From: Streptomyces sp. NBC_00654
Lineage (GTDB): Bacteria; Actinomycetota; Actinomycetes; Streptomycetales; Streptomycetaceae
Length of the DNA stretch: 64,000 nt
Direction: 5' to 3'
Assembly (NCBI RefSeq): GCF_026341775.1
Contig: NZ_JAPEOB010000002.1
Coordinates: 1,984,001-2,048,000, forward strand
Shown piece by piece: positions 1 to 64,000 of the stretch. Numbering within the stretch: the stretch's first letter is position 1; the number at the start of each line of letters is the position of its first letter. The position numbers and the translations under genes are program-made. The notes under the pieces are model-generated. The model was given only the letters and a program-made list of their open reading frames with translations, did no database searches and was not told the origin of the DNA.

Positions 1-3000
1 GCCGTAGCCGATGGTGTTGCCCGCGATGGTGGAGTACTCGGCGAGGTGGTCGGCGCCGCGGTCGGGGCGGACGACGACGCGGCCGCCGGAGAGGCCCTTG
101 CCGACGTAGTCGTTGGCGTCGCCCTCCAGGCGCAGCGTCACGCCCTTCGGTACGAAGGCGCCGAAGGACTGGCCCGCGGAGCCGGTGAAGGTGATGTCGA
201 TGGTGTTCTCGGGCAGGCCCGCACCGCCGAACTTCTTGGTGACCTCGTGGCCGAGCATGGTGCCGACGGTCCGGTTGATGTTGCGGATCGCGACCTGGGC
301 CCGGACCGGCTGGGCGGCCTCGGCGGTGTCCGCGCCGAGCGCGTCGGCGGCGAGCTTGATCAGCTCGTTGTCGAGCGCCTTGGTCAGGCCGTGGTCCTGC
401 TCGATGACCTGGTGGCGGACGGCGCCCTCGGCCAGCTCGGGGACGTGGAAGAGCGGGGCCAGGTCGAGGCCCTGGGCCTTCCAGTGGGTGACGGCCCGCT
501 CGGTGTCCAGCAGCTCGGCGTGGCCGACGGCTTCCTCGATGGTGCGGAAGCCCAGCTCGGCGAGGATCTCGCGGACCTCCTCGGCGATGAACTCGAAGAA
601 GTTCACGACGTACTCGGCCTTGCCGGAGAACCGGTCGCGCAGCACCGGGTTCTGGGTGGCGATGCCGACCGGGCAGGTGTCGAGGTGGCAGACGCGCATC
701 ATGACGCAGCCGGAGACGACGAGCGGCGCGGTCGCGAAACCGAACTCCTCGGCGCCCAGCAGAGCGGCGATGACGACGTCGCGGCCGGTCTTGAGCTGGC
801 CGTCGGTCTGTACGACGATGCGGTCGCGCAGGCCGTTGAGCAGCAGGGTCTGCTGGGTCTCAGCGAGGCCGAGCTCCCAGGGGCCGCCCGCGTGCTTGAG
901 GCTGGTCAGCGGGGAGGCGCCCGTGCCGCCGTCGTGGCCGGAGATGAGGACGACGTCCGCGTGTGCCTTGGAGACACCCGCGGCGACCGTGCCGACGCCG
1001 ACCTCGGACACCAGCTTCACGTGGATACGGGCCACGGGGTTGGCGTTCTTGAGGTCGTGGATCAGCTGGGCCAGATCCTCGATGGAGTAGATGTCGTGGT
1101 GCGGCGGCGGGGAGATCAGGCCGACGCCGGGGGTGGAGTGCCGGGTCCTGGCGACCCACGGGTAGACCTTGTGGCCGGGCAGCTGGCCGCCCTCGCCGGG
1201 CTTGGCGCCCTGCGCCATCTTGATCTGGATGTCGTCGGCGTTGACCAGGTATTCGCTGGTCACGCCGAAGCGGCCGGAGGCGACCTGCTTGATGGAGGAG
1301 CGGCGCGCCGGGTCGTAGAGACGGTCGGCGTCCTCGCCGCCCTCACCGGTGTTGGACTTGCCGCCCAGCTGGTTCATGGCGATGGCGAGGGTCTCGTGCG
1401 CCTCGCGGGAGATCGAGCCGTAGGACATGGCGCCGGTGGAGAAGCGCCTGACGATGTCGGAGACGGACTCGACCTCGTCGAGGGGTACCGGCTCGCGCTC
1501 CGCGGTGCCGCGCTCGTGCGGGAGGGCGAACAGTCCGCGGAGCGTCATGAGGCGCTCGGACTGCTCGTTCACCCGGTCCGTGTACTTCTTGAAGATGTCG
1601 TAGCGACGGTTGCGGGTGGCGTGCTGGAGGCGGAAGACCGTCTCCGGGTCGAACAGGTGCGGTTCGCCCTCGCGGCGCCACTGGTACTCGCCGCCGATCT
1701 CCAGTGCGCGGTGCGAGGCCGCGATGCCGGAGGCGGGGTACGCCTTGGTGTGCCGGGCGGCGACCTCCTTGGCGACGACGTCGAGTCCGGCGCCGCCGAT
1801 CTTGGTGGCGGTGCCGTTGAAGTACGTGGCGACGAAGCTCTCGTCCAGGCCGACGGCCTCGAAGACCTGGGCGCCGCGGTAGGAGGCGACGGTGGAGATG
1901 CCCATCTTGGACATGACCTTGAGGACGCCCTTGCCGAGCGCGTGGATCAGGTTGCGGATGGCCTGTTCGGCCTCGATGCCGTCGATGAACGTGCCGGCGC
2001 GGACCAGGTCCTCGACGGACTCCATCGCCAGGTACGGGTTGACCGCGGCGGCGCCGTAGCCGATCAGCAGGGCGACGTGGTGGACCTCGCGGACGTCTCC
2101 GGCCTCGACCAGCAGACCCACCTGGGTGCGCTGCTTGGTACGGATGAGGTGGTGGTGGACGGCCGAGGTGAGCAGCAGCGACGGGATCGGCGCGTGCTCG
2201 GCGTCGGAGTGCCGGTCGGACAGGACGATCAGGCGGGCGCCGTCCTCTATGGCGGCGTCGACCTCCGTACAGATCTCCTCGATCCGCGCGGCCAGCGCGT
2301 CGCCGCCGCCGCCGACCCGGTAGAGGCCGGCGAGGGTGGCGGCCTTCATGCCCGGCATGTCGCCGTCGGCGTTGATGTGTATGAGCTTGGCCAGCTCGTC
2401 GTTGTCGATCACCGGGAAGGGCAGCGTGACGCTGCGGCAGGTCGCGGCGGTCGGCTCCAGGATGTTGCCCTGGGGGCCGAGCGAGGAGCGCAGCGAGGTG
2501 ACGAGCTCCTCGCGGATGGCGTCCAGCGGCGGGTTGGTGACCTGGGCGAAGAGCTGGGTGAAGTAGTCGAAGAGCAGCCGGGGCCGTTCGGAGAGCGCGG
2601 CGATCGGCGAGTCCGTGCCCATGGAGCCGAGCGGCTCGCCGGCGGTGCGGGCCATCGGCGCGAGGATGACGCGGAGCTCTTCCTCGGTGTAGCCGAAGGT
2701 CTGCTGGCGGCGGGTGACCGAGGCGTGGGTGTGCACGATGTGCTCGCGCTCGGGGAGGTCGCCGAGCTCGATCTCGCCGGTCTCCAGCCAGTCCTGGTAG
2801 GGCTGCTCGGCGGCGAGGGACGCCTTGATCTCGTCGTCCTCGATGATGCGGTGCTCGGCGGTGTCGACGAGGAACATCTTGCCGGGCTGGAGACGGCCCT
2901 TGCGGACGACCTTGGCGGGGTCGATGTCCAGGACGCCGACCTCGGAGGAGAGGACGACGAGGCCGTCGTCGGTGACCCAGTAGCGGCCGGGGCGCAGCCC

Positions 3001-4098
3001 GTTGCGGTCGAGGACCGCGCCGACCTGGGTGCCGTCGGTGAAGGTGACGCAGGCCGGGCCGTCCCAGGGCTCCATCATCGTGGCGTGGTACTGGTAGAAC
3101 GCGCGCCGGGCGGGGTCCATGGAGTCATGGTTCTCCCATGCCTCGGGGACCATCATCAGCACCGAGTGCGGCAGCGAACGGCCGCCGAGGTGGAGCAGCT
3201 CCAGGACCTCGTCGAAGGAGGCCGAGTCGGAGGCGTCCGGGGTGCAGACGGGGAAGATCCGGTCGAGCCGCGCCTCGCCGAAGAGGCGGGAGGCGAGCTG
3301 GGACTCGCGGGCCTTCATCCAGTTGCGGTTGCCCTTGACCGTGTTGATCTCGCCGTTGTGGGCGACGAAGCGGTACGGGTGGGCGAGCGGCCAGCTGGGG
3401 AAGGTGTTGGTGGAGAAGCGGGAGTGGACCAGCGCGACCGTGGTGGCGAACCGGCGGTCGGAGAGGTCCGGGAAGAACGGCTCCAGCTGCCCGGTGGTGA
3501 GCATGCCCTTGTAGACGATCGTGCGGGCGGAGAGCGAGGGGAAGTACACCCCGGCCTCACGCTCGGCGCGCTTGCGCAGGACGAAGGCCTTGCGGTCCAG
3601 GACGATGCCGCTCGCCGTGCCGTCGCCGTCCGCGACGAAGAGCTGGCGGAACTCGGGCATGGTGGCGCGGGCGCCGTTGCCGAGGAGGTCCGGGGCGACC
3701 GGGACCTCGCGCCAGCCGAGGACCGTCAGGCCCTCCTCGCCGGCGATGTCCTCGATCGTGCGGACGGCCCCGGTGGAGTCGTCCGCGGGGAGGAAGGCGA
3801 TGCCGACGGCGTAGGAGCCGGCCTCGGGGAGGGCGAAGGCGGCCTCCTCGCGGAGGAAGGCGTCCGGGACCTGGAGCAGAATTCCGGCGCCGTCACCCGA
3901 GTCGGGCTCGGATCCGGTCGCGCCGCGGTGTTCGAGGTTGCGCAGAACGGTCAGCGCCTGCTCGACCAGCTCGTGGCCGGCCACACCGGTCAAAGTGGCC
4001 ACGAACCCGACGCCACAGGCGTCGTGCTCGTTACGGGGGTCGTACAACCCCTGCTGGGCGGGGCGACCGTCCATGGGCGACCAGGCGTGGGTGCGCAT
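1..4098 (-). CDS. gltB: Glutamate synthase large subunit, 3' end outside window
   Basis: Large subunit of NADPH-type glutamate synthase (GOGAT), which makes two glutamates from glutamine and 2-oxoglutarate; it needs the GltD subunit, expected beyond the left edge. The ATG at 4098 is preceded by GGGAGAG. The N-terminus reads [12 protein letters not shown], so Cys28 is the expected N-terminal nucleophile of the class II glutaminase domain after propeptide removal, as known for this family. The frame runs 1366 codons without a stop to the window edge; the family is about 1500 residues, so roughly the last 150 (part of the GXGXG beta-helix) are missing. Long frames on the opposite strand over this gene are high-GC shadows. 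Confidence 0.96.
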
Positions 4099-4603
4099 CG
4101 GCTCTCCCGTCGTCGTCGTGGCATATGCAAGTGCCGAGGGACGACGTTGGCCCCCTGCGAAATTTTGTGCAGGTTACATGATGGGGCGCTTCTCAAGAAG
4201 CGGAAGGCTTGTTCCAACATACGGACACTGTGGTGACAGTGAGGTGGGTCGCGGTCGGAAGATCGGCGCCCTGGGATCCGCAGAGAGCAGGCGTCGTTGC
4301 CTGCGGGTGTCTACGGCTCATGCCCGGCGGCAAAGAAAACGAAACCGCTGGGTAACGACTACTTATGTGCAGTCCTGCATAGAGTCTCATTTTACGGCCG
4401 CCGGGCCGGATCCGCCCAGTGGCGGGTGCCAGGACGTACGTCACACGGGTCGCGGACCCGCTTCCGGCACGACGAGGCGGTGCGGGCAGGCCCGCGACCG
4501 GGCCTCCGCGGCCCCGCTTCCGGCCTCCGGAGGGCGGGGGCAGCCTCCGGAGGGCGGAGGGGGCAGCCGCCGACGGGCGGAGGTCAGCCGCCGGAGGGTG
4601 GGG
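4099..4603. other. gltB leader and intergenic region
   Basis: 505 bases without a recognised gene between the VIT-family gene and gltB. Seen: an inverted repeat at 4187-4202 (CGCTTCT, 2 bases, AGAAGCG) in the presumed gltB leader; a 12-base dyad TGCAG-TC-CTGCA at 4368-4379; GAAAC-6 bases-GTAAC at 4341-4356, whose elements resemble the half-sites of actinobacterial GlnR boxes; and a degenerate tandem repeat at the right end. I could not place a convincing -35/-10 pair. Regulation by GlnR is only a possibility. Confidence 0.5.
4341..4356. promoter_or_regulatory. Possible GlnR-like half-site pair upstream of gltB
   Basis: GAAAC, six bases, then GTAAC. GlnR boxes in actinomycetes alternate gTnAc and GaAAc elements with 6-base spacers; here the two elements occur with the right spacing, but in the order b then a, and the flanking elements are poor. 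It lies about 245 bases upstream of gltB. Weak evidence. Confidence 0.25.
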
Positions 4604-4619
4604 TCAGCCGCCGACGGCC
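4522..4619. repeat. Degenerate tandem repeat at the 3' end of the VIT-family gene
   Basis: About five imperfect units of 14 to 23 bases, each starting with a version of GCCTCCGGAGGG or GCCGCCGACGG. The rightmost unit includes the last codons and stop of the VIT-family gene, so the array looks like slippage copies of that gene end spreading into the intergenic region. Confidence 0.6.
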
Positions 4620-5338
4620 ACGCCGAACAGCGTGCCGAGGCCGTACGTCAGCGCCGCCGCCGCCCCGCCCAGGGCCAGCTGGCGCAGCCCGCTGAACCAC
4701 CAGCTGCGGGCGGTCACCCTGGCCACCACCGCACCGCAGGCGAAGAGGCCGATCAGCGCGAGCAGCACCGCGGGCCACAGCGCGCTCGCGCCGAGCAGAT
4801 ACGGCAGGACGGGCAGCAGGGCGCCCAGCGCGAAGGCGCCGAACGAGGACACGGCGGCCACGAGCGGCGAGGGCAGGTCGCCCGGGTCGATGCCGAGCTC
4901 CTCGCGGGCGTGGATCTCCAGGGCCTGTTCCGGGTCGCGCGAGAGCTGCCGGGCGACTTCGCGGGCGAGCGCGGGCTCGACGCCACGGGTCTCGTACAGG
5001 GCGGCGAGCTCCGCCATCTCGTCCATCGGGTGCTTGCGCAACTCCCGCCGCTCGACGTCGAGTTCGGCCTCGACCAGTTCGCGCTGCGAGGCGACGGAGG
5101 TGTACTCGCCGGCCGCCATGGAGAACGCGCCGGCGGCCAGGCCCGCCAGACCGGTGATCACCAGGGTCTGCTGGGACACCGCGCCGCCCGCGACTCCGGT
5201 CATCAGCGCGAGGTTGGAGACCAGGCCGTCCATGGCGCCGAAGACGGCGGGGCGCAGCCAGCCGCCGTTCACATCGCGGTGGGTGTGATTGTCGCGGTGC
5301 GCCTCGTGCAGTACGGCTTCGGTCTCGATGATGGCCAC
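4604..5338 (-). CDS. VIT1/CCC1-family membrane transporter
   Basis: 244-residue integral membrane protein of the VIT1/CCC1 (DUF125) family, whose characterised members move Fe2+ or Mn2+. The N-terminal helices carry FGAMDGLVSNLALMTGVAG and AAGAFSMAAGEYTS, both typical of the family. A charged cytoplasmic segment rich in Glu and Arg follows (roughly residues 85-150), then three hydrophobic segments to the C-terminus. I chose GTG 5338 (protein start MAIIETEAV) because GGAGAG lies just upstream; a longer frame to 5407 adds an unconserved, polar N-terminus. The cation is not evident from sequence. It diverges from the ADP-ribosylglycohydrolase operon. Confidence 0.85.
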   Translation of the reverse strand: MAIIETEAVLHEAHRDNHTHRDVNGGWLRPAVFGAMDGLVSNLALMTGVAGGAVSQQTLVITGLAGLAAGAFSMAAGEYTSVASQRELVEAELDVERRELRKHPMDEMAELAALYETRGVEPALAREVARQLSRDPEQALEIHAREELGIDPGDLPSPLVAAVSSFGAFALGALLPVLPYLLGASALWPAVLLALIGLFACGAVVARVTARSWWFSGLRQLALGGAAAALTYGLGTLFGVAVGG

Positions 5339-5637
5339 GGCTCTCCCCTTCTCCGGAAGCGGGCTCCCTGCGTTCCGCCCCCGCTCGACACCATCGAAAG
5401 TACGCACGAAAACGGGCGCCCGCCAGCAAGGCAGGCCGTACTTACCAGGACTCTGACCTGCGAAGGAAGGGCAGGCTCACCTCTCCTGACCCTCCGTCGG
5501 ACCCGCCCTCGGCCCCTCTTCGGCGCCTCATCCGACTGGCCCTTTTATTGCGCTTGTCAGCCTTTACCCGCGCTCCACGTGGCACAGATCGGACAGGACG
5601 GGAATCAGGACTCCCGGCACGAACGAAGGGCGACGCG
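5339..5637. other. Divergent intergenic region, VIT gene / ARH operon
   Basis: About 300 bases that must hold the promoters for two divergent units. It contains a relatively AT-rich patch around 5540-5570 (CCCTTTTATTGCG) in otherwise GC-rich sequence. No convincing -35/-10 pair, operator dyad or RNA motif was seen. The last 12 bases before the first ARH gene (GAAGGGCGACGCG) include a plausible ribosome binding site. Confidence 0.4.
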
Positions 5638-6894
5638 ATGGAACCGATCGCAGGCAATGACCGGGCCCGGGGTGCGCTGCTGGGGCTCGCCGTCGGGGAC
5701 GCGCTGGGGGCGCCCGCGGAGAATCTCCGGCCGTCCGAGATCCGCCGCCGCTGGGGGCGGATCGAGGGGTTCGTGAGCGACGACCCGGCCGGGACGGACG
5801 ACACGGAGTACGCGATCTTCTCCGGGCTGCTGCTGGCCCGGCACGGCTCGGCGCTCACGGTCGCGCATGTCGAGCGGGCCTGGCACCACTGGATCGCCGA
5901 CCTCGACGAAGGGCCGTTCCGCGGGGCCGGGTTCAGCGAGCGCGGCACGCTGGAGAACCTCCGCCGGGGGCTGGCGGCCCCGATCTCGGCGCAGCACCGG
6001 CACGCCTGGAGCGACGGGCTCGCCATGCGGGCGGCGCCGTTCGGGGTGTTCGCGGCGGGCCGGCCGGCCGAGGCGGCGCGGCTGGTCGCGATCGACGGCC
6101 GGGTGAGCCATGACGGCGAGGGCATCTACGGCGGGCAGGCCGTGGCGGCCGGGGTGGCCGCGGCGATGGTGGGGGCGGGGCTCGCCTCCGTGATCGCCGC
6201 CGCGCTGTCCGTCGTCCCGATGGACTCGTGGACGGCCCGCTCGCTGCGGCGCGCGGTGACGGCCGCTCAGCGCCCCTACCCGGACCGGCTCACCATGGAA
6301 CGCGCGGTGCGTTCGGCCGTGGTGATCGGCGGCTACCCGTGGACGGACCTGGCGCCGGAGGCGGTGGGCCTGGCCTTCGGCGCGCTCACGGCGGCGCGCG
6401 GCGACTTCCGTACGGCGGTGCTGACGGCCGTCAACATGGGCCGCGACGCCGATACGACGGCGGCGGTGGCGGGGGCGCTGGCCGGGGCGCTGAACGGGGC
6501 GGGCGCGATCGAGCCGGACTGGGCGGCGGCGATCGGGCCGGTCCGGGGCAGCTGTCTGCCGTCGATGCGGGGCTACCACGTCCTGGACATCGCGGAACTG
6601 CTGACCCCGGAGGAGCCGGAACCCCCGGCGCGGCGGGAGGAGACGGCGCGGGCCGGGCGGGAGCGGCGGCCGGGGAGTGCGCGGCGGCCGGAGAGCGCGG
6701 GCGCGGACCCAGGGAACACCGGCGCGGACCCGGGGCACACCGGCGCGGATTCGGGGCACACCGGCGCGGGAGAGGGCGCGGACGAGCGGGGCGGGGCGCG
6801 CGGGCCCGGTGCGGCCGGGGAGAGGGTGCGGGACCTGGCACCGGTGTCGGCGTCCTCCGGGCCGGGACGGCCGGGACGGGAGGAGCGGCGATGA
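5638..6894 (+). CDS. ADP-ribosylglycohydrolase-fold protein 1 (complete active-site motifs)
   Basis: 418 residues, first gene of a six-gene overlapping operon. The all-alpha ARH/DraG fold binds two Mg2+ ions through acidic motifs, and all are present: GDALG at 20-24, TDDT at 53-56, HDGEGIYGG near residue 160 and GRDADT ending at residue 273, followed by AGALAGALNG. It should therefore be an active N-glycosidic hydrolase; the substrate (ADP-ribosyl-arginine, ADP-ribose ester or another ribosyl compound) is unknown. The last ~90 residues are a low-complexity Arg/Gly/Ala tail with a 7-residue tandem repeat, unlikely to be part of the fold. ATG 5638 follows GAAGGG. Its TGA overlaps the next ATG. 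Confidence 0.88.
   Translation: MEPIAGNDRARGALLGLAVGDALGAPAENLRPSEIRRRWGRIEGFVSDDPAGTDDTEYAIFSGLLLARHGSALTVAHVERAWHHWIADLDEGPFRGAGFSERGTLENLRRGLAAPISAQHRHAWSDGLAMRAAPFGVFAAGRPAEAARLVAIDGRVSHDGEGIYGGQAVAAGVAAAMVGAGLASVIAAALSVVPMDSWTARSLRRAVTAAQRPYPDRLTMERAVRSAVVIGGYPWTDLAPEAVGLAFGALTAARGDFRTAVLTAVNMGRDADTTAAVAGALAGALNGAGAIEPDWAAAIGPVRGSCLPSMRGYHVLDIAELLTPEEPEPPARREETARAGRERRPGSARRPESAGADPGNTGADPGHTGADSGHTGAGEGADERGGARGPGAAGERVRDLAPVSASSGPGRPGREERR
6700..6762 (+). repeat. Three 21-bp in-frame tandem repeats
   Basis: Three consecutive 21-base units at 6700, 6721 and 6742 encode GADPGNT, GADPGHT and GADSGHT in the C-terminal tail of ARH protein 1. Units differ at a few bases only, which suggests recent slippage expansion. 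Confidence 0.85.
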
Positions 6895-8165
6895 CCACCG
6901 CACGCCGGACCGGCCACCGCGCCGGCTCCCCGCCGGCCGGCCGGGAGCCCCTGTCCGTACTTGTACCCGTCCCCGGCCGCCGGGCCCGGATCGAGGGCCT
7001 GTTGCTCGGGCTGGCCGCCGGGGACGCCGCCGGATGGCCCGCCGCCCGGCACCGGGCGGCCCGGATGCCGGAGTGGACGCGGCGGCTCACCCGGGAGCTG
7101 GACACCTTCGCCGAGCAGAACGCCACCACCACGCTCCCGGTCCCGATCGCCCTCAACCAGCCGCCCGAGCCGCTGCGGCTCGGGCCGTCCGACGACGCCG
7201 AGTGGGCCGCGTTCGCCGCCCGTACGGTGCTGGCCGCCGCGGCGGACCACGCCGACGGCCTCTCCCCCGGCCGGCGGACGCGGGACGCGGTGGACCGGGC
7301 CTGGAACGCGCTGGCCGCCAAAGTCGCCGCGGCCAGCGCACGGGCCCCCGAGGTCGAGGCCGCCGTGCTCCCCCTGCGGGCCCGGATCTCGGTGCGTGCG
7401 GGGCTCGGCAACCTCGCCGCCGGGCTCCGGCCGCCCGCCACCGGCCATGACAACCCGCACTACTTCGACGACGCCGCCTGCGTCCGGGCCGCCGTGCTCG
7501 CCGTCGTCCACCCCGGGGACCCGGCGGCCGCCGCCGGACTCGCCGAGTTCGACGCCCGCTACACCCAGGACGGCGACGGGGTGCACGGCGCGCGGGCCGT
7601 CGCCGCCGCCGTCGCCGAGGCGCTGGCCGGGGCGGACGTCGACACGGTGGTGAACGCCGCGCTCGCCCAGCTCCCCGAGGGCACCGAGATCGCCCGCAAC
7701 GCCGAGCACGCCGTGCGGCTCGCCCGCGCCTTCGCCGACGAGCCGCACGGTGCCTTCGCCCTGGTCCCGGTGCTGGAGCACCAGATCGTCGACCATGTCT
7801 ACAGCTACGGGATCGCGGCGGCCGAGACCGTGCCGGTGGCCCTGGCCCTGACGACCGCGGCCCGCGGCGAGATCGCCCAGGCCGTCCCGGCGGCGGCCTG
7901 TCTGTCCCGGGTCGCCGACTCCGCGCCCGCCCTCGCCGGAGCGCTGACCGGTGCGCTCGGCGGGATCGCCGCCGTACCGGCGGGCTGGCGCGAGGCCTGC
8001 CGCACCCTGGCCGGATGCGCGCTGCCCCGGCTCGCGGGCACGGATCTGATCGAACTCGCCGGGCTGCTGGCAGACACGGAACCGACCCCCACGGGTGGAC
8101 AATTCCGGCATGACGCCCACAACGATCGTCCCTCGGACCTCACCCCCCACGCTCGGGCTCGATGA
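6891..8165 (+). CDS. ADP-ribosylglycohydrolase-fold protein 2, degenerate metal site
   Basis: 424 residues, starting in an ATGA overlap with ARH protein 1 and its closest paralogue. The N-terminal motif is intact (GLAAGDAAG, residues 40-48), but the TDDT motif has become SDDAE, and the C-terminal GRDADT is replaced by SRVADSAPALAG, losing the usual Asp-x-Asp-Thr/Ser metal ligands. The QDGDGVHGARAVAAA segment is kept. The fold is therefore likely kept while the canonical dinuclear Mg2+ site is at least partly lost: a regulatory or scaffold paralogue, or one with altered chemistry. About 35 extra polar residues precede the domain. The gene overlaps its downstream neighbour by 56 bases. Confidence 0.82.
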   Translation: MTTARRTGHRAGSPPAGREPLSVLVPVPGRRARIEGLLLGLAAGDAAGWPAARHRAARMPEWTRRLTRELDTFAEQNATTTLPVPIALNQPPEPLRLGPSDDAEWAAFAARTVLAAAADHADGLSPGRRTRDAVDRAWNALAAKVAAASARAPEVEAAVLPLRARISVRAGLGNLAAGLRPPATGHDNPHYFDDAACVRAAVLAVVHPGDPAAAAGLAEFDARYTQDGDGVHGARAVAAAVAEALAGADVDTVVNAALAQLPEGTEIARNAEHAVRLARAFADEPHGAFALVPVLEHQIVDHVYSYGIAAAETVPVALALTTAARGEIAQAVPAAACLSRVADSAPALAGALTGALGGIAAVPAGWREACRTLAGCALPRLAGTDLIELAGLLADTEPTPTGGQFRHDAHNDRPSDLTPHARAR

Positions 8166-9294
8166 GCGCATCACCGGCGCACTCATCGGCGCCGCGGTCG
8201 GCGACGCGCTCGGCGGCCCCGTCGAGGGCTGGACCCCGGAGCAGATCGCCGAACGCCACGGCGGCCGGGTGCGCGGCATCGTCGGCCCCTGGCACGGCGA
8301 CGACTGGCGCACCGCCCGCCCCATCGCCCCGTACCACAAGGGCGACGGGCACGTCACCGACGACACCCTGATGACCCATGCGCTGATCCGCGTCTACACC
8401 GGCGTCCGCGATCACCTCGACGCCTACGACATCGCCGGTCATCTCGTACCGGACCTGATGTCCCGCCCCCGCTGGATCCCGGAACTGGAGGCCGAGGCGC
8501 TGCCCCTCCAGCGGATCTTCCTTGCCGAGAAGTGGATCGTCGCACGGCTGCACTACGGTCATGCCGACCCGCGCGAGGCGGGCTCCGGGAACATCGTCAA
8601 CTGCGGTGCGGCGATGTACATGGCACCGGTCGGCCTGGTCAACGCCGCCCACCCCGAGGCCGCCTACGCCGAGGCGCTGGAGATCGCGGGGGCTCATCAG
8701 TCCTCGTACGGGCGGGAGGCCGCCGGGGTCTTCGCCGCCGCCGTCGCCGCCGCCTGCGCCCCGGGCGCCACCCCCGCCTCCGTCGTCACGGCCGCGACGG
8801 CGCTGGCCAAGGACGGGACCCGATCCGCGATCGAGGCGGTCCGCGAAGTGGCCGTGCGCCACAGCGACTTCGAGTCGGCGCTGGCCCCCCTGCGCGCCGC
8901 CGTCGCCCCCTTCGACACGGTGGGCCCGGACTACCGCGCCCCCTCCCTCGGCGCCCGCCGGCCCTCCCGGCTGCACTCCATCGAGGAACTGCCCATCGCG
9001 CTCGGCATGCTGCTCGTCGGGGACGGCGACTACCGCCGCACCGTCCTCGGCTCGGTCAACTACGGCCGCGACTGCGACTCGATCGCCACCATGGGCGGTG
9101 CCCTGGCGGGCGCGCTGAACGGCGCGGCGGCGATCCCCGCCGACTGGTCGAAGACGGTCGCCGAGGCCAGCCGCCTCGATCTGCACGCCCCGGCACGGGA
9201 ACTGGCGGAGGTGGCCCGCGAGATCTTCGTACGGGACACCGCCCGCCGCCGGGCGCACGAGTCGGCCTTCGCCGCGCTGGCCGGTGAGCGGTGA
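8110..9294 (+). CDS. ADP-ribosylglycohydrolase-fold protein 3 (canonical motifs)
   Basis: 394 residues with a complete ARH set: GALIGAAVGDALGG near the N-terminus, VTDDTLMTHALI around residue 82, and NYGRDCDSIATMGGALAG around 317, the Asp-Cys-Asp-Ser form found in many bacterial ARH proteins. It is not a close copy of protein 1: it has an insert with PWHGDDWRTARPIAPYHKGDGH between motifs, suggesting a different substrate pocket. I chose ATG 8110, with GGTGG about 11 bases upstream; GTG 8095 is an alternative adding five residues. Either start lies inside the preceding gene, so translation is probably coupled. It ends in a GTGA overlap with the next gene. Confidence 0.85.
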   Translation: MTPTTIVPRTSPPTLGLDERITGALIGAAVGDALGGPVEGWTPEQIAERHGGRVRGIVGPWHGDDWRTARPIAPYHKGDGHVTDDTLMTHALIRVYTGVRDHLDAYDIAGHLVPDLMSRPRWIPELEAEALPLQRIFLAEKWIVARLHYGHADPREAGSGNIVNCGAAMYMAPVGLVNAAHPEAAYAEALEIAGAHQSSYGREAAGVFAAAVAAACAPGATPASVVTAATALAKDGTRSAIEAVREVAVRHSDFESALAPLRAAVAPFDTVGPDYRAPSLGARRPSRLHSIEELPIALGMLLVGDGDYRRTVLGSVNYGRDCDSIATMGGALAGALNGAAAIPADWSKTVAEASRLDLHAPARELAEVAREIFVRDTARRRAHESAFAALAGER

Positions 9295-10658
9295 CCGTCC
9301 GGCTGACCTGGGTGCAGCCCGAGGACCTGGTCGGCCATGAGCTGCGGCAGGCGGCGCAGGACGGCCGGGACGCGCGGGAGATCGAGCGGCGCTGGTACGG
9401 GGCGGGCGGCGCGCCCGCCCCGGAGCGCGCCGGCGCGTCCGAGCCGCCCACCGCACCCCGGCTGCGCGCACTGGCCGAGGAGCTGCTGGACGAACTCGCC
9501 CTGCTGGAATCCCCGTTGGCACCCCATGAGCCGACGGACCTGGCGGCGATCCGGGCGGCCTGTCCGCACTGGCCCGCCCCACCCGCCGGACGGCGTCCGG
9601 CCGATCCGGACCGGCTGCACGCCGCCTGGCTCGGCCGGGCCGCGGGCTGTCTGCTGGGCAAGCCGGTCGAGAAGCTGGAGCTGGCCGGCATCCGTGCCCT
9701 GGCCCGCGCCACCGGCAACTGGCCGCTCACCACCTGGTTCACCGCCAGGGGTGTACCCGCCGCGCTGCTGGAGCGATACCCGTGGAACCGGCGCTCGGCC
9801 GCCACCTCACTGGCCGAGAACATCGACGGCATGCCGGAGGACGACGACCTCGACCACCCCCTGCTCACCGTGCTGTTGCTCCGTCGCCATGGGCGCGGCT
9901 TCACCACGGCCGATCTCGCGCGGCTCTGGCTCGCCGAACTCCCGGCGGGCCGCGTCTTCACCGCCGAGCGCATCGCGTACCGCAATCTGCTGGACGGCAT
10001 CGAGCCGCCGGACACGGCACGCCACCGCAATCCGTTCCGTGAGTGGATCGGCGCCCAGATCCGGGCCGACGCCCATGGCTGGACGCACCCGGGCGACCCG
10101 GCCGCCGCTGCCGCCCAGGCCCACCGGGACGCGGTCCTCACCCACACCGCCAACGGGGTGTACGGGGCGATGTTCACCGCTGCCGCGCTCGCCGAGGCGG
10201 CCGGGGGCGGGAGCGATGTGCACGGGTGCCTGGCGGCCGGGCTGCGGGTGGTCCCGCCCCGCTCCCGGTACGCGCGGGCCGTCCGCCTCGGCATCGCGAC
10301 GGCCCGTGCGGAGGCGGAGTTCGACACGGTGGTGGACCGGCTGCACGCCGTGTACGCGGACACCCACCACTGGGTCCACGTCCTGCCCAACGCCGCGCTG
10401 CTGGCCGCGGCCCTCACCCATGCCGACGGGGACTTCACCCGTTCCGTCGGCTGCGCGGTATCGGGCGGCTGGGACACCGATTCCAACGGGGCGACGGCCG
10501 GTTCGCTCGCGGGACTGCTGGCCGGCCGGCCCGCTGCCCTGCCCGACCGCTTCACCGCCCCGCTGAAGAACCGCCTCGCCACCTCCGTAGCCGGTTTCGA
10601 CTCGACCGGTTTCGACACCCTCGCCGAACTGACCTATCAGGAAGCCACCCGCACATGA
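9291..10658 (+). CDS. ADP-ribosylglycohydrolase-fold protein 4, N-terminally extended and variant
   Basis: 455 residues from a GTG in a GTGA overlap. About 110 N-terminal residues (TWVQPEDLVGHELRQAA and on) precede the ARH core and match no domain I know. In the core the usual GDALG is replaced by GRAAGCLLGKPVE, the TDDT position reads EDDDLDHPLLT near 180, and the C-terminal motif is kept as GGWDTDSNGATAGSLAGLL. So the C-terminal metal ligands remain and the N-terminal ones are altered, roughly the reverse of protein 2. Function unknown. Proteins 2 and 4 could complement each other or act on different substrates, but nothing in the sequence proves that. Confidence 0.82.
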   Translation: MTVRLTWVQPEDLVGHELRQAAQDGRDAREIERRWYGAGGAPAPERAGASEPPTAPRLRALAEELLDELALLESPLAPHEPTDLAAIRAACPHWPAPPAGRRPADPDRLHAAWLGRAAGCLLGKPVEKLELAGIRALARATGNWPLTTWFTARGVPAALLERYPWNRRSAATSLAENIDGMPEDDDLDHPLLTVLLLRRHGRGFTTADLARLWLAELPAGRVFTAERIAYRNLLDGIEPPDTARHRNPFREWIGAQIRADAHGWTHPGDPAAAAAQAHRDAVLTHTANGVYGAMFTAAALAEAAGGGSDVHGCLAAGLRVVPPRSRYARAVRLGIATARAEAEFDTVVDRLHAVYADTHHWVHVLPNAALLAAALTHADGDFTRSVGCAVSGGWDTDSNGATAGSLAGLLAGRPAALPDRFTAPLKNRLATSVAGFDSTGFDTLAELTYQEATRT

Positions 10659-10777
10659 CCGGCATCGCAGCGCTCCCGTGCCCGGGGAGCACGGACGGCC
10701 CCACCCCCTCCCCCGTCCCGCCGCCGCCCGGCGCCTCCCCGTCCATGCCGTACCGAAGCGAGAGCGATGCCGCGTGA
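10655..10777 (+). CDS. Possible 40-residue coupled ORF between ARH4 and the CoA-transferase
   Basis: A 40-codon frame whose ATG lies in an ATGA overlap with the ARH4 stop and whose TGA lies in a GTGA overlap with the GTG of the CoA-transferase. It fills the whole gap between the two genes. 37 of 40 codons end in G or C, like real genes here, although composition alone would favour that. The peptide is Pro/Ser-rich (VPPPPGASPSMPYRSESDAA at the end) with no known domain. The simplest role is to carry ribosomes across the gap (translational coupling); a functional micropeptide is possible. Confidence 0.4.
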   Translation: MTGIAALPCPGSTDGPTPSPVPPPPGASPSMPYRSESDAA

Positions 10778-11973
10778 ATCACCCCGCAGAAGGACCCCTG
10801 ACCGGTCTGAAGGTCCTCGACATCGCCACCCTGTTCGCCGGACCGCTCGCGGCCACGATGCTCGGTGACTTCGGGGCCGAGGTCATCAAGGTCGAGCATC
10901 CGCGCCGCCCCGACCCCTCGCGCGGGCACGGCCCCGCCAAGGACGGCGTCGGACTGTGGTGGAAGCTGCTCGGCCGCAACAAGCGCAATCTGACCCTGGA
11001 CCTGTCCGCCCCCGGCGGCCGGGACGTCCTGCTGCGGCTGGCGGCGGACAGCGATGTGATCATCGAGAACTTCCGGCCGGGAACCCTGGAGCGCTGGGGC
11101 ATCGGCTGGGAGGAGCTGCGGGCCGTCAACCCCCGTCTGGTCCTGGCCCGCGTCACCGGCTTCGGCCAGTTCGGCCCGTACGCGCACCGCCCCGGCTTCG
11201 GCACCCTGGCCGAGGCGATGAGCGGCTTCGCGGCGATCACCGGGGAGCCGGACGGGCCGCCCACCCTGCCGCCGTTCGGGCTCGCCGACTCGATCGCGGC
11301 GCTCGCCACCGCGTACGCGGTGATGGCCGCGCTCGCCGGGCGCGACCGCACCGGCGAGGGCCAGGTCGTCGACCTGGCGATCATCGAACCGATCCTGACG
11401 GTGCTGGGCCCGCAGCCCCTCTGGTACGACCAGCTCGGCTACGTCCAGCAGCGCACCGGGAACCGCTCCCGCAACAACGCCCCGCGCAACACCTACCGCA
11501 CCGGGGACGGCCACTGGGTCGCCGTGTCCACCTCCGCGCAGTCGGTCGCCGAACGGGTCATGCGGCTGGTCGGCCGCCCGGAACTGATCGACGAGCCGTG
11601 GTTCGGCGCGGGCACCACCCGTGCCGAGCACACCGAGGAGCTGGACGAGGCCGTCGGCAACTGGATCGCCCGGCACACCCGGGAGGAGGCCCTGACCGCG
11701 TTCGAGAAGGCGGAGGCGGCCATCGCACCGATCCAGGACGTACGGGAGGTGATGGAGGATCCGCAGTACCGGGCCCTGGACACCCTCACCGAGATCGACG
11801 ACCCGGAGCTGGGGCCCCTGCGGATGCAGAACGTCCTCTTCCGGCTGTCCGGGACACCGGGAGCGATCCGCTGGGCGGGCCGCCCGCACGGCGCGGACAC
11901 CGAGGAGATCCTCGCCGGGCTCGGCCTGTCGGCCCCCGACATCATGGATCTGCGCGCACAGGGAGCCCTGTGA
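10774..11973 (+). CDS. CaiB/BaiF-type (family III) CoA-transferase
   Basis: 399 residues. Family III CoA-transferases move CoA between carboxylic acids through an aspartyl-CoA thioester. Family features seen: LTGLKVLDIATLFAGPLAATMLGDFGAEVIKVE at the start, NKRNLTLDL, the VIIENFRPGTLERWG segment, and the C-terminal GRPHGADTEEILAGLGL. GTG 10774 is the only start that removes an unconserved leader encoded in the upstream gap. It ends in a GTGA overlap with the CoA lyase gene, so the two products probably act in sequence: activation of an acid to its CoA ester, then cleavage or hydrolysis. The acid substrate cannot be read from sequence. Confidence 0.88.
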   Translation: MNHPAEGPLTGLKVLDIATLFAGPLAATMLGDFGAEVIKVEHPRRPDPSRGHGPAKDGVGLWWKLLGRNKRNLTLDLSAPGGRDVLLRLAADSDVIIENFRPGTLERWGIGWEELRAVNPRLVLARVTGFGQFGPYAHRPGFGTLAEAMSGFAAITGEPDGPPTLPPFGLADSIAALATAYAVMAALAGRDRTGEGQVVDLAIIEPILTVLGPQPLWYDQLGYVQQRTGNRSRNNAPRNTYRTGDGHWVAVSTSAQSVAERVMRLVGRPELIDEPWFGAGTTRAEHTEELDEAVGNWIARHTREEALTAFEKAEAAIAPIQDVREVMEDPQYRALDTLTEIDDPELGPLRMQNVLFRLSGTPGAIRWAGRPHGADTEEILAGLGLSAPDIMDLRAQGAL

Positions 11974-12824
11974 CCTCCCTGTTCGTCCCCCTGACCTGGC
12001 TCTACGTACCCGGGGACCGGCCGGACGTGGTGCGCAAGGCACTCGGCTCGGGAGCGGACGTGGTGATCGTCGACCTGGAGGACGCGGTCGCACCGGACCG
12101 CAAGGAGTACGCGCGGGCGGCCACCGCCGAACTCCTCGCCGACCCGGTCACCGCCGCCCCGGGCACGGTACCGGTCCATGTCCGGGTGCACGGCGAGGAC
12201 GACGTACGGGCCCTGGCCGGGCTGCCGGGTCTCTCCGGTCTGCGGCTGCCGAAGATCACGCATTCGGTCTCCGTGCACCATGTGGCGGCGGTGGCCCCCG
12301 GTGTGCCGCTGTATCCGCTGCTCGAATCGGCGCTCGCGATCGAGCACGCCTACTCGATCGCGACGGCCCACGCGGAGGTGCGGGGCATCGGACTGGGCGA
12401 GGCCGACCTCCGGGCCGATCTGGGTGTACGGGAGGACGCCGGGCTGGACTGGCCGCGCAGCCGTACCGTGGTCGCCGCGCGGGCCGCCGGTCTGCCGCCG
12501 CCCGCGCAGTCGGTCTTCCCGGACGTCCGGGACCTGGACGGGCTGTGGACGTCCTGCGGCCGGGCGCGGGCGCTGGGGATGCTCGGCCGGGCGGCGATCC
12601 ACCCCCGGCAGCTGGCGGTGATCGAGCGGGCCTTCCTGCCGACGGCGCGGGAGATCGAGGCGGCCGAGGAGATCGTGGCCGCCTCGGCGGTGGACGCGGG
12701 TGCGCTGGCGCTGCCGGACGGGAGGTTCGTGGACGCGGCGGTGGTGGCATCGGCGCGCCGGACACTGGCCCTGGGACAGCGGAACGCCGGACGGGTCGGC
12801 AGTACCGATCCGTCCGGCGTCTGA
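11970..12824 (+). CDS. HpcH/HpaI-family CoA ester lyase (CitE-like)
   Basis: 284 residues, TIM-barrel family of citrate lyase beta subunit, malyl-CoA and related lyases or thioesterases. Motifs: LYVPGDRPDVVRKAL, the Mg2+-binding region DVVIVDLEDAVAPDRK with conserved Glu and Asp, RLPKITH, LLESALAIEHAYSIA, GEADLRADLG and GRAAIHPRQLAVIERAF. No citE operon partners (citD, citF) are nearby, so this is a stand-alone CitE-like enzyme and not citrate lyase. The GTG at 11970 overlaps the CoA-transferase stop. It is the last gene of the operon and is convergent with lgt. Confidence 0.88.
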   Translation: MTSLFVPLTWLYVPGDRPDVVRKALGSGADVVIVDLEDAVAPDRKEYARAATAELLADPVTAAPGTVPVHVRVHGEDDVRALAGLPGLSGLRLPKITHSVSVHHVAAVAPGVPLYPLLESALAIEHAYSIATAHAEVRGIGLGEADLRADLGVREDAGLDWPRSRTVVAARAAGLPPPAQSVFPDVRDLDGLWTSCGRARALGMLGRAAIHPRQLAVIERAFLPTAREIEAAEEIVAASAVDAGALALPDGRFVDAAVVASARRTLALGQRNAGRVGSTDPSGV

Positions 12825-12836
12825 GCGGAACAGAGT

Positions 12837-12850
12837 GCGCCCGCGGGCGC
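12837..12850. terminator. Short palindrome between convergent CoA lyase gene and lgt
   Basis: Perfect 14-base palindrome GCGCCCGCGGGCGC in the 28-base gap between two converging genes. It could serve as a bidirectional terminator, but it has almost no loop and no T-tract. Confidence 0.4.
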
Positions 12851-12852
12851 GG

Positions 12853-13887
12853 TCAGAGCTTCTTGGCCGCCTCGGGGGCGCCGTCCTTCTCCGCGTCACC
12901 GGTCCCGGCGTCACCGGTCCCGGCGTCGGCCTTGACCTCGGCCTCGGTGGCCATGTCGGTGGCGTCGGGCTCGGCGTCCTTCGCGTCGGTGTCCTTCGCG
13001 GCCGTGTCCTTCGCGGCCGTGTCCTCGGCGTCGCCGTCCTTGGCGCCGGCGTCACCTTCCGTGTCGGTGTCCGTCGCGCCCGGCTCGACGATCTCCTCGC
13101 GTCCGGGACGTACCTTCGCCGAGATCACGATGTACACGACGGCGAGGACGAACACGATGATCGCGGTCCATACGTTGAGGCGCAGCCCCAGCACGTGGTG
13201 GGCCTCGTCGACCCGCATGTACTCGATCCAGGCACGGCCCGCGCAGTACGCCGCGACGTACAGCGCGAAGACCCGTCCGTGGCCGAGCTTGAAGCGGCGG
13301 TCGGCCCAGATCACCAGCAGCGCGACGCCGACGCACCACAGCGACTCGTACAGGAAGGTCGGGTGGTAGGTGCCCGCGACCCGGTTCGGGCCCTCGCTGA
13401 TCTCCAGCGCCCACGGGAGGTCGGTCGGCTTGCCGTACAGCTCCTGGTTGAACCAGTTGCCCCAGCGGCCGATGGCCTGGGCGAGGGCGATACCGGGGGC
13501 CAGGGCGTCGGCCCAGGCGGGGAGCGGAATCCCGCGCCTGCGGCAGCCGATCCAGGCGCCGACCGCGCCGAGCGCGATCGCGCCCCAGATTCCGAGGCCG
13601 CCTTCCCAGATCTTGAAGGCGTCGACCCAGTTCTCACCGTCGCTGAAGTACAGCTGATAGTCGGTGATGACGTGGTACAGCCGGCCGCCGACGAGGCCGA
13701 AGGGCACGGCCCAGACGGCGATGTCGGCGACGGTGCCGGATCTGCCGCCCCGGGCGACCCAGCGCTTGTTGCCGAACCAGACGGCGACAAAGACACCGAT
13801 GATGATGCAGAACGCGTAGCCGCGAAGCGGGATCGGGCCGAGATCGATCACGCCGGTCGACGGGCTGGGAATGAAGGCAAGGTTCAT
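12853..13887 (-). CDS. lgt: Prolipoprotein diacylglyceryl transferase
   Basis: 344 residues. Lgt transfers diacylglycerol from phosphatidylglycerol to the lipobox cysteine of prolipoproteins, the first maturation step (LspA, also in this window, follows). Conserved features: LRGYAFCIIIGVF, GLVGGRLYHVITD (the His-containing HGGL-type region), the family signature GRWGNWFNQELYG, and the C-terminal LYVAAYCAGRAWIEYMR. Seven hydrophobic segments are visible up to about residue 265. The last ~75 residues form an unusual acidic Asp/Ala/Lys/Thr tail with AAKDT and AGTGD repeats, probably cytoplasmic and disordered. ATG 13887 starts at the conserved MNLAFIPSP. The DsbA-like gene lies 121 bases upstream on the same strand. 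Confidence 0.95.
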   Translation of the reverse strand: MNLAFIPSPSTGVIDLGPIPLRGYAFCIIIGVFVAVWFGNKRWVARGGRSGTVADIAVWAVPFGLVGGRLYHVITDYQLYFSDGENWVDAFKIWEGGLGIWGAIALGAVGAWIGCRRRGIPLPAWADALAPGIALAQAIGRWGNWFNQELYGKPTDLPWALEISEGPNRVAGTYHPTFLYESLWCVGVALLVIWADRRFKLGHGRVFALYVAAYCAGRAWIEYMRVDEAHHVLGLRLNVWTAIIVFVLAVVYIVISAKVRPGREEIVEPGATDTDTEGDAGAKDGDAEDTAAKDTAAKDTDAKDAEPDATDMATEAEVKADAGTGDAGTGDAEKDGAPEAAKKL

Positions 13888-14008
13888 GACGGGGTCGACG
13901 CTACCTTGCCGGGCGGGAGGTACGGCAGGCCACCCGGCAACGTCTGGGTAACGAGGCGGCCGCCGGCCCGCCGCCCCGTACCCCTGCCAGGAGCCCGGAA
14001 GGGCCGGA

Positions 14009-14833
14009 TCAGGAAGCCGAGGGGGCCGGGGTGGCCGTGCCCGGCTTCTTGCCCTTGTTGGCCTCGGCGACCCACTTCTTGAGGTTCTCGGGGGAGATCT
14101 GCTCGTCGCCCTTCGTCGGGAAGACCGACACACCGTTGAGCAGGGCGGTGGGAGTGCCCTGGAATCCGCCGTTGCGGAACGCGGTGTCGGACTTGGTGAC
14201 CCAGCTGTCGTGCTTGCCGCTCTCCACGCAGCTGCGGAAGCCGGGCGTGTCGAGGCCCTCGACCTTGCCCGCCAGCTCGATCAGCTTGCTGTTCCGGCCG
14301 AAGGCGTCATCGGCCTCGGCGGGCTGGTTGCTGTAGAGGACGTCGTGGTACGCGGGGAACTTGCCGACGTCCTGGGCGCAGGCGGCGGCGTTGGCGGCGC
14401 GCAGCGAGCCGGTACCGCCGAGATTCCCGTCGATGATCGTGGCGAGGTGGTACTCCACCTTGATCTGGCCGCTGTCCGCCAGCTCCGCGATCGTGTCCCG
14501 GAAGGCGGTCTCGAACTGGGCGCAGACCGGGCAGCGGAAGTCCTCCCAGATCGTGAGCGTGGACGGTGCGTCGCTCGCCCCGACCGGGATGGTGAGCTCG
14601 TCCTTCCCGGTGGCGCCCGAGGGAGCGACCACCGGGCCCGCCCCGCTGTCGCCGTCGTCGTCGCCCGCGTTGGCGGCGATCAGTCCGATCACGGCCGCCA
14701 GGGCCAGCACTCCGACCACCGCGGCCGAGACGATCAGCGTGCGCCGGCGGCGCTCGCGCGCCTTGTCCCGCTCGCGCTGCTGGGCCAGGCGCTCACGCGC
14801 GCTTCTGTTTCCCTCAGGGTTCTTCTCGCTCAC
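14009..14833 (-). CDS. Membrane-anchored DsbA-like thioredoxin-fold protein
   Basis: 274 residues: a basic cytoplasmic N-terminus (RERLAQQRERDKARERRRR), one transmembrane segment (about 33-53), a Gly/Asp linker, then a thioredoxin-4 domain with the redox motif FRCPVC near residue 105 and a cis-Pro-type GFQGTPTALLNG loop later. It should face outside and handle thiol-disulfide exchange in secreted proteins. I chose GTG 14833 (protein VSEKNPEGN) because the longer frame reads through the palindrome upstream. It is paralogous to the protein at 46023. It lies between trpA and lgt on the same strand but is separated from trpA by a strong hairpin. Confidence 0.85.
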   Translation of the reverse strand: MSEKNPEGNRSARERLAQQRERDKARERRRRTLIVSAAVVGVLALAAVIGLIAANAGDDDGDSGAGPVVAPSGATGKDELTIPVGASDAPSTLTIWEDFRCPVCAQFETAFRDTIAELADSGQIKVEYHLATIIDGNLGGTGSLRAANAAACAQDVGKFPAYHDVLYSNQPAEADDAFGRNSKLIELAGKVEGLDTPGFRSCVESGKHDSWVTKSDTAFRNGGFQGTPTALLNGVSVFPTKGDEQISPENLKKWVAEANKGKKPGTATPAPSAS

Positions 14834-14847
14834 ACCCGCAGCAACGA

Positions 14848-14877
14848 ACCGGGGAGGCACGCGCGTGCCTCCCCGGT
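14848..14877 (-). terminator. Perfect 30-base palindrome after trpA
   Basis: Arms ACCGGGGAGGCAC and GTGCCTCCCCGGT around GCGC form a 13-bp stem. It starts about 30 bases past the trpA stop and ends 15 bases before the DsbA-like GTG, so it most likely ends trp transcription. No T-run follows, as is usual in Streptomyces. Confidence 0.75.
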
Positions 14878-14908
14878 CCGGTTCCACCCGTTCGGGTGAT
14901 GTCTGGTA

Positions 14909-15726
14909 TCAGCGCTTTCGAACACCTTCGGCCAGTTCGCCCGCCAGGGCGCGGACGGCGGCGAGACCCGCCGCCTCGTCGGGGGCGTCCAGCATGCCCT
15001 TGACGAAGGCCGAGCCGACGATCACCCCGTCGGCGAACCCGGCGACCTCGGCGGCCTGCTCGGCGTTGGAGACGCCGAGGCCGACGCAGACGGGCAGGTC
15101 CGTGGTGGCGCGGGTGCGGCGCACCAGGTTCTGGGCCTCGTCGCCGACCGACTCACGGGTGCCGGTGACCCCCATGAGCGAGGCGGCGTACACGAAGCCG
15201 GAGCCCGCCGCCGTGATGGTGGCCAGACGCGCGTCCCGGCTGCTGGGCGCGACGACGAACACGGTCGCGAGGCCGTGCTTGTCCGCGTGTTCGCGCCAGG
15301 TCGCGGACTCCTGGACCGGCAGGTCGGGCAGGATGCACCCGGCTCCGCCCGCCTCGGCCAGCTCGGCGGTGAAGCGCTCGATGCCGTACCGGTCGATGGG
15401 GTTCCAGTAGGTCATGATCAGGATCGGGGCACCGGTCGCCTCGTACGCCTCGCGGACCGTGCGCATCACGTCGGCGATTCTGACCCCGCCGCGCAGGGCG
15501 ATGTCGTCGGCGGTCTGGATGACCGGGCCGTCGAGCACCGGGTCGCTGTGCGGCAGTCCCACCTCGACGATGTCCGCGCCGCCCGCGACGACGGCCTTGA
15601 CCGCCTCGATGCCTCCGTCGACGGTCGGGAACCCGGCCGGGAGGTACGCGATCAGCGCCGCCCGGTCCTCCGCCCCGGCCTTGGCCAGCGTCGAGCTCAG
15701 CAGGTCCCTGTTTCCGCTCTGCGTGC

Positions 15727-15730
<4 letters not shown>
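14909..15730 (-). CDS. trpA: Tryptophan synthase alpha chain
   Basis: 273 residues. Cleaves indole-3-glycerol phosphate to indole and glyceraldehyde 3-phosphate; indole is channelled to TrpB. The sequence shows [10 protein letters not shown], the catalytic Glu in [18 protein letters not shown], the family Asp in [10 protein letters not shown], and [10 protein letters not shown] with [13 protein letters not shown] for phosphate binding. Full length for the family. GTG 15730 overlaps the trpB stop (GTGA), so the two are translationally coupled. Last gene of the trpC-trpM-trpB-trpA run. Confidence 0.97.
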
Positions 15731-16962
<1,232 letters not shown>

Positions 16963-17098
16963 CCGACGTGCTCCTTGGCATGGCAACGGGTGGGTTCACC
17001 GTATGCGCCGTGAGCGGAGCGCCACCGCGACCGGGACCGGTCGGGGCGGTGCGGTCGTACGTACGCGTGTGTGGTGCGGGTACGTCGGCCGGGGCTCG

Positions 17099-17314
17099 CT
17101 ACAGCGCGGACCCCGTGCGCCATCGCATGCCGTTGACCTGGCCGGGTTCGTCACCGATGACGTACCGCACCCGCCGGCCGTGCACACGCCGGGCGGGGGC
17201 GCGGCAGCCGCGTGGGCGGCAGCCGCGCGCCAGCGGGGCGTGCGGAACCCGGGCGCCCGCGTCGGCGGGGCGCGGGCCCGGCCGGGTGCGGGACACGGAG
17301 CGGTGGGCGGACAC
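17099..17314 (-). CDS. trpM: TrpM-like small Trp-biosynthesis modulator
   Basis: A 71-residue basic protein between trpC and trpB, where streptomycetes carry trpM (trpX), a small gene reported to modulate tryptophan synthesis and development in S. coelicolor. The conserved-looking part is the C-terminal half, RGCRPRGCRAPARRVHGRR followed by VRYVIGDEPGQVNGMRW. The paired GCRPRGCRAP cysteines are notable. Identification rests on position and on resemblance recalled from the family. GTG 17314, eight bases past the trpC stop, is my choice; GTG 17296 gives 65 residues. Neither has a strong Shine-Dalgarno, so coupling to trpC is likely. Confidence 0.65.
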   Translation of the reverse strand: MSAHRSVSRTRPGPRPADAGARVPHAPLARGCRPRGCRAPARRVHGRRVRYVIGDEPGQVNGMRWRTGSAL

Positions 17315-17322
17315 GGGCCGGG

Positions 17323-18132
17323 TCAGCCCCGTCCGTGCCGGAGCGCCGGGTGGGCGCCCGCGGCGACCAGATCGGCGACGGCGGCGCGCGGGTCGCGGCC
17401 GGTGACCAGGGACTCGCCGACGAGCACGGCGTCCGCGCCCGCGTTGGCGTAGGCGATGAGGTCGTGCGGGCCGCGGACGCCGGACTCGGCGACCTTGACG
17501 ATGTGGTCCGGGATCTCGGGGGCCACCCGCTCGAAGGTGGAGCGGTCGACCTTGAGGTCCTTCAGATTGCGCGCGTTGACACCGATGATCTTCGCTCCGG
17601 CGTCCACGGCGCGCTCCGCCTCCTCCTCGTCGTGCGCCTCGACGAGCGGCGTCAGGCCGATCGACTCGGCGCGCTCGATCAGCGAGACCAGGGCCTGCTG
17701 GTCGAGGGCGGCGACGATCAGCAGGGCGAGGTCGGCGCCGTAGGCGCGGGCCTCCCACAGCTGGTACGAGGTGACGATGAAGTCCTTGCGCAGGACCGGG
17801 ATGTCGACCTTGGCGCGGACGGCCTCCAGGTCGGCGAGCGAGCCGCCGAAGCGGCGCTCCTCGGTGAGGACCGAGATGACGGACGCGCCGCCCGCCTCGT
17901 AGTCGGCGGCGAGTGCGGCCGGGTCGGCGATCGCGGCAAGCGCCCCCTTGGAGGGGGACGAGCGCTTGACCTCGCAGATGACGGTGACGCCCTCGCCGCG
18001 CAGTGCGGCGACCCCGTCCTTGGCCTGGGGAGCGCGGGCCGCGCGCTCCTTCAGCTGGTCGAGGCTGACGCGCGCCTGCCGCTCCGCGAGGTCGGCGCGT
18101 ACGCCGTCGATGATCTCGTCGAGCACACTCAC
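17323..18132 (-). CDS. trpC: Indole-3-glycerol phosphate synthase
   Basis: 269 residues, (beta/alpha)8 barrel that decarboxylates and closes CdRP to indole-3-glycerol phosphate. Seen: the catalytic Lys in [23 protein letters not shown], the second Lys in [29 protein letters not shown] and [13 protein letters not shown], with ESGVRGPHD near the end. GTG 18132 follows AAGGGG and begins the conserved [18 protein letters not shown]. An upstream 40-codon frame ends in a GTGA overlap with this start. Confidence 0.97.
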
Positions 18133-18251
18133 GCGAGCGGCCCCCTTCCGGAACGGTGATGAGGGAACAGGATCGGCCGTACCGATGGTATCCGCAGCGG
18201 GCCGCAGGGTTCGCATCCGGCCACGATGCGTCCCACTACCTGGGCATTCAT
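18129..18251 (-). CDS. Doubtful 40-residue ORF upstream of trpC
   Basis: The ATG (18251) lies in an ATGA overlap with the DUF2752 gene and the TGA lies in a GTGA overlap with trpC, so it spans the gap exactly. It has no Trp codon, so it is not a classic trp attenuator peptide. Only about 70 percent of codons end in G or C, well below neighbouring genes, and the stretch probably also contains promoter sequence. I list it as a possible coupling frame and doubt that it makes a stable product. Confidence 0.2.
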
Positions 18252-18754
18252 GGCGCCAGGGCGGAGCCGAAGGGCAGGTTCCGGACGACGGAGAAGATCA
18301 GCAGCAGCGCGCCGATCCCCCACCAGTAGACCGGTGCCAGACCGATCCGCAGGGGCTTTCCGCGGCCCGCGCGGACCATCCAGAGCACCCACACGGCGGC
18401 GAAGAGGAAGTAGCCGACGACGGCCACGGCGTTGGCGCCGAACGCGGTCCCGATGTCTCCGTGGGCGAAGGCGTAGGCGCTGCGCAGCCCGCCGCAGCCG
18501 GGGCAGTACAGCCCGGTGAGCCCCAGCAGCGGGCAGACCGGGTAGTGGCCGGGTTCGTTGGGGTCGAACGTGGCGACGTATCCGAAGGCGCCGACGACGC
18601 CGGCCAGGATGCCCACGGGCGTGGCGAACCGGCGCAGGCGTGAGGCGGGCCCCGGTGGCCGCGCGGGGCCGGGCGCGTACGCCGCCCCGGGGTCGGGGGG
18701 CGGGGCTGCGGCGGGAGAAGGCGAGGCGTCCACCCGCTGATTGTCCACGCTCAT
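18248..18754 (-). CDS. DUF2752 membrane protein
   Basis: 168 residues with a Pro/Ala-rich N-terminus followed by three or four hydrophobic segments. The family signature is clear: [16 protein letters not shown] with a following [11 protein letters not shown], i.e. the conserved CP-x-TG-x-CPxCG-x-R pattern. DUF2752 has no established function; the cysteines suggest metal or redox chemistry. It sits between trp genes, a conserved streptomycete position. ATG 18754 has no Shine-Dalgarno, and a hairpin begins six bases upstream; GTG at codon 3 or 8 could be the real start. Confidence 0.75.
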
Positions 18755-18759
18755 GCGGA

Positions 18760-18788
18760 GAGGCGCAGCCCGGACCGGGCTGCGCCTC
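18760..18788 (-). terminator. 14-bp hairpin directly upstream of the DUF2752 start
   Basis: Arms GAGGCGCAGCCCGG and CCGGGCTGCGCCTC are separated by one base. It follows the stop of the HGxxPAAW gene by about 38 bases and ends just before the DUF2752 ATG. It is either a terminator for the upstream gene or a structure limiting translation of DUF2752. Confidence 0.65.
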
Positions 18789-18825
18789 GCGTCGTGTCTC
18801 CGGCCGGGGCCGGAGGTCTCCGGTA

Positions 18826-19077
18826 TCAGTGGGAGATCTGGGCCTGCGAAGCGCGGGCCCTGGCCGCCGCCATCTCGGCCGACTCCTTCGGCATGCCGAG
18901 GCCCGCGGCCTTCATCGCGAGACCGACGACGCCACCGACGAAGATGACGGCGATACCGGCCCAGAAGCCGAGCGGGTTGGCCGCGACCATGAAGACGCCT
19001 GCGACGCAGAAGCCGATGAACGAGATGATGACACCGGTCCAGGCGGCCGGGGTGTGTCCGTGGCTGCTGCCCGCCAT
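18826..19077 (-). CDS. HGxxPAAW-type small membrane protein
   Basis: 83 residues. The N-terminus MAGSSHGHTPAAW matches the HGxxPAAW motif that names this actinobacterial family. Two transmembrane segments follow (about 14-33 and 38-58), then a polar, Ala-rich tail. Function is unknown; the family commonly sits beside trp genes. ATG 19077 has an excellent GAGGAG six bases upstream. The 107-base gap to the next gene upstream could hold its own promoter. Confidence 0.85.
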   Translation of the reverse strand: MAGSSHGHTPAAWTGVIISFIGFCVAGVFMVAANPLGFWAGIAVIFVGGVVGLAMKAAGLGMPKESAEMAAARARASQAQISH

Positions 19078-19184
19078 GAGTTGCTCCTCGTTGGTGTTGC
19101 GCTGTGGATATCGCCGTGACTGGCGCCACGGGGAAAGCTCACGGTCATTGTCCCGTACGTGCCGGTAGGACGTGAGCTGGGGGG

Positions 19185-19865
19185 TCATGCCTCGCGCGTC
19201 GGGTCCTCGCCGCGGTCCAGGGCCTTCCACAGGTCCTCGGGCCGGTCGGGGTCCGGGGCGGTGCGGGGGGCCTTGCCGGGGCGCGGGGTGCCGTCGCGCT
19301 CGTACCGTCCCGACATGGCGGGCCAGCGGCTGCCGTAGCGCAGGGCGAGCAGCCCGGCGAGCAGGATCAGCGCGCCGCCGACGGCCGTGAGGTACGGCCA
19401 GGCGGTGTGGCTGAGGGCGCCGACGGTGGCGGAGGCGTCACCGGTGGAGCGGGCGGCCTTCTCGTCGAGGGCGGCGCTGTCGAAGGCTCCGGACCAGGAG
19501 CTGAGTGCCGCGCCGAGTCCGCTGAGGGCGAGGAGCCCGGAGACGGCCAGGCGTCCGGCACCGCGTACGGCGAAGACGGCGACGAGAGCGGCCAGGGCGA
19601 CGACGGCCAGGGCGGCCGGCAGCCCGGTGACGTCCTGGCCGTCGGCGGTCAGCGGCAGGGTGCCGCCGCCGACGGAGGCCTTGCCCTCGGCCCATGTCTG
19701 CCCGGAGGCCAGGAGGACGACGGCCGCGCCGATCGCGCCGAGGAACAGACCGGCGGCCAGACTGCGGCGGCTTCCCGCGGAGTCGGGTGCGGAGGCGGGC
19801 GCGGAGTCGGACACGACGGCTCGGGCGCGGGGCTGGGGTACGGGCACGGCACTCACGCCCTCCAC
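19185..19865 (-). CDS. Trp-operon-associated membrane protein (Trp_oprn_chp family)
   Basis: 226 residues with four hydrophobic segments (about 36-55, 82-100, 107-122 and 156-176) and a polar C-terminus ending PDRPEDLWKALDRGEDPT. This architecture and the position right after trpE match the actinobacterial tryptophan-associated membrane family; its role is unknown. The GTG start shares one base with the trpE stop (TAGTG), so it should be translationally coupled to trpE, which is the best hint that it belongs to Trp physiology. Confidence 0.82.
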   Translation of the reverse strand: MEGVSAVPVPQPRARAVVSDSAPASAPDSAGSRRSLAAGLFLGAIGAAVVLLASGQTWAEGKASVGGGTLPLTADGQDVTGLPAALAVVALAALVAVFAVRGAGRLAVSGLLALSGLGAALSSWSGAFDSAALDEKAARSTGDASATVGALSHTAWPYLTAVGGALILLAGLLALRYGSRWPAMSGRYERDGTPRPGKAPRTAPDPDRPEDLWKALDRGEDPTREA

Positions 19866-21373
19866 TATCCCCTACCGCTCCGGTGCTCGCGGAGGCGGTT
19901 GGCCGTATGGACGGCCCGCAGCACGGCGGCCGCCTTGTTGCGGCACTCGGTGTCCTCGGCGACCGGGTCGGAATCGGCGACGATCCCCGCTCCGGCCTGG
20001 ACGTACGCGGTTCCGTCACGCAGCAGCGCGGTGCGGATGGCGATGGCGGTGTCGGAGTCCCCGGCGAAGTCGAGGTAGCCGACGCAGCCTCCGTACAGCC
20101 CGCGGCGGGTGGGTTCGAGCTCCTCGATGATCTGCATCGCCCGCGGTTTGGGTGCGCCGGAGAGGGTGCCCGCGGGGAAGCAGGCGGTGAGGACGTCGAA
20201 GGCGGTCCGGCCCTCGGTGACCCGGCCGGTGACGGTGGAGACGATGTGCATCACGTGCGAGTACCGCTCGACCGACATGAAGTCGACGACCTCGACGCTG
20301 CCGGGTTCGCAGACGCGCCCGAGGTCGTTGCGGCCGAGGTCGACGAGCATCAGGTGCTCGGCGCGTTCCTTCGGGTCGGCCAGCAGTTCCTCGGCGAGCG
20401 CCTGGTCCTCCTGCGGGGTGGCGCCGCGGTGCCGGGTCCCGGCGATCGGGTGGAGCATGGCCCGCCCGTCCTCGACCTTGACCAGGGCCTCGGGGCTGGA
20501 GCCGACGACATCGAAGCCGTCGAAGCGGAAGAGGTACATGTACGGCGACGGGTTGGTGGCGCGCAGCACCCGGTAGACGTCCAACGCGCTTGCCGTGCAA
20601 GGGGTTTCGAAGCGCTGGGAGGGGACGACCTGGAAGGCCTCGCCGGCCCTGATCCGTTCCTTGACGTCCTCGACGGCGTCCTGGAACGCCTCACCGCCCC
20701 ACAGTGCGGTGTACTCCGGCAGCTCGGACGGGGGCAGGAGGGCGGGGGCGTTCTCGACGGGCCGGCGCAGGTCCTGCTCCATCGCGTCGAGCCGGGCGAC
20801 GGCGTCCGCGTACGCCTCGTCGACACCGGTCGAGAGGTCGTTGTGGTTGATCGCGTTGGCGATCAGCAGGACGGTGCCGTCCCAGTGGTCCAGGACGGCG
20901 AGGTCCGAGGTGAGGAGCATGGTCAGCTCGGGGAGCCCCAGGTCGTCGCCGCCGTGCTCACCGATCTTCTCCAGGCGGCGCACGATGTCGTACCCGAGGT
21001 AGCCGACCATGCCGCCGGTGAAGGGCGGCAGCCCCTCGCCGGCGACCAGGTCGCGCGGGGTGTGCAGGGTCTCGACGGTGGCGCGCAGGGCCCGGAGCGG
21101 GTCGCCGTCGGCGGGGACGCCGACGGGCGGCGTGCCCAGCCAGTGGGCCTGCCCGTCGCGGGCGGTGAGGGTGGCGTCGCTGCGTACCCCGATGAAGGAG
21201 TAGCGGGACCAGGTGCGGCCGTTCTCCGCGGATTCGAGGAGGAAGGTCCCGGTCCGCTCCGCCGCGAGCTTGCGGTAGAGCCCGACGGGGGTGTCGCCGT
21301 CCGCGAGGAGCCGGCGGCTGACGGGGATGACGCGCCGGTCGATGGCCAGCTTGCGGAAGGTGTCGAGATCCAT
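19865..21373 (-). CDS. trpE: Anthranilate synthase component I
   Basis: 502 residues. Converts chorismate to anthranilate using ammonia from a glutaminase subunit. The N-terminal region carries the feedback-site element [18 protein letters not shown]. Chorismate-binding motifs follow: [52 protein letters not shown] and [17 protein letters not shown]. No trpG or trpD lies in the window, so the amidotransferase must come from elsewhere. It follows hisI by 11 bases, too little for a leader or attenuator, so it is probably read from a promoter before hisI. Confidence 0.97.
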
Positions 21374-21384
21374 GGCCGGTGACC

Positions 21385-21753
21385 TTACTGGGCGAGGGGG
21401 AGGACGTCGGCGTCGAAACAGGTGCGGTCCCCGGTGTGGCAGGCGGCACCCGTCTGGTCGACCTTCACCAGGACGGTGTCGGCGTCACAGTCCAGCGCGA
21501 CCGACTTCACCCGCTGGATGTGCCCGGAGGTGTCGCCCTTGACCCAGTACTCCTGCCGGCTGCGCGACCAGTAGGTGCAGCGGCCGGTGGTGAGGGTGCG
21601 GTGCAGCGCCTCGTCGTCCATCCAGCCGAGCATCAGCACCTCGCCGGTGTCGTACTGCTGGGCGATGGCCGGGACCAGACCGTCGGCGCCGCGCCTGAGG
21701 CGGGCGGCGATGGCGGGGTCGAGGCTGCTGGCGGGCGGCGGGGTGCTGGTCAT
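21385..21753 (-). CDS. hisI: Phosphoribosyl-AMP cyclohydrolase
   Basis: 122 residues, the stand-alone cyclohydrolase of histidine synthesis (no fused HisE domain). Metal and substrate motifs are present: [35 protein letters not shown], the [11 protein letters not shown]g2+ site and the Zn ligands in [13 protein letters not shown]. It sits 11 bases before trpE, physically linking the two pathways, and well away from the other his genes. ATG 21753 is used; ATG 21762 would add three residues. Confidence 0.95.
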
Positions 21754-21838
21754 GCGGTCCATTGTGCCGTGGCCGCGGGGGCCGTCCGGGCGGGCGTCCA
21801 CTGGGCGGACGGCGCGGCCCGGCCGTACGCTGGCGGGC

Positions 21839-22471
21839 ATGTCGACCCATGCGAAGCGTGAACGTCTGCTGCTTGCCGACCTGTTGGAGGCGGCGGGCCC
21901 GGAGGCCCCGACCCTGTGCGACGGCTGGAAGACCCGCGACCTGGCCGCCCATGTGGTGGTGCGCGAGCGCCGCGCGGACGCGGCGGGCGGGCTGCTGCTG
22001 GGCGCGCTGCGGACCCGGATGGAGCGGGTGCAGGCCGAGTTCGCGGCGAAGCCGTACGAGGAGCTGATCCAGCTCATCCGTACGGGACCGCCGCGCTTTT
22101 CCCCGTACTCCCTCAAGCAGCTCGACGAGGTGGCGAACACGATCGAGTTCTACGTCCATACGGAGGACGTGCGCCGGGCCCAGCCGGACTGGTCGCGGCG
22201 GGAGCTGGACCCGGTCTTCTCCGATGTGCTGTGGTCACGCACCGAGAAGATGGCCCGGCTGCTGGGCCGCCGGTCCCCGGTGGGCGTGGTGCTGCGCCGC
22301 CCGGACGGCCAGACGGCGGTGGCGCACAAGGGCACACCGGTGGTGACGGTCACCGGGGAGCCGGGTGAGCTGCTGCTGTTCGCGTTCGGCCGGCAGGACG
22401 TGGCCTCGGTGGAGCTGGACGGCGACAAGGAGGCGGTGGCCCGGCTGCGGACGGCCCAGCTGGGGATGTAG
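21839..22471 (+). CDS. DinB-like putative metal-binding protein (TIGR03085 type)
   Basis: 210 residues, mycothiol-dependent maleylpyruvate isomerase-N/DinB-like four-helix family. Candidate metal residues are His in the [14 protein letters not shown] helix and in [16 protein letters not shown], at the expected places. In characterised relatives such folds bind a divalent metal and a low-molecular-weight thiol; the reaction here is unknown. ATG 21839 is divergent from hisI with only 85 bases between, so the promoters overlap or abut. The C-terminal portion resembles the SCP2-like cap of these proteins. Confidence 0.75.
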
Positions 22472-22503
22472 GCCCCGGCCCCGGCCCGGCCGCAGGGGGC
22501 GGG

Positions 22504-22545
22504 GCGTACGGGCGGGCCGCAGGCGTACGGGCGGGTCGCAGGCGT
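22504..22545. repeat. 19-bp direct repeat in a convergent intergenic gap
   Basis: GCGTACGGGCGGGCCGCAG at 22504 is repeated with one change at 22523, and a third partial copy starts at 22542. It lies between two convergent genes and could reflect slippage or form terminator structures. Confidence 0.8.
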
Positions 22546-22557
22546 ACGGGGCCGGGG

Positions 22558-23817
22558 TCAGCCCGGGAGTTCGGCGCGGCGCAGCCGGGTGAAGGCCAGG
22601 CCGATGGCGCCGCCCGCCGCGCACAGCGCCCCGCTGGCGACGAAGACCGGGCCGGTGCCCCAGGCGGCGACGGCCGCGCCGGTGACCGGGTAGCTGAGCG
22701 GTGCGACGGCGTGGGTGAAGAGCGTCGAGACCGAGGTGACCCGGCCCAGATAGGCGGGTTCCGTCGCGGTCTGCACGAGGGCCGCGCACAGGGCGCCGCC
22801 GAGGCCCATGAGGAGTCCGACGAGGGCGGCGACCACGGCGGCCACGGCCACCGAGGGCGCGTACGCGAGGACACCGAGGCCGATCGCGCCGACGATCACC
22901 AGCAGGCACATCACGAGCCCGCCGCGCGGCACCCGGCCGCGCACCGCGAGCAGCAGCGCGGCGGCGCCCGCGCCGATGCCGAACGCGGCGACGATCCAGC
23001 CCATTCCGGTGGCGCCCCAGCCGCGCTGCCGGGCGAGCAGGATCATGCCGAGGTTGAGCGGGCCGACGAAGCCCAGCTCGCTGACGGCGATGACGAGCAT
23101 GAGCGGGCCGAGCAGCGGGTGGCGGCGGATGTGGCGCAGTCCGTCGGTCAGCTCCTGCCACGCCGTGCCCGGTTCCCCGGCGGCCTCCGGCTGTTCGGGC
23201 AGCGGTCGCGTGCGTACGAGCAGGAGCAGCGGCAGCGAGAGCGCGAAGAGCACTCCGGCGGCGGCGAAGGCGAGCACGGGCCCGCCGAGGGCCACCGCGA
23301 GGCCGCCGAGCGGGGCGCCGGCGACATTGGCGCCCCGGGCGGCGAGGCCGCGCAGTCCCTGGATCCTGGCGAGCTGTCCGGGGGCGCTGATCCGGGGCGG
23401 CAGCGCCCCGACTGCGGGGAGGAACAGAGCGTCGACCACGCCGAAGACCAGTGCGACGGCGATCAGCATCCATACGGCGGGAGAGGTGAACAGCAGGGCC
23501 CCGGCCAGGCCCAGGACGACGAGACAGCGCGCGATGTCGCTGCCGATGACGACCCGGCGCGGGCCGAGCCGGTCGGCGAGCACTCCCCCGCCGAGCATCA
23601 GCAGGGCCCTGGGTATGGAGCCGGCGGCCAGGACGAGTCCGGTCTGGGAGTCGCTGCCGGCCCGGGACGCGGCCCAGGCGAGCGCCATGTAGTAGACGCT
23701 GTCGCCGATCATCGACGCGGTGTACGCGCCGAGCCAGCGCAGGACGTTGCCGTCGCGGTGGGCGGGCCGTTCGGCCGGATCCCCGGGGCCGGGGGCGGTG
23801 AGGGTGGCGCTGGTCAT
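22558..23817 (-). CDS. MFS transporter, probable drug exporter
   Basis: 419 residues with about twelve hydrophobic segments. The major facilitator motif A region between helices 2 and 3 reads GGGVLADRLGPRRVVIGSD, and a central loop (about 195-220) divides two six-helix halves. Overall it resembles the EntS-type/MFS-3 exporters that remove small organic molecules. It lies 29 bases downstream of an ArsR-family repressor on the same strand, a classic repressor-exporter pair, so expression is probably induced by the exported compound. The substrate is unknown. Confidence 0.88.
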   Translation of the reverse strand: MTSATLTAPGPGDPAERPAHRDGNVLRWLGAYTASMIGDSVYYMALAWAASRAGSDSQTGLVLAAGSIPRALLMLGGGVLADRLGPRRVVIGSDIARCLVVLGLAGALLFTSPAVWMLIAVALVFGVVDALFLPAVGALPPRISAPGQLARIQGLRGLAARGANVAGAPLGGLAVALGGPVLAFAAAGVLFALSLPLLLLVRTRPLPEQPEAAGEPGTAWQELTDGLRHIRRHPLLGPLMLVIAVSELGFVGPLNLGMILLARQRGWGATGMGWIVAAFGIGAGAAALLLAVRGRVPRGGLVMCLLVIVGAIGLGVLAYAPSVAVAAVVAALVGLLMGLGGALCAALVQTATEPAYLGRVTSVSTLFTHAVAPLSYPVTGAAVAAWGTGPVFVASGALCAAGGAIGLAFTRLRRAELPG

Positions 23818-23846
23818 CGGTTCGTCCTCTCGGGGCGGGCGGCGCG

Positions 23847-24434
23847 TCAGGTCCGGAACGGGAATCCGTAGATGTGCAGGGCGACGTTCTCGCGCCCCTC
23901 CGTGTCGCCCGACTCCTCGCGGGCGCGGCCCTCGTCCTCGTACCGCCTGATCAGCGTGTGCATCTCACGGCTGAGGGAGGCCAGCTCCTCGGCGGTGAGC
24001 CGGCCCAGGAACTCGGAGCTGAAGGAGGCGCTGCGCCACTCGTCCGACCAGCTGCGGTAGGAGTCGAGATAGCGGCGGTAGAGCTCGATGTGCTGGTCGA
24101 ACGAGAGGCGTCCGATGGCGGAGTGCGTGGCGGCCTTCTCGGGGGCGTCGCGGAAGTCCTCGTCGTGGAAGGTCAGCCCGTGCGACGCGGGGCGCCACCA
24201 GCGTTCGCGGGCGTCCGTGCCCTGCTGCTCGGCCTCCTCGATCAGACCGTGGTCGGCGAGCTTGCGCAGGTGGTAGCTGACCAGTGAGACGGCCTCGTCG
24301 ACCTGCTCGGCGAGTTGGGAAGCGGTGGCCGAGCGCGCGATGTAGAGCGCGCGGTAGAGCTTCATCCGCAGGGGGTGGCCGAACGCCTTGAGGGTGGCGA
24401 GGTCGGAGACGCGGCGGGTTTCTTCGCTGGGCAT
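23847..24434 (-). CDS. ArsR-family winged-helix repressor
   Basis: 195 residues. The N-terminal winged helix spans about residues 10-90, with the recognition helix in ASQLAEQVDEAVSLVSYHLRKL and the wing through EEAEQQGTDARERWWRP. The C-terminal ~100 residues are helical and charged, likely for dimerisation or ligand sensing. There are no clustered Cys or His metal ligands, so an organic ligand is more likely than arsenite. A 24-base dyad ends 27 bases upstream of the start and is its probable operator, controlling itself and the exporter downstream. Confidence 0.9.
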   Translation of the reverse strand: MPSEETRRVSDLATLKAFGHPLRMKLYRALYIARSATASQLAEQVDEAVSLVSYHLRKLADHGLIEEAEQQGTDARERWWRPASHGLTFHDEDFRDAPEKAATHSAIGRLSFDQHIELYRRYLDSYRSWSDEWRSASFSSEFLGRLTAEELASLSREMHTLIRRYEDEGRAREESGDTEGRENVALHIYGFPFRT

Positions 24435-24460
24435 GCCTCCACCGTAGAAAGGAAAGGAAA

Positions 24461-24484
24461 CTTGCGCAATATTTATTGCGCAAG
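24461..24484. promoter_or_regulatory. ArsR-type operator dyad
   Basis: Perfect inverted repeat: CTTGCGCAATA, two bases, TATTGCGCAAG. It is strikingly AT-rich at the centre for this genome and lies immediately upstream of the ArsR-family gene, where an autoregulatory operator is expected. It probably also overlaps the promoter. Confidence 0.85.
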
Positions 24485-24546
24485 TTTTGTTGCGGGATTT
24501 GGAGGGTGGCTCGTCGTGGCGAAGGGCCGTGCCCGGTTCCGGTGGC

Positions 24547-24720
24547 TCAGCCGCCCAGCAGGCGGCGGGCGGCCAGCGCCAGGGACACCTCGACCGCGTC
24601 CGACGGCCGGGTCAGGCAGCGTCCGGTCAGCTGCTCGAACCGCCGGAGCCGGTTGAGCACGGTGTTGCGGTGGCAGTACAGCAGGTTCGCGTCCGCCGGC
24701 ACCGCCGGGGCGGTGCGGTG
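24547..24720 (-). pseudogene. 3' remnant of a PucR-type regulator gene
   Basis: The last ~55 codons encode the C-terminal helix-turn-helix of PucR/CdaR-type activators: [20 protein letters not shown], then [24 protein letters not shown] and a stop. In intact genes this follows 300 or more residues of sensory region. Upstream the frame runs into unrelated low-quality sequence and then out of frame into the lipase remnant, so the 5' part is gone. No start or ribosome binding site precedes the fragment. Confidence 0.75.
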
Positions 24721-24810
24721 CGCTGCGGCCCCACAGGACGGAGGCGAGGGCGCTGTGCCCCGGCACAGGCGCGGGGAGGGGCCGGACCGCCTCCCGGCGG
24801 CCGGGCCCCT

Positions 24811-25130
24811 CCCGGAGATCAGGACCTCCCGAAGGTGCCGTCGGCCGTGGAGGTCGGGTAGTAGATGGTGCCACCGCCGAAGCCGCTGACGCTCAGCGAG
24901 GAGACGGTGGTCTGCGAGGTGGCGTAGGAGCCTCGGCTCGCCTCGATGCTGGAGACGGTCGGCGCCGGTCCGCGCTCGTAGGGGTTGTCGGCGGCCCGGG
25001 CGCCGGGCACCAGGGCGGTCATCAGGCCCGCGGTCGCCGCGGCGGCCAGCAGGCCCTTGAGGGTACGGGAGCGGCTCTTGGCCGTCCGGGAGCGCGCGGA
25101 GGTGTCGCCGGAGGGGAGGTGCTGCTGCAC
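24811..25130 (-). pseudogene. 5' remnant of a secreted lipase/cutinase (PET-hydrolase-like family)
   Basis: From GTG 25130 (AGAGGA upstream) the frame encodes a signal peptide ([24 protein letters not shown]) and the mature start [21 protein letters not shown] through [20 protein letters not shown]. This is the N-terminus of streptomycete extracellular lipases and cutinase-like polyester hydrolases. There a one-base loss moves into a stop at 24819; the +1 frame continues with EVLISG, matching the family's AVVISPG, and then homology ends. The whole catalytic domain (Ser-Asp-His) is missing. An open frame of 103 codons could still make a secreted fragment. Confidence 0.8.
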
Positions 25131-25200
25131 GAGGGGGGTCCTCTCGGTCGTGGCGGAACCACACCGCGCGGGGACCGGGAGCCCGTCGTCCGGGGCTTTC

Positions 25201-25262
25201 GGGGTGCGCCGCGTGGGTACCGCCGTTGTTCGTCGGCGGTCATCACTTTCGCGGCGCACCCC
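25201..25262. terminator. Nested inverted repeat between his operon and lipase remnant
   Basis: Outer arms GGGGTGCGCCGCG (25201-25213) and CGCGGCGCACCCC (25250-25262) enclose an inner stem ACCGCCG/CGGCGGT (25219-25225 and 25234-25240). It starts about 57 bases past the hisF stop, so it probably ends his transcription; it also lies upstream of the lipase remnant start and may once have been regulatory there. Confidence 0.65.
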
Positions 25263-25319
25263 TGGGGTACGCATCGGCGAGATCACCGGTCCTGACGGCC
25301 GGCCCTCCCGCGACGGCGG

Positions 25320-26075
25320 TCAGCGCACCGGGTGCCCGGCCTCCCGGAGGGCGCCCTTGACCTCGGAGATGCGCAGGTCCCCGAAGTGGAAGACGGACGC
25401 GGCGAGCACCGCGTCGGCGCCCGCGTCGATGGCGGGCGCGAAGTCCGCGAGCCGGCCCGCGCCCCCGGAGGCGATGACGGGGACGGTGACGTGGGCCCGT
25501 ACCGCCGAGATCATCTCGGTGTCGTAGCCGTCCTTGGTGCCGTCCGCGTCCATCGAGTTGAGCAGGATCTCGCCCGCGCCCAGCTCGGCGGCCCGGTGGG
25601 CCCATTCGACGGCGTCGATGCCGGTGCCCTTGCGTCCGCCGTGGGTGGTGACCTCGAAGGTGCCCGCCGCGGTGCGCCGGGCGTCGACGGAGAGCACGAG
25701 CACCTGGCGGCCGAAGCGTTCGGCGATCTCGCGGATCAGGTCGGGGCGGGCGATGGCGGCGGTGTTGACGCCGACCTTGTCCGCACCGGCGCGCAGCAGC
25801 TTGTCGACGTCGTCCGGGGTGCGGACGCCGCCGCCGACGGTGAGCGGGATGAAGACCTGCTCGGCGGTGCGCCGCACCACGTCGTAGGTCGTCTCGCGGT
25901 CGCCGCTGGAGGCGGTGATGTCGAGGAAGGTCAGCTCGTCGGCGCCCTCGGCGTCGTACAGCTTGGCCATCTCGACGGGGTCACCGGCGTCGCGCAGGTT
26001 CTGGAAGTTGACCCCCTTGACGACCCGGCCGTTGTCGACGTCCAGGCAGGGGATGACGCGTACCGCGAGGCTCAC
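25320..26075 (-). CDS. hisF: Imidazole glycerol phosphate synthase cyclase subunit
   Basis: 251 residues, (beta/alpha)8 barrel. Uses ammonia from HisH to turn PRFAR into imidazole glycerol phosphate and AICAR. Seen: [19 protein letters not shown] with the catalytic Asp, [29 protein letters not shown] with the second catalytic Asp, and [11 protein letters not shown] for phosphate binding. Start GTG 26075 overlaps the stop of the RidA gene (GTGA). Last gene of the his operon. Confidence 0.97.
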
Positions 26076-26470
26076 CGCGCACCTGCCCGGTACGCCTCGA
26101 CCTCGACCTCGACGACCAGGCTCGGGTCGACGAGGCCGGCCACGATGATCATGGACGCGGCGGGGCGCACGGCGTCGAACAACTCCTTGTGGGCGCGGCC
26201 GACGTCGTCCACGTCCCGGGCGTGGGTGAGGTACATCCGGGTGCGGACGACGTCCTCGCGGCCCAGGCCCGCCTCCTTCAGCGCCTCGAAGGCGACCTCG
26301 AAGGAGGTGATGGCCTGCTCGTACGGGCTGCCCGCCGAGATCTGGCCGTTGACCACGGAGGTGCAGCCGGAGACCAGGACCAGGCCGCCCGGGAGTTCCA
26401 CGGCGCGGGAGTAGCCGAACTTCTCCTCCCACGGGGCGCCCGAGGAGATGCGGCGTACGGAATCGGTCAT
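26072..26470 (-). CDS. RidA/YjgF-family protein
   Basis: 132 residues. RidA-type enzymes hydrolyse reactive enamine/imine intermediates made by PLP enzymes; other subfamily members differ. The core [21 protein letters not shown] and [15 protein letters not shown] are present, with Arg at the position that binds the substrate carboxylate in RidA. The usual PAxGPYSQA start of classic RidA is replaced by [15 protein letters not shown], so this is a divergent subfamily. It sits between priA and hisF with 4-base overlaps on both sides, so its amount is tied to histidine synthesis. Confidence 0.85.
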
Positions 26471-27192
26471 GCCGAGACCGCCTTCAGCGCCTCTTCCAGG
26501 GTGAACGCCTCGGCGTACAGCGCCTTGCCGACGATGGCGCCCTCGACGCCGTCCGGCACGAGCGAGGAGATCGCCCGCAGGTCGTCCAGCGAGGAGACGC
26601 CGCCGGAGGCGACGACGGGCTTGTCGGTGACGGCGCAGACGTTCTTCAGGAGCTCCAGGTTGGGGCCCTGGAGGGTGCCGTCCTTGGCGATGTCGGTGAC
26701 GACGTAGCGGGCGCAGCCCTCGGAGTCGAGGCGGGCGAGCGTCTCGTAGAGATCGCCGCCGTCGCGGGTCCAGCCGCGTCCGCGCAGCGTCGTGCCGCGT
26801 ACGTCCAGGCCGACCGCGATCTTGTCGCCGTGCTCCGCGATGACCTTGGCGACCCACTCGGGGGTCTCCAGCGCGGCGGTGCCGAGGTTGACCCGGCGGC
26901 AGCCGGTGGCGAGGGCGGCGGCGAGCGAGGCGTCGTCGCGGATGCCGCCGGACAGCTCGACCTTGATGTCCATGGCGCCGGCCACTTCGGCGATCAGCTT
27001 CCGGTTGTCGCCGGTGCCGAAGGCGGCGTCCAGGTCGACGAGGTGCAGCCACTCGGCCCCGGCGCGCTGCCAGGCGAGGGCGGCCTCCAGCGGGGAGCCG
27101 TAGGAGGTCTCGGAGCCGGACTCGCCGTGGACGAGGCGGACGGCCTGGCCGTCGCGGACGTCGACGGCGGGGAGCAGTTCAAGCTTCGGCAT
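26467..27192 (-). CDS. priA: Bifunctional phosphoribosyl isomerase A (HisA/TrpF)
   Basis: 241 residues, (beta/alpha)8 barrel isomerising ProFAR in histidine synthesis. In actinobacteria this protein, PriA, also isomerises phosphoribosyl anthranilate in place of TrpF, as shown in S. coelicolor and Mycobacterium; no trpF is present in either trp gene group here, which fits. Motifs: [18 protein letters not shown] with the catalytic Asp, [31 protein letters not shown] with the second Asp, and [13 protein letters not shown]. The start overlaps the hisH stop (TAATG). Confidence 0.95.
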
Positions 27193-27833
27193 TACAGCGT
27201 CTCGATCCAGTTGGTCAGCAGCTGGGCGCCGGCATCGCCGGACTTCTCGGGGTGGAACTGGGTGGCCCACAGCGCGCCGTTCTCCACGGCCGCCACGAAC
27301 CGCTCGCCGTGCGTGGCCCAGGTGACCCTGGGAGCACGGATCTTGGCGTTGGTGACTTCGAGGGACCAGTCGTGCGCGGCGTAGGAGTGCACGAAGTAGT
27401 AGCGCGCGTCCGCGTCGAGACCGGCGAAGAGCCGGGAGTCCTCGGGGGATTCGACGGTGTTCCAGCCCATGTGCGGGACGACGTCGGCCTTGAGCGGGCC
27501 GACGGTGCCGGGCCACTCGTCCAGGCCCTCGGTCTCCACGCCGTGCTCGATGCCGCGCTCGAACAGGATCTGCATACCGACGCAGATGCCCATGACCGGG
27601 CGCCCGCCGGAGAGCCTGCGGCCGATGATCCAGTCGCCGCGGGCCCGCTTCAGCCCGTCCATGCAGGCGGAGAAGGCACCGACGCCGGGCACCAGCAGCC
27701 CGTCCGCGTTCATCGCCCGGTCGTAGTCGCGGGTGATCTCCACGTCCGCGCCGACATGGGCCAGGGCCCGCTCGGCGGAACGGACGTTGCCGAAGCCGTA
27801 GTCGAAGACGACGACCTTCTTGTTGTCGCTCAC
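27192..27833 (-). CDS. hisH: Imidazole glycerol phosphate synthase glutaminase subunit
   Basis: 213 residues, class I glutamine amidotransferase delivering ammonia to HisF. The nucleophile is the Cys in [13 protein letters not shown]; the His and Glu of the triad are in [27 protein letters not shown] and [17 protein letters not shown] are also typical. GTG 27833 begins [13 protein letters not shown]. Ten bases separate it from the small membrane gene upstream. Confidence 0.97.
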
Positions 27834-27843
27834 AGCTCGTTCC

Positions 27844-28007
27844 TCAGTCCCAGAGTCCCTGGATCCGCATGACGCCTGCCACCAGGCACATCACGGAGGC
27901 GATCGAGAGCAGGACGATGACGCCCTTGGGCATGCCCTGCTTCGAGAAGGAGTAGACGCCGCCGGCCAGGAAGAGGCCGACGACTATCAGGATGGTGTTG
28001 AGGCCGG

Positions 28008-28011
<4 letters not shown>
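27844..28011 (-). CDS. Small two-helix membrane protein in the his operon
   Basis: 55 residues from GTG 28011, in a GTGA overlap with the end of hisB. Two hydrophobic stretches, [19 protein letters not shown] and [18 protein letters not shown], flank a short basic turn FSKQGMPKG; it ends QGLWD. No family function is known to me. The coupling on both sides and the clean hydrophobic pattern argue that it is a real gene. It may be missed by callers because of size. Confidence 0.8.
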
Positions 28012-31128
<3,117 letters not shown>

Positions 31129-31168
31129 CCCGCAATTCTCGCAGACCGCCACAGGCGTCCGGTCGCCC

Positions 31169-31191
31169 GTATCACTGGCTGATACCAGCCA
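31169..31191. promoter_or_regulatory. Two overlapping inverted repeats before hisD
   Basis: GTATCA-5 bases-TGATAC (31169-31185) overlaps TGGCTG-4 bases-CAGCCA (31176-31191), 41-63 bases upstream of the hisD start in the divergent gap. The two dyads share bases and would exclude each other as hairpins; as DNA they could form an operator. No T-box or his leader peptide is visible. Confidence 0.4.
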
Positions 31192-31275
31192 CGTCCGTCA
31201 CTGCTGACCATTAGCGTTCACGCCGTCACACAGCGGGAAGAACAGTTGTACGGCATGTGCACAGAGGGGACGGCA

Positions 31276-32877
31276 GTGACCGAGCCGCATGATGGCGACA
31301 TCCCGGACGGCCTCAGCGCAGCGGAGCTGGGTATGTGGCAGTCCTTCCGCAACGGAACCACCTACGATCTGCGCACCCATGACCCGGCGCGCGACGATCC
31401 ATTCGCACCGCACATCTGGGGACCCGAGCGGAGCGTCGGCGCGCGCACGGTGGCGCGGCTGCTGCTGAGCGGGCCGCCCGCCCGCCCGGGCCGGGTGGCG
31501 GCACTGAAGTTACGGGGAGTCCGGATCACCGGAAAGCTGGACCTGGCAGGTGGCCGGGTCGCTCCGTACGTGGAGCTGACGGGCTGCAGGTTCGAACAGG
31601 AGGTGGTACTGCCCGAGTGCCACTTCACCACCCTGCGGATGGTCGGCTGCGCGCTGCCGAGGCTGGAGGCGGCCCGGCTGCACACGGAGGGCGATCTGCA
31701 TCTGCCGCGCTGCCGGGTGGAGCGCGGCATCCGGCTCACCGACGCCCAGATCGGCACCGACCTGCTGATCAACCAGATCAGCGTCGGCGCCGACCGGAGC
31801 GGCCGCGCCCTGGTCGGGGACGGACTGAGCGTCGCGCAGGATCTCCAGGCCGAGATGGTCGAGGCGCACGGCGAGCTGAGTCTGCGCGGGGCGAAGGTGG
31901 GCGGTTCGCTGAGTCTGCGCGGCAGCCGGCTGCGCGCCAAGGACGGGCGGCGGGCGCTGAACGCCCCGCAGCTGACCGTGGAGCGCACGCTCTACATGAC
32001 CGAGGCGTGGGTGAGCGTCGACACCGGGAACCAGGGCACCACTCCCCCGTACGGCATCGTGTTCGGGCCCACTCCGGCGCGTGGCACCCGGGCCCAGATC
32101 TTCGAGTGCCGGGGCGCGGTACGGCTGGACGACGGGCGCTTCGGGGACGCGGTGGACCTGCACAAGGCGCGGTTCGTCCTGGCCCGGCACGAGGAGCTGT
32201 CGCTGCGCCGGATCGTCACGCCCGAGCTGCGGTTCAACGCGGAGCGCCCGGAGGAGGGCCGGGTCGTGCTGAACGGCGCGAAGGTGGTGACGCTGATCGA
32301 TGTGTCGTCCAGCTGGCCGGGCCCCGGGGGCCTGGCGATGGGCGGCTTCGTCTACGAGAACCTCGTCCCGTACGGGCACTTCCCGCTCTCCCGGCGGCTG
32401 GAGTGGGTGCTGGCCGCGACCCCGGAGTACGTCCCGGAGCCGTACGAGCGGCTCGCCGCGGTGCTGCGCAGCTGCGGTGAGGACGCGGACGCCCGGGAGG
32501 TGCTGCTCGCCAAGCAGCGGCGCCGCCGCGAGACGCTGCCGACCGCCGCCAAGCTGTGGGGCTTCCTCCAGGACTGGACGGTGGCCTACGGCTACCGGCC
32601 GGGGCGGGCCGCCGTGTGGATGGCGGTGCTGTGGGCGGCGGGCGCGCTGGGCTTCGCGCAGTACCACCCGGCGGCGATCAAGGGGGACGAGCATCCCCAG
32701 TGGAACGCCGCGCTGTACGCGCTCGATCTGCTGGTGCCGGTGATCAACCTCGGGCAGGACGGTTACTGGCGGACGGAGGGCGGCTGGCAGTGGGCGGCGG
32801 CCGCTCTCGTACTCCTTGGGTGGATATTGGCCACGACGGTGGCGGCGGGCGCCTCCCGGCTGCTGCGCCGGGGCTGA
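31276..32877 (+). CDS. Membrane-associated repeat protein with a TTA codon (often called oxidoreductase)
   Basis: 533 residues. Residues ~60-360 have a repeated pattern of short hydrophobic strands with small residues (LRGVRITGKLDLAGGRV, LSLRGAKVGGSLSLRGSRL), like a right-handed beta-helix or pentapeptide-type stack. A linker follows, and two hydrophobic segments near the C-terminus (about 450-470 and 500-525) anchor it in the membrane. Homologues are often labelled membrane-associated oxidoreductase, but I see no nucleotide-binding or redox motif. GTG 31276 is supported by AGGGGA seven bases upstream; ATG 31255 has no such site. Codon 79 (31510-31512) is TTA, so translation should depend on the bldA leucyl-tRNA. 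Confidence 0.8.
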   Translation: MTEPHDGDIPDGLSAAELGMWQSFRNGTTYDLRTHDPARDDPFAPHIWGPERSVGARTVARLLLSGPPARPGRVAALKLRGVRITGKLDLAGGRVAPYVELTGCRFEQEVVLPECHFTTLRMVGCALPRLEAARLHTEGDLHLPRCRVERGIRLTDAQIGTDLLINQISVGADRSGRALVGDGLSVAQDLQAEMVEAHGELSLRGAKVGGSLSLRGSRLRAKDGRRALNAPQLTVERTLYMTEAWVSVDTGNQGTTPPYGIVFGPTPARGTRAQIFECRGAVRLDDGRFGDAVDLHKARFVLARHEELSLRRIVTPELRFNAERPEEGRVVLNGAKVVTLIDVSSSWPGPGGLAMGGFVYENLVPYGHFPLSRRLEWVLAATPEYVPEPYERLAAVLRSCGEDADAREVLLAKQRRRRETLPTAAKLWGFLQDWTVAYGYRPGRAAVWMAVLWAAGALGFAQYHPAAIKGDEHPQWNAALYALDLLVPVINLGQDGYWRTEGGWQWAAAALVLLGWILATTVAAGASRLLRRG

Positions 32878-33111
32878 CGTCCGGGCCGTGCGGGCCGGGG
32901 GGAATTCCTTCCGGCACCACGGTCGAACGGAATGCCGGAGTGCGGCCGGAGTGGCGGGCGGGACCGACGGGAAAAGGCGGAATCAAGCCAGTCACGACCT
33001 TTTCCTTTACCTTATCTTGACTGGGTCCGGTACAACCCATTCACTCGGCACAGAAGCTTCACAGCGCACCCCTGGCGCCGCCCTCACCAGCGCTTTTCAA
33101 TGGTCTGCACC
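32878..33111. other. Intergenic region with a possible promoter
   Basis: 234 bases without a gene. The only promoter-like element I see is TTGACT at 33017-33022, 17 bases, then TTCACT at 33040-33045, about 65 bases before the next start. A local AT-rich run TTTTCCTTTACCTTATC precedes it. No clear Shine-Dalgarno lies before the next gene. Confidence 0.3.
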
Positions 33112-34140
33112 ATGCCATTGCTTCGCGCTCTGCTCAGTACCGCGCGCAGGTTCCGGCACAGCCCCCGGCTGTCCGCCGGACTGCCCGCGGACGACGCGGT
33201 GCTGCTCGACGCCCCCGACGAGCGGCTCTCCCCCGCGCTGGTGGCGGCCGCCCTGGGGGACTACGGCCCCGCCGCCAAACTCCTCGCCACCACCCGTGAC
33301 GCCACCGACTGGGAGAACCGCGACCGGTATCTCGGCCGGCTCGTCATGTTCGCCCACAACCGGGACGGCTGGCTCATCGACTGGCTGGCCGGCTCGCCGC
33401 GCGATCCGGACGCGCTGCTCGTCAAGGCCCAGCTGGCCGTCTTCCGGGCCTGGGAGTCGCCCGCCAGGGCCGAGCGGCTGCGCGAGGTCGGCCCGCTGAT
33501 CACCGCGGCGGCCGACGCCGACCCGCGCGACCCGGTGCCCTGGCGCCTCGCCCTCGACCACGCCCGCGGCACCCACGCCACACACACCGTGTTCGAGTCC
33601 CTGTGGGAACAGGCCGTACGCCGCGCCCCGCACCACTACGGCTGCCACATAGCGGCGCTCCGCTATCTCTCCGCCGCCTGGTACGGCTCGCACCGCGAGT
33701 GCTTCGACTTCGCCGAGCGCGCCGCCGAGGACGCCGTGCCCGACTCGCTGGTGCAGGCGCTGCCGGTACGGGCCGCCTTCGCGCTGCTGCTCGACGAGCA
33801 GCTCGCCGGGCGGACCAGCTCGGTGCTGGAGGAGCGGATAGACCTGGCGGCAGACCTGGCGATCGGGCTCTCGGGCGCGTACCGCCCGAACGACCCGTGG
33901 CCCGCCGAGGTCCGCAACCTCCTCGCGTACGTCCTGGTGGCCCGGGGCCGCTGGGAGGAGGCGCTGGAACAGTTCACGCTGATCGGGCCCCACGCGACCT
34001 CGTTCCCGTGGTCGTCGGTGTCCGAGGACGCGCTGGGCCTCTTCCTCGAAGCGAGGGACCGCGCACGGCTCCAGGTCGCCTCCTCCACCCCACTGCGCAA
34101 CCGGTCCGGTCACGGCCGGCCGCGCGGCCATTACGCTTGA
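33112..34140 (+). CDS. Uncharacterised helical (TPR-like) protein
   Basis: 342 residues, no family I can name. It is predicted to be all-helical and rich in Ala, Arg and Trp, with repeated pairs of amphipathic helices such as DPDALLVKAQLAVFRAWESP and PHHYGCHIAALRYLSAAWYG, and GRWEEALEQFTLIGPHA near the end, all of which resemble TPR units. No signal peptide or membrane segment. ATG 33112 (MPLLRALLSTARRF) is used; ATG 33100 is in frame and equally possible. It is only five bases upstream of the Lon-N gene, so the two are probably co-transcribed. Confidence 0.7.
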   Translation: MPLLRALLSTARRFRHSPRLSAGLPADDAVLLDAPDERLSPALVAAALGDYGPAAKLLATTRDATDWENRDRYLGRLVMFAHNRDGWLIDWLAGSPRDPDALLVKAQLAVFRAWESPARAERLREVGPLITAAADADPRDPVPWRLALDHARGTHATHTVFESLWEQAVRRAPHHYGCHIAALRYLSAAWYGSHRECFDFAERAAEDAVPDSLVQALPVRAAFALLLDEQLAGRTSSVLEERIDLAADLAIGLSGAYRPNDPWPAEVRNLLAYVLVARGRWEEALEQFTLIGPHATSFPWSSVSEDALGLFLEARDRARLQVASSTPLRNRSGHGRPRGHYA

Positions 34141-34145
34141 CCGTT

Positions 34146-34898
34146 GTGACCACCGCCCGTCTGCCCCTCTTTCCGCTCAACGCGGTGCTGTTCCCCGGCC
34201 TCGTGCTGCCCCTCAACGTCTTCGAGGAGCGTTATCGCGCCATGATGCGCGAGCTTCTGAAGACCGACGAGGACGAACCGCGCCGCTTCGTCGTCGTCGC
34301 GATCCGCGACGGCCGCGAGACCGCCCCGACGGCCACCGGCATGCCGGACACGGCCGCCGCGGCACCGGTCGTGGAGCGCGGCCCCGCCGACGGCTTCGGC
34401 CCCGACCCCATCCAGACCTTCCACCGGGTCGGCTGTATCGCGGACGCGGCGACGGTCCGCGAGCGCTCCGACGGCAGCTTCGAGGTCCTGGCCACCGGTA
34501 CCACCCGGGTCAGGCTGCTCTCCGTCGACGCGAGCGGCCCCTATCTCACGGCCGAGGTGGAGGAGCTGACCGAGGGGACGAGGGACGACGAGGCCGGCGC
34601 GCTGGCCGAGGGCGTCCTGCGGGCCTTCCGCGCCTACCAGAAGCGGCTGGCCGGAGCGAGGGAACGGTCACTGACGACGGGCGCGGAACTGCCGGACGAC
34701 CCGTCCGTGGTCTCGTACCTCGTCGCGGCGGCGGCCGTGCTGGACGTCCCCTCCAAGCAGCGGCTGCTCCAGGCACCGGACACCGCGACCCGGCTGCGCG
34801 AGGAGCTGACGCTCCTGCGCAAGGAGACCGCGGTCATCCGGCATCTGCCGTCGCTGCCCGCCGTGGACCTGACCCGCGCGCCCACCCACCCCAACTGA
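34146..34898 (+). CDS. LON substrate-binding-domain protein
   Basis: 250 residues made only of the N-terminal (substrate-recognition) domain of Lon protease, without AAA+ or peptidase parts. Family start LPLFPLNAVLFPGLVLPLNVFEERYRAMM, then FHRVGCIADAATVRERSDG and FEVLATGTTRVRLL. Stand-alone Lon-N proteins are common in actinobacteria; they may bind peptides or act as adaptors, but no role is settled. GTG 34146 follows the preceding stop by five bases. Confidence 0.9.
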   Translation: MTTARLPLFPLNAVLFPGLVLPLNVFEERYRAMMRELLKTDEDEPRRFVVVAIRDGRETAPTATGMPDTAAAAPVVERGPADGFGPDPIQTFHRVGCIADAATVRERSDGSFEVLATGTTRVRLLSVDASGPYLTAEVEELTEGTRDDEAGALAEGVLRAFRAYQKRLAGARERSLTTGAELPDDPSVVSYLVAAAAVLDVPSKQRLLQAPDTATRLREELTLLRKETAVIRHLPSLPAVDLTRAPTHPN

Positions 34899-34925
34899 GC
34901 CCTCACCGACGAAGGAACCTGCCCG

Positions 34926-35429
34926 GTGGCGAAGAAGTCGAAGAAGCAGCAGTCGGGCGGCACCCCCGCCACGGTCGCCCTGACGGCGGCGGGCACCGCG
35001 TTCACGGTCCACGCCTACGACCACGACCCGGCCTCCCCCTCGTACGGGGAGGAGGCGGCCGAGGCGCTCGGTGTCTCCCCCGACCGGGTGTTCAAGACCC
35101 TGGTGGCCGATGTCGACGGCGCGCTGACCGTCGCGGTCGTCCCGGTCGCCGGCTCCCTGGACCTGAAGGCCCTGGCCTCGGCGGTGGGCGGCAAGCGCGC
35201 GGCCATGGCCGACCCCGTGGCGGCCGAGCGCACGACCGGCTACGTCCGGGGCGGCATCTCCCCGCTGGGCCAGCGCAAGCGGCTGCGTACGGTGCTGGAC
35301 GCCTCGGCCCGGACCCATCCCACGATCTGTGTCTCGGCGGGCCGCCGGGGCCTGGAGGTCGAACTCTCCGCGACGGACCTGGCGGCCCTGACGGACGCGG
35401 TGTTCGCCCCGATCGGCCGGGCCGGGTAA
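34926..35429 (+). CDS. YbaK/EbsC-type aminoacyl-tRNA deacylase
   Basis: 167 residues. YbaK proteins hydrolyse mischarged Cys-tRNA(Pro). The conserved Lys lies in VFKTLVADVDG, followed by VVPVAGSLDLKALA and the glycine-rich GYVRGGISPLGQRKRLRTVLD and ICVSAGRRGLEVELS motifs. The Lys-rich N-terminus MAKKSKKQQSGG is usual in streptomycete versions. GTG 34926 follows GAAGGA. Specificity for Cys over other amino acids cannot be told from sequence. Confidence 0.9.
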   Translation: MAKKSKKQQSGGTPATVALTAAGTAFTVHAYDHDPASPSYGEEAAEALGVSPDRVFKTLVADVDGALTVAVVPVAGSLDLKALASAVGGKRAAMADPVAAERTTGYVRGGISPLGQRKRLRTVLDASARTHPTICVSAGRRGLEVELSATDLAALTDAVFAPIGRAG

Positions 35430-35467
35430 CCCGCCCCCGGCGCCCGCCGGGGAGTACGGGACGGCCG

Positions 35468-36130
35468 TTACGGCGCCGCCGTCCCTGCCCCGTCCTTCGG
35501 CGCGGGCGGCCAGTGCGCGGGGCCCCAGTCGGGCTCGGGGTCCCGCGGCCCGAACATCGCCGTCAGCCCCAGATGCACGATCATCGCCGCGATCGGCCAC
35601 GCCAGCACGGCGCCCACCGCGTGGAGTTCCAGGGGCGCGTCGAAGACCACGCCCTTGCCGACCTCGCGCGCATGGGCGACCACGTCCGAGGTGGGCCCGA
35701 GCCAGACGCCGATGCCCCACGCCAGCAGCGAGCCGAGCAGCCCGCCGAGGGCCAGCCCCACGACCAGCCAGATGCCCCCGCGGCGGCGGAAGAGGACCAC
35801 CGCACCCGCCGTGACCGCACCGAACAGGAGTGCCAGCAGCACAAACGTTCCGTCGGCCCCGATGGCCTCCTCGCCCTCGCTGTCCTTGAGGAAGACGGCC
35901 GTGTCGTCGGAGATCAGCGGCACCCTCGGCGCCAGCCACAGCCAGAGCAGCCCGAGACCGAGACCGGTCAGGGCCACGAGCACCATGACCACGGCGGCCT
36001 GACGGAGCTCCGTGGCCAGATCCGTGGCGTCCGGCGACTCGGGGCCGGGCGCGAGGTGGGAGCCCGTCGGCGGGGTCTGCCAGGGGTCGTGGGGCGAAGG
36101 CTGGTGAGGCGGCGTCAGAGGTGCTGTCAC
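35468..36130 (-). CDS. Membrane protein, DUF2567-like
   Basis: 220 residues: a Pro-rich cytoplasmic N-terminus, then four hydrophobic segments (about 45-67, 95-112, 120-142 and 172-195), separated by a charged loop LISDDTAVFLKDSEGEE. It resembles DUF2567 proteins of actinobacteria, which have no known function. GTG 36130. It is convergent with the YbaK gene and not obviously linked to the ABC genes downstream of the repeats. Confidence 0.65.
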   Translation of the reverse strand: MTAPLTPPHQPSPHDPWQTPPTGSHLAPGPESPDATDLATELRQAAVVMVLVALTGLGLGLLWLWLAPRVPLISDDTAVFLKDSEGEEAIGADGTFVLLALLFGAVTAGAVVLFRRRGGIWLVVGLALGGLLGSLLAWGIGVWLGPTSDVVAHAREVGKGVVFDAPLELHAVGAVLAWPIAAMIVHLGLTAMFGPRDPEPDWGPAHWPPAPKDGAGTAAP

Positions 36131-36192
36131 TCAGCCATCGTGCCAGGCTCCCCTGTGCGCCGCCTCACCGGACCGCTGCCGCGGCTCCCGCG

Positions 36193-36245
36193 GCCGTACG
36201 CGGCCCTTCAACGCCGTACGCGGCCTCACCCGGCCGTACGCGGCC
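36193..36245. repeat. Three copies of GCCGTACGCGGCC with exact 20-bp period
   Basis: The 13-mer begins at 36193, 36213 and 36233. The regular 20-bp phase puts the copies on the same face of the helix. It lies between the DUF2567-like gene start and the ABC permease stop, upstream of neither's likely promoter with certainty. Possible protein-binding array or slippage product. Confidence 0.8.
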
Positions 36246-36273
36246 GGGTCACCGGCCTCGCAGGGCGATACAC

Positions 36274-37116
36274 CTAGCGCACCGCGGCGCGGCGGTAGGC
36301 CCACGTCGCCACCGCGAGCGACAGCACACCGACGGCCGCGCACACACCGAGGTCGAGCGCGATCGCGGTCCAGTCCGGGCGGGCGTCGAAGGACCGGGCC
36401 AGCGCCTCGACCCCGTACGTGGACGGCAGCAGATCGCGCGCCCACACCACCGGCCCCGGCATCCGGTCGGCCGGCAGCACGCCCAGCAGCAGCGCGGCGG
36501 ACATGCCCAGCTGCCCGAGCAGCGTGGCCAGCTCCTGGCGCGGCGCGAGCAGGCCGAGGGCGGCCCCCAGACCCGCCAGCGCCGCCCCGGCGAGCGGGAT
36601 CACGGCGACGAGCACCCACAGATGTGTCATCGGCAGCTGGAAGAGCACACTGCCGGTGACGGCCGTGACGAGCGTGCCGGGCACGGTGAAGGAGGCGTAC
36701 GCGCCGGCCGCCCCCAGCACCACCGAGGCGGGCGGCACCGGCAGTGTGGCGTAGTGGTCGAGCCCGCCGCCGGCCCGCAGCTGGCCGAAGTACTGGGCGA
36801 GCAGGTTCAGCGCGACGAACGCCACGACCAGCACACTGGAACCGGCGACGACGGCGCGGGCCTCGGAGCCGCCGTCGACGACCCCGCGCATCAGGATCAT
36901 GATCCCGACGGACTGGAAGGTCGCCACGAACAGCAGCGGAATCCGGGCGACCCGGGCCCGGGAGAGCTGGGCGCGGTACACCGCGGCCAGCGAGGGCAGC
37001 AGCCGGGCGCGCGGCGCGAGCGGGGCCGGCAGGGTGCGGGAGGTGCCGGAGGGCCCGTGCGCCGCCCGGTCCGGGACGCGCGAGGACACCGCCTCGGCGG
37101 GAACGATGCTCGTCAC
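36274..37116 (-). CDS. ABC-2 type exporter permease
   Basis: 280 residues with a polar 40-residue N-terminus and six hydrophobic segments, ABC-2 family. Helix-start RAQLSRARVARIPLLFV and the late loop DLLPSTYGVEALARSF are typical of permeases of drug or polysaccharide exporters. It works with the ATPase encoded 61 bases upstream on the same strand. Substrate unknown. Confidence 0.88.
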   Translation of the reverse strand: MTSIVPAEAVSSRVPDRAAHGPSGTSRTLPAPLAPRARLLPSLAAVYRAQLSRARVARIPLLFVATFQSVGIMILMRGVVDGGSEARAVVAGSSVLVVAFVALNLLAQYFGQLRAGGGLDHYATLPVPPASVVLGAAGAYASFTVPGTLVTAVTGSVLFQLPMTHLWVLVAVIPLAGAALAGLGAALGLLAPRQELATLLGQLGMSAALLLGVLPADRMPGPVVWARDLLPSTYGVEALARSFDARPDWTAIALDLGVCAAVGVLSLAVATWAYRRAAVR

Positions 37117-37177
37117 CTGAGGCCGCTCCCCCTCGACACGCCTGCCCGCACGTGTCCCCGCTCCCGTACGTGGAATC

Positions 37178-38203
37178 TCACGCCTTCACCAGCCCCTTGG
37201 TCGCATTGGCCGCATCCCCGCCGAGGGCCAGATAGACATCCTCCAGGCTGGGCGTGGCCAGGGTGAAATCGTCGAGCGCGGCGAAGGCCGCGCCACCGGT
37301 CACCGCGGCGACCGCGGCCCGTGCCTCGTCCGGGCCCAGCCGCAGGACCCAGCGCCGCCCGGACTCCTGGGCGACGGCGCGCAGCGCGGCGACCTCCGGG
37401 ACGTCCAGCGGCGCCCGCTCCCGCCACACCAGCTCGACCCGGACCTCCCCGGCGACCTGCTGTTTCAGCCCGCCGGGGGTGTCGCAGGCGATGACCCGGC
37501 CGCGTTCGACGACGGCGACCCGGTCGAGGACGGTCTCGGCCTCGATCACGTTGTGGGTGACCAGCACGACGGTGACGCCGCGCTCGGCCCTGCGCCGGTC
37601 GACGGCGGCCCACACGGCACGCCTGGCGACGGGGTCCATGCCGGTCGTCGGCTCGTCCAGCACCAGGACGGGGCGCTCCCCGACCAGGGTGGCGGCGAAG
37701 CAGGCGAGCCTGCGCTGTCCGCCGGAGAGCTTCTTCAGGGGGCGCCCGGCGAGTTCGGTGAGCCCCAGTTCCTCCAGCACGGCGTCGCGCTCGGCGCGGG
37801 CCTCCGCCACGGCCAGGCCACGCAGCCGGCCGGTGGTCTCGGCGGCGAGGGACACGGTCAGCTCGTCCAGGGCGGTGGATTCCTGCCCCAGGTAGCCGAT
37901 GAGGCGGGAGGCCCGTTCGGGGTGGCGCACCAGGTCGTGCCCCAGCACTTCGACGCTGCCGGAGTCGGGGCGCATCAGCCCGGTGAGCTGCCGGACCAGA
38001 GTGGTCTTGCCCGCCCCGTTGGGGCCGAGCAGCCCGAAGATCTCTCCGCGCCGCACATCGAGGCTGATTCCGTCGGTGGCGCGCACCTCGGGGGTGGCGG
38101 GCCGTCCGCGTCGGCCCCGGACGGCGGGATGGGTCTTGACCAGATCACGCACCGCGCACACGGTTCCGGTAGCCCTCTGCGCCTGTGCTGTGCCCTTGCT
38201 CAC
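37178..38203 (-). CDS. ABC transporter ATP-binding protein (drug-resistance type)
   Basis: 341 residues. Walker A GLLGPNGAGKTTLVRQL, Q-loop in YLGQESTALDELTV, signature LSGGQRRLACFAATLV, Walker B PVLVLDEPTTGMDP and switch His in VVLVTHNVIEAE are all intact, followed by the ~100-residue C-terminal domain of the DrrA/ABC-2 subclass. GTG 38203 gives VSKGTAQAQRATGTVCAVRD; a Val start at the CAVRD region would be shorter. Pairs with the ABC-2 permease downstream. Confidence 0.93.
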   Translation of the reverse strand: MSKGTAQAQRATGTVCAVRDLVKTHPAVRGRRGRPATPEVRATDGISLDVRRGEIFGLLGPNGAGKTTLVRQLTGLMRPDSGSVEVLGHDLVRHPERASRLIGYLGQESTALDELTVSLAAETTGRLRGLAVAEARAERDAVLEELGLTELAGRPLKKLSGGQRRLACFAATLVGERPVLVLDEPTTGMDPVARRAVWAAVDRRRAERGVTVVLVTHNVIEAETVLDRVAVVERGRVIACDTPGGLKQQVAGEVRVELVWRERAPLDVPEVAALRAVAQESGRRWVLRLGPDEARAAVAAVTGGAAFAALDDFTLATPSLEDVYLALGGDAANATKGLVKA

Positions 38204-38228
38204 GAGGTATGAGGGTACGGGGTCGGAT

Positions 38229-38249
38229 GCCCCGGACCGCGTCCGGGGC
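38229..38249 (-). terminator. Hairpin after the NYN gene
   Basis: GCCCCGGAC, three bases, GTCCGGGGC, about 70 bases past the NYN-gene stop and 26 bases before the ABC ATPase start. Plausible terminator separating the two units. Confidence 0.55.
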
Positions 38250-38316
38250 ACGTCCGGCTCCGGGGCCGGGGTGCCGGCGCGGCCCTCGCCGGCGGCCGGT
38301 GCGGCCGCCGCACCGG

Positions 38317-39570
38317 CTACTCCACCGCGGGTACGTGCTCCGCCGCGGCGCGGACGTCGATCTCGCGCCAGAATCCGGCCCGGATCGCATAGCGGTCGTG
38401 CTCGTCGATCTGGTCGTCCTTGTGCGCGAGGAGCCCGAAGCGTGCCGCGTACCGCAGCAGTTCGCCGTCGATCCGGTGCGGGATGCGCGGGTACATGGTG
38501 GACAGCTTCTGCAGGTGCACGGTCTCCGGCAGCCGTTCCATCCAGCGCCGGGCGAAGACCTGGCCGACCTCGAACGGGTCGCCGCCGACGGTGGTGATGT
38601 CCTCCTCCCGGTCCGCCCAGCGCTGTTCGGCGCTGGTGAGCTGGGCCAGGGTCGGCAGGGAGGCGGTTTCCGGCGGCTCGCCGAGCGGCCCGCGCTCCAC
38701 CCACCCCTTGTCGGAGGACCAGCGCAGGGTCGCGTTGGCGGGCGGGGCCGCGGGGGGCCGGTCGGCGTGTGCGCCGGGTGCCCGGAGGGCGGCCAGGTCC
38801 TTCGGGGTGGGGACGCCCTTGTGGGCGGGGGCGGGCGGCGCGGCGGCGTTGTTCTCGCCGGCCGGTTCCGCGGTGCCGTTGCGGGCGGCGGCGGCCTGGG
38901 CCTCGGAGGCGCGCTCGGCGGACGCGGCCAGGGCCGCCTCCGGCAGCGGTGCGGAGAGGATCGCGGCGATCTCGGGGCGCGGGGCGGGCGGCGGGGCGCA
39001 GATGCCGCCGGTCTCCTTGGCCCGTACGGCCTTGGTGATCCAGGCCCGGTCGAGCACGCGCCGTTCGTCCGCCTCGGCGACCAGGTCCTCGGACTGGTTG
39101 TAGTCGCCGTCGGCGGCCTGGACGGCCCACAGATGGACGGCGACCCCGTGTTCCTTGGCGGACATCAGTCCGGGCAGCAGATCGCCGTCGCCGGTCACCA
39201 GCACCACATCGGAGCATGCCCGGTTCCTGGCCAGCTCGGTGAGCTCGGCGTGCATGGCGGCATCGACGCCCTTCTGCGCCCAGCGCCCGTCACTGCGGGT
39301 GAGAGCCCCCAGGCGTACGGTCACGCGCGACATCACCCGGAGTCTGCGGTGCTCGGGCTGCGGTACGCGGTCGGGGGCGCCGTCGAACCAGTAGATCCGG
39401 AGCAGCGGCCGTTCCGTATCGATCTCGGCACGTTCGCGCAGTCCCTGGATCAGGGCCGCGTGGTCGACGGTGATGCGGGAACGGGCGGGCTCCCCGGCCA
39501 GCAGACTCGCGGCTGCGCCCAGCAAGTAGCCGGCGTCCACCAGGACGACGCAACGGTCCACGCGTTCCAC
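38317..39570 (-). CDS. NYN-domain (PIN-like) protein
   Basis: 417 residues. The N-terminal NYN domain has the acidic residues of PIN-like metal-dependent nucleases: VVLVDAGYLLGAA near 9, KGVDAAMHAEL near 100, DVVLVTGDGDLLPGLMSA near 120-137, and the last Asp in QAADGDYN. A Pro/Ala-rich linker (about 190-285) joins a C-terminal helical domain (310-417) with FARRWMERLPETVHLQKL and PRIPHRIDGELLRYAARFG, possibly nucleic-acid binding. NYN proteins are predicted RNA nucleases in RNA processing; this one's target is unknown. GTG 39570. Confidence 0.88.
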   Translation of the reverse strand: MERVDRCVVLVDAGYLLGAAASLLAGEPARSRITVDHAALIQGLRERAEIDTERPLLRIYWFDGAPDRVPQPEHRRLRVMSRVTVRLGALTRSDGRWAQKGVDAAMHAELTELARNRACSDVVLVTGDGDLLPGLMSAKEHGVAVHLWAVQAADGDYNQSEDLVAEADERRVLDRAWITKAVRAKETGGICAPPPAPRPEIAAILSAPLPEAALAASAERASEAQAAAARNGTAEPAGENNAAAPPAPAHKGVPTPKDLAALRAPGAHADRPPAAPPANATLRWSSDKGWVERGPLGEPPETASLPTLAQLTSAEQRWADREEDITTVGGDPFEVGQVFARRWMERLPETVHLQKLSTMYPRIPHRIDGELLRYAARFGLLAHKDDQIDEHDRYAIRAGFWREIDVRAAAEHVPAVE

Positions 39571-39795
39571 CCTCTTCCAGGATTTCGGGAACGGGTTTAC
39601 TCAGGGTTTCCTTCGAGTCTGCCCGACCGTGAAGGGGTTAACGTCCGGAACTCGATCATCGGCGTGGCGGATCCGGAAAACGGCCGACTGCGGATACTGC
39701 TACGCACGGCAATGATCCAACATGCGGCCTTTGCGGTGCTATGTGAGTCTGACAGCGGTCCTGGCCCACAGGATTCCCCACAGGAGGCATTCACC
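39571..39795. other. Divergent intergenic region, NYN gene / small basic gene
   Basis: 225 bases with lower GC than the surroundings (for example GGAACTCGATCATC and CAATGATCCAACATG). It must hold promoters for both directions; TTTGCGG and CTATGTGAG are spaced like weak promoter parts for the plus-strand gene, but I would not call them. No gene or RNA motif was seen. Confidence 0.35.
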
Positions 39796-39975
39796 ATGGC
39801 CAAGCACAAGAACCGCAAGCAGGGCAGCCAGCAGGATCGCGCGTCCGCATCGGAGCGCGGCGAGGAGCAGGCGAAGTCCACGGCCTTCGAGTCGCAGAAC
39901 CAGCCCCAGTCCCAGGCCCAGGGCAGCCCCTCCGATGTCGCGCGCAAGCATCAGCGGCGCTTCGGCCACAACTGA
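39796..39975 (+). CDS. Small basic hydrophilic protein
   Basis: 59 residues, MAKHKNRKQGSQQDRASASE to the end, very rich in Gln, Ser, Lys and Arg, and ending RKHQRRFGHN. No membrane segment or domain; likely disordered. Streptomycetes keep a small gene of this kind next to dnaE. An excellent CAGGAGG eight bases before the ATG and a strong terminator after the stop support expression. Confidence 0.85.
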   Translation: MAKHKNRKQGSQQDRASASERGEEQAKSTAFESQNQPQSQAQGSPSDVARKHQRRFGHN

Positions 39976-40010
39976 CCGGTCATCTCCGGTCCGGTTCCGG
40001 GCCCGTAGAC

Positions 40011-40048
40011 CGGGAGGGGCGCCCCGCAGCCGCGGGGCGCCCCTCCCG
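40011..40048. terminator. Strong bidirectional terminator hairpin
   Basis: 17-bp perfect stem (CGGGAGGGGCGCCCCGC and its complement) with a 4-base AGCC loop, midway between the convergent small basic gene and dnaE. Confidence 0.88.
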
Positions 40049-40065
40049 TCGGTGGGTGGCGTCGG

Positions 40066-43000
40066 TCAGCCGGCCAGGCAGGACGGGCCGAGCAGCACCT
40101 TCAGATCGCCGAAGAGCGCCGGGTCGGGCTTCACCCGGTGCCGGTCGAGCCGGAGCACCGTGGTCTTGCGGGGGCCCTGGAGCCTGATCCGTACCTCGGT
40201 GTCGCCCCGGTGGCTGCTCAGGACCTCGCCGAGCCTGCTGACCATGGGCGGGGTGATCTTCACCGTGGGGATGGTGAGGACGACCGGGGCGTTGGTCCCG
40301 GCGTTGGAGATGTCGGGGACCTGCATCTCCATGGCGACCAGGCGCGGCACGTCCTCGCGCTTGTCCAGGCGGCCCTTGACGAAGACGACGGTGTCCTCGA
40401 CGAGCTGGGTGGAGACCAGCTGGTAGGTGGCCGGGAAGAACATGCACTCGATGGAGCCCGCGAGGTCCTCCACGGTGGCGATGGCCCAGGCGTTGCCCTG
40501 CTTGGTCATCTTGCGCTGGAGGCCGGAGATGATGCCGCCGACGGTCACGATGGCACCGTCGCCGTGCTCGCCGCCGGTCAGCTGGGAGATCGACGCGTCG
40601 GCCTTGTCGGACAGGACGTGCTCCAGACCGAAGAGCGGGTGGTCGGAGACGTACAGTCCGAGCATTTCCCGTTCCTGCGCGAGCAGGTAGGACTTCTCCC
40701 ACTCGATGTCGGAGAACTCCACGTCCAGCCCGAAGCCCGGCTCGTCGCTCTCCTCCTCGCCCATGCCGCCGAAGAGGTCGAACTGTCCCTCGGCCTCCTT
40801 GCGCTTGACCTGCACCACGTTGTCGATCATCGGCTCGTGGTGGGCGACGAGGCCCTTGCGGGTGTGGCCCATCTCGTCGAAGGCACCGGCCTTGATGAGG
40901 GACTCGACCGTGCGCTTGTTGCAGACGACCGCTTCGACCTTGTCGAGGAAGTCGGGGAAGGTGCTGTACTTCCCCTTCGCCTTGCGGCTGCGGATGATCG
41001 AGTCGACGACGTTCTGACCGACGTTGCGCACGGCGGTCAGGCCGAAGAGGATCACGTCGTCACCCTGGGCGGCGAAGTTGGACAACGACTCGTTGACGTT
41101 GGGCGGCAGCACCTTGATGCCCATGCGGCGGCACTCGTTGAGGTAGACCGCGGACTTGTCCTTGTCGTCCTTGACCGAGGTCAGCAGGGCCGCCATGTAT
41201 TCGGCGGGGTAGTTCGCCTTGAGGTACGCGGTCCAGTAGGTGACCAGGCCGTACGCGGAGGAGTGCGCCTTGTTGAACGCGTATCCGGCGAACGGCACCA
41301 GGACGTCCCACAGCGCCTTGATCGCCGCGTCGGAGAAGCCCTTCTCCTTGGCGCCCGCCTCGAAGAGGACGAAGTTCTTCGCCAGCTCGTCGGGCTTCTT
41401 CTTGCCCATCACGCGGCGCAGGATGTCGGCCTCGCCGAGCGAGTACCCGGCGACGATCTGGGCGGCCTTCTGCACCTGCTCCTGGTAGACGATCAGGCCG
41501 TAGGTGAGGCCGAGGACCTCCTTGAGAGGCTCCTCCAGCTCCGGGTGGATCGGGGTGATCTCCTGGCGGGCGTTCTTGCGCTCCGCGTAGTTCGTGTGGG
41601 AGTTCATTCCCATCGGGCCCGGCCGGTAGAGGGCCGAGACGGCGGAAATGTCCTCGAAGTTGTCGGGCTGCATCTGGCGCAGCAGGGAGCGCATCGGACC
41701 GCCGTCGAACTGGAAGACGCCGAGCGTGTCGCCGCGGCAGAGCAGCTCGTACGTCTTGGGGTCGTCCAGCGGCAGGGAGAGCATCTCCAGGTCGATGCCC
41801 TTGTTGGACTTCACCATCTTGATGGCGTCGTCCATGATCGTCAGGTTGCGCAGGCCCAGGAAGTCCATCTTCAGCAGGCCGAGCGACTCGCACTGCGGGT
41901 AGTCCCACTGCGTGATGGTGACGCCGTCGGTGTGCCGAACCCAGACGGGGGCGTGGTCGACGATGGGTTCGCTGGACATGATGACGCCCGCGGCGTGCAC
42001 GCCCATCTGCCGCACCAGGCCCTCGACGCCCTTCGCGGTGTCGATGACCTTCCGTACGTCCGGCTCGTTCTCGTACATCCCCCGGATCTCGCCCGCCTCG
42101 CTGTAGCGCGGGTGCTTGGGGTCGGTGATGCCGTTGAGGTCGATGCCCTTGCCCAGGACGTCGGCGGGCATCGCCTTGGTGAGCCGGTCGCCCATGGCGT
42201 ACGGGTAGCCCAGCACCCGGGCGGAGTCCTTGATGGCGTTCTTGGCCTTGATCTTGCCGTACGTACCGATCATGGCGACCTTGTCGGCGCCGTACTTCTC
42301 GGTCACGTACCTGATCACCTCGACGCGCCGGCGCTCGTCGAAGTCGATGTCGACATCGGGCATGGAGACACGCTCGGGGTTCAGGAACCGCTCGAAGATC
42401 AGCCCGTGCTCGATCGGGTCGAGGTCGGTGATGCCCATCGCGTACGCCACGATCGAACCGGCGGCACTGCCTCGTCCGGGACCGACCGCGATGCCGTTGT
42501 TCTTGGCCCACATGATGAAGTCGGCGACGACCAGGAAGTACCCCGGGAACCCCATCTGGATGATGATGTCCATCTCGTACTCGACCTGCTTCTGCCGGTC
42601 GTCGGGGACCCCGCCCGGGAAGCGGCGCTGCATGCCGACCCGGACCTCTTCCTGGAACCAGGTGATCTCGGTGAAGCCGTCCGGGATGTCGAACTTCGGC
42701 ATGAGGTTCTTCGCCTCGAACATGCCACTGGTGTCGATCTGCTCCGCGACCAGCAGGGTGTTGGCGCAGCCCTCCTGCCAGGCGTCGGAGGAGTCGACGC
42801 CGTACATCTCCTCCGTCGTCTTGAGGTAGTAGCCGGTGCCGTCGAAGCGGAAGCGGTCCGGGTCGGAGAGGTTCTTGCCGGTCTGGATGCACAGCAGGGC
42901 GTCGTGCGCCGTGGCCTCGCTCGCGTAGGTGTAGTGCGAGTCGTTCGTCACCAGCGGCGGGATGTCCAGCTTTTTGCCGATTTCGAGGAGCCCGTCGCGG

Positions 43001-43605
43001 ACACGGCGCTCGATCTCGATGCCGTGGTCCATCAGCTCCAGGAAGTACTTGCCCTCGCCGAAGATGTCCTTGTAGTCGGAGGCCGCCTGGACCGCCTCGT
43101 CGAACTGTCCGAGCCGCAGCCGGGTCTGCACCTCGCCCGAGGGGCACCCGGTGGACGCGATCAGGCCCTCGGACCACTTGGCGATGGTCTCCTTGTCCAT
43201 CCGCGGCCACTTCTGCAGCCAGCCCTCGGCGTACGCGTCCGAGGAGAGCCGGAAGAGGTTGTGGAGGCCGGTCTTGTTCGACGCCCAGATCGTCTTGTGG
43301 GTGTAGCCACCGGATCCGGACACATCGTCGCGCTTCTGGTGCGGCTGTCCCCACTGCACCTTGCGCTTGTGCTTGCGCGACTCCGGGGCGACGTACGCCT
43401 CGATGCCGATGATCGGCGTCACACCCGCCTTGGCGGCGGAGTGGAAGAAGTCGTACGCCCCGTGCAGGTTGCCGTGGTCCGTCATCGCGATGTGGGACAT
43501 GCCCATCTCGTTGCACGCCTCGAACATGTCCTTGAGCCGCGCGGCACCGTCCAGGAGCGAGTACTGCGTGTGGACGTGAAGGTGCGTGAAGGGCGGCTTG
43601 GTCAC
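40066..43605 (-). CDS. dnaE: DNA polymerase III alpha subunit
   Basis: 1179 residues, the replicative C-family polymerase (DnaE1 type). Starts with the PHP domain (FTHLHVHTQYSLLDGAARL, MTDHGNLHG). Catalytic acidic residues of the palm are in MPDVDIDFDERRR, with GPGRGSAAGSIVAYAMG just before. The fingers and tandem HhH segment (FAGYAFNKAHSSAYGLVTYWTAY) and a C-terminal OB fold (VTVGGIISGLQRKMTKQGN) follow. GTG 43605 has GGAGG ten bases upstream; longer frames are unconserved. The long antisense frame over it is an artefact of GC bias. Confidence 0.98.
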   Translation of the reverse strand: MTKPPFTHLHVHTQYSLLDGAARLKDMFEACNEMGMSHIAMTDHGNLHGAYDFFHSAAKAGVTPIIGIEAYVAPESRKHKRKVQWGQPHQKRDDVSGSGGYTHKTIWASNKTGLHNLFRLSSDAYAEGWLQKWPRMDKETIAKWSEGLIASTGCPSGEVQTRLRLGQFDEAVQAASDYKDIFGEGKYFLELMDHGIEIERRVRDGLLEIGKKLDIPPLVTNDSHYTYASEATAHDALLCIQTGKNLSDPDRFRFDGTGYYLKTTEEMYGVDSSDAWQEGCANTLLVAEQIDTSGMFEAKNLMPKFDIPDGFTEITWFQEEVRVGMQRRFPGGVPDDRQKQVEYEMDIIIQMGFPGYFLVVADFIMWAKNNGIAVGPGRGSAAGSIVAYAMGITDLDPIEHGLIFERFLNPERVSMPDVDIDFDERRRVEVIRYVTEKYGADKVAMIGTYGKIKAKNAIKDSARVLGYPYAMGDRLTKAMPADVLGKGIDLNGITDPKHPRYSEAGEIRGMYENEPDVRKVIDTAKGVEGLVRQMGVHAAGVIMSSEPIVDHAPVWVRHTDGVTITQWDYPQCESLGLLKMDFLGLRNLTIMDDAIKMVKSNKGIDLEMLSLPLDDPKTYELLCRGDTLGVFQFDGGPMRSLLRQMQPDNFEDISAVSALYRPGPMGMNSHTNYAERKNARQEITPIHPELEEPLKEVLGLTYGLIVYQEQVQKAAQIVAGYSLGEADILRRVMGKKKPDELAKNFVLFEAGAKEKGFSDAAIKALWDVLVPFAGYAFNKAHSSAYGLVTYWTAYLKANYPAEYMAALLTSVKDDKDKSAVYLNECRRMGIKVLPPNVNESLSNFAAQGDDVILFGLTAVRNVGQNVVDSIIRSRKAKGKYSTFPDFLDKVEAVVCNKRTVESLIKAGAFDEMGHTRKGLVAHHEPMIDNVVQVKRKEAEGQFDLFGGMGEEESDEPGFGLDVEFSDIEWEKSYLLAQEREMLGLYVSDHPLFGLEHVLSDKADASISQLTGGEHGDGAIVTVGGIISGLQRKMTKQGNAWAIATVEDLAGSIECMFFPATYQLVSTQLVEDTVVFVKGRLDKREDVPRLVAMEMQVPDISNAGTNAPVVLTIPTVKITPPMVSRLGEVLSSHRGDTEVRIRLQGPRKTTVLRLDRHRVKPDPALFGDLKVLLGPSCLAG

Positions 43606-43810
43606 GGCGTCGGGCCTCCGGGAGAACTGGGGATGACGGACAGGGGGGACAGCGGGGAAGTCTACGTCTTGGAGGTGACGGACGAAGGGCACTCCCGGGT
43701 ACGGTCGCGCGTTGTAGAGGCTGAGGAACGTGTCCTATTTGTCATGTCCTCAGTCACGTCATGGGGCACGTCCCACGTCATGCACGTCCGGTACCAGGAG
43801 GCACCAAGAA
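43606..43810. other. Divergent promoter region, dnaE / DUF2252 gene
   Basis: 205 bases. For the plus strand there is TTGTAG at 43712-43717 followed after 17 bases by CTATTT (43735-43740), a fair match to a vegetative promoter. I could not pick a dnaE promoter with confidence. No operator dyad was seen. Confidence 0.35.
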
Positions 43811-45136
43811 ATGTCGGAAACGCAGACCGGCGCAGCGCAGCGCGGGGAGCAGATCCTCGCCGTTTTCGACACCGCTTTCGGTGAGCTGCTGGCCGCAGAT
43901 CCCGCGGCCTTCCGGGTCAAGTTCCGCAAGATGGCGGGCTCGGCCTTCGCCTTCTACCGCGGCACGGCGTGCCTGTTCTACGGCGATGTGGAGCGGGAGC
44001 GGCACGGCGGGGAGTATCTGGACGAGCGCACCGGACGGGTGTGGATCCACGGCGATCTGCACGCGGAGAACTTCGGCACGTACATGGACGCCAACGGCCG
44101 GCTGATCTTCAATGTGAACGACTTCGACGAGGCGTACGTGGGCCCGTTCACCTGGGACCTCAAGCGCTTCGCCGCCTCCGTCGCCCTGATCGGCTACGCG
44201 AAGGCGCTGGGCGACGGCCAGATCGGCGAGCTGGTGCGGATCTACGCCGCCGCCTACCGGGAGCGGATCCACGCCCTGGCGACCGGCGCGAAGAACGACG
44301 AGCTGCCGCCGTTCACGCTGGACACCGCCCAGGGTCCGCTGCTGGACGCGCTGCGCGACGCCCGCTCCCTGACCCGGTTCTCGCTGCTGGACTCGATGAC
44401 GGAGATACGGGACTTCGAGCGCCGGTTCGCCGCCGGCGGCGGGGCGATCGACCTGGACGCGGCGACCCGCTACAAGGTGCTGTCCGCGTTCGACGGCTAT
44501 CTGGAGACACTGCCGGAGTCGAGCCTCACCCGCCCCGACTCGTACCGGGTGAAGGACGTGGTGGGCCGGCGGGGCATCGGCATAGGCTCGGCCGGGCTGC
44601 CGTCGTACAACATCCTCCTGGAGGGCAACAGCGACGCCCTGGAGAACGATGTGGTGATCTATCTCAAGCAGGCGCAGACCCCGGCGGTCTCCCGGCACAT
44701 CACGGACGCCGGCGTGCGGGACTACTTCCAGCACGAGGGGCACCGAACCGTGATCTCGCAGCGCGCGCTGCAGGCCCACGCCGACCCGTGGCTCGGCTGG
44801 ACCGAGCTGGACGGCGCGGGCCAGCTGGTCGCGGAGGTGTCGCCGTACGCCGTCGACCTGGACTGGTCCGACATCGACGAGCCGGAGGAGATCGCGGCCG
44901 TCGTCGCCGATCTCGGCCGGGCGACGGCGACGATGCACTCGGCGGCGGACGACGAGAGCGGGCACTCGCTGGTGCCGTTCTCCACGGAGCGGGCGATCGA
45001 CGCGGCCATCGCGGCCGACGAGGAGGGCTTCGCGGAGCTGCTGGTCGACTTCGCCCACAGCTACGGGGCCCGTGCCCGCGCCGACCACCAGATCTTCGTG
45101 GACCTCTTCCGCAACGGCCGCATTCCCGGTCTGTAG
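43811..45136 (+). CDS. DUF2252 kinase-like protein
   Basis: 441 residues. DUF2252 proteins have a kinase-like fold related to aminoglycoside phosphotransferases; the family's substrates are unknown. Visible hallmarks: GRVWIHGDLHAENFGTYM (catalytic-loop HGD-x-HxxN), then NVNDFDEAYVGPFTWDLKRFA (metal-binding DFD). Upstream, SYNILLEGNSDALENDVVIYLKQ may carry the ATP-binding Lys; its position after the catalytic loop points to a circularly permuted order. ATG 43811 follows GGAGG. Confidence 0.82.
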   Translation: MSETQTGAAQRGEQILAVFDTAFGELLAADPAAFRVKFRKMAGSAFAFYRGTACLFYGDVERERHGGEYLDERTGRVWIHGDLHAENFGTYMDANGRLIFNVNDFDEAYVGPFTWDLKRFAASVALIGYAKALGDGQIGELVRIYAAAYRERIHALATGAKNDELPPFTLDTAQGPLLDALRDARSLTRFSLLDSMTEIRDFERRFAAGGGAIDLDAATRYKVLSAFDGYLETLPESSLTRPDSYRVKDVVGRRGIGIGSAGLPSYNILLEGNSDALENDVVIYLKQAQTPAVSRHITDAGVRDYFQHEGHRTVISQRALQAHADPWLGWTELDGAGQLVAEVSPYAVDLDWSDIDEPEEIAAVVADLGRATATMHSAADDESGHSLVPFSTERAIDAAIAADEEGFAELLVDFAHSYGARARADHQIFVDLFRNGRIPGL

Positions 45137-45198
45137 GGCGGTCCCGGGCCTCCGGGTCCCGCGGGTCCGGGCCTTTTAGGGGTCGTTTACAGGTACAC

Positions 45199-45933
45199 AT
45201 GACACACTCTCCGGCGATGGACATCTCAGGGACGCAGCTCAGGGTGGTGCGCGCGGCGCTTTTCACAGCGCTCGTCGTCACCCTGTCCACTGCTTCCCAT
45301 GTGCTGCTCTCCCAGGTCCCGCTCCCGCTGACCGTGGTCGCGATGCTGGCCTGCGTCGTCTTCGCGACGGCGTACGCGCTGGCGGGCCGGGAGCGCGGCT
45401 TCGGGGCGATCGCGGGCCTGCTCGTCCCGCTGGAGCTGGCCGCCGACACGGTCTTCACCACGGGGCAGCATCTCTGTTACGGGGCGGCCGGCGGCCCGAT
45501 CGCGGGGCCGCTGCGGTCCGTGGGCGTCGATGTGCTGTGCGGCGGGAGCGGCGGCGCGCATCTGGCGGGTGTCGGCACGGTGGGCACCCCGCTGGCCGGG
45601 GTGACCGGGGCCGGTGACCGGGCCGCCGCGCTGCTGGCGCAGCCGGGGCCCGCGGTGCCGTGGCTGCTGCTCGCCGCCCATGTGACCGTCGGGCTGCTCG
45701 CCGCGGCCTGGCTGAGGCGCGGGGAGTCCGCCCTCGCGGGGCTGCTGCGCGCGGTGGCCGCCCTGGCGTTCCGCCCGCTGCTGACCGCGGTCGCCGTGGT
45801 GAGCCACTCCCGCCGCCGGACGGCCCGCGCCCCCCGCCCGGCCGGCCGCCCGCACCCGCTCTGCCCGGCCCGTCTGCTGGGGCACTCCGTGGGGCGAAGG
45901 GGTCCGCCGCTGACGGCCCGTGCCGCGCTCTGA
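45199..45933 (+). CDS. Integral membrane protein of unknown function
   Basis: 244 residues. Three or four hydrophobic stretches: ALFTALVVTLSTASHVLLS, TVVAMLACVVFATAYALAG, WLLLAAHVTVGLLAAAWL and ALLRAVAALAFRPLLTAVAV. It has a Gly-rich loop with two Cys and a basic C-terminal tail rich in Arg and Pro. The sequence is long for a chance frame and the composition fits a membrane protein, but I know no family function. Streptomycetes often keep such a gene near DsbA-like genes. ATG 45199 or ATG 45217 could be the start. Confidence 0.7.
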   Translation: MTHSPAMDISGTQLRVVRAALFTALVVTLSTASHVLLSQVPLPLTVVAMLACVVFATAYALAGRERGFGAIAGLLVPLELAADTVFTTGQHLCYGAAGGPIAGPLRSVGVDVLCGGSGGAHLAGVGTVGTPLAGVTGAGDRAAALLAQPGPAVPWLLLAAHVTVGLLAAAWLRRGESALAGLLRAVAALAFRPLLTAVAVVSHSRRRTARAPRPAGRPHPLCPARLLGHSVGRRGPPLTARAAL

Positions 45934-46022
45934 GCACGCGGCACGCCGGGCCCCGGAACAGCGGGCCCCGGCCGTACAGCACACCCCCACACGCAGCTTT
46001 CACATATCCACGGAGAACGATC

Positions 46023-46838
46023 ATGAGCAAGCGCAACACCCAGGCCAACAAGGCAGCGGCCCGCGAGCGGCTGCGCGCCGAGCGCGAGCGCCAGGCGAAG
46101 AAGGACAAGGCCCGCAAGCAGATCGTCGTCGGTGTCTCGGTCGTCGCCGCGCTGGCGGTCATCGGCGGCATCAGCTACGGCGTGATGCAGCTGAACAAGC
46201 CGGACGCCTGGACGGCCGCCGCGGACGCGAAGAACGTGACCGCCCCGAAGAACACCTCGGGCAAGGACGGCACGACCGTGGTCATCGGCAAGTCGACCGC
46301 CAAGAAGACCCTTGAGCTGTACGAGGACTCGCGCTGCCCGATCTGCGGCACGTTCGAGCAGGCGCTCGGCGAGACCGTCGAGAAGGACGTCGAGGCGGGC
46401 AAGTACAAGATCAAGTACGTCGGTGCGACCTTCATCGACAACACCGACAGCGGAGAGGGCTCCAAGAACGCCCTCAGCGCGCTGGGCGCGGCCCTCGATG
46501 TGAGCCCCGAGGCGTTCCTGGACTACAAGGCCGCGCTCTACTCCGCGAAGTACCACCCGGAGGAGAGCGACGACAAGTTCGCCAAGGACAGCTTCCTGAT
46601 CGAGGTGGCGGACTCCGTGGACGCGCTGAAGGGCAACAAGGAGTTCCAGAAGGCCGTCGAGGACGGCACGTACGACGCGTGGGCGATGAAGATGTCCAAG
46701 GCGTTCGACAAGAGCGGGGTGACGGGCACGCCGTCGCTGAGGATGGACGGCAAGCCGGTCACCGCCGAGGGCAGCGAGAACGCCCCCATGACGGTGCCCG
46801 ACTTCAACGCCGCGGTCGACAAGGCGCTGAAGGCGTAA
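46023..46838 (+). CDS. Membrane-anchored DsbA-like thioredoxin-fold protein
   Basis: 271 residues: a highly charged Lys/Arg cytoplasmic N-terminus (ARERLRAERERQAKKDKARK), a transmembrane segment (about 35-55), then a thioredoxin-4 domain with the redox motif SRCPIC near residue 107 and a cis-Pro loop in SGVTGTPSLRMDGKPV. The layout is the same as the protein at 14009, so this is a second extracytoplasmic thiol oxidoreductase or isomerase. ATG 46023 has GGAGA upstream, and a strong terminator follows the stop. Confidence 0.88.
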   Translation: MSKRNTQANKAAARERLRAERERQAKKDKARKQIVVGVSVVAALAVIGGISYGVMQLNKPDAWTAAADAKNVTAPKNTSGKDGTTVVIGKSTAKKTLELYEDSRCPICGTFEQALGETVEKDVEAGKYKIKYVGATFIDNTDSGEGSKNALSALGAALDVSPEAFLDYKAALYSAKYHPEESDDKFAKDSFLIEVADSVDALKGNKEFQKAVEDGTYDAWAMKMSKAFDKSGVTGTPSLRMDGKPVTAEGSENAPMTVPDFNAAVDKALKA

Positions 46839-46868
46839 CGTCCGCCCGTCCGCTCACGGCCGTACGGC

Positions 46869-46908
46869 GCGGCGGGGTCCCGCACCGGAAGGTGCGGGAC
46901 CCCGCCGC
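46869..46908. terminator. 18-bp hairpin terminator
   Basis: Perfect stem GCGGCGGGGTCCCGCACC with GGAA loop, between the DsbA-like gene and the convergent dienelactone-hydrolase-like gene. Probably serves both. Confidence 0.9.
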
Positions 46909-46924
46909 GGGTCTTCCGGCCCGG

Positions 46925-47494
46925 TCACAGCGTGGCGAGGAACCCCAGGGCGACCTTCCAGGTCTGCTCGGCGGCCCGCTCGTCGTAGTCGTGCAGCTCC
47001 GGGTCGGTGAACAGGTGTCCGGCGCCCGGGTAGCGGTAGACCTCCACATCGGCGCCGGTCCGCCGCATCTGGAGGTACCAGCTGTTGAGCCAGTCGGGCG
47101 ACTCGAACGGGTCGGGGTCGGCGACGTGCAGCTGTACGGGCAGTTCGTCCACCGAGGCGTTCTCCGCGATGTCCGACGTGCCGTGCAGGAGCAGCAGTCC
47201 GCGTGCCTTCTCGTCGCCGAGGGCGAGGGTCTGCGCGGTGGCGGCGCCGAAGGAGAAGCCCGCGTACACCAGGCCCTGGTCGGAGTAGGGCGCCGCGGCC
47301 AGCACGGCACGCCTGAGCAGCTCGTCCTTGCCCACCTGCTCCTTGAAGGCCATGCCCTCCTCCACCGTGTCGAAGGTGTGCCCCTCGAACAGATCGGGCA
47401 CCCGCACCTCATGGCCGGCGGCCCGGAGCCGGTCGGCCGCGGCGTGCACGGCGGGCCGCAGCCCGTAGGTCGAGTGGAAAAGCATGATGTTCAT
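46925..47494 (-). CDS. Dienelactone-hydrolase-family alpha/beta hydrolase
   Basis: 189 residues. The alpha/beta-hydrolase core reads MNIMLFHSTYGLRPAV, DLFEGHTFDTVEEG, nucleophile elbow YAGFSFGAATA, and the catalytic His in YRYPGAGHLFTDPEL. The elbow has Ser where classic dienelactone hydrolases have Cys, so it is probably a serine esterase-like member. ATG 47494 is used; ATG 47503 adds three residues. Substrate unknown. Confidence 0.85.
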   Translation of the reverse strand: MNIMLFHSTYGLRPAVHAAADRLRAAGHEVRVPDLFEGHTFDTVEEGMAFKEQVGKDELLRRAVLAAAPYSDQGLVYAGFSFGAATAQTLALGDEKARGLLLLHGTSDIAENASVDELPVQLHVADPDPFESPDWLNSWYLQMRRTGADVEVYRYPGAGHLFTDPELHDYDERAAEQTWKVALGFLATL

Positions 47495-47634
47495 GACGCC
47501 CATGGTGCCAGCGAGCCCGGCCCGCGCCGAACGACAGGGCCCCAGGACCTGCCGGACGGCGCCGGGCCCTGCCGCCCTGGCCTCCTGCCGCTCCGCCCCG
47601 GCGCGCCCCCTTGCCGCTCCCCCTTTTCGCCGCC

Positions 47635-49221
47635 TCAGCGCAGGCTGCGTACGTCCAGGTAGCGCAGCACCCGGTCGACCACCTCGGGGTCGGCGCCCGG
47701 CTCGCTGCGCGCGGAGAGCACCGCGTGGCGGGCGGCCGACATCATCTCCCGCTGGATGCGGCTGACCGCCCGGAACCGTTCCGCCCGCTGCGCGTACGCC
47801 TCGCGCCGCTCGTCGTCGACCATGTCGGGGCTGATCCGGGCCCCGATGTCGTAGGCCGCGCGCTGGAGCCGCTCCACGACGTCCTCCGGGAAGTCCTCGA
47901 CCTCCTGGATCTCCTTGAGCCGGTGCTTGGCCGCCTTGGCGGCCCGGATCGCGAGCTCCCGTTCCAGGGCCTGTTCGGCGTCGGTGTCGGCACGCACCCC
48001 GAGCTTGCGCACCAGCCACGGCAGGGTGAGCCCCTGGAGGACGAGGGTCGCCATGATGACGGCGAACGCGATGAAGATGATCTCGTCGCGGCCGGGGAAC
48101 GGCTTCCCGTCGTCCGTCTCCAGCGGGATCGCCAGCGCCAGCGCGACCGAGGCCACCCCGCGCATCCCGGCCCACCACATGACGACGGTCTCCCGTCGGC
48201 TGGTGGGGATCTCCTCGCTCACATCGCGCCGGGTGTGCAGCCGTTTGGCCAGCCAGGCCGCGGGGAGCAGCCACAGCAGCCGTACGCCCACGACGACCAC
48301 GACGATCGCCAGGCCCCAGCCCACCATCCGCAGTTCGCGCCCGTCGGCTGTGCCGAAGACACTGTGGAGTTCGAGGCCGATCAGCCCGAAGGCGACCCCG
48401 GTGACGAGCGTGTCGACGATCTCCCAGAAGGTGCGTCCGGTGAGACGTCCGAGGACATCGTCGGCGTCCGCGGTGCGCTCGGCGAGGAAGAGCGCGGTGG
48501 TGAGGACGGCCAGCACACCCGACCCCATGAGTTCCTCGGCGAGGACGTAACTCACGAACGGTACGAGCAGGGAGAGGCCGACCTGAAGGGTGGCGTCACC
48601 CAGGACGTTCATCAGTCTGATGGTGAGCCAGCCCAGCGCCAGTCCGACCGCCACCGCGACGGCGGCGGACAGGATCAGCAGGCCGAACGCCTCGGGCAGC
48701 GAGAAGGTCCCGCTCACGGCGGCGGCGATCGCCACGTGGTAGAGCACGATCGCGGTCACGTCGTTGAACAGCCCCTCGCCCTCCAGGATCGAGACGAGCC
48801 GGCGCGGCAGTCCGACCGAGCCCGCGACAGCGGTCGCGGCGACCGGGTCGGGCGGGGCGACGAGCGCACCGAGGGCGACCGCGGCGGCGATGGGCAGCCC
48901 GGGGACGATCGCGTTGGCGACCGCGGCGACGGCCGCCGTGGTGACGAAGACCAGTGCCACGGCCAGCAGGAAGATCGGCCGTCTGTTGGCCGCGAACTGC
49001 CGCCAGGAGGTGCGCTGCACGGAGGCGTAGAGCAGCGGCGGCAGCAGCGCGGGGAGGATGATCTCCGGCGGGACGTCGACATTCGGTACGAAGCTGGTGA
49101 ACGCCATCGCGACCCCGGCGAGCGTCATCAGCACCGGCGCCGGGAGGCCCAGACGCTCCCCGAGGGGCACCGTGACCACGGCTCCCAGCAGAAGCAGGAG
49201 CAGCAGTGCCATTTGGTCCAC
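47635..49221 (-). CDS. CPA1-family Na+/H+ antiporter
   Basis: 528 residues, about 12 membrane helices over the first 400 residues, then a ~130-residue cytoplasmic charged tail. Family features: LGALVAPPDPVAATAVAGSVG (the functional Asp of CPA1 exchangers), ILEGEGLFNDVTAIVLYHVA, and ETVVMWWAGMRGVASVALALAIP. It exchanges Na+ (or K+) for H+ across the membrane for pH and salt balance. GTG 49221. The 175 bases before the start hold nothing else I recognise. Confidence 0.92.
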   Translation of the reverse strand: MDQMALLLLLLLGAVVTVPLGERLGLPAPVLMTLAGVAMAFTSFVPNVDVPPEIILPALLPPLLYASVQRTSWRQFAANRRPIFLLAVALVFVTTAAVAAVANAIVPGLPIAAAVALGALVAPPDPVAATAVAGSVGLPRRLVSILEGEGLFNDVTAIVLYHVAIAAAVSGTFSLPEAFGLLILSAAVAVAVGLALGWLTIRLMNVLGDATLQVGLSLLVPFVSYVLAEELMGSGVLAVLTTALFLAERTADADDVLGRLTGRTFWEIVDTLVTGVAFGLIGLELHSVFGTADGRELRMVGWGLAIVVVVVGVRLLWLLPAAWLAKRLHTRRDVSEEIPTSRRETVVMWWAGMRGVASVALALAIPLETDDGKPFPGRDEIIFIAFAVIMATLVLQGLTLPWLVRKLGVRADTDAEQALERELAIRAAKAAKHRLKEIQEVEDFPEDVVERLQRAAYDIGARISPDMVDDERREAYAQRAERFRAVSRIQREMMSAARHAVLSARSEPGADPEVVDRVLRYLDVRSLR

Positions 49222-49396
49222 GATGTGCCTTCCGGGCGGGCGGGGTCAGGCCGTGCGATCGGCCGATAGGGGCTTCCACCCTGCCACGCAATCCCTGCAA
49301 TTCAGACAACACCCCCACCCGGCAGCCCCCTTGGCACCTCGGTCCTCCGAGGTATCGGCCGCCGTCGCCCCGCTTCCGCCGACCCGAGGGGCGCCG

Positions 49397-49873
49397 TCAG
49401 AGCGGGCGGCGCATGGCCCGGTGGGCGATGCCCGCGTCCGGGAAATCGGGGCCGTACGCCACATAGCCGAGCCGCTCGTAGAAACCGAGGGCGTGGGTCT
49501 GGGCGTGCAGGTCGACGGCGGCCAGTCCCAGGGCGCGCGCCTCGTCCTCGATGGCGCGCACCAGTGCGGCGCCGACGCCGAGGCCGCGTTTCTCCCGGGT
49601 CACCGCGAGCCTGCCGAGCGAGCCGGCCGTGAGGTCGCCGCCCGTCCGGTCCGCCACCGCGGGACCATGCAGCAGCCGCCCCGTGCCGAGCGCCGAGCCG
49701 TCCGCCGCGAGCGCCAGGACATGCGCCGCGTCCGCGTCGTGCGCGTCGTACTCGATCTCCTCGGGCACCCGCTGCTCACCGACGAAGACGTCCTTGCGGA
49801 TCTGGAAGCAGGCCGCGAGATCGCTGTCGTCGAGGGCCCTGCGGGTGGTGTACGGGGCGGGCCCGACGGTCAT
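49397..49873 (-). CDS. GNAT-family N-acetyltransferase
   Basis: 158 residues. The acetyl-CoA pyrophosphate loop is [24 protein letters not shown], with HTQALGF-like [19 protein letters not shown] near the end and the N-terminal [22 protein letters not shown]. It is close to the ElaA/YjcF type. ATG 49873 is in an ATGA overlap with the pseudouridine synthase stop, so the two are co-translated. Substrate unknown. Confidence 0.9.
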
Positions 49874-50811
49874 TCGCTCTCCGCCGCGATCTTGTCGAGG
49901 GCCTGCTGGAGGTCGTCCGGGTAGCTGCTGGCGAACTCCACCCAGCTGCCGTCGGAGGGGTGCTCGAAGCCGAGGCGCACGGCGTGCAGCCACTGCCGGG
50001 TCAGCCCCAGCCGCTTGGCCAGGGTCGGGTCGGCGCCGTAGGTGAGGTCGCCGACGCACGGGTGGCGGTGGGCCGACATGTGCACCCGGATCTGGTGCGT
50101 GCGGCCCGTCTCCAGCTTGATGTCGAGGAGGCTCGCGGCCCGGTAGGCCTCGATCAGGTCGTAGTGCGTGACCGACGGCTTGCCCTCGGCCGTGACCGCC
50201 CACTTGTAGTCGTGGTTGGGGTGCCGGCCGATGGGGGCGTCGATGGTGCCGCTCATCGGGTCCGGGTGGCCCTGGACGAGCGCGTGGTACTTCTTCTCGA
50301 CGACCCGGTCGCGGAACTGTGCCTTGAGCAGGGTGTAGGCCCGCTCCGACTTGGCGACGACCATCAGCCCGGAGGTGCCGACGTCCAGGCGGTGCACGAT
50401 GCCCTGGCGCTCGGCGGCACCGGACGTGGAGATCCGGTACCCGGCGGCCGCGAGCCCGCCGATGACGGTGGTCCCGGTCCAGCCGGGGCTCGGGTGGGCC
50501 GCGACGCCGACCGGCTTCACGATGACGACGATGTCGTCGTCGTCGTGCACGATCTCCATGCCCTCGACGGGCTCGGCGACGATCTGGACCGGAGCGGCCG
50601 CCTGCGGCATCTCCACCTCCAGCCAGGCGCCACCGTGCACCCGCTCGGACTTCCCGGCCACCGAACCGTCCACCTGGACCTTCCCGGCAGCGGCCAGCTC
50701 TGCGGCCTTGGTGCGGGAGAAACCGAACATCCGGGAGATGGCGGCGTCGACACGCTCGCCTTCCAGGCCATCGGGTACGGGCAGGGTGCGGATCTCGGGA
50801 TGCGTACTCAC
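49870..50811 (-). CDS. RluD-type rRNA pseudouridine synthase
   Basis: 313 residues: S4 domain (about 15-75; [29 protein letters not shown]) and the RluA-family catalytic domain with [19 protein letters not shown] carrying the catalytic Asp. [20 protein letters not shown] and VGDLTYG complete the signature. By family, it modifies 23S rRNA uridines in the helix 69 region. GTG 50811 follows lspA by 23 bases; lspA and an RluD-type gene are commonly adjacent in bacteria. Confidence 0.93.
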
Positions 50812-50834
50812 CTGTCGAGTATGCCTTGCGCCCG

Positions 50835-51479
50835 CTAGTCCTTGTGCACGGTGCCGTCGGGGTCCAGGCCCTTGAAGGAAAGGATCACGATCAGGATTCC
50901 GCCGCAGACGATCGCGGAGTCGGCGAGGTTGAAGACAGCGAAGTGCGCGGGGGCGATGAAGTCCACCACCGCGCCCTCGAACACGCCGGGCGCGCGGAAG
51001 ATGCGGTCGGTGAGATTTCCGAGCGCACCGCCGAGCAGCAGCCCCAGCGCGATGGCCCACGGCAGGCTGTAGAGCTTGCGGGCCAGCCGGGCGATGACCA
51101 CGATCACCCCGGTGGCGATCACGGTGAAGATCACCGTGAAGGCCTCGCCGATCCCGAACGCGGCACCCGCGTTGCGGATCGCGCTGAGCTTCAGCCAGTC
51201 GCCGAAGATCTCGATGGGCTCCTGGTGCTCCAGCTTGGCGACCACGAGCATCTTGCTGCTCAGGTCGAGCAGATAGGCGACCACGGCCACGACGAAGAGC
51301 GCGAGGATCCTCCGGTGGCCCTTGCCCCCGGCCGCCGCCCCGCCCGCTTCCGTGCTCCCGGTCTCGCCCGCGTCCGGGCCCTTGGCCCCGGCCTCGGCGG
51401 TCTGCGGGGTCTCGTCCCCGGCCACCCCCTCGGCATCAGGGATATCCGGCGTACCGATGATGCGCTCCGCCTCTGCCAC
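50835..51479 (-). CDS. lspA: Lipoprotein signal peptidase
   Basis: 214 residues. Signal peptidase II removes the signal peptide from diacylglyceryl-prolipoproteins made by Lgt. After a long acidic, disordered N-terminus (about 55 residues) come four membrane segments. The two catalytic Asp are in [12 protein letters not shown] and [13 protein letters not shown], and [14 protein letters not shown] is the conserved substrate element. GTG 51479; the N-terminal extension is common in streptomycetes. Confidence 0.96.
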
Positions 51480-51531
51480 GTGAGTCCCTCAACCTAGGTG
51501 CCTGACTGAGGACGAGGGTACGACACACCCG

Positions 51532-51608
51532 GGCCCTTTCGTCCGGGTCGGGCCGGGCCGACGGGGGTCCGGCACCCGCGGCCGCGGTCCGGTCCGGACG
51601 AAAGGGCC
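51532..51608. repeat. 15-bp inverted repeat with 47-base loop
   Basis: GGCCCTTTCGTCCGG (51532-51546) and CCGGACGAAAGGGCC (51594-51608) are perfect complements. They lie between the DksA/TraR-like gene and lspA on the same strand. Possible terminator or long-range RNA structure; the loop holds further short CCGG-containing repeats. Confidence 0.75.
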
Positions 51609-51678
51609 GCCCGGACCGGACAAAAGCCGCCGCCGGGCCGGTGGCAGGCACCGCGGGGCCGGAGGGGCGCCCCGGGGA

Positions 51679-52470
51679 TCAGCCGCGCCGCTCCTGCTTC
51701 TGTTTGTCCTCCACACACAGCGTGGCCCGGGGGAAGGCCTGCATCCGTGCCTTGCCGATCGGCTTGCCGCAGATCTCGCAGAGTCCGTAGGTCCCCGCCT
51801 CCAGCCGGGCCAGGGCACGCTCGGTCTGCTCCAGCATCTCCTGCGCGTTGGCGGCCAGCGACAGCTCGTGCTCGCGGGTGATGTTCTTCGTACCGGTGTC
51901 CGCCTCGTCGTCCCCGGCACCGTCACCGGAGTCCCGCATCAGTCCGGCGAGGGCGGCACCCGAAGCCTCCAGCTCGCTCCGCAGCCGCAGAACCTCACCG
52001 GTCAGGACCGTGCGCGCCTCGGCGACCTCCTCCGGCGTCCAGGGGTCCTCCCCGGGCCGTACCGCCAGCTCTCCGGGCGCTGTCGCAGCGGCCGCGCGGG
52101 CCTGCGGCACCGCGGCCGCGGCCTTCCCGGCAGCTGTGGTCCGACCCGCGCTCTTCTTGGCTACCACCGTGTGGGCTCCCGTCTGCTCGGCGGCCTGGGC
52201 CGCCCCCGTGGCCGCCGCTGCGGCCTTCTTCGAAGCCTTCTCGACCGCGCTCTTCCTCGCCGGCGCCTTCTTGGCCGCCGTCTTCCTGGCCGCCGTCTTC
52301 TTCACCGGCGCCTTCTCGACCGCCGTCTTCCTGGCGGCGGTCCTCTTCGCCGGTGCCTTCTTCACCACCGTCTTCCTGGCGGCGGCCTTCTTCGCCGCCG
52401 TCCCGGCCGGTGGCTCTCCGTCGGCCTCTGTGCCGGCCACGGTCTCTTTCGCCGTCTTCTTCGCCACCAT
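51679..52470 (-). CDS. DksA/TraR-type zinc-finger protein with histone-like tail
   Basis: 263 residues in two parts. Residues ~1-140 are a Lys/Ala-rich, H1-like disordered tail with repeats such as KKAPAKRTAARKTA, which should bind DNA. The C-terminal ~110 residues are TraR/DksA-like: WTPEEVAEARTVLTGEVLRL, a coiled coil, REHELSLAANAQEMLEQTERALARLE, and the finger GTYGLCEICGKPIG through ATLCVED. Only three of the usual four Cys ligands are present; the fourth position is Asp. DksA-type proteins act on RNA polymerase. ATG 52470 with AAGGGG upstream. Confidence 0.85.
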   Translation of the reverse strand: MVAKKTAKETVAGTEADGEPPAGTAAKKAAARKTVVKKAPAKRTAARKTAVEKAPVKKTAARKTAAKKAPARKSAVEKASKKAAAAATGAAQAAEQTGAHTVVAKKSAGRTTAAGKAAAAVPQARAAAATAPGELAVRPGEDPWTPEEVAEARTVLTGEVLRLRSELEASGAALAGLMRDSGDGAGDDEADTGTKNITREHELSLAANAQEMLEQTERALARLEAGTYGLCEICGKPIGKARMQAFPRATLCVEDKQKQERRG

Positions 52471-52712
52471 GGCCGCGGCCCCTTCACATATTGTGATCTT
52501 GCACGCGAATCGTGCTGGGACGATAAATCGACCCCAGCTCCGCGGCAACGGGGCACGCCGCCGTCACGCCCCTCCCCGTACCCGGGTCGTGGCGCGCCTG
52601 CCTCCGTTGTGCCCAGCTCCCCGCCCGGTAATCCGCTCCCGCCCCCGGCCGGGAAGTCCGTCCGCTCCCCTGTGGCCATTCGGGTCACGCCCGCGCCGCG
52701 GGGTAAACCGGT

Positions 52713-52741
52713 CGGCCGTCACCCGTACGGGCCCGTACACT
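52713..52741 (+). promoter_or_regulatory. Candidate ileS promoter
   Basis: TACACT at 52736-52741 fits the Streptomyces vegetative -10 pattern; the -35 region 17 bases upstream (CGGCCG) is poor. It would start transcription just before the T-box Stem I, as expected for this leader class. Confidence 0.4.
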
Positions 52742-52747
52742 GGCCTC

Positions 52748-53003
52748 AGCGAGAGGCGTGGATGGGACGAGTAGCGTCGTACGCGGCCATGAGCGACCCG
52801 GGGACGGTGGAAGCCCGGGGGCGAGCGCGTCGTGAAGATCACCCGGAGCCGTCGGAAGAACGCCGCAAGGCCAGTAGACCCGGCATCGCGACCCCAATGA
52901 GGGGGCCAAGGGCGCACGCCCGGGGCCAAGGAGGGTGGTACCGCGGGAGCGACATGCTCTCGTCCCTCCGACGGAAGTGGAAAACGTCCGCCGGAGGAAG
53001 CCG
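52748..53003 (+). ncRNA. T-box leader of ileS, translational type
   Basis: T-box leaders bind uncharged tRNA and raise synthetase expression. The hallmark AGGGTGGTACCGCGG is at 52932-52946. A GAAGATCACC segment puts an ATC (Ile) codon at 52838-52840 as the likely specifier. GGAGGG (52930-52935) can pair with CCCTCC (52964-52969), closing the antisequestrator around the T-box; the same CCTCCG (52965-52970) can instead pair with the ileS Shine-Dalgarno CGGAGG (52992-52997). This switch at the ribosome binding site, without a terminator, matches the translational T-boxes known for actinobacterial ileS. Confidence 0.92.
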
Positions 53004-53006
53004 CAC

Positions 53007-56000
53007 ATGACATCGCCGCAGTACCGCCAGGTGCCCGCCCAGGTCGACCTGCCCGCGCTCGAGCACGCCGTGCTCGACTTCTGGCGCGACAGCAAGGTCT
53101 TCGCCAAGAGCCTCGAACAGTCCGAGGGCCGCCCGGAGTGGGTCTTCTACGAAGGCCCGCCCACCGCCAACGGCATGCCCGGCGCGCACCACATCGAGGC
53201 CCGCGTCTTCAAGGACGTCTTCCCCCGCTTCCGCACCATGCAGGGCTACCACGTCGGCCGCAAGGCCGGCTGGGACTGCCACGGCCTGCCGGTCGAGCTC
53301 GCGGTCGAGAAGGAGCTGGGCTTCAACGGCAAGAAGGACATCGAGGCGTTCGGCATCGCCGAGTTCAACGCCAAGTGCCGCGAGTCCGTCACCCGGCACA
53401 CCGACGCCTTCACCGAGCTGACCACCCGCATGGGCTACTGGGTCGACCTGGACGACGCGTACCGCACGATGGACCCGGAGTACGTCGACTCCGTGTGGTG
53501 GTCGCTGAAGGAGATCTTCAACAAGGACCTGCTGGTCCAGGACCACCGGGTGGCCCCCTGGTGCCCGCGCTGCGGCACCGGGCTCTCCGACCACGAGCTG
53601 GCACAGGGCTACGAGACGGTCGTCGACCCCTCGGTCTTCGTACGCTTCCCGCTGACCAGCGGCCCGCTGGCCGGCGAGGCCGCGCTCCTGATCTGGACGA
53701 CCACCCCCTGGACCCTGGTCTCCAACACCGCCGTCGCCGCACACCCCGAGGTCACCTACGTCGTCGCGACGAACGGCGAGGAGAAGCTCGTCGTCGCGCG
53801 GCCGCTGCTGGAGAAGGCGCTCGGCGAGGGCTGGGAGACCACCGGCGAGAGCTTCACCGGCCGTGAGATGGAGCGCTGGACCTACGAGCGCCCGTTCACG
53901 CTGGTCGACTTCCCGAGCGTCGGGGGAAGCGACGGATCCACCCCGGCCGCGGCCCACTACGTCGTGAACGCCGAATACGTCACGACCGAGGACGGTACGG
54001 GTCTGGTCCACCAGTCCCCCGCCTTCGGCGCCGACGACCTCGCCGTCTGCCGCGCCTACGGCCTCCCGGTCGTCAACCCGGTCCGTCCCGACGGAACCTT
54101 CGAGGAAGGGCTGCCGCTGATCGGCGGGGTCTTCTTCAAGAAGGCCGACGAGGCGCTCACCGAGGACCTGGCCGCCCGCGGCAAGCTCTTCCGCCACGTC
54201 CCGTACGAGCACAGCTACCCGCACTGCTGGCGCTGCCACACCGCGCTGCTCTACTACGCGCAGCCGTCCTGGTACATCCGCACGACCGCGATCAAGAACC
54301 GGCTCCTCGAAGAGAACGAGAAGACCAACTGGTTCCCCGACTCGGTCAAGAACGGTCGCTTCGGCGACTGGCTGAACAACAACGTCGACTGGGCACTGTC
54401 CCGCAACCGCTACTGGGGCACGCCGCTGCCCATCTGGCGCTGCGAGGACAACCACCTCACCTGCGTCGGCTCGCGCGCCGAGCTCGGTGAGCTGACCGGT
54501 ACCGACCAGTCGGAGCTGGACCCGCACCGTCCGTTCATCGACGAGATCACGTTCACCTGCTCGCAGGAGAACTGCCAGTTGGAGGCGTACCGCGTCCCCG
54601 AGGTCATCGACGCCTGGTACGACTCGGGTTCGATGCCGTTCGCGCAGTGGGGCTACCCGTACAAGAACAAGGAGATCTTCGAGAGCCGCTACCCGGCGCA
54701 GTTCATCTCGGAGGCCATCGACCAGACCCGCGGCTGGTTCTACACCCTGATGGCCGTCGGCACCCTGGTGTTCGACAAGTCGTCGTACGAGAACGTGGTG
54801 TGCCTCGGCCACATCCTCGCCGAGGACGGACGGAAGATGTCCAAGCACCTGGGCAACATCCTCCAGCCCATCCCGCTGATGGACCAGCACGGTGCCGACG
54901 CGGTGCGCTGGTTCATGGCGGCGGGCGGCTCCCCGTGGGCGGCTCGGCGCGTGGGTCACGGCACCATCCAGGAGGTCGTCCGCAAGACCCTCCTGACCTA
55001 CTGGAACACGGTCGCCTTCCAGGCCCTGTACGCCCGTACGTCCAACTGGGCGCCGTCCGCGGCCGACCCGGCACCCGCGGACCGCACGGTCCTGGACCGC
55101 TGGCTCCTCAGCGAGCTCAACGCACTGGTGGACCAGGTCACGCAGGCGCTGGAGGGTTACGACACCCAGCGCGCCGGAAAGCTGCTCTCCGCCTTCGTGG
55201 ACGACCTGTCCAACTGGTACGTACGCCGCTCGCGCCGCCGCTTCTGGCAGGGCGACAAGGCTGCGCTGCGCACGCTGCACGAGGCCATCGAGACGGTGAC
55301 CCGGCTGCTGGCCCCGCTGACCCCGTTCATCACCGAGCGGGTCTGGCAGGACCTGGTGGTCCCCGTCGCCCCGGAGGCCCCGGAGTCGGTCCACCTCTCC
55401 ACCTGGCCGAAGGCGGACCTGACGGCGATCGACCCCGCGCTGTCCACGCAGATGGCGCTGGTGCGCCGCCTGGTGGAGCTGGGCCGGGCCACGCGGGCCG
55501 AGTCGGGCGTCAAGACGCGCCAGCCGCTGTCCCGTGCCCTGGTGGGCGCGGCCGGCTTCGAGTCCCTCTCCCCCGAGCTCCACGCCCAGATCACCGAGGA
55601 GCTGAACGTCTCCTCGCTGGCCTCGCTCTCGGACGTCGGCGGCTCGCTCGTCGACACGACGGCGAAAGCCAACTTCCGTGCCCTGGGCAAGCGGTTCGGC
55701 AAGGGCGTCCAGGCGGTGGCCAAGGCCGTCGCCGACGCGGACGCGGCCGCGCTCTCCCTGGCTCTGCGCCAGGGTACGGCGTCGGTCGAGGTGGACGGCG
55801 AGACGGTCTCCCTCTCCCCCGACGAGGTAATCATCACCGAAACGCCGCGCGAGGGCTGGTCGGTGGCCTCCGACTCGGGCGCGACGGTCGCCCTGGACCT
55901 GGAGATCACCCCGGAACTGCGGCGTGCCGGTCTGGCCCGTGACGCGATCCGCCTGATCCAGGAGGCCCGCAAGAACAGCGGCCTGGACGTGGCGGACCGG

Positions 56001-56186
56001 ATCGCGGTGCGCTGGACGTCCACCTCCCCCGCGACGGTGGAGGCCCTGACCGAGCACGCGCCGCTGATCCAGGACGAGGTGCTGGCCCTGGACTACGCGC
56101 AGGCCGAGGCGGACGAGACGTACGGCGCCCCGTTCGAGGACGAGGGCCTGGCCCTCACCTTCCGCCTGCGCCGCACGGAGCGCTGA
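53007..56186 (+). CDS. ileS: Isoleucyl-tRNA synthetase, eukaryote-like type
   Basis: 1059 residues, class I synthetase. The HIGH-type motif appears as NGMPGAHHIEARVFKD, the editing CP1 domain lies between ~190 and 400 (LLIWTTTPWTLVSNTAV, DDLAVCRAYG), and KMSKS appears as DGRKMSKHLGN. The Trp/Cys-rich SWYIRTTAIKNRLLEEN and the long C-terminal domain (about 850-1059) are as in the eukaryote-like IleRS2 group, to which the mycobacterial enzyme also belongs; members tend to be less sensitive to mupirocin. ATG 53007 follows GGAGGAAG, which the T-box controls. Confidence 0.97.
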   Translation: MTSPQYRQVPAQVDLPALEHAVLDFWRDSKVFAKSLEQSEGRPEWVFYEGPPTANGMPGAHHIEARVFKDVFPRFRTMQGYHVGRKAGWDCHGLPVELAVEKELGFNGKKDIEAFGIAEFNAKCRESVTRHTDAFTELTTRMGYWVDLDDAYRTMDPEYVDSVWWSLKEIFNKDLLVQDHRVAPWCPRCGTGLSDHELAQGYETVVDPSVFVRFPLTSGPLAGEAALLIWTTTPWTLVSNTAVAAHPEVTYVVATNGEEKLVVARPLLEKALGEGWETTGESFTGREMERWTYERPFTLVDFPSVGGSDGSTPAAAHYVVNAEYVTTEDGTGLVHQSPAFGADDLAVCRAYGLPVVNPVRPDGTFEEGLPLIGGVFFKKADEALTEDLAARGKLFRHVPYEHSYPHCWRCHTALLYYAQPSWYIRTTAIKNRLLEENEKTNWFPDSVKNGRFGDWLNNNVDWALSRNRYWGTPLPIWRCEDNHLTCVGSRAELGELTGTDQSELDPHRPFIDEITFTCSQENCQLEAYRVPEVIDAWYDSGSMPFAQWGYPYKNKEIFESRYPAQFISEAIDQTRGWFYTLMAVGTLVFDKSSYENVVCLGHILAEDGRKMSKHLGNILQPIPLMDQHGADAVRWFMAAGGSPWAARRVGHGTIQEVVRKTLLTYWNTVAFQALYARTSNWAPSAADPAPADRTVLDRWLLSELNALVDQVTQALEGYDTQRAGKLLSAFVDDLSNWYVRRSRRRFWQGDKAALRTLHEAIETVTRLLAPLTPFITERVWQDLVVPVAPEAPESVHLSTWPKADLTAIDPALSTQMALVRRLVELGRATRAESGVKTRQPLSRALVGAAGFESLSPELHAQITEELNVSSLASLSDVGGSLVDTTAKANFRALGKRFGKGVQAVAKAVADADAAALSLALRQGTASVEVDGETVSLSPDEVIITETPREGWSVASDSGATVALDLEITPELRRAGLARDAIRLIQEARKNSGLDVADRIAVRWTSTSPATVEALTEHAPLIQDEVLALDYAQAEADETYGAPFEDEGLALTFRLRRTER

Positions 56187-56208
56187 CCCGGAGCCCACCC
56201 GCTGCGCA

Positions 56209-56245
56209 GGACGGCCCGACCGGAGAGTTTCCGGTCGGGCCGTCC
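56209..56245. terminator. ileS terminator hairpin
   Basis: 15-bp perfect stem GGACGGCCCGACCGG with 7-base loop AGAGTTT, 22 bases after the ileS stop; GCTTT follows. Confidence 0.88.
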
Positions 56246-56315
56246 GCTTTCCCGGAGCCCGGGGCGGCACTCCGGGTACCACCCCGCCGCCGCCTCCTCG
56301 CCCACCGCCCACGGC

Positions 56316-56357
56316 AAAGGGCCGGGCCCCGGGAGGAATCCCGGGGCCCGGCCCTTT
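56316..56357. terminator. divIVA-side terminator hairpin
   Basis: 18-bp perfect stem AAAGGGCCGGGCCCCGGG with 6-base loop; read from the divIVA side it ends in CCCTTT. Lies 39 bases past the divIVA stop. Confidence 0.88.
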
Positions 56358-56395
56358 GTCTGCCGACGGCTACGCGCTCAGCGAGCGCGAACCGG

Positions 56396-57538
56396 TCAGT
56401 TGTCGTCCTCGTCGATCAGGAACCCGCGCATCGGCGAGGGTGCCTGCTGCATCGGCTGCGGCGCCTGCGGCCGCACCGGTGCCATCGGCTGCGTCATCGC
56501 GGGCGACATCTGCTGCTGGCCACCGTACGAAGGCGCACCGCCCATGGACGCGTTGGCGCCCATCTGCTGGCTGTTGTGACCGCCGTGGCTGCCACCGCCC
56601 ATGCTGTGGCCCATGGCACCCGCGCCGGCCGGAGCCAGCGAGGGCGACGGCGGCAGCGAAGCGGTCGCCGGGGTCCGCGGCGGAGCCAGCGAGTCGTCGG
56701 CCTGGGTCTCCAGCTGACGCAGCTGGCTCTCCAGGTAGGACTTCAGACGGGTCCGGTACTCGCGCTCGAAGCCACGCAGGTCCTCGACCTTGCGCTCCAG
56801 CGTCGCGCGGGCCGACTCCAGGGAGCCCATCGCCACGCGGTGCTTCTCCTGCGCGTCCCGCTCCAGCGCGTCGGCCTTGGCACGCGCGTCGCGCTCCAGG
56901 CCCTCGGCACGGCTGCGCGCCTCGCCGACGATCTTGTTGGCCTCGGAACGGGCCTCCGCGATCGCCTGGTCGGCGGTCTGCTGTGCGAGCGAGAGGACAC
57001 GGGCGGCACTGTCGCCGCCGGGGCCCTGACCGGGCTGCTGCATCTGCGGCGGCTGCTGCATCTGCTGCATCTGCTGCTGCGGGGCGTGACCGCCCATGGG
57101 GCCGCCCATCGGGCCACCCATGGGACCGCCCTGCATCGGTCCGGGGCCGTGCGGGCCCTGCGGACCGGGACCGTGGCCACCCTGGGGGCCATGGCCACTG
57201 GGACCTGCGGGCAACTGCGGCGCGCCACCGGGCAGCTGGGGCGGACCCATCTGCGGCTGCTGCTGCTGCACCGGCGGTCCGGATATGGCGGCGGGAACGG
57301 GCGCACCCGGGCGGTCCTGCGGCTCCGGCTTGCGCATGCCCTGCTGCTGCTGGTTCTGCGCGGCGGCTCGCGTCGCGGCAGCCAGCTTGGCGCGCAGGTC
57401 CTCGTTCTCGCGGAGCAGACGGGTCAGCTCCGATTCGACCTCGTCGAGGAAGGCATCGACCTCGTCCTCGTCATAGCCTTCTCGGAGGCGGACGGTCGTG
57501 AACTGCTTGTTCCGCACGTCCTCGGGGGTCAGCGGCAT
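56396..57538 (-). CDS. divIVA: Polar growth scaffold DivIVA
   Basis: 380 residues. DivIVA marks hyphal tips and is essential for apical growth in Streptomyces. The conserved N-terminal domain reads MPLTPEDVRNKQFTTVRLRE, then GYDEDEVDAFLDEVESELTRLLRENEDLR. A Gln/Pro/Gly/Met-rich linker (about 65-175, with GPMGGPMGGPMGG) separates it from the second coiled coil (about 180-285, AARVLSLAQQTADQAIAEAR onward). The disordered tail ends MRGFLIDEDDN. ATG 57538 follows GAGGTGAAGAAGAG. The linker is the variable part among streptomycetes. Confidence 0.97.
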   Translation of the reverse strand: MPLTPEDVRNKQFTTVRLREGYDEDEVDAFLDEVESELTRLLRENEDLRAKLAAATRAAAQNQQQQGMRKPEPQDRPGAPVPAAISGPPVQQQQPQMGPPQLPGGAPQLPAGPSGHGPQGGHGPGPQGPHGPGPMQGGPMGGPMGGPMGGHAPQQQMQQMQQPPQMQQPGQGPGGDSAARVLSLAQQTADQAIAEARSEANKIVGEARSRAEGLERDARAKADALERDAQEKHRVAMGSLESARATLERKVEDLRGFEREYRTRLKSYLESQLRQLETQADDSLAPPRTPATASLPPSPSLAPAGAGAMGHSMGGGSHGGHNSQQMGANASMGGAPSYGGQQQMSPAMTQPMAPVRPQAPQPMQQAPSPMRGFLIDEDDN

Positions 57539-57587
57539 CTCTTCTTCACCTCTACGTAGTCGTCGGCAGTCGGCAAGACCGTATCGC

Positions 57588-57872
57588 TCACAACCTGACC
57601 ACAACTCTGATCAGGACGTAGACGATGATCATCAGAACGAAGAAGGACAGGTCGAGTGCCACGCCCCCGAGACGCAGCGGCGGAATGAACCGCCGCAGAA
57701 GCTTGAGCGGTGGATCGGTGACAGTGTAGGTGGCCTCGAGAACGACCACCATCGCCTTGCCGGGCTGCCATGAACGTGCGAACTGGAAGACGTAGTCCAT
57801 GACCAGCCGGAAGATCAGCACGATGAGGAAACACATCAGCGCGATATAGACCACATCCAGTGCGACGCCCAT
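57588..57872 (-). CDS. YggT-family membrane protein
   Basis: 94 residues with two membrane segments (about 5-30 and 70-92) around a loop with PGKAMVVVLEATYTVTDPPL and LLRRFIPPLRLGGVALDLSF, which is the YggT signature. The family sits between sepF and divIVA in many Gram-positives, but its function is not firmly known. ATG 57872. The 49-base gap to divIVA holds no structure I could see. Confidence 0.93.
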   Translation of the reverse strand: MGVALDVVYIALMCFLIVLIFRLVMDYVFQFARSWQPGKAMVVVLEATYTVTDPPLKLLRRFIPPLRLGGVALDLSFFVLMIIVYVLIRVVVRL

Positions 57873-57906
57873 TCCCGCGCTTCCCTCTCCCCTGGCTCTC
57901 GTAGCT

Positions 57907-57940
57907 CCGGCCTCGCGGCCGGCACCGGCCTCTCGGCCGG
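57907..57940. repeat. Two tandem small hairpins between sepF and yggT
   Basis: CCGGCC-TCGC-GGCCGG (57907-57922) and CCGGCC-TCTC-GGCCGG (57925-57940) are near-identical 16-base hairpins two bases apart. They may temper read-through or protect mRNA ends in this operon. Confidence 0.75.
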
Positions 57941-57961
57941 GTTGTTCCCGGTGTCGTGTTC

Positions 57962-58579
57962 TCAGCTCTGGTTGAAGAATCCGCCCTCTGCGATACGGGC
58001 CTTGTCCTCCGCCGTGACATCGACGTTAGCAGGCGACAACAGGAACACCTTCTGCGTCACACGCTCAATGCTGCCATGGAGACCGAAGACAAGTCCTGCG
58101 GCAAAGTCGACAAGTCGCTTTGCGTCCGTGTCGTCCATCTCCGTGAGATTCATGATCACCGGAGTGCCCTCACGGAAGTGTTCCCCGATGGTACGGGCCT
58201 CGTTGTAGGTCCGGGGGTGGAGCGTGGTGATGCGGTACGGCTCCCGCTCGGACACGACCTTGGGCATGATCACGGGTGCGTTCTTCTCCATGTTCGGACG
58301 TTCAGGTGTGATGGATGCCACGGGGGCGATTCGGGCGGGTCGTCCGCTTTCCGCAGGGAGCTGAACCGGCTCGCGCTGCGCGGGCGGTTGCACGACTCGT
58401 ACCGGTTCGTCCCGTTCGCGCTCGCGCTCCACCTGATGCGCGGGCTGGTGCCGCCGCCGGTCCCGCTCGGGCTCCGGCTCGGGTTCGAATTCATCGTCGG
58501 GGTCGAACCCCGGACCGTCGTACCCATCGTCCTCCACGAGGCCGAGGTAGACCGCCATCTTGCGCATCGCGCCGGCCAT
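57962..58579 (-). CDS. sepF: Cell division protein SepF
   Basis: 205 residues. SepF tethers FtsZ to the membrane. The N-terminal amphipathic membrane anchor is [19 protein letters not shown]; a charged disordered linker (about 20-95, [14 protein letters not shown]) leads to the SepF core ([64 protein letters not shown]). This is the main sepF copy beside ftsZ; streptomycetes usually have extra SepF-like proteins elsewhere. Confidence 0.96.
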
Positions 58580-58601
58580 GCTCTGAGTCCTCCGCTCTGT
58601 G

Positions 58602-58662
58602 GTGGATCGGCATTCGTCACCAAGTGCCCGCGATCCACTGTGGTCTGCCCACTGCGAGTGGG
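58602..58662. promoter_or_regulatory. Dyads in the sepF upstream gap
   Basis: GTGGATCG (58602-58609) pairs with CGATCCAC (58631-58638), and CCCACT-GCG-AGTGGG forms a hairpin at 58648-58662, all within the 125-base gap between yggS and sepF. A local AT-rich run (ATATTTTCTG) follows. A sepF promoter here is likely, but I cannot place its boxes. Confidence 0.4.
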
Positions 58663-58704
58663 AATGACCATATTTTCTGCTGTGGTCCGACCTGCTTCGC
58701 GACG

Positions 58705-59424
58705 TTACCCGAGCCGGGGTCGGACTCCGAGTACCGCCGTACCGACGCGTACATGTGTCGCTCCGGCCGCTACGGCGTCCTCAAGGTCCGCACTCATCCC
58801 CGCGGAGACCATGTTCGCAGCCGGGCGGCCGGAGCGCAGGCGGGATGCGATTTCCATCAGCCGGTCGAACGCCGCCCGTTGCCGCCCGGCGTACGGACCG
58901 GCCAGCGGCGCGACCGTCATCAGGCCGTCGAGCCGGAGCCCCGGCGCCGCGTCCACCGCGGCGGCCAACTCCTCGATCGCGTCCGGCGCGACACCGCCGC
59001 GCTCACCGCGCTCGCCACTGTCCGCGTCCAGGGCGACCTGGACGAGACAGCCCAGTTCACGCTCGCCGCGCACCGCCGCCGCGGAGAGCGCGGTGACCAG
59101 CTTGACGCGGTCCACCGACTGCACGACATCGGCATAACTCGCCACAGAACGAACCTTGTTCGTCTGCAATTGTCCGACAAAGTGCCATGTCAGTGACAGA
59201 TCCGCACATGCGGCGGCTTTCGGTGCCGCGTCCTGGTCGCGATTCTCCGCGACATGGCGCACACCGAGTTCGTGCAAGATCCGCACATCGCTCGCTGGAT
59301 AAGTCTTCGTGACCACAATCAGGGTCACTTCTTCCCTTTTACGACCGACTGTTGCACAAGCGGAAGCAATACGTTCCTCCACCTGTGCCAGATTTTCGGC
59401 GAGTTGAGTCCTACGGTCCGTCAT
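58705..59424 (-). CDS. YggS-family PLP homeostasis protein
   Basis: 239 residues, PLP-binding barrel resembling alanine racemase domain I. The PLP lysine is in [16 protein letters not shown], with [20 protein letters not shown] and the phosphate-binding [28 protein letters not shown]. Characterised members control PLP supply and have no catalytic activity. Six bases separate it from pgeF. Confidence 0.93.
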
Positions 59425-59430
59425 GCCCTA

Positions 59431-60189
59431 TCAGTCCAACCAGACATATCCGGCGAGCCGCCCTGTCGTGCGGTCGCGGCGGTAGGAGAAATGGTCGCCC
59501 GATTCCAGGGTGCAGAACGGCGAGCGGTGCCGGTCACCGACGCCGAGGGCGTCGAGCTGCGCGTGCACTCCGGCGGTGACGTCCACGGCCGGCGTTCCCC
59601 AGCTCGTCTCGGACCAGGAGGCGGGAACGGTCCGCGCGACGTCCGCCCGCATCGGCTCCGGGACTTCGTAGCACCGCCCGCAGACGGCCGGGCCGGTGTG
59701 CGCGACGATCCGGGAGGGTTCGGCGCCGAGGCCGGTCATGGCCTCGACCGCGGCCGGTACGACTCCGGCGACCAGTCCGGGCCGTCCCGCGTGCGCCGCC
59801 GCGACGACTCCGGCGACCGGGTCGGCCAGCAGTACGGGCGTGCAGTCCGCGGTGAGCACGGCGAGCGGGACTCCGCGCCGGGCGGTCACCACCGCGTCCA
59901 CGGCCGGAATGTCCCGGGCCTCGCCCCAGGGTCCGTCGACCACGGCCACGTCCCGCCCGTGCACCTGGTTCATCCAGACGACCCGCGCCGGATCGAGACC
60001 GAGGTGGCGGGCGGCGCGCCCGCGGTTCGCGCGCACGGCGGCGGGGTCGTCTCCGACCGCGCCGCCGAGATTGAGCTGCTCATACGGAGCGGCGCTCACC
60101 CCGCCCCACCTGTCGGTGAAGGCGAAGTGCGCGCCGCCCGTCGAGTCCACCGCGTGAAACGCGGGGACTCCGTGATGCCGACCTATCAC
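59431..60189 (-). CDS. pgeF: YfiH/PgeF-type multicopper-like hydrolase
   Basis: 252 residues. Family members (PgeF/YfiH) have been shown to remove wrongly incorporated L-Ser from peptidoglycan precursors, or to act as purine nucleosidases/phosphorylases in relatives. The metal-site His and Cys are in [40 protein letters not shown] and [16 protein letters not shown] 60189 overlaps the ftsZ stop (GTGA), tying it to division and wall synthesis. Confidence 0.9.
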
Positions 60190-61400
60190 TTCAAGAAGTC
60201 CGGTACATCCAGCTCTTCGGCCTGGGTGTCCTGGTAGGGACGGGCCGGCGGGACGTGCGGCGGCGAGACCGGCGGAAGCGGGCTCTCGTTCACCACCGGA
60301 GCGGATTCGGCCGGGGCCTTGGGCTCCTCGCGCAGAGGCACCGAGCCCAGCCCGCCGCTCTGGCGGGCGGGTTCGGCGGCCCGTACCGGCGCGGCCGGCT
60401 CCTCACGCTTGCCGGCGCCCGCGCCCAGGACGTTCTCACGACGGGCCGGCGGCTGTCCGCCGTCGAAGCCCGCGGCGATCACGGTGACCCGTACCTCGTC
60501 ACCCAGGGCGTCGTCGATGACGGCGCCGAAGATGATGTTCGCCTCGGGGTGTGCCGCCTCGCTCACCAGCTGGGCGGCCTCGTTGATCTCGAAGAGACCG
60601 AGGTCGCTGCCGCCGGAGATGGAGAGCAGGACACCGCGGGCGCCGTCGATGGACGCCTCCAGGAGCGGCGAGGAGATCGCCATCTCCGCGGCGGCCACCG
60701 CGCGGTCGTCCCCGCGGGCCGAGCCGATCCCCATGAGCGCCGATCCGGCCTCGGACATGACCGACTTGACGTCGGCGAAGTCGAGGTTGATCAGACCCGG
60801 GGTGGTGATGAGGTCGGTGATGCCCTGGACACCCGAGAGCAGTACCTGGTCGGCCGACTTGAACGCGTCGAGCACGCTGACCTGGCGGTCCGAGATGGAC
60901 AGCAGTCGGTCATTGGGAATGACGATGAGGGTGTCGACCTCTTCGCGGAGTTCGGCGATGCCGTCCTCCGCCTGGTTCGCGCGGCGCCGGCCCTCGAAGG
61001 TGAACGGGCGGGTGACCACGCCGATCGTCAGGGCGCCGAGCGAGCGCGCGATGTTGGCGACGACGGGTGCGCCGCCGGTGCCGGTGCCGCCGCCTTCTCC
61101 GGCGGTGACGAAGACCATGTCGGCCCCCTTGAGGACCTCCTCGATCTCCTCACGGTGGTCCTCTGCCGCCTTGCGACCGACGGCCGGGTTCGCCCCGGCG
61201 CCGAGGCCGCGGGTGAGTTCACGGCCGACGTCGAGCTTGACGTCGGCGTCGCTCATCAACAGGGCTTGCGCATCAGTGTTGATCGCGATGAACTCGACGC
61301 CCTTGAGGCCGACCTCGATCATTCGGTTGATGGCATTGACACCACCGCCGCCGACACCGATGACCTTGATGACTGCGAGGTAGTTCTGCGGTGCTGCCAC
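60186..61400 (-). CDS. ftsZ: Cell division GTPase FtsZ
   Basis: 404 residues, bacterial tubulin. GTP-binding loops: [14 protein letters not shown], the tubulin signature [20 protein letters not shown], and the T7 loop [20 protein letters not shown] with catalytic Asp residues. A Pro-rich linker (about 320-395) ends in the conserved C-terminal peptide DVPDFLK that binds SepF and other partners. GTG 61400 begins [13 protein letters not shown], the family start. In streptomycetes, ftsZ has vegetative and sporulation promoters just upstream. Confidence 0.98.
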
Positions 61401-61495
61401 GTCGAAGGCCTCTCGCCTCGAGTTACGTGTCGTCGCTTCACGGGTTTCCCGTGGCGACGACGGATGCCGATTGGGACGGTCCGGACGCCGACCCA

Positions 61496-61520
61496 AACCC
61501 TAACGTTGAAGTTTAGGGTT
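61496..61520. repeat. Inverted repeat in the ftsZ leader
   Basis: AACCCTAA, nine bases, TTAGGGTT; about 96 bases before the ftsZ GTG. It is AT-rich for this genome and its TAGGGT half could also act as a -10 box, so an operator or promoter role is possible. Confidence 0.6.
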
Positions 61521-61556
61521 ACCAGTGTGTCTGCTTCTTGGACTCTTCCGAACAGG

Positions 61557-61586
61557 ACACTAAGTCGACAAGTGGCGCACGTTCAA
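61557..61586 (-). promoter_or_regulatory. Candidate ftsZ promoter
   Basis: On the minus strand TTGAAC (61586-61581), 18 bases, TAGTGT (61562-61557): a good vegetative-type match, giving a leader of about 150 bases. Further TAGGGT boxes at 61623-61618 and 61502-61497 could serve two more promoters, in line with the three ftsZ promoters reported for S. coelicolor. Confidence 0.6.
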
Positions 61587-61676
61587 CGAACACGCCGAAC
61601 CTCCCGTTTTTCTTTTCACCCTATGTGATCACCCGTAGCGCTGACCAACCAGGGTGCTGGCCAGGCCAAATGTGCG

Positions 61677-62471
61677 TCAACTTCCGGAAACCGCAGGGGC
61701 GGTGGGTGCACTCACGTCGAAGTGCCCCGCTTTGGGAGCGGCTTTCATGAGAGCGGTGAGGACTCTCGCCTTCACCGGACCCTCCTCGCCGCTGCCCCAG
61801 GTCACCACACGATCCCGGGTCAGCTCCAGGGAGATCGAGTCGTACGAGGTGACCCGTACGGCCTCGGTGTCCTTGGCGATGTTCCCCGGAAGACCGCCCG
61901 CGACCCGGACCGCTTCCCGCAACAGACGGTCACTGCCGAAGCGGCGCAAACTCGCTGACTGATCGGGTTTCAGTTCCAGCAGAGGTACGCCCCGGGGCGC
62001 TTTGTCCACGGTCGCGAAGCGCACGCCTTTCGCGTCCACTTCAATGAACTTTGCGCCCTTTTTCACCAACAGGACCGGCTTTCGTTCGGTCACTTTAAGG
62101 CCGATGCCGTGCGGCCATGACCGTACGACATCCACTGTGTCGATACGAGACAACTTCTGGCGCAACCGGTTCTCCATGGCACCCGTGTCCACGGAGATCA
62201 GCGGCGCCCCGAGCGGAACCTCCGCCGCGGCCTCCACCTCGGCCGGGGTCAGCACATCGGTGCCGGTGGTCCCGACCCGCTCCACCCGCAGCCAGGACGA
62301 CCCGTAGAGCACCCAGACCGCGCCGGCGGTGAGCAGGGCCACCGCGACGGCGATCAGGATGAGCAGTGTACGGCGGCTCGGCCGGCGTCCCTCGGGCCCG
62401 GTGCGCGGCCGACGGGCGGGGGTGTCCGCACGCTTGCCCGCACCGCGCTGGGCGGTCGTCCCTCCGGCCAC
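61677..62471 (-). CDS. ftsQ: Cell division protein FtsQ
   Basis: 264 residues, bitopic divisome protein. Basic cytoplasmic N-terminus (RPRTGPEGRRPSRR), one membrane segment (about 36-57), then the POTRA domain starting WLRVERVGTTGTDVLTPAEV, and the FtsQ region IDTVDVVRSWPHGIGLKVTERKPVLLV. GTG 62471 follows AAGGAG. The 276 bases to ftsZ hold the ftsZ promoters. Confidence 0.95.
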   Translation of the reverse strand: MAGGTTAQRGAGKRADTPARRPRTGPEGRRPSRRTLLILIAVAVALLTAGAVWVLYGSSWLRVERVGTTGTDVLTPAEVEAAAEVPLGAPLISVDTGAMENRLRQKLSRIDTVDVVRSWPHGIGLKVTERKPVLLVKKGAKFIEVDAKGVRFATVDKAPRGVPLLELKPDQSASLRRFGSDRLLREAVRVAGGLPGNIAKDTEAVRVTSYDSISLELTRDRVVTWGSGEEGPVKARVLTALMKAAPKAGHFDVSAPTAPAVSGS

Positions 62472-62485
62472 GCTCGCTCCTTCAC

Positions 62486-62541
62486 CGGACCCGGGGCGCG
62501 CGCCCCGGGTCCGCACCGCCTCACGCCTGGCGGCGTGAGGC
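62486..62541. terminator. Two hairpins at the murG end / ftsQ leader
   Basis: A perfect 28-base palindrome at 62486-62513 (arms CGGACCCGGGGCGC) and a 10-bp stem GCCTCACGCC-TGGC-GGCGTGAGGC at 62518-62541 that contains the murG stop codon. They lie 15 bases before the ftsQ start. As a terminator pair they would limit read-through from murG into ftsQ. Confidence 0.7.
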
Positions 62542-63615
62542 AATCGCCTCGTACACCATGCCGACGAGCAGGTCGTCGGCGTCGCGCCGGCCGAACTCCG
62601 CGGCGGCACGGGACATCTCGTACAGCCGGTGCGGATCGGACAGCACCGGAAGGACGTTGCCCTGCACCCACTCCGGGGTCAGCGCCGCGTCGTCCACCAG
62701 CAGACCGCCGCCCGCGTTGACCACCGACTGGGCGTTGAGCCGCTGCTCGCCGTTGCCGATGGGCAGCGGGACATAGGCGGCGGGAAGCCCGACGGCGGAG
62801 AGTTCGGCGACGGTCATCGCGCCCGCGCGGCAGAGCATCATGTCGGCCGCGGCGTACGCGAGGTCCATCCGGTCCACGTACGGTACCGGGATGTAGGGCG
62901 GCATCCCGGGCATGTTGTCGATGCGCGGCAATTCGTTCTTCGGACCGACCGCATGGAGGATCTGGATTCCGGAGCGCTGGAGCAGCGGCGCGACGCGCTG
63001 GATCACCTCGTTCAGGCGGCGGGCGCCCTGCGAGCCGCCGGAGACCAGCAGCGTCGGCAGATGGGGATCCAGACCGAAGGCGGCGCGCGCCTCGGGGCGC
63101 ACCCGGGCGCGGTCCAGGGTCGCGATGGTGCGGCGCAGCGGGATGCCGATGTAGCGGGCGCCGCGCAGCTTGCTGTCCGGGGTGGAGACGGCGACCCCGT
63201 GCGCGTACCGCGAACCGATCTTGTTGGCCAGTCCCGGACGGGCGTTGGCCTCGTGGACGACGATCGGCACTCCGGCCCGTTTGGCGGCCAGGTAGCCGGG
63301 CAGGGCGACGTACCCGCCGAAGCCGACCACACAGTCCGCCTTGGTGCGCTCCAGGATCTGCTCGGCGGCCTTGATCGTGCCGCGCAGCCGTCCCGGGACG
63401 GTGATCAGCTCGGGGGTCGGTTTGCGCGGCAGCGGTACGGCGGGGATGAGCGCCAGTTCGTACCCCCGCTCGGGTACGAGCCTGGTCTCAAGTCCGCGTT
63501 CCGTGCCGAGGGCAGTGATTCCCACGGCCGGGTCCTGCCTGCGCAGGGCGTCTGCGAGGGCAAGCGCGGGCTCGATGTGGCCGGCGGTCCCCCCGCCGGC
63601 GAGTACGACATGCAC
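62521..63615 (-). CDS. murG: Lipid II synthase MurG
   Basis: 364 residues, GT28 glycosyltransferase adding GlcNAc to lipid I on the inner membrane face. Motifs: [67 protein letters not shown], and the donor-site [37 protein letters not shown] 63615, six bases after the ftsW stop. Confidence 0.97.
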
Positions 63616-63621
63616 CGAAAT

Positions 63622-64000
63622 TCACCGCTCTCCGGACGGACGCTTCTTGACGCGCCGTCTCATCGTCTTCCATCTCACCCCGGGCCTCCGCATGGCCAGG
63701 GCCGCTTTCGCGGCGGGATCATCTCGCGCGAAGGCGATCATCAGCCCGACAGCGAACATGGTCGGCAGCAGAGCCGACCCTCCGTAGGAGAACAGCGGGA
63801 GCGGGACCCCGGCGATCGGCAGCAGACCGAGCACCGCACCGACGTTGATCACGGCCTGCGCCGTGATCCAGGTGGTCACACCTCCCGCGGCATACCTCAC
63901 GAAGGGGTCCTCCGTGCGTCCGGCCACGCGGATACCCGCATAGCCTAGAGCCGCGAACAGGGCGAGCACCGACAGCGTCCCTGCCAGACCCAGTTCCTCA
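63622..64000 (-). CDS. ftsW: Cell division protein FtsW, 5' part outside window
   Basis: C-terminal 125 codons of a SEDS glycosyltransferase: EELGLAG at the window edge, then YAAGGVTTWITAQAVINVGAVLGLLPIAGVPLPLFSYGGSALLPTMFAVGLMIAF, the typical last helices, and a basic tail RRRVKKRPSGER. FtsW polymerises septal peptidoglycan. The N-terminal two thirds lie past position 64000. In this place next to murG it is FtsW and not RodA. Confidence 0.95.
   Translation of the reverse strand, partial: EELGLAGTLSVLALFAALGYAGIRVAGRTEDPFVRYAAGGVTTWITAQAVINVGAVLGLLPIAGVPLPLFSYGGSALLPTMFAVGLMIAFARDDPAAKAALAMRRPGVRWKTMRRRVKKRPSGER

Follow-up and report, generated by a model that had tools for sequence, protein, structure and literature searches.

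A probable riboside catabolic operon in Streptomyces sp. NBC_00654 combines four ADP-ribosylglycohydrolase-family genes with CoA-transferase and lyase genes

Gene content of the operon

The window, by which we mean the whole analysed stretch of 64,000 nucleotides, carries at 5638-12824 four consecutive genes of the ADP-ribosylglycohydrolase (ARH) family (PF03747, ADP_ribosyl_GH), followed by a CoA_transf_3 and an HpcH_HpaI gene, all on the + strand (Table 1). The original prediction of four ARH genes in a row, then a family III CoA-transferase and a CitE-like lyase, was confirmed by Pfam, with E-values of 1.6e-59, 4.8e-34, 2.4e-52 and 6.1e-48 for ARH1 to ARH4, 6.2e-125 for CoA_transf_3 and 2.6e-25 for HpcH_HpaI. 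The genome of the window strain has eight PF03747 matches, four of which are in the operon. The ARH3 start was placed by inference at ATG 8110 rather than at GTG 8095. Overlaps of 4 nt join ARH1/ARH2, ARH3/ARH4 and CoA-transferase/lyase, and one of 56 nt joins ARH2/ARH3. The predicted overlaps of at least four bases are thus present at these four junctions, but not between ARH4 and the CoA-transferase gene, where the ARH4 stop (10658) and the GTG start lie 115 nt apart; this gap is filled by the scar of a ribokinase gene, an open reading frame that overlaps each neighbour by 4 nt.

Table 1. Position and characteristics of the operon features in the window
Feature	Position	Strand	Characteristics
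ARH1	5638..6894	+	PF03747; TDD and DADT motifs
ARH2	6891..8165	+	Divergent PF03747 paralogue; SDD kept; RVADS replaces the D-x-D-T/S of the others
ARH3	8110..9294	+	PF03747; TDD and DCDS motifs
ARH4	9291..10658	+	MPEDDD-type PF03747; N-terminal extension of ~110 residues
Ribokinase-gene scar	10655..10777	+	ORF of 41 codons including stop, in frame
Family III (CaiB-type) CoA-transferase	10774..11973	+	GTG start at 10774
CitE/RipC-like C-C lyase	11970..12824	+	

ARH proteins

All four ARH proteins pass the PF03747 gathering score (118.8 to 202.4 against 26.2 bits). The closest solved relative of ARH1 is DraG (2woe), and ARH4 gave no sequence match in the PDB. Models of ARH2 (pLDDT 69.6, with loops below 50) and ARH4 (pLDDT 86.5) best matched the folds of the ARH3 and DraG hydrolases, both with TM-scores by query length of about 0.5; as modelled, ARH2 and ARH4 have the ARH fold. 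The metal-binding Asp motifs of ARH1, ARH3 and ARH4 were intact in all 18 Streptomycetaceae loci besides the window. In these 18 loci the first Asp of the C-terminal ARH2 motif is replaced by V or I. The position was readable in 30 of the 34 other-family loci, and in none of them is it Asp, so that ARH2 is without one metal-ligand Asp wherever readable. The ARH2 alignment covers 11 of 19 loci, as some frames ran past stops or contained one; in the motif scan of the named loci, the ARH1 row includes loci without ARH1, where ARH2 was matched. ARH1 and ARH3 remained below the NCBIfam equivalog cut-offs for DraG (TIGR02662; 67.0 and 52.7 against 337.05) and Tri1 (NF041672; 46.0 and 42.8 against 490), and ARH2 and ARH4 gave no match to either of these families. 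The operon proteins share family and fold with the DraG/ARH3 hydrolases, as well as the Asp motifs in ARH1, ARH3 and ARH4, but differ from them in these scores, in their catabolic surroundings and in the Asp missing from ARH2.

CoA-transferase and lyase

The CoA-transferase passes the PF02515 gathering score (417.6 against 23.3 bits) and contains in its LADSIAAL motif a conserved Asp that is presumably the catalytic residue. Both the CoA-transferase and the lyase scored below every NCBIfam equivalog cut-off. For the lyase, the best family was the RipC/Ccl citramalyl-CoA lyase (NF038242), with 136.9 against a cut-off of 375, and the best PDB relatives were 9nzb and 8khl, which we take to be RipC. 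The itaconate/citramalate route ends in the RipC/Ccl lyase; the operon resembles it in this best family and in the RipC-like acyl-CoA lyase chains matched in the PDB, but differs in the sub-threshold score, in the family III transferase and in having no hydratase in the unit.

Distribution of the operon

A lyase at least 68% identical was found in exactly those 19 of 81 Streptomycetaceae genomes that have ARH2, and all 19, the window strain included, have the six genes in one order. The identity lines for orthologues were set after the hits had been seen; at a looser cut-off the lyase matched in 26 genomes (7 of them only at 43-48%) and ARH2 in 23 (4 only at 27-35%, and ARH4-like). Fisher values for these data ignore phylogeny, and the correlation sample comprised 54 loci, including every sixth named locus. 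Chance adjacency was rejected by the co-occurrence of lyase and ARH2 together with the conserved gene order.

Among the named loci (the best 80 of 392 confirmed), 77 have ARH2-ARH3-ARH4-CoA-transferase-lyase. Of the remaining three, L083 is without ARH4, and no CoA-transferase was seen in L111, which stops at the short end of its contig, or in L117, which lies close to a contig end. The original prediction had made its functional link depend on adjacency beyond close relatives and on ARH sets seldom lacking the CoA genes. The operon was indeed found in three further family-level groups and, in a reduced form, in one Nanopelagicaceae MAG, and the ARH set was without CoA genes in 0 of 19 Streptomycetaceae and in 2 of 26 uncut loci of operon type elsewhere. 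Within the stretch examined the CoA genes are absent from L151 and L154, and in L139, L153 and L171 the contig edge was reached before them. In the reduced form of L161 the kinase gene and ARH4 are gone and the CoA-transferase/lyase pair is kept. A phylum-wide draw gave no new group (8 of 296 positive, all in the own genus). Around the ARH4-like genes of L057 and L058, the transporter, kinase and CoA-transferase genes of the operon are absent in the stretch examined, and ARH4 alone is therefore no marker of the pathway. A lyase match of 27% lies about 5 kb from the ARH4-like gene of L057.

Ribokinase gene, transporter and regulator

At the position of the scar, a ribokinase gene is present in 70 of 77 named loci, in 14 of 18 other Streptomycetaceae loci and in all 22 scored loci of other families, and it has been lost in the window strain, 7 of the 77 named loci and 4 of the 18 Streptomycetaceae loci. 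These counts hold for loci above set scores; L163, where the CoA-transferase gene is cut by the end of the stretch and no ribokinase was seen, was dropped. No ribokinase match was found in L161, L163, L153 and L154. The predicted absence of a kinase from the unit is thus correct for the window strain and a minority of relatives, but most relatives keep the gene. As the kinase is missing from some loci and ARH4 also from L161, both are accessory. For the two kinases scanned, ribokinase (TIGR02152, cut-off 299.65) was the best family; the kinase of L051 passed with 307.9 and that of L055 stayed just under with 298.3. GGKGAN was conserved in 15 of 15 Streptomycetaceae kinase matches, and the best PDB matches of the operon kinase were solved ribokinases. 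A second ribokinase-like gene is present in the genome of the window strain.

The proposed genome search for linked genes yielded this ribokinase gene and, in addition, genes for a LacI-type regulator and a CUT1 importer. A LacI-permease-permease-CUT1 substrate-binding protein (SBP) block directly precedes the first ARH gene in 38 of 132 loci examined (6 of 18 Streptomycetaceae, 3 of 80 named and 29 of 34 other-family loci). The complete eleven-gene order, consisting of LacI, two ABC permeases, CUT1 SBP, ARH1-ARH4, ribokinase, CoA-transferase and lyase, is found in 22 of the 34 other-family loci. Near lacI, a palindrome (CG centre flanked by AA or TT, with 6 or more of its 8 pairs matching) occurs in 37 of 38 loci, whereas 230 of 7600 pieces drawn at random from these loci contain one; the exact 16-mer is present in 7 of 188 loci. 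Lying upstream of the genes, the palindrome is a putative operator. A search of the window did not find the palindrome. The genome of the window strain encodes permeases and an SBP with 57-68% identity on another contig, the next-best SBP match being 27%, and a LacI orthologue was not found in it. Of the 19 genomes with the operon, 14 have an SBP orthologue and 5 do not; among the 62 genomes without the operon, 2 have one. L146 has a second set, LacI-ARH4-SBP-permease-ribokinase, and some loci encode an additional protein whose C-terminal domain is of the FGE type.

Proposed pathway and alternatives

The unit in the window probably makes up the enzyme half of an operon that breaks down an imported riboside, a reading to which we assign a probability of about 0.62. 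From gene content, gene order, co-occurrence, motifs, palindrome and scar we infer the chemical steps, the regulation and the substrate as follows. The ABC system would import a ribose-containing glycoside. The ARH proteins would then separate free ribose from its aglycone, hydrolysing ribosides and not ADP-ribosyl bonds; ARH2 may serve them as a partner or be an altered enzyme. Free ribose is suggested as the product mainly because of the ribokinase in the unit, which would convert it to ribose 5-phosphate. The aglycone would most likely be a malate- or citramalate-type dicarboxylate, to which the transferase would add CoA and which the lyase would then cleave to acetyl-CoA and a 2-oxo acid, so that the acid part would enter central metabolism. 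The window strain would use the transporter encoded elsewhere in its genome, its ribokinase gene being a scar. ADP-ribose was rejected as the released product, since a Nudix gene cannot fit in the contiguous L155 operon and also because ribokinase uses free ribose. Ribazole, arsenosugars, nucleosides and siderophores, considered as candidate substrates, were dropped, as none suits both halves. The original prediction that the operon degrades a small ribosylated compound and passes its acid part to CoA is supported by the ribokinase, importer and regulator that relatives add, whereas its other suggestion, regulation by reversible modification, finds no support in L155, whose contiguous operon could not accommodate a transferase or macrodomain gene.

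It is unlikely that the ARH proteins are true ADP-ribosyl hydrolases of proteins, nucleic acids or metabolites, with the CoA genes as chance or regulatory neighbours. Family, fold and the intact motifs of three of the four proteins agree with this activity, and in the accessible text of two papers the homologues in S. coelicolor are given as putative hydrolases of ADP-ribose; they have been counted as evidence for a lively ADP-ribosylation metabolism. However, the unit also includes genes for a ribokinase, a LacI-type regulator and a CUT1 importer, and the contiguous operon of L155 lacks space for a transferase or macrodomain gene; both observations argue against it, as does the inactivity of SCO2028 and SCO2030 on uracil-ADP-ribose, the one substrate of the published assay as far as described in the accessible text. 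Similarly improbable is a catabolic operon for a glycoside of a sugar other than ribose, such as another furanose, on which the kinase would then act: the CUT1 type of the SBP, the FGE-type protein of some loci and the single kinase of two above the ribokinase cut-off would fit, but the best family of both kinases, the invariant GGKGAN and the solved ribokinases as best structural matches point to ribose.

We consider it still less probable that the CoA-transferase and lyase belong to a separate organic-acid pathway and share only the promoter. Homologues of the two genes (67% and 46%) lie beside MmgE/PrpD genes without ARH, in probable organic-acid clusters, an observation that also speaks for the riboside reading, and the pair is absent from the examined stretches of L151 and L154. 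Against this, the lyase at the 68% line never occurs without ARH2 in the 81 genomes, and L161 retains the pair after dropping kinase and ARH4.

A literature search found no paper joining ADP-ribosylglycohydrolase, CoA transferase and citrate lyase, nor any known link between them, and ADP-ribosyl, glycohydrolase, ribokinase and Streptomyces are all absent from the main text of the 2014 LacI regulon survey. The E. coli operon yegTUV encodes a small-molecule transporter together with a predicted ARH-family protein and a predicted sugar kinase (PMC10819704), a combination that, compared by the description in the accessible text, resembles the present one but uses an MFS transporter, has a single ARH and lacks CoA genes. 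LacI-regulated CUT1 carbohydrate operons with ribokinase likewise bring together regulator, palindrome, importer, hydrolases and kinase; here, in contrast, the hydrolases are of the ARH fold and a CoA-transferase/lyase arm is added.

As the four ARH genes seem to sit in the remainder of a riboside nutrient operon, the usual annotation of their proteins as removers of ADP-ribose is probably misleading. More tentatively, and with the odds against all parts holding together, hydrolysis of imported ribosides rather than reversal of ADP-ribosylation may be a recurring task of bacterial ARH proteins, the operon may represent a pathway, not described before, by which several actinobacterial families and one or more Nanopelagicaceae lineages use a widespread riboside whose aglycone is a dicarboxylic acid, and ARH2 may work with ARH1 as its one-metal or regulatory partner. 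Should the ARH proteins be riboside hydrolases, the ADP-ribosylation count of S. coelicolor would be inflated and many ARH annotations would need review, and the SBP and LacI of the complete operons would offer a handle, open to ligand screening, on an apparently common nutrient.

Results

The six same-strand genes of the original prediction were present in the window. The genes flanking them are VIT1, which is divergent, and lgt, which is convergent; trpA-, trpB- and trpC-like ORFs were seen downstream by eye. Four of the junctions show the proposed overlaps (4, 56, 4 and 4 nt). At the fifth, 115 nt separate ARH4 from the CoA-transferase gene.

Features of the window and of loci fetched from relatives (L-numbers; G205 is a genome record)
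Feature	Location	Remarks
Four PF03747 paralogues (ARH1-ARH4), family III CoA-transferase, HpcH_HpaI/CitE-like lyase	window 5638-12824	one strand
ORF in ribokinase position	window 10655-10777	41 codons including stop; 4-nt overlap with ARH4 and with CoA-transferase
Conserved blocks	window 5421-5589	VIT1-ARH1 interval
Protein of ~640 residues, FGE-sulfatase-type C-terminal domain	L145:4208-6127	ribokinase-CoA-transferase interval; equivalents in L141 and L148
Second operon type	L146 (G205) 263-9503 and 13014-14969	

Counting only loci in which both flanking genes scored over a set floor, a ribokinase gene lies between ARH4 and the CoA-transferase gene in 70 of 77 named loci (from the best 80 of 392 confirmed loci, all except two titled Streptomyces), in 14 of 18 further loci from Streptomycetaceae and in all 22 from other families. 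L163, which has ARH4, a cut CoA-transferase gene and no ribokinase match, scored under the floor and was left out of this count. The NCBIfam ribokinase cut-off (299.65) was exceeded by the kinase of L051 (307.9) and marginally missed by that of L055 (298.3). In relatives, the ribokinase gene overlaps ARH4 by 4 nt in 12/14 and the CoA-transferase gene by 4 nt in 7/14. Compared with the S. anulatus locus L075, the window has retained about the first 21 nt of the kinase match (82.9% over 70 nt including the ARH4 end) and about the last 45 nt, continuing into the CoA-transferase gene (86.8% over 136 nt). Between these ends there is a weak match (77% over 53 nt, with E up to 10 permitted), which keeps its register across 11 of 15 listed loci. 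Judged by sequence, the relatives' ribokinase gene is the one missing from this interval of the window. The window genome has a second ribokinase-like gene (51%).

Of the 81 genomes from Streptomycetaceae, 19 had ARH2 matches of at least 61% and exactly the same 19 had lyase matches of at least 68%, both lines having been set after the hits were seen, and all six genes have one order in these genomes. Four further genomes had ARH2 matches of 27-35% only, via ARH4-like genes, and seven had lyase matches of 43-48% only. Ignoring phylogeny, Fisher tests gave 6.6e-19 for this co-occurrence and 1.1e-8 outside the genus (6/0/0/60). The order ARH2-ARH3-ARH4-CoA-transferase-lyase was found in 77 of the 80 named loci, and pairwise identities of the operon genes were correlated (r 0.65 to 0.98; 54 loci, uncorrected for phylogeny). 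An ARH2-profile match was obtained in 63/394 genomes of the class, namely 33/354 outside the genus and 30/40 within it, including a weak ARH1-like piece only in G398; the phylum sample gave 8/296, every one in the genus.

LacI, two permeases and a solute-binding protein (SBP) immediately precede the first ARH gene in 29 of 34 loci outside the family (L139-L172), 6 of 18 Streptomycetaceae loci and 3 of the named loci (best 80 of 392). The transporter is of CUT1 type (PF01547/PF13416) and the regulator of LacI type. Outside the family, 22/34 loci have the complete gene order down to ribokinase, CoA-transferase and lyase, and CoA-transferase and lyase genes lie nearby in 24/34; three of the 34 loci end at contig ends, and L151 and L154 gave neither CoA gene within the stretch examined. 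From lacI to lyase, L155 is contiguous. L163 has ARH3 first and its CoA genes upstream of lacI. L161, a Candidatus Nanopelagicaceae MAG, has LacI, transporter, ARH3, ARH1, ARH2 (100% identical to P0121), CoA-transferase and lyase genes, and no ARH4 or ribokinase match was found there. The named loci with regulator and transporter ahead of the ARH genes are L100, L102 and L107; in two of these three they lie in the VIT1-ARH1 interval, thus bridging the two layouts.

A second locus type with an ARH1-ARH2-like pair was seen in 5 of the 34 loci (L146, L158-L160, L162), with a CoA-transferase gene about 8 kb away in L159. In L146 this operon comprises LacI, an ARH4-like gene, a CUT1 SBP, permeases and a ribokinase-like gene; the ARH1-ARH2-like pair is divergent from it, and an ARH-family protein with, by eye, a signal-peptide-like N-terminus is encoded nearby. 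The FGE-type protein was read in the kinase-CoA-transferase gap of three loci, one of which was scanned with Pfam; its N-terminal part gave no Pfam match.

Contig C1 of the window genome encodes operon-type permeases and SBP (68, 67 and 57% identity; next-best SBP 27%), and no LacI orthologue was found in this genome (best match 39%). The SBP occurred in 14/19 genomes with the operon vs 2/62 without it. In these two (L183, L184), the permeases accompany the SBP and the other operon genes are absent from the fetched stretches.

Of 38 loci, 37 (all except L168) have a CG-centred palindrome close to where lacI starts; its score was reached by 230 of 7600 random pieces from the same loci. CTGTAAACGTTTACAG was exact in 7/188 loci, each time upstream of lacI. 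In the VIT1-ARH1 interval, CCAGCAAG was present in 58/67 and GTGGCACA in 35/67 upstream regions; the conserved blocks are possibly a control site taking over from LacI.

In all 18 Streptomycetaceae loci the Asp motifs of ARH1, ARH3 and ARH4, the marked Asp of the CoA-transferase and the marked acidic residues of the lyase were retained, and ARH2 has RVADS or RIADS; in other families, Asp occupied this ARH2 position in 0 of 30 readable loci (4 unreadable). The best structural matches of the ARH2 model, which is moderate in quality, and of the ARH4 model were ARH3 and DraG, and the nearest NCBIfam family of the lyase is RipC. In L185 and L186, a CoA-transferase/lyase pair (67%/46% to that of the operon) adjoins MmgE/PrpD genes without ARH genes. 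L185 also has a confirmed Asp/Glu racemase, and L186 has a flavoprotein and an MFS transporter. Each is probably an organic-acid cluster, and a di- or tricarboxylate fits these surroundings.

Discussion

SCO2028-SCO2031 of S. coelicolor are probably the orthologues of ARH1-ARH4; ribokinase is absent from the operon of the named locus L105, whose record gives S. violaceoruber. The four S. coelicolor proteins are listed as uncharacterised DraG/ARH homologues in PMC9411070, and three of them likewise in PMC5087735. PMC13036486 reports no activity of SCO2028 or SCO2030 on uracil-ADP-ribose. The nearest analogue of the operon is E. coli yegTUV (PMC10819704). Our literature search found no paper naming ADP-ribosylglycohydrolase, CoA transferase and citrate lyase together.

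Gene content, order, co-occurrence and the palindrome were observed directly, and from these we infer the chemistry, regulation and substrate of a riboside pathway. In our best reading a riboside would be imported, its ribose would be released by ARH catalysis and phosphorylated, and its acidic aglycone would be cleaved in a CoA-dependent manner.
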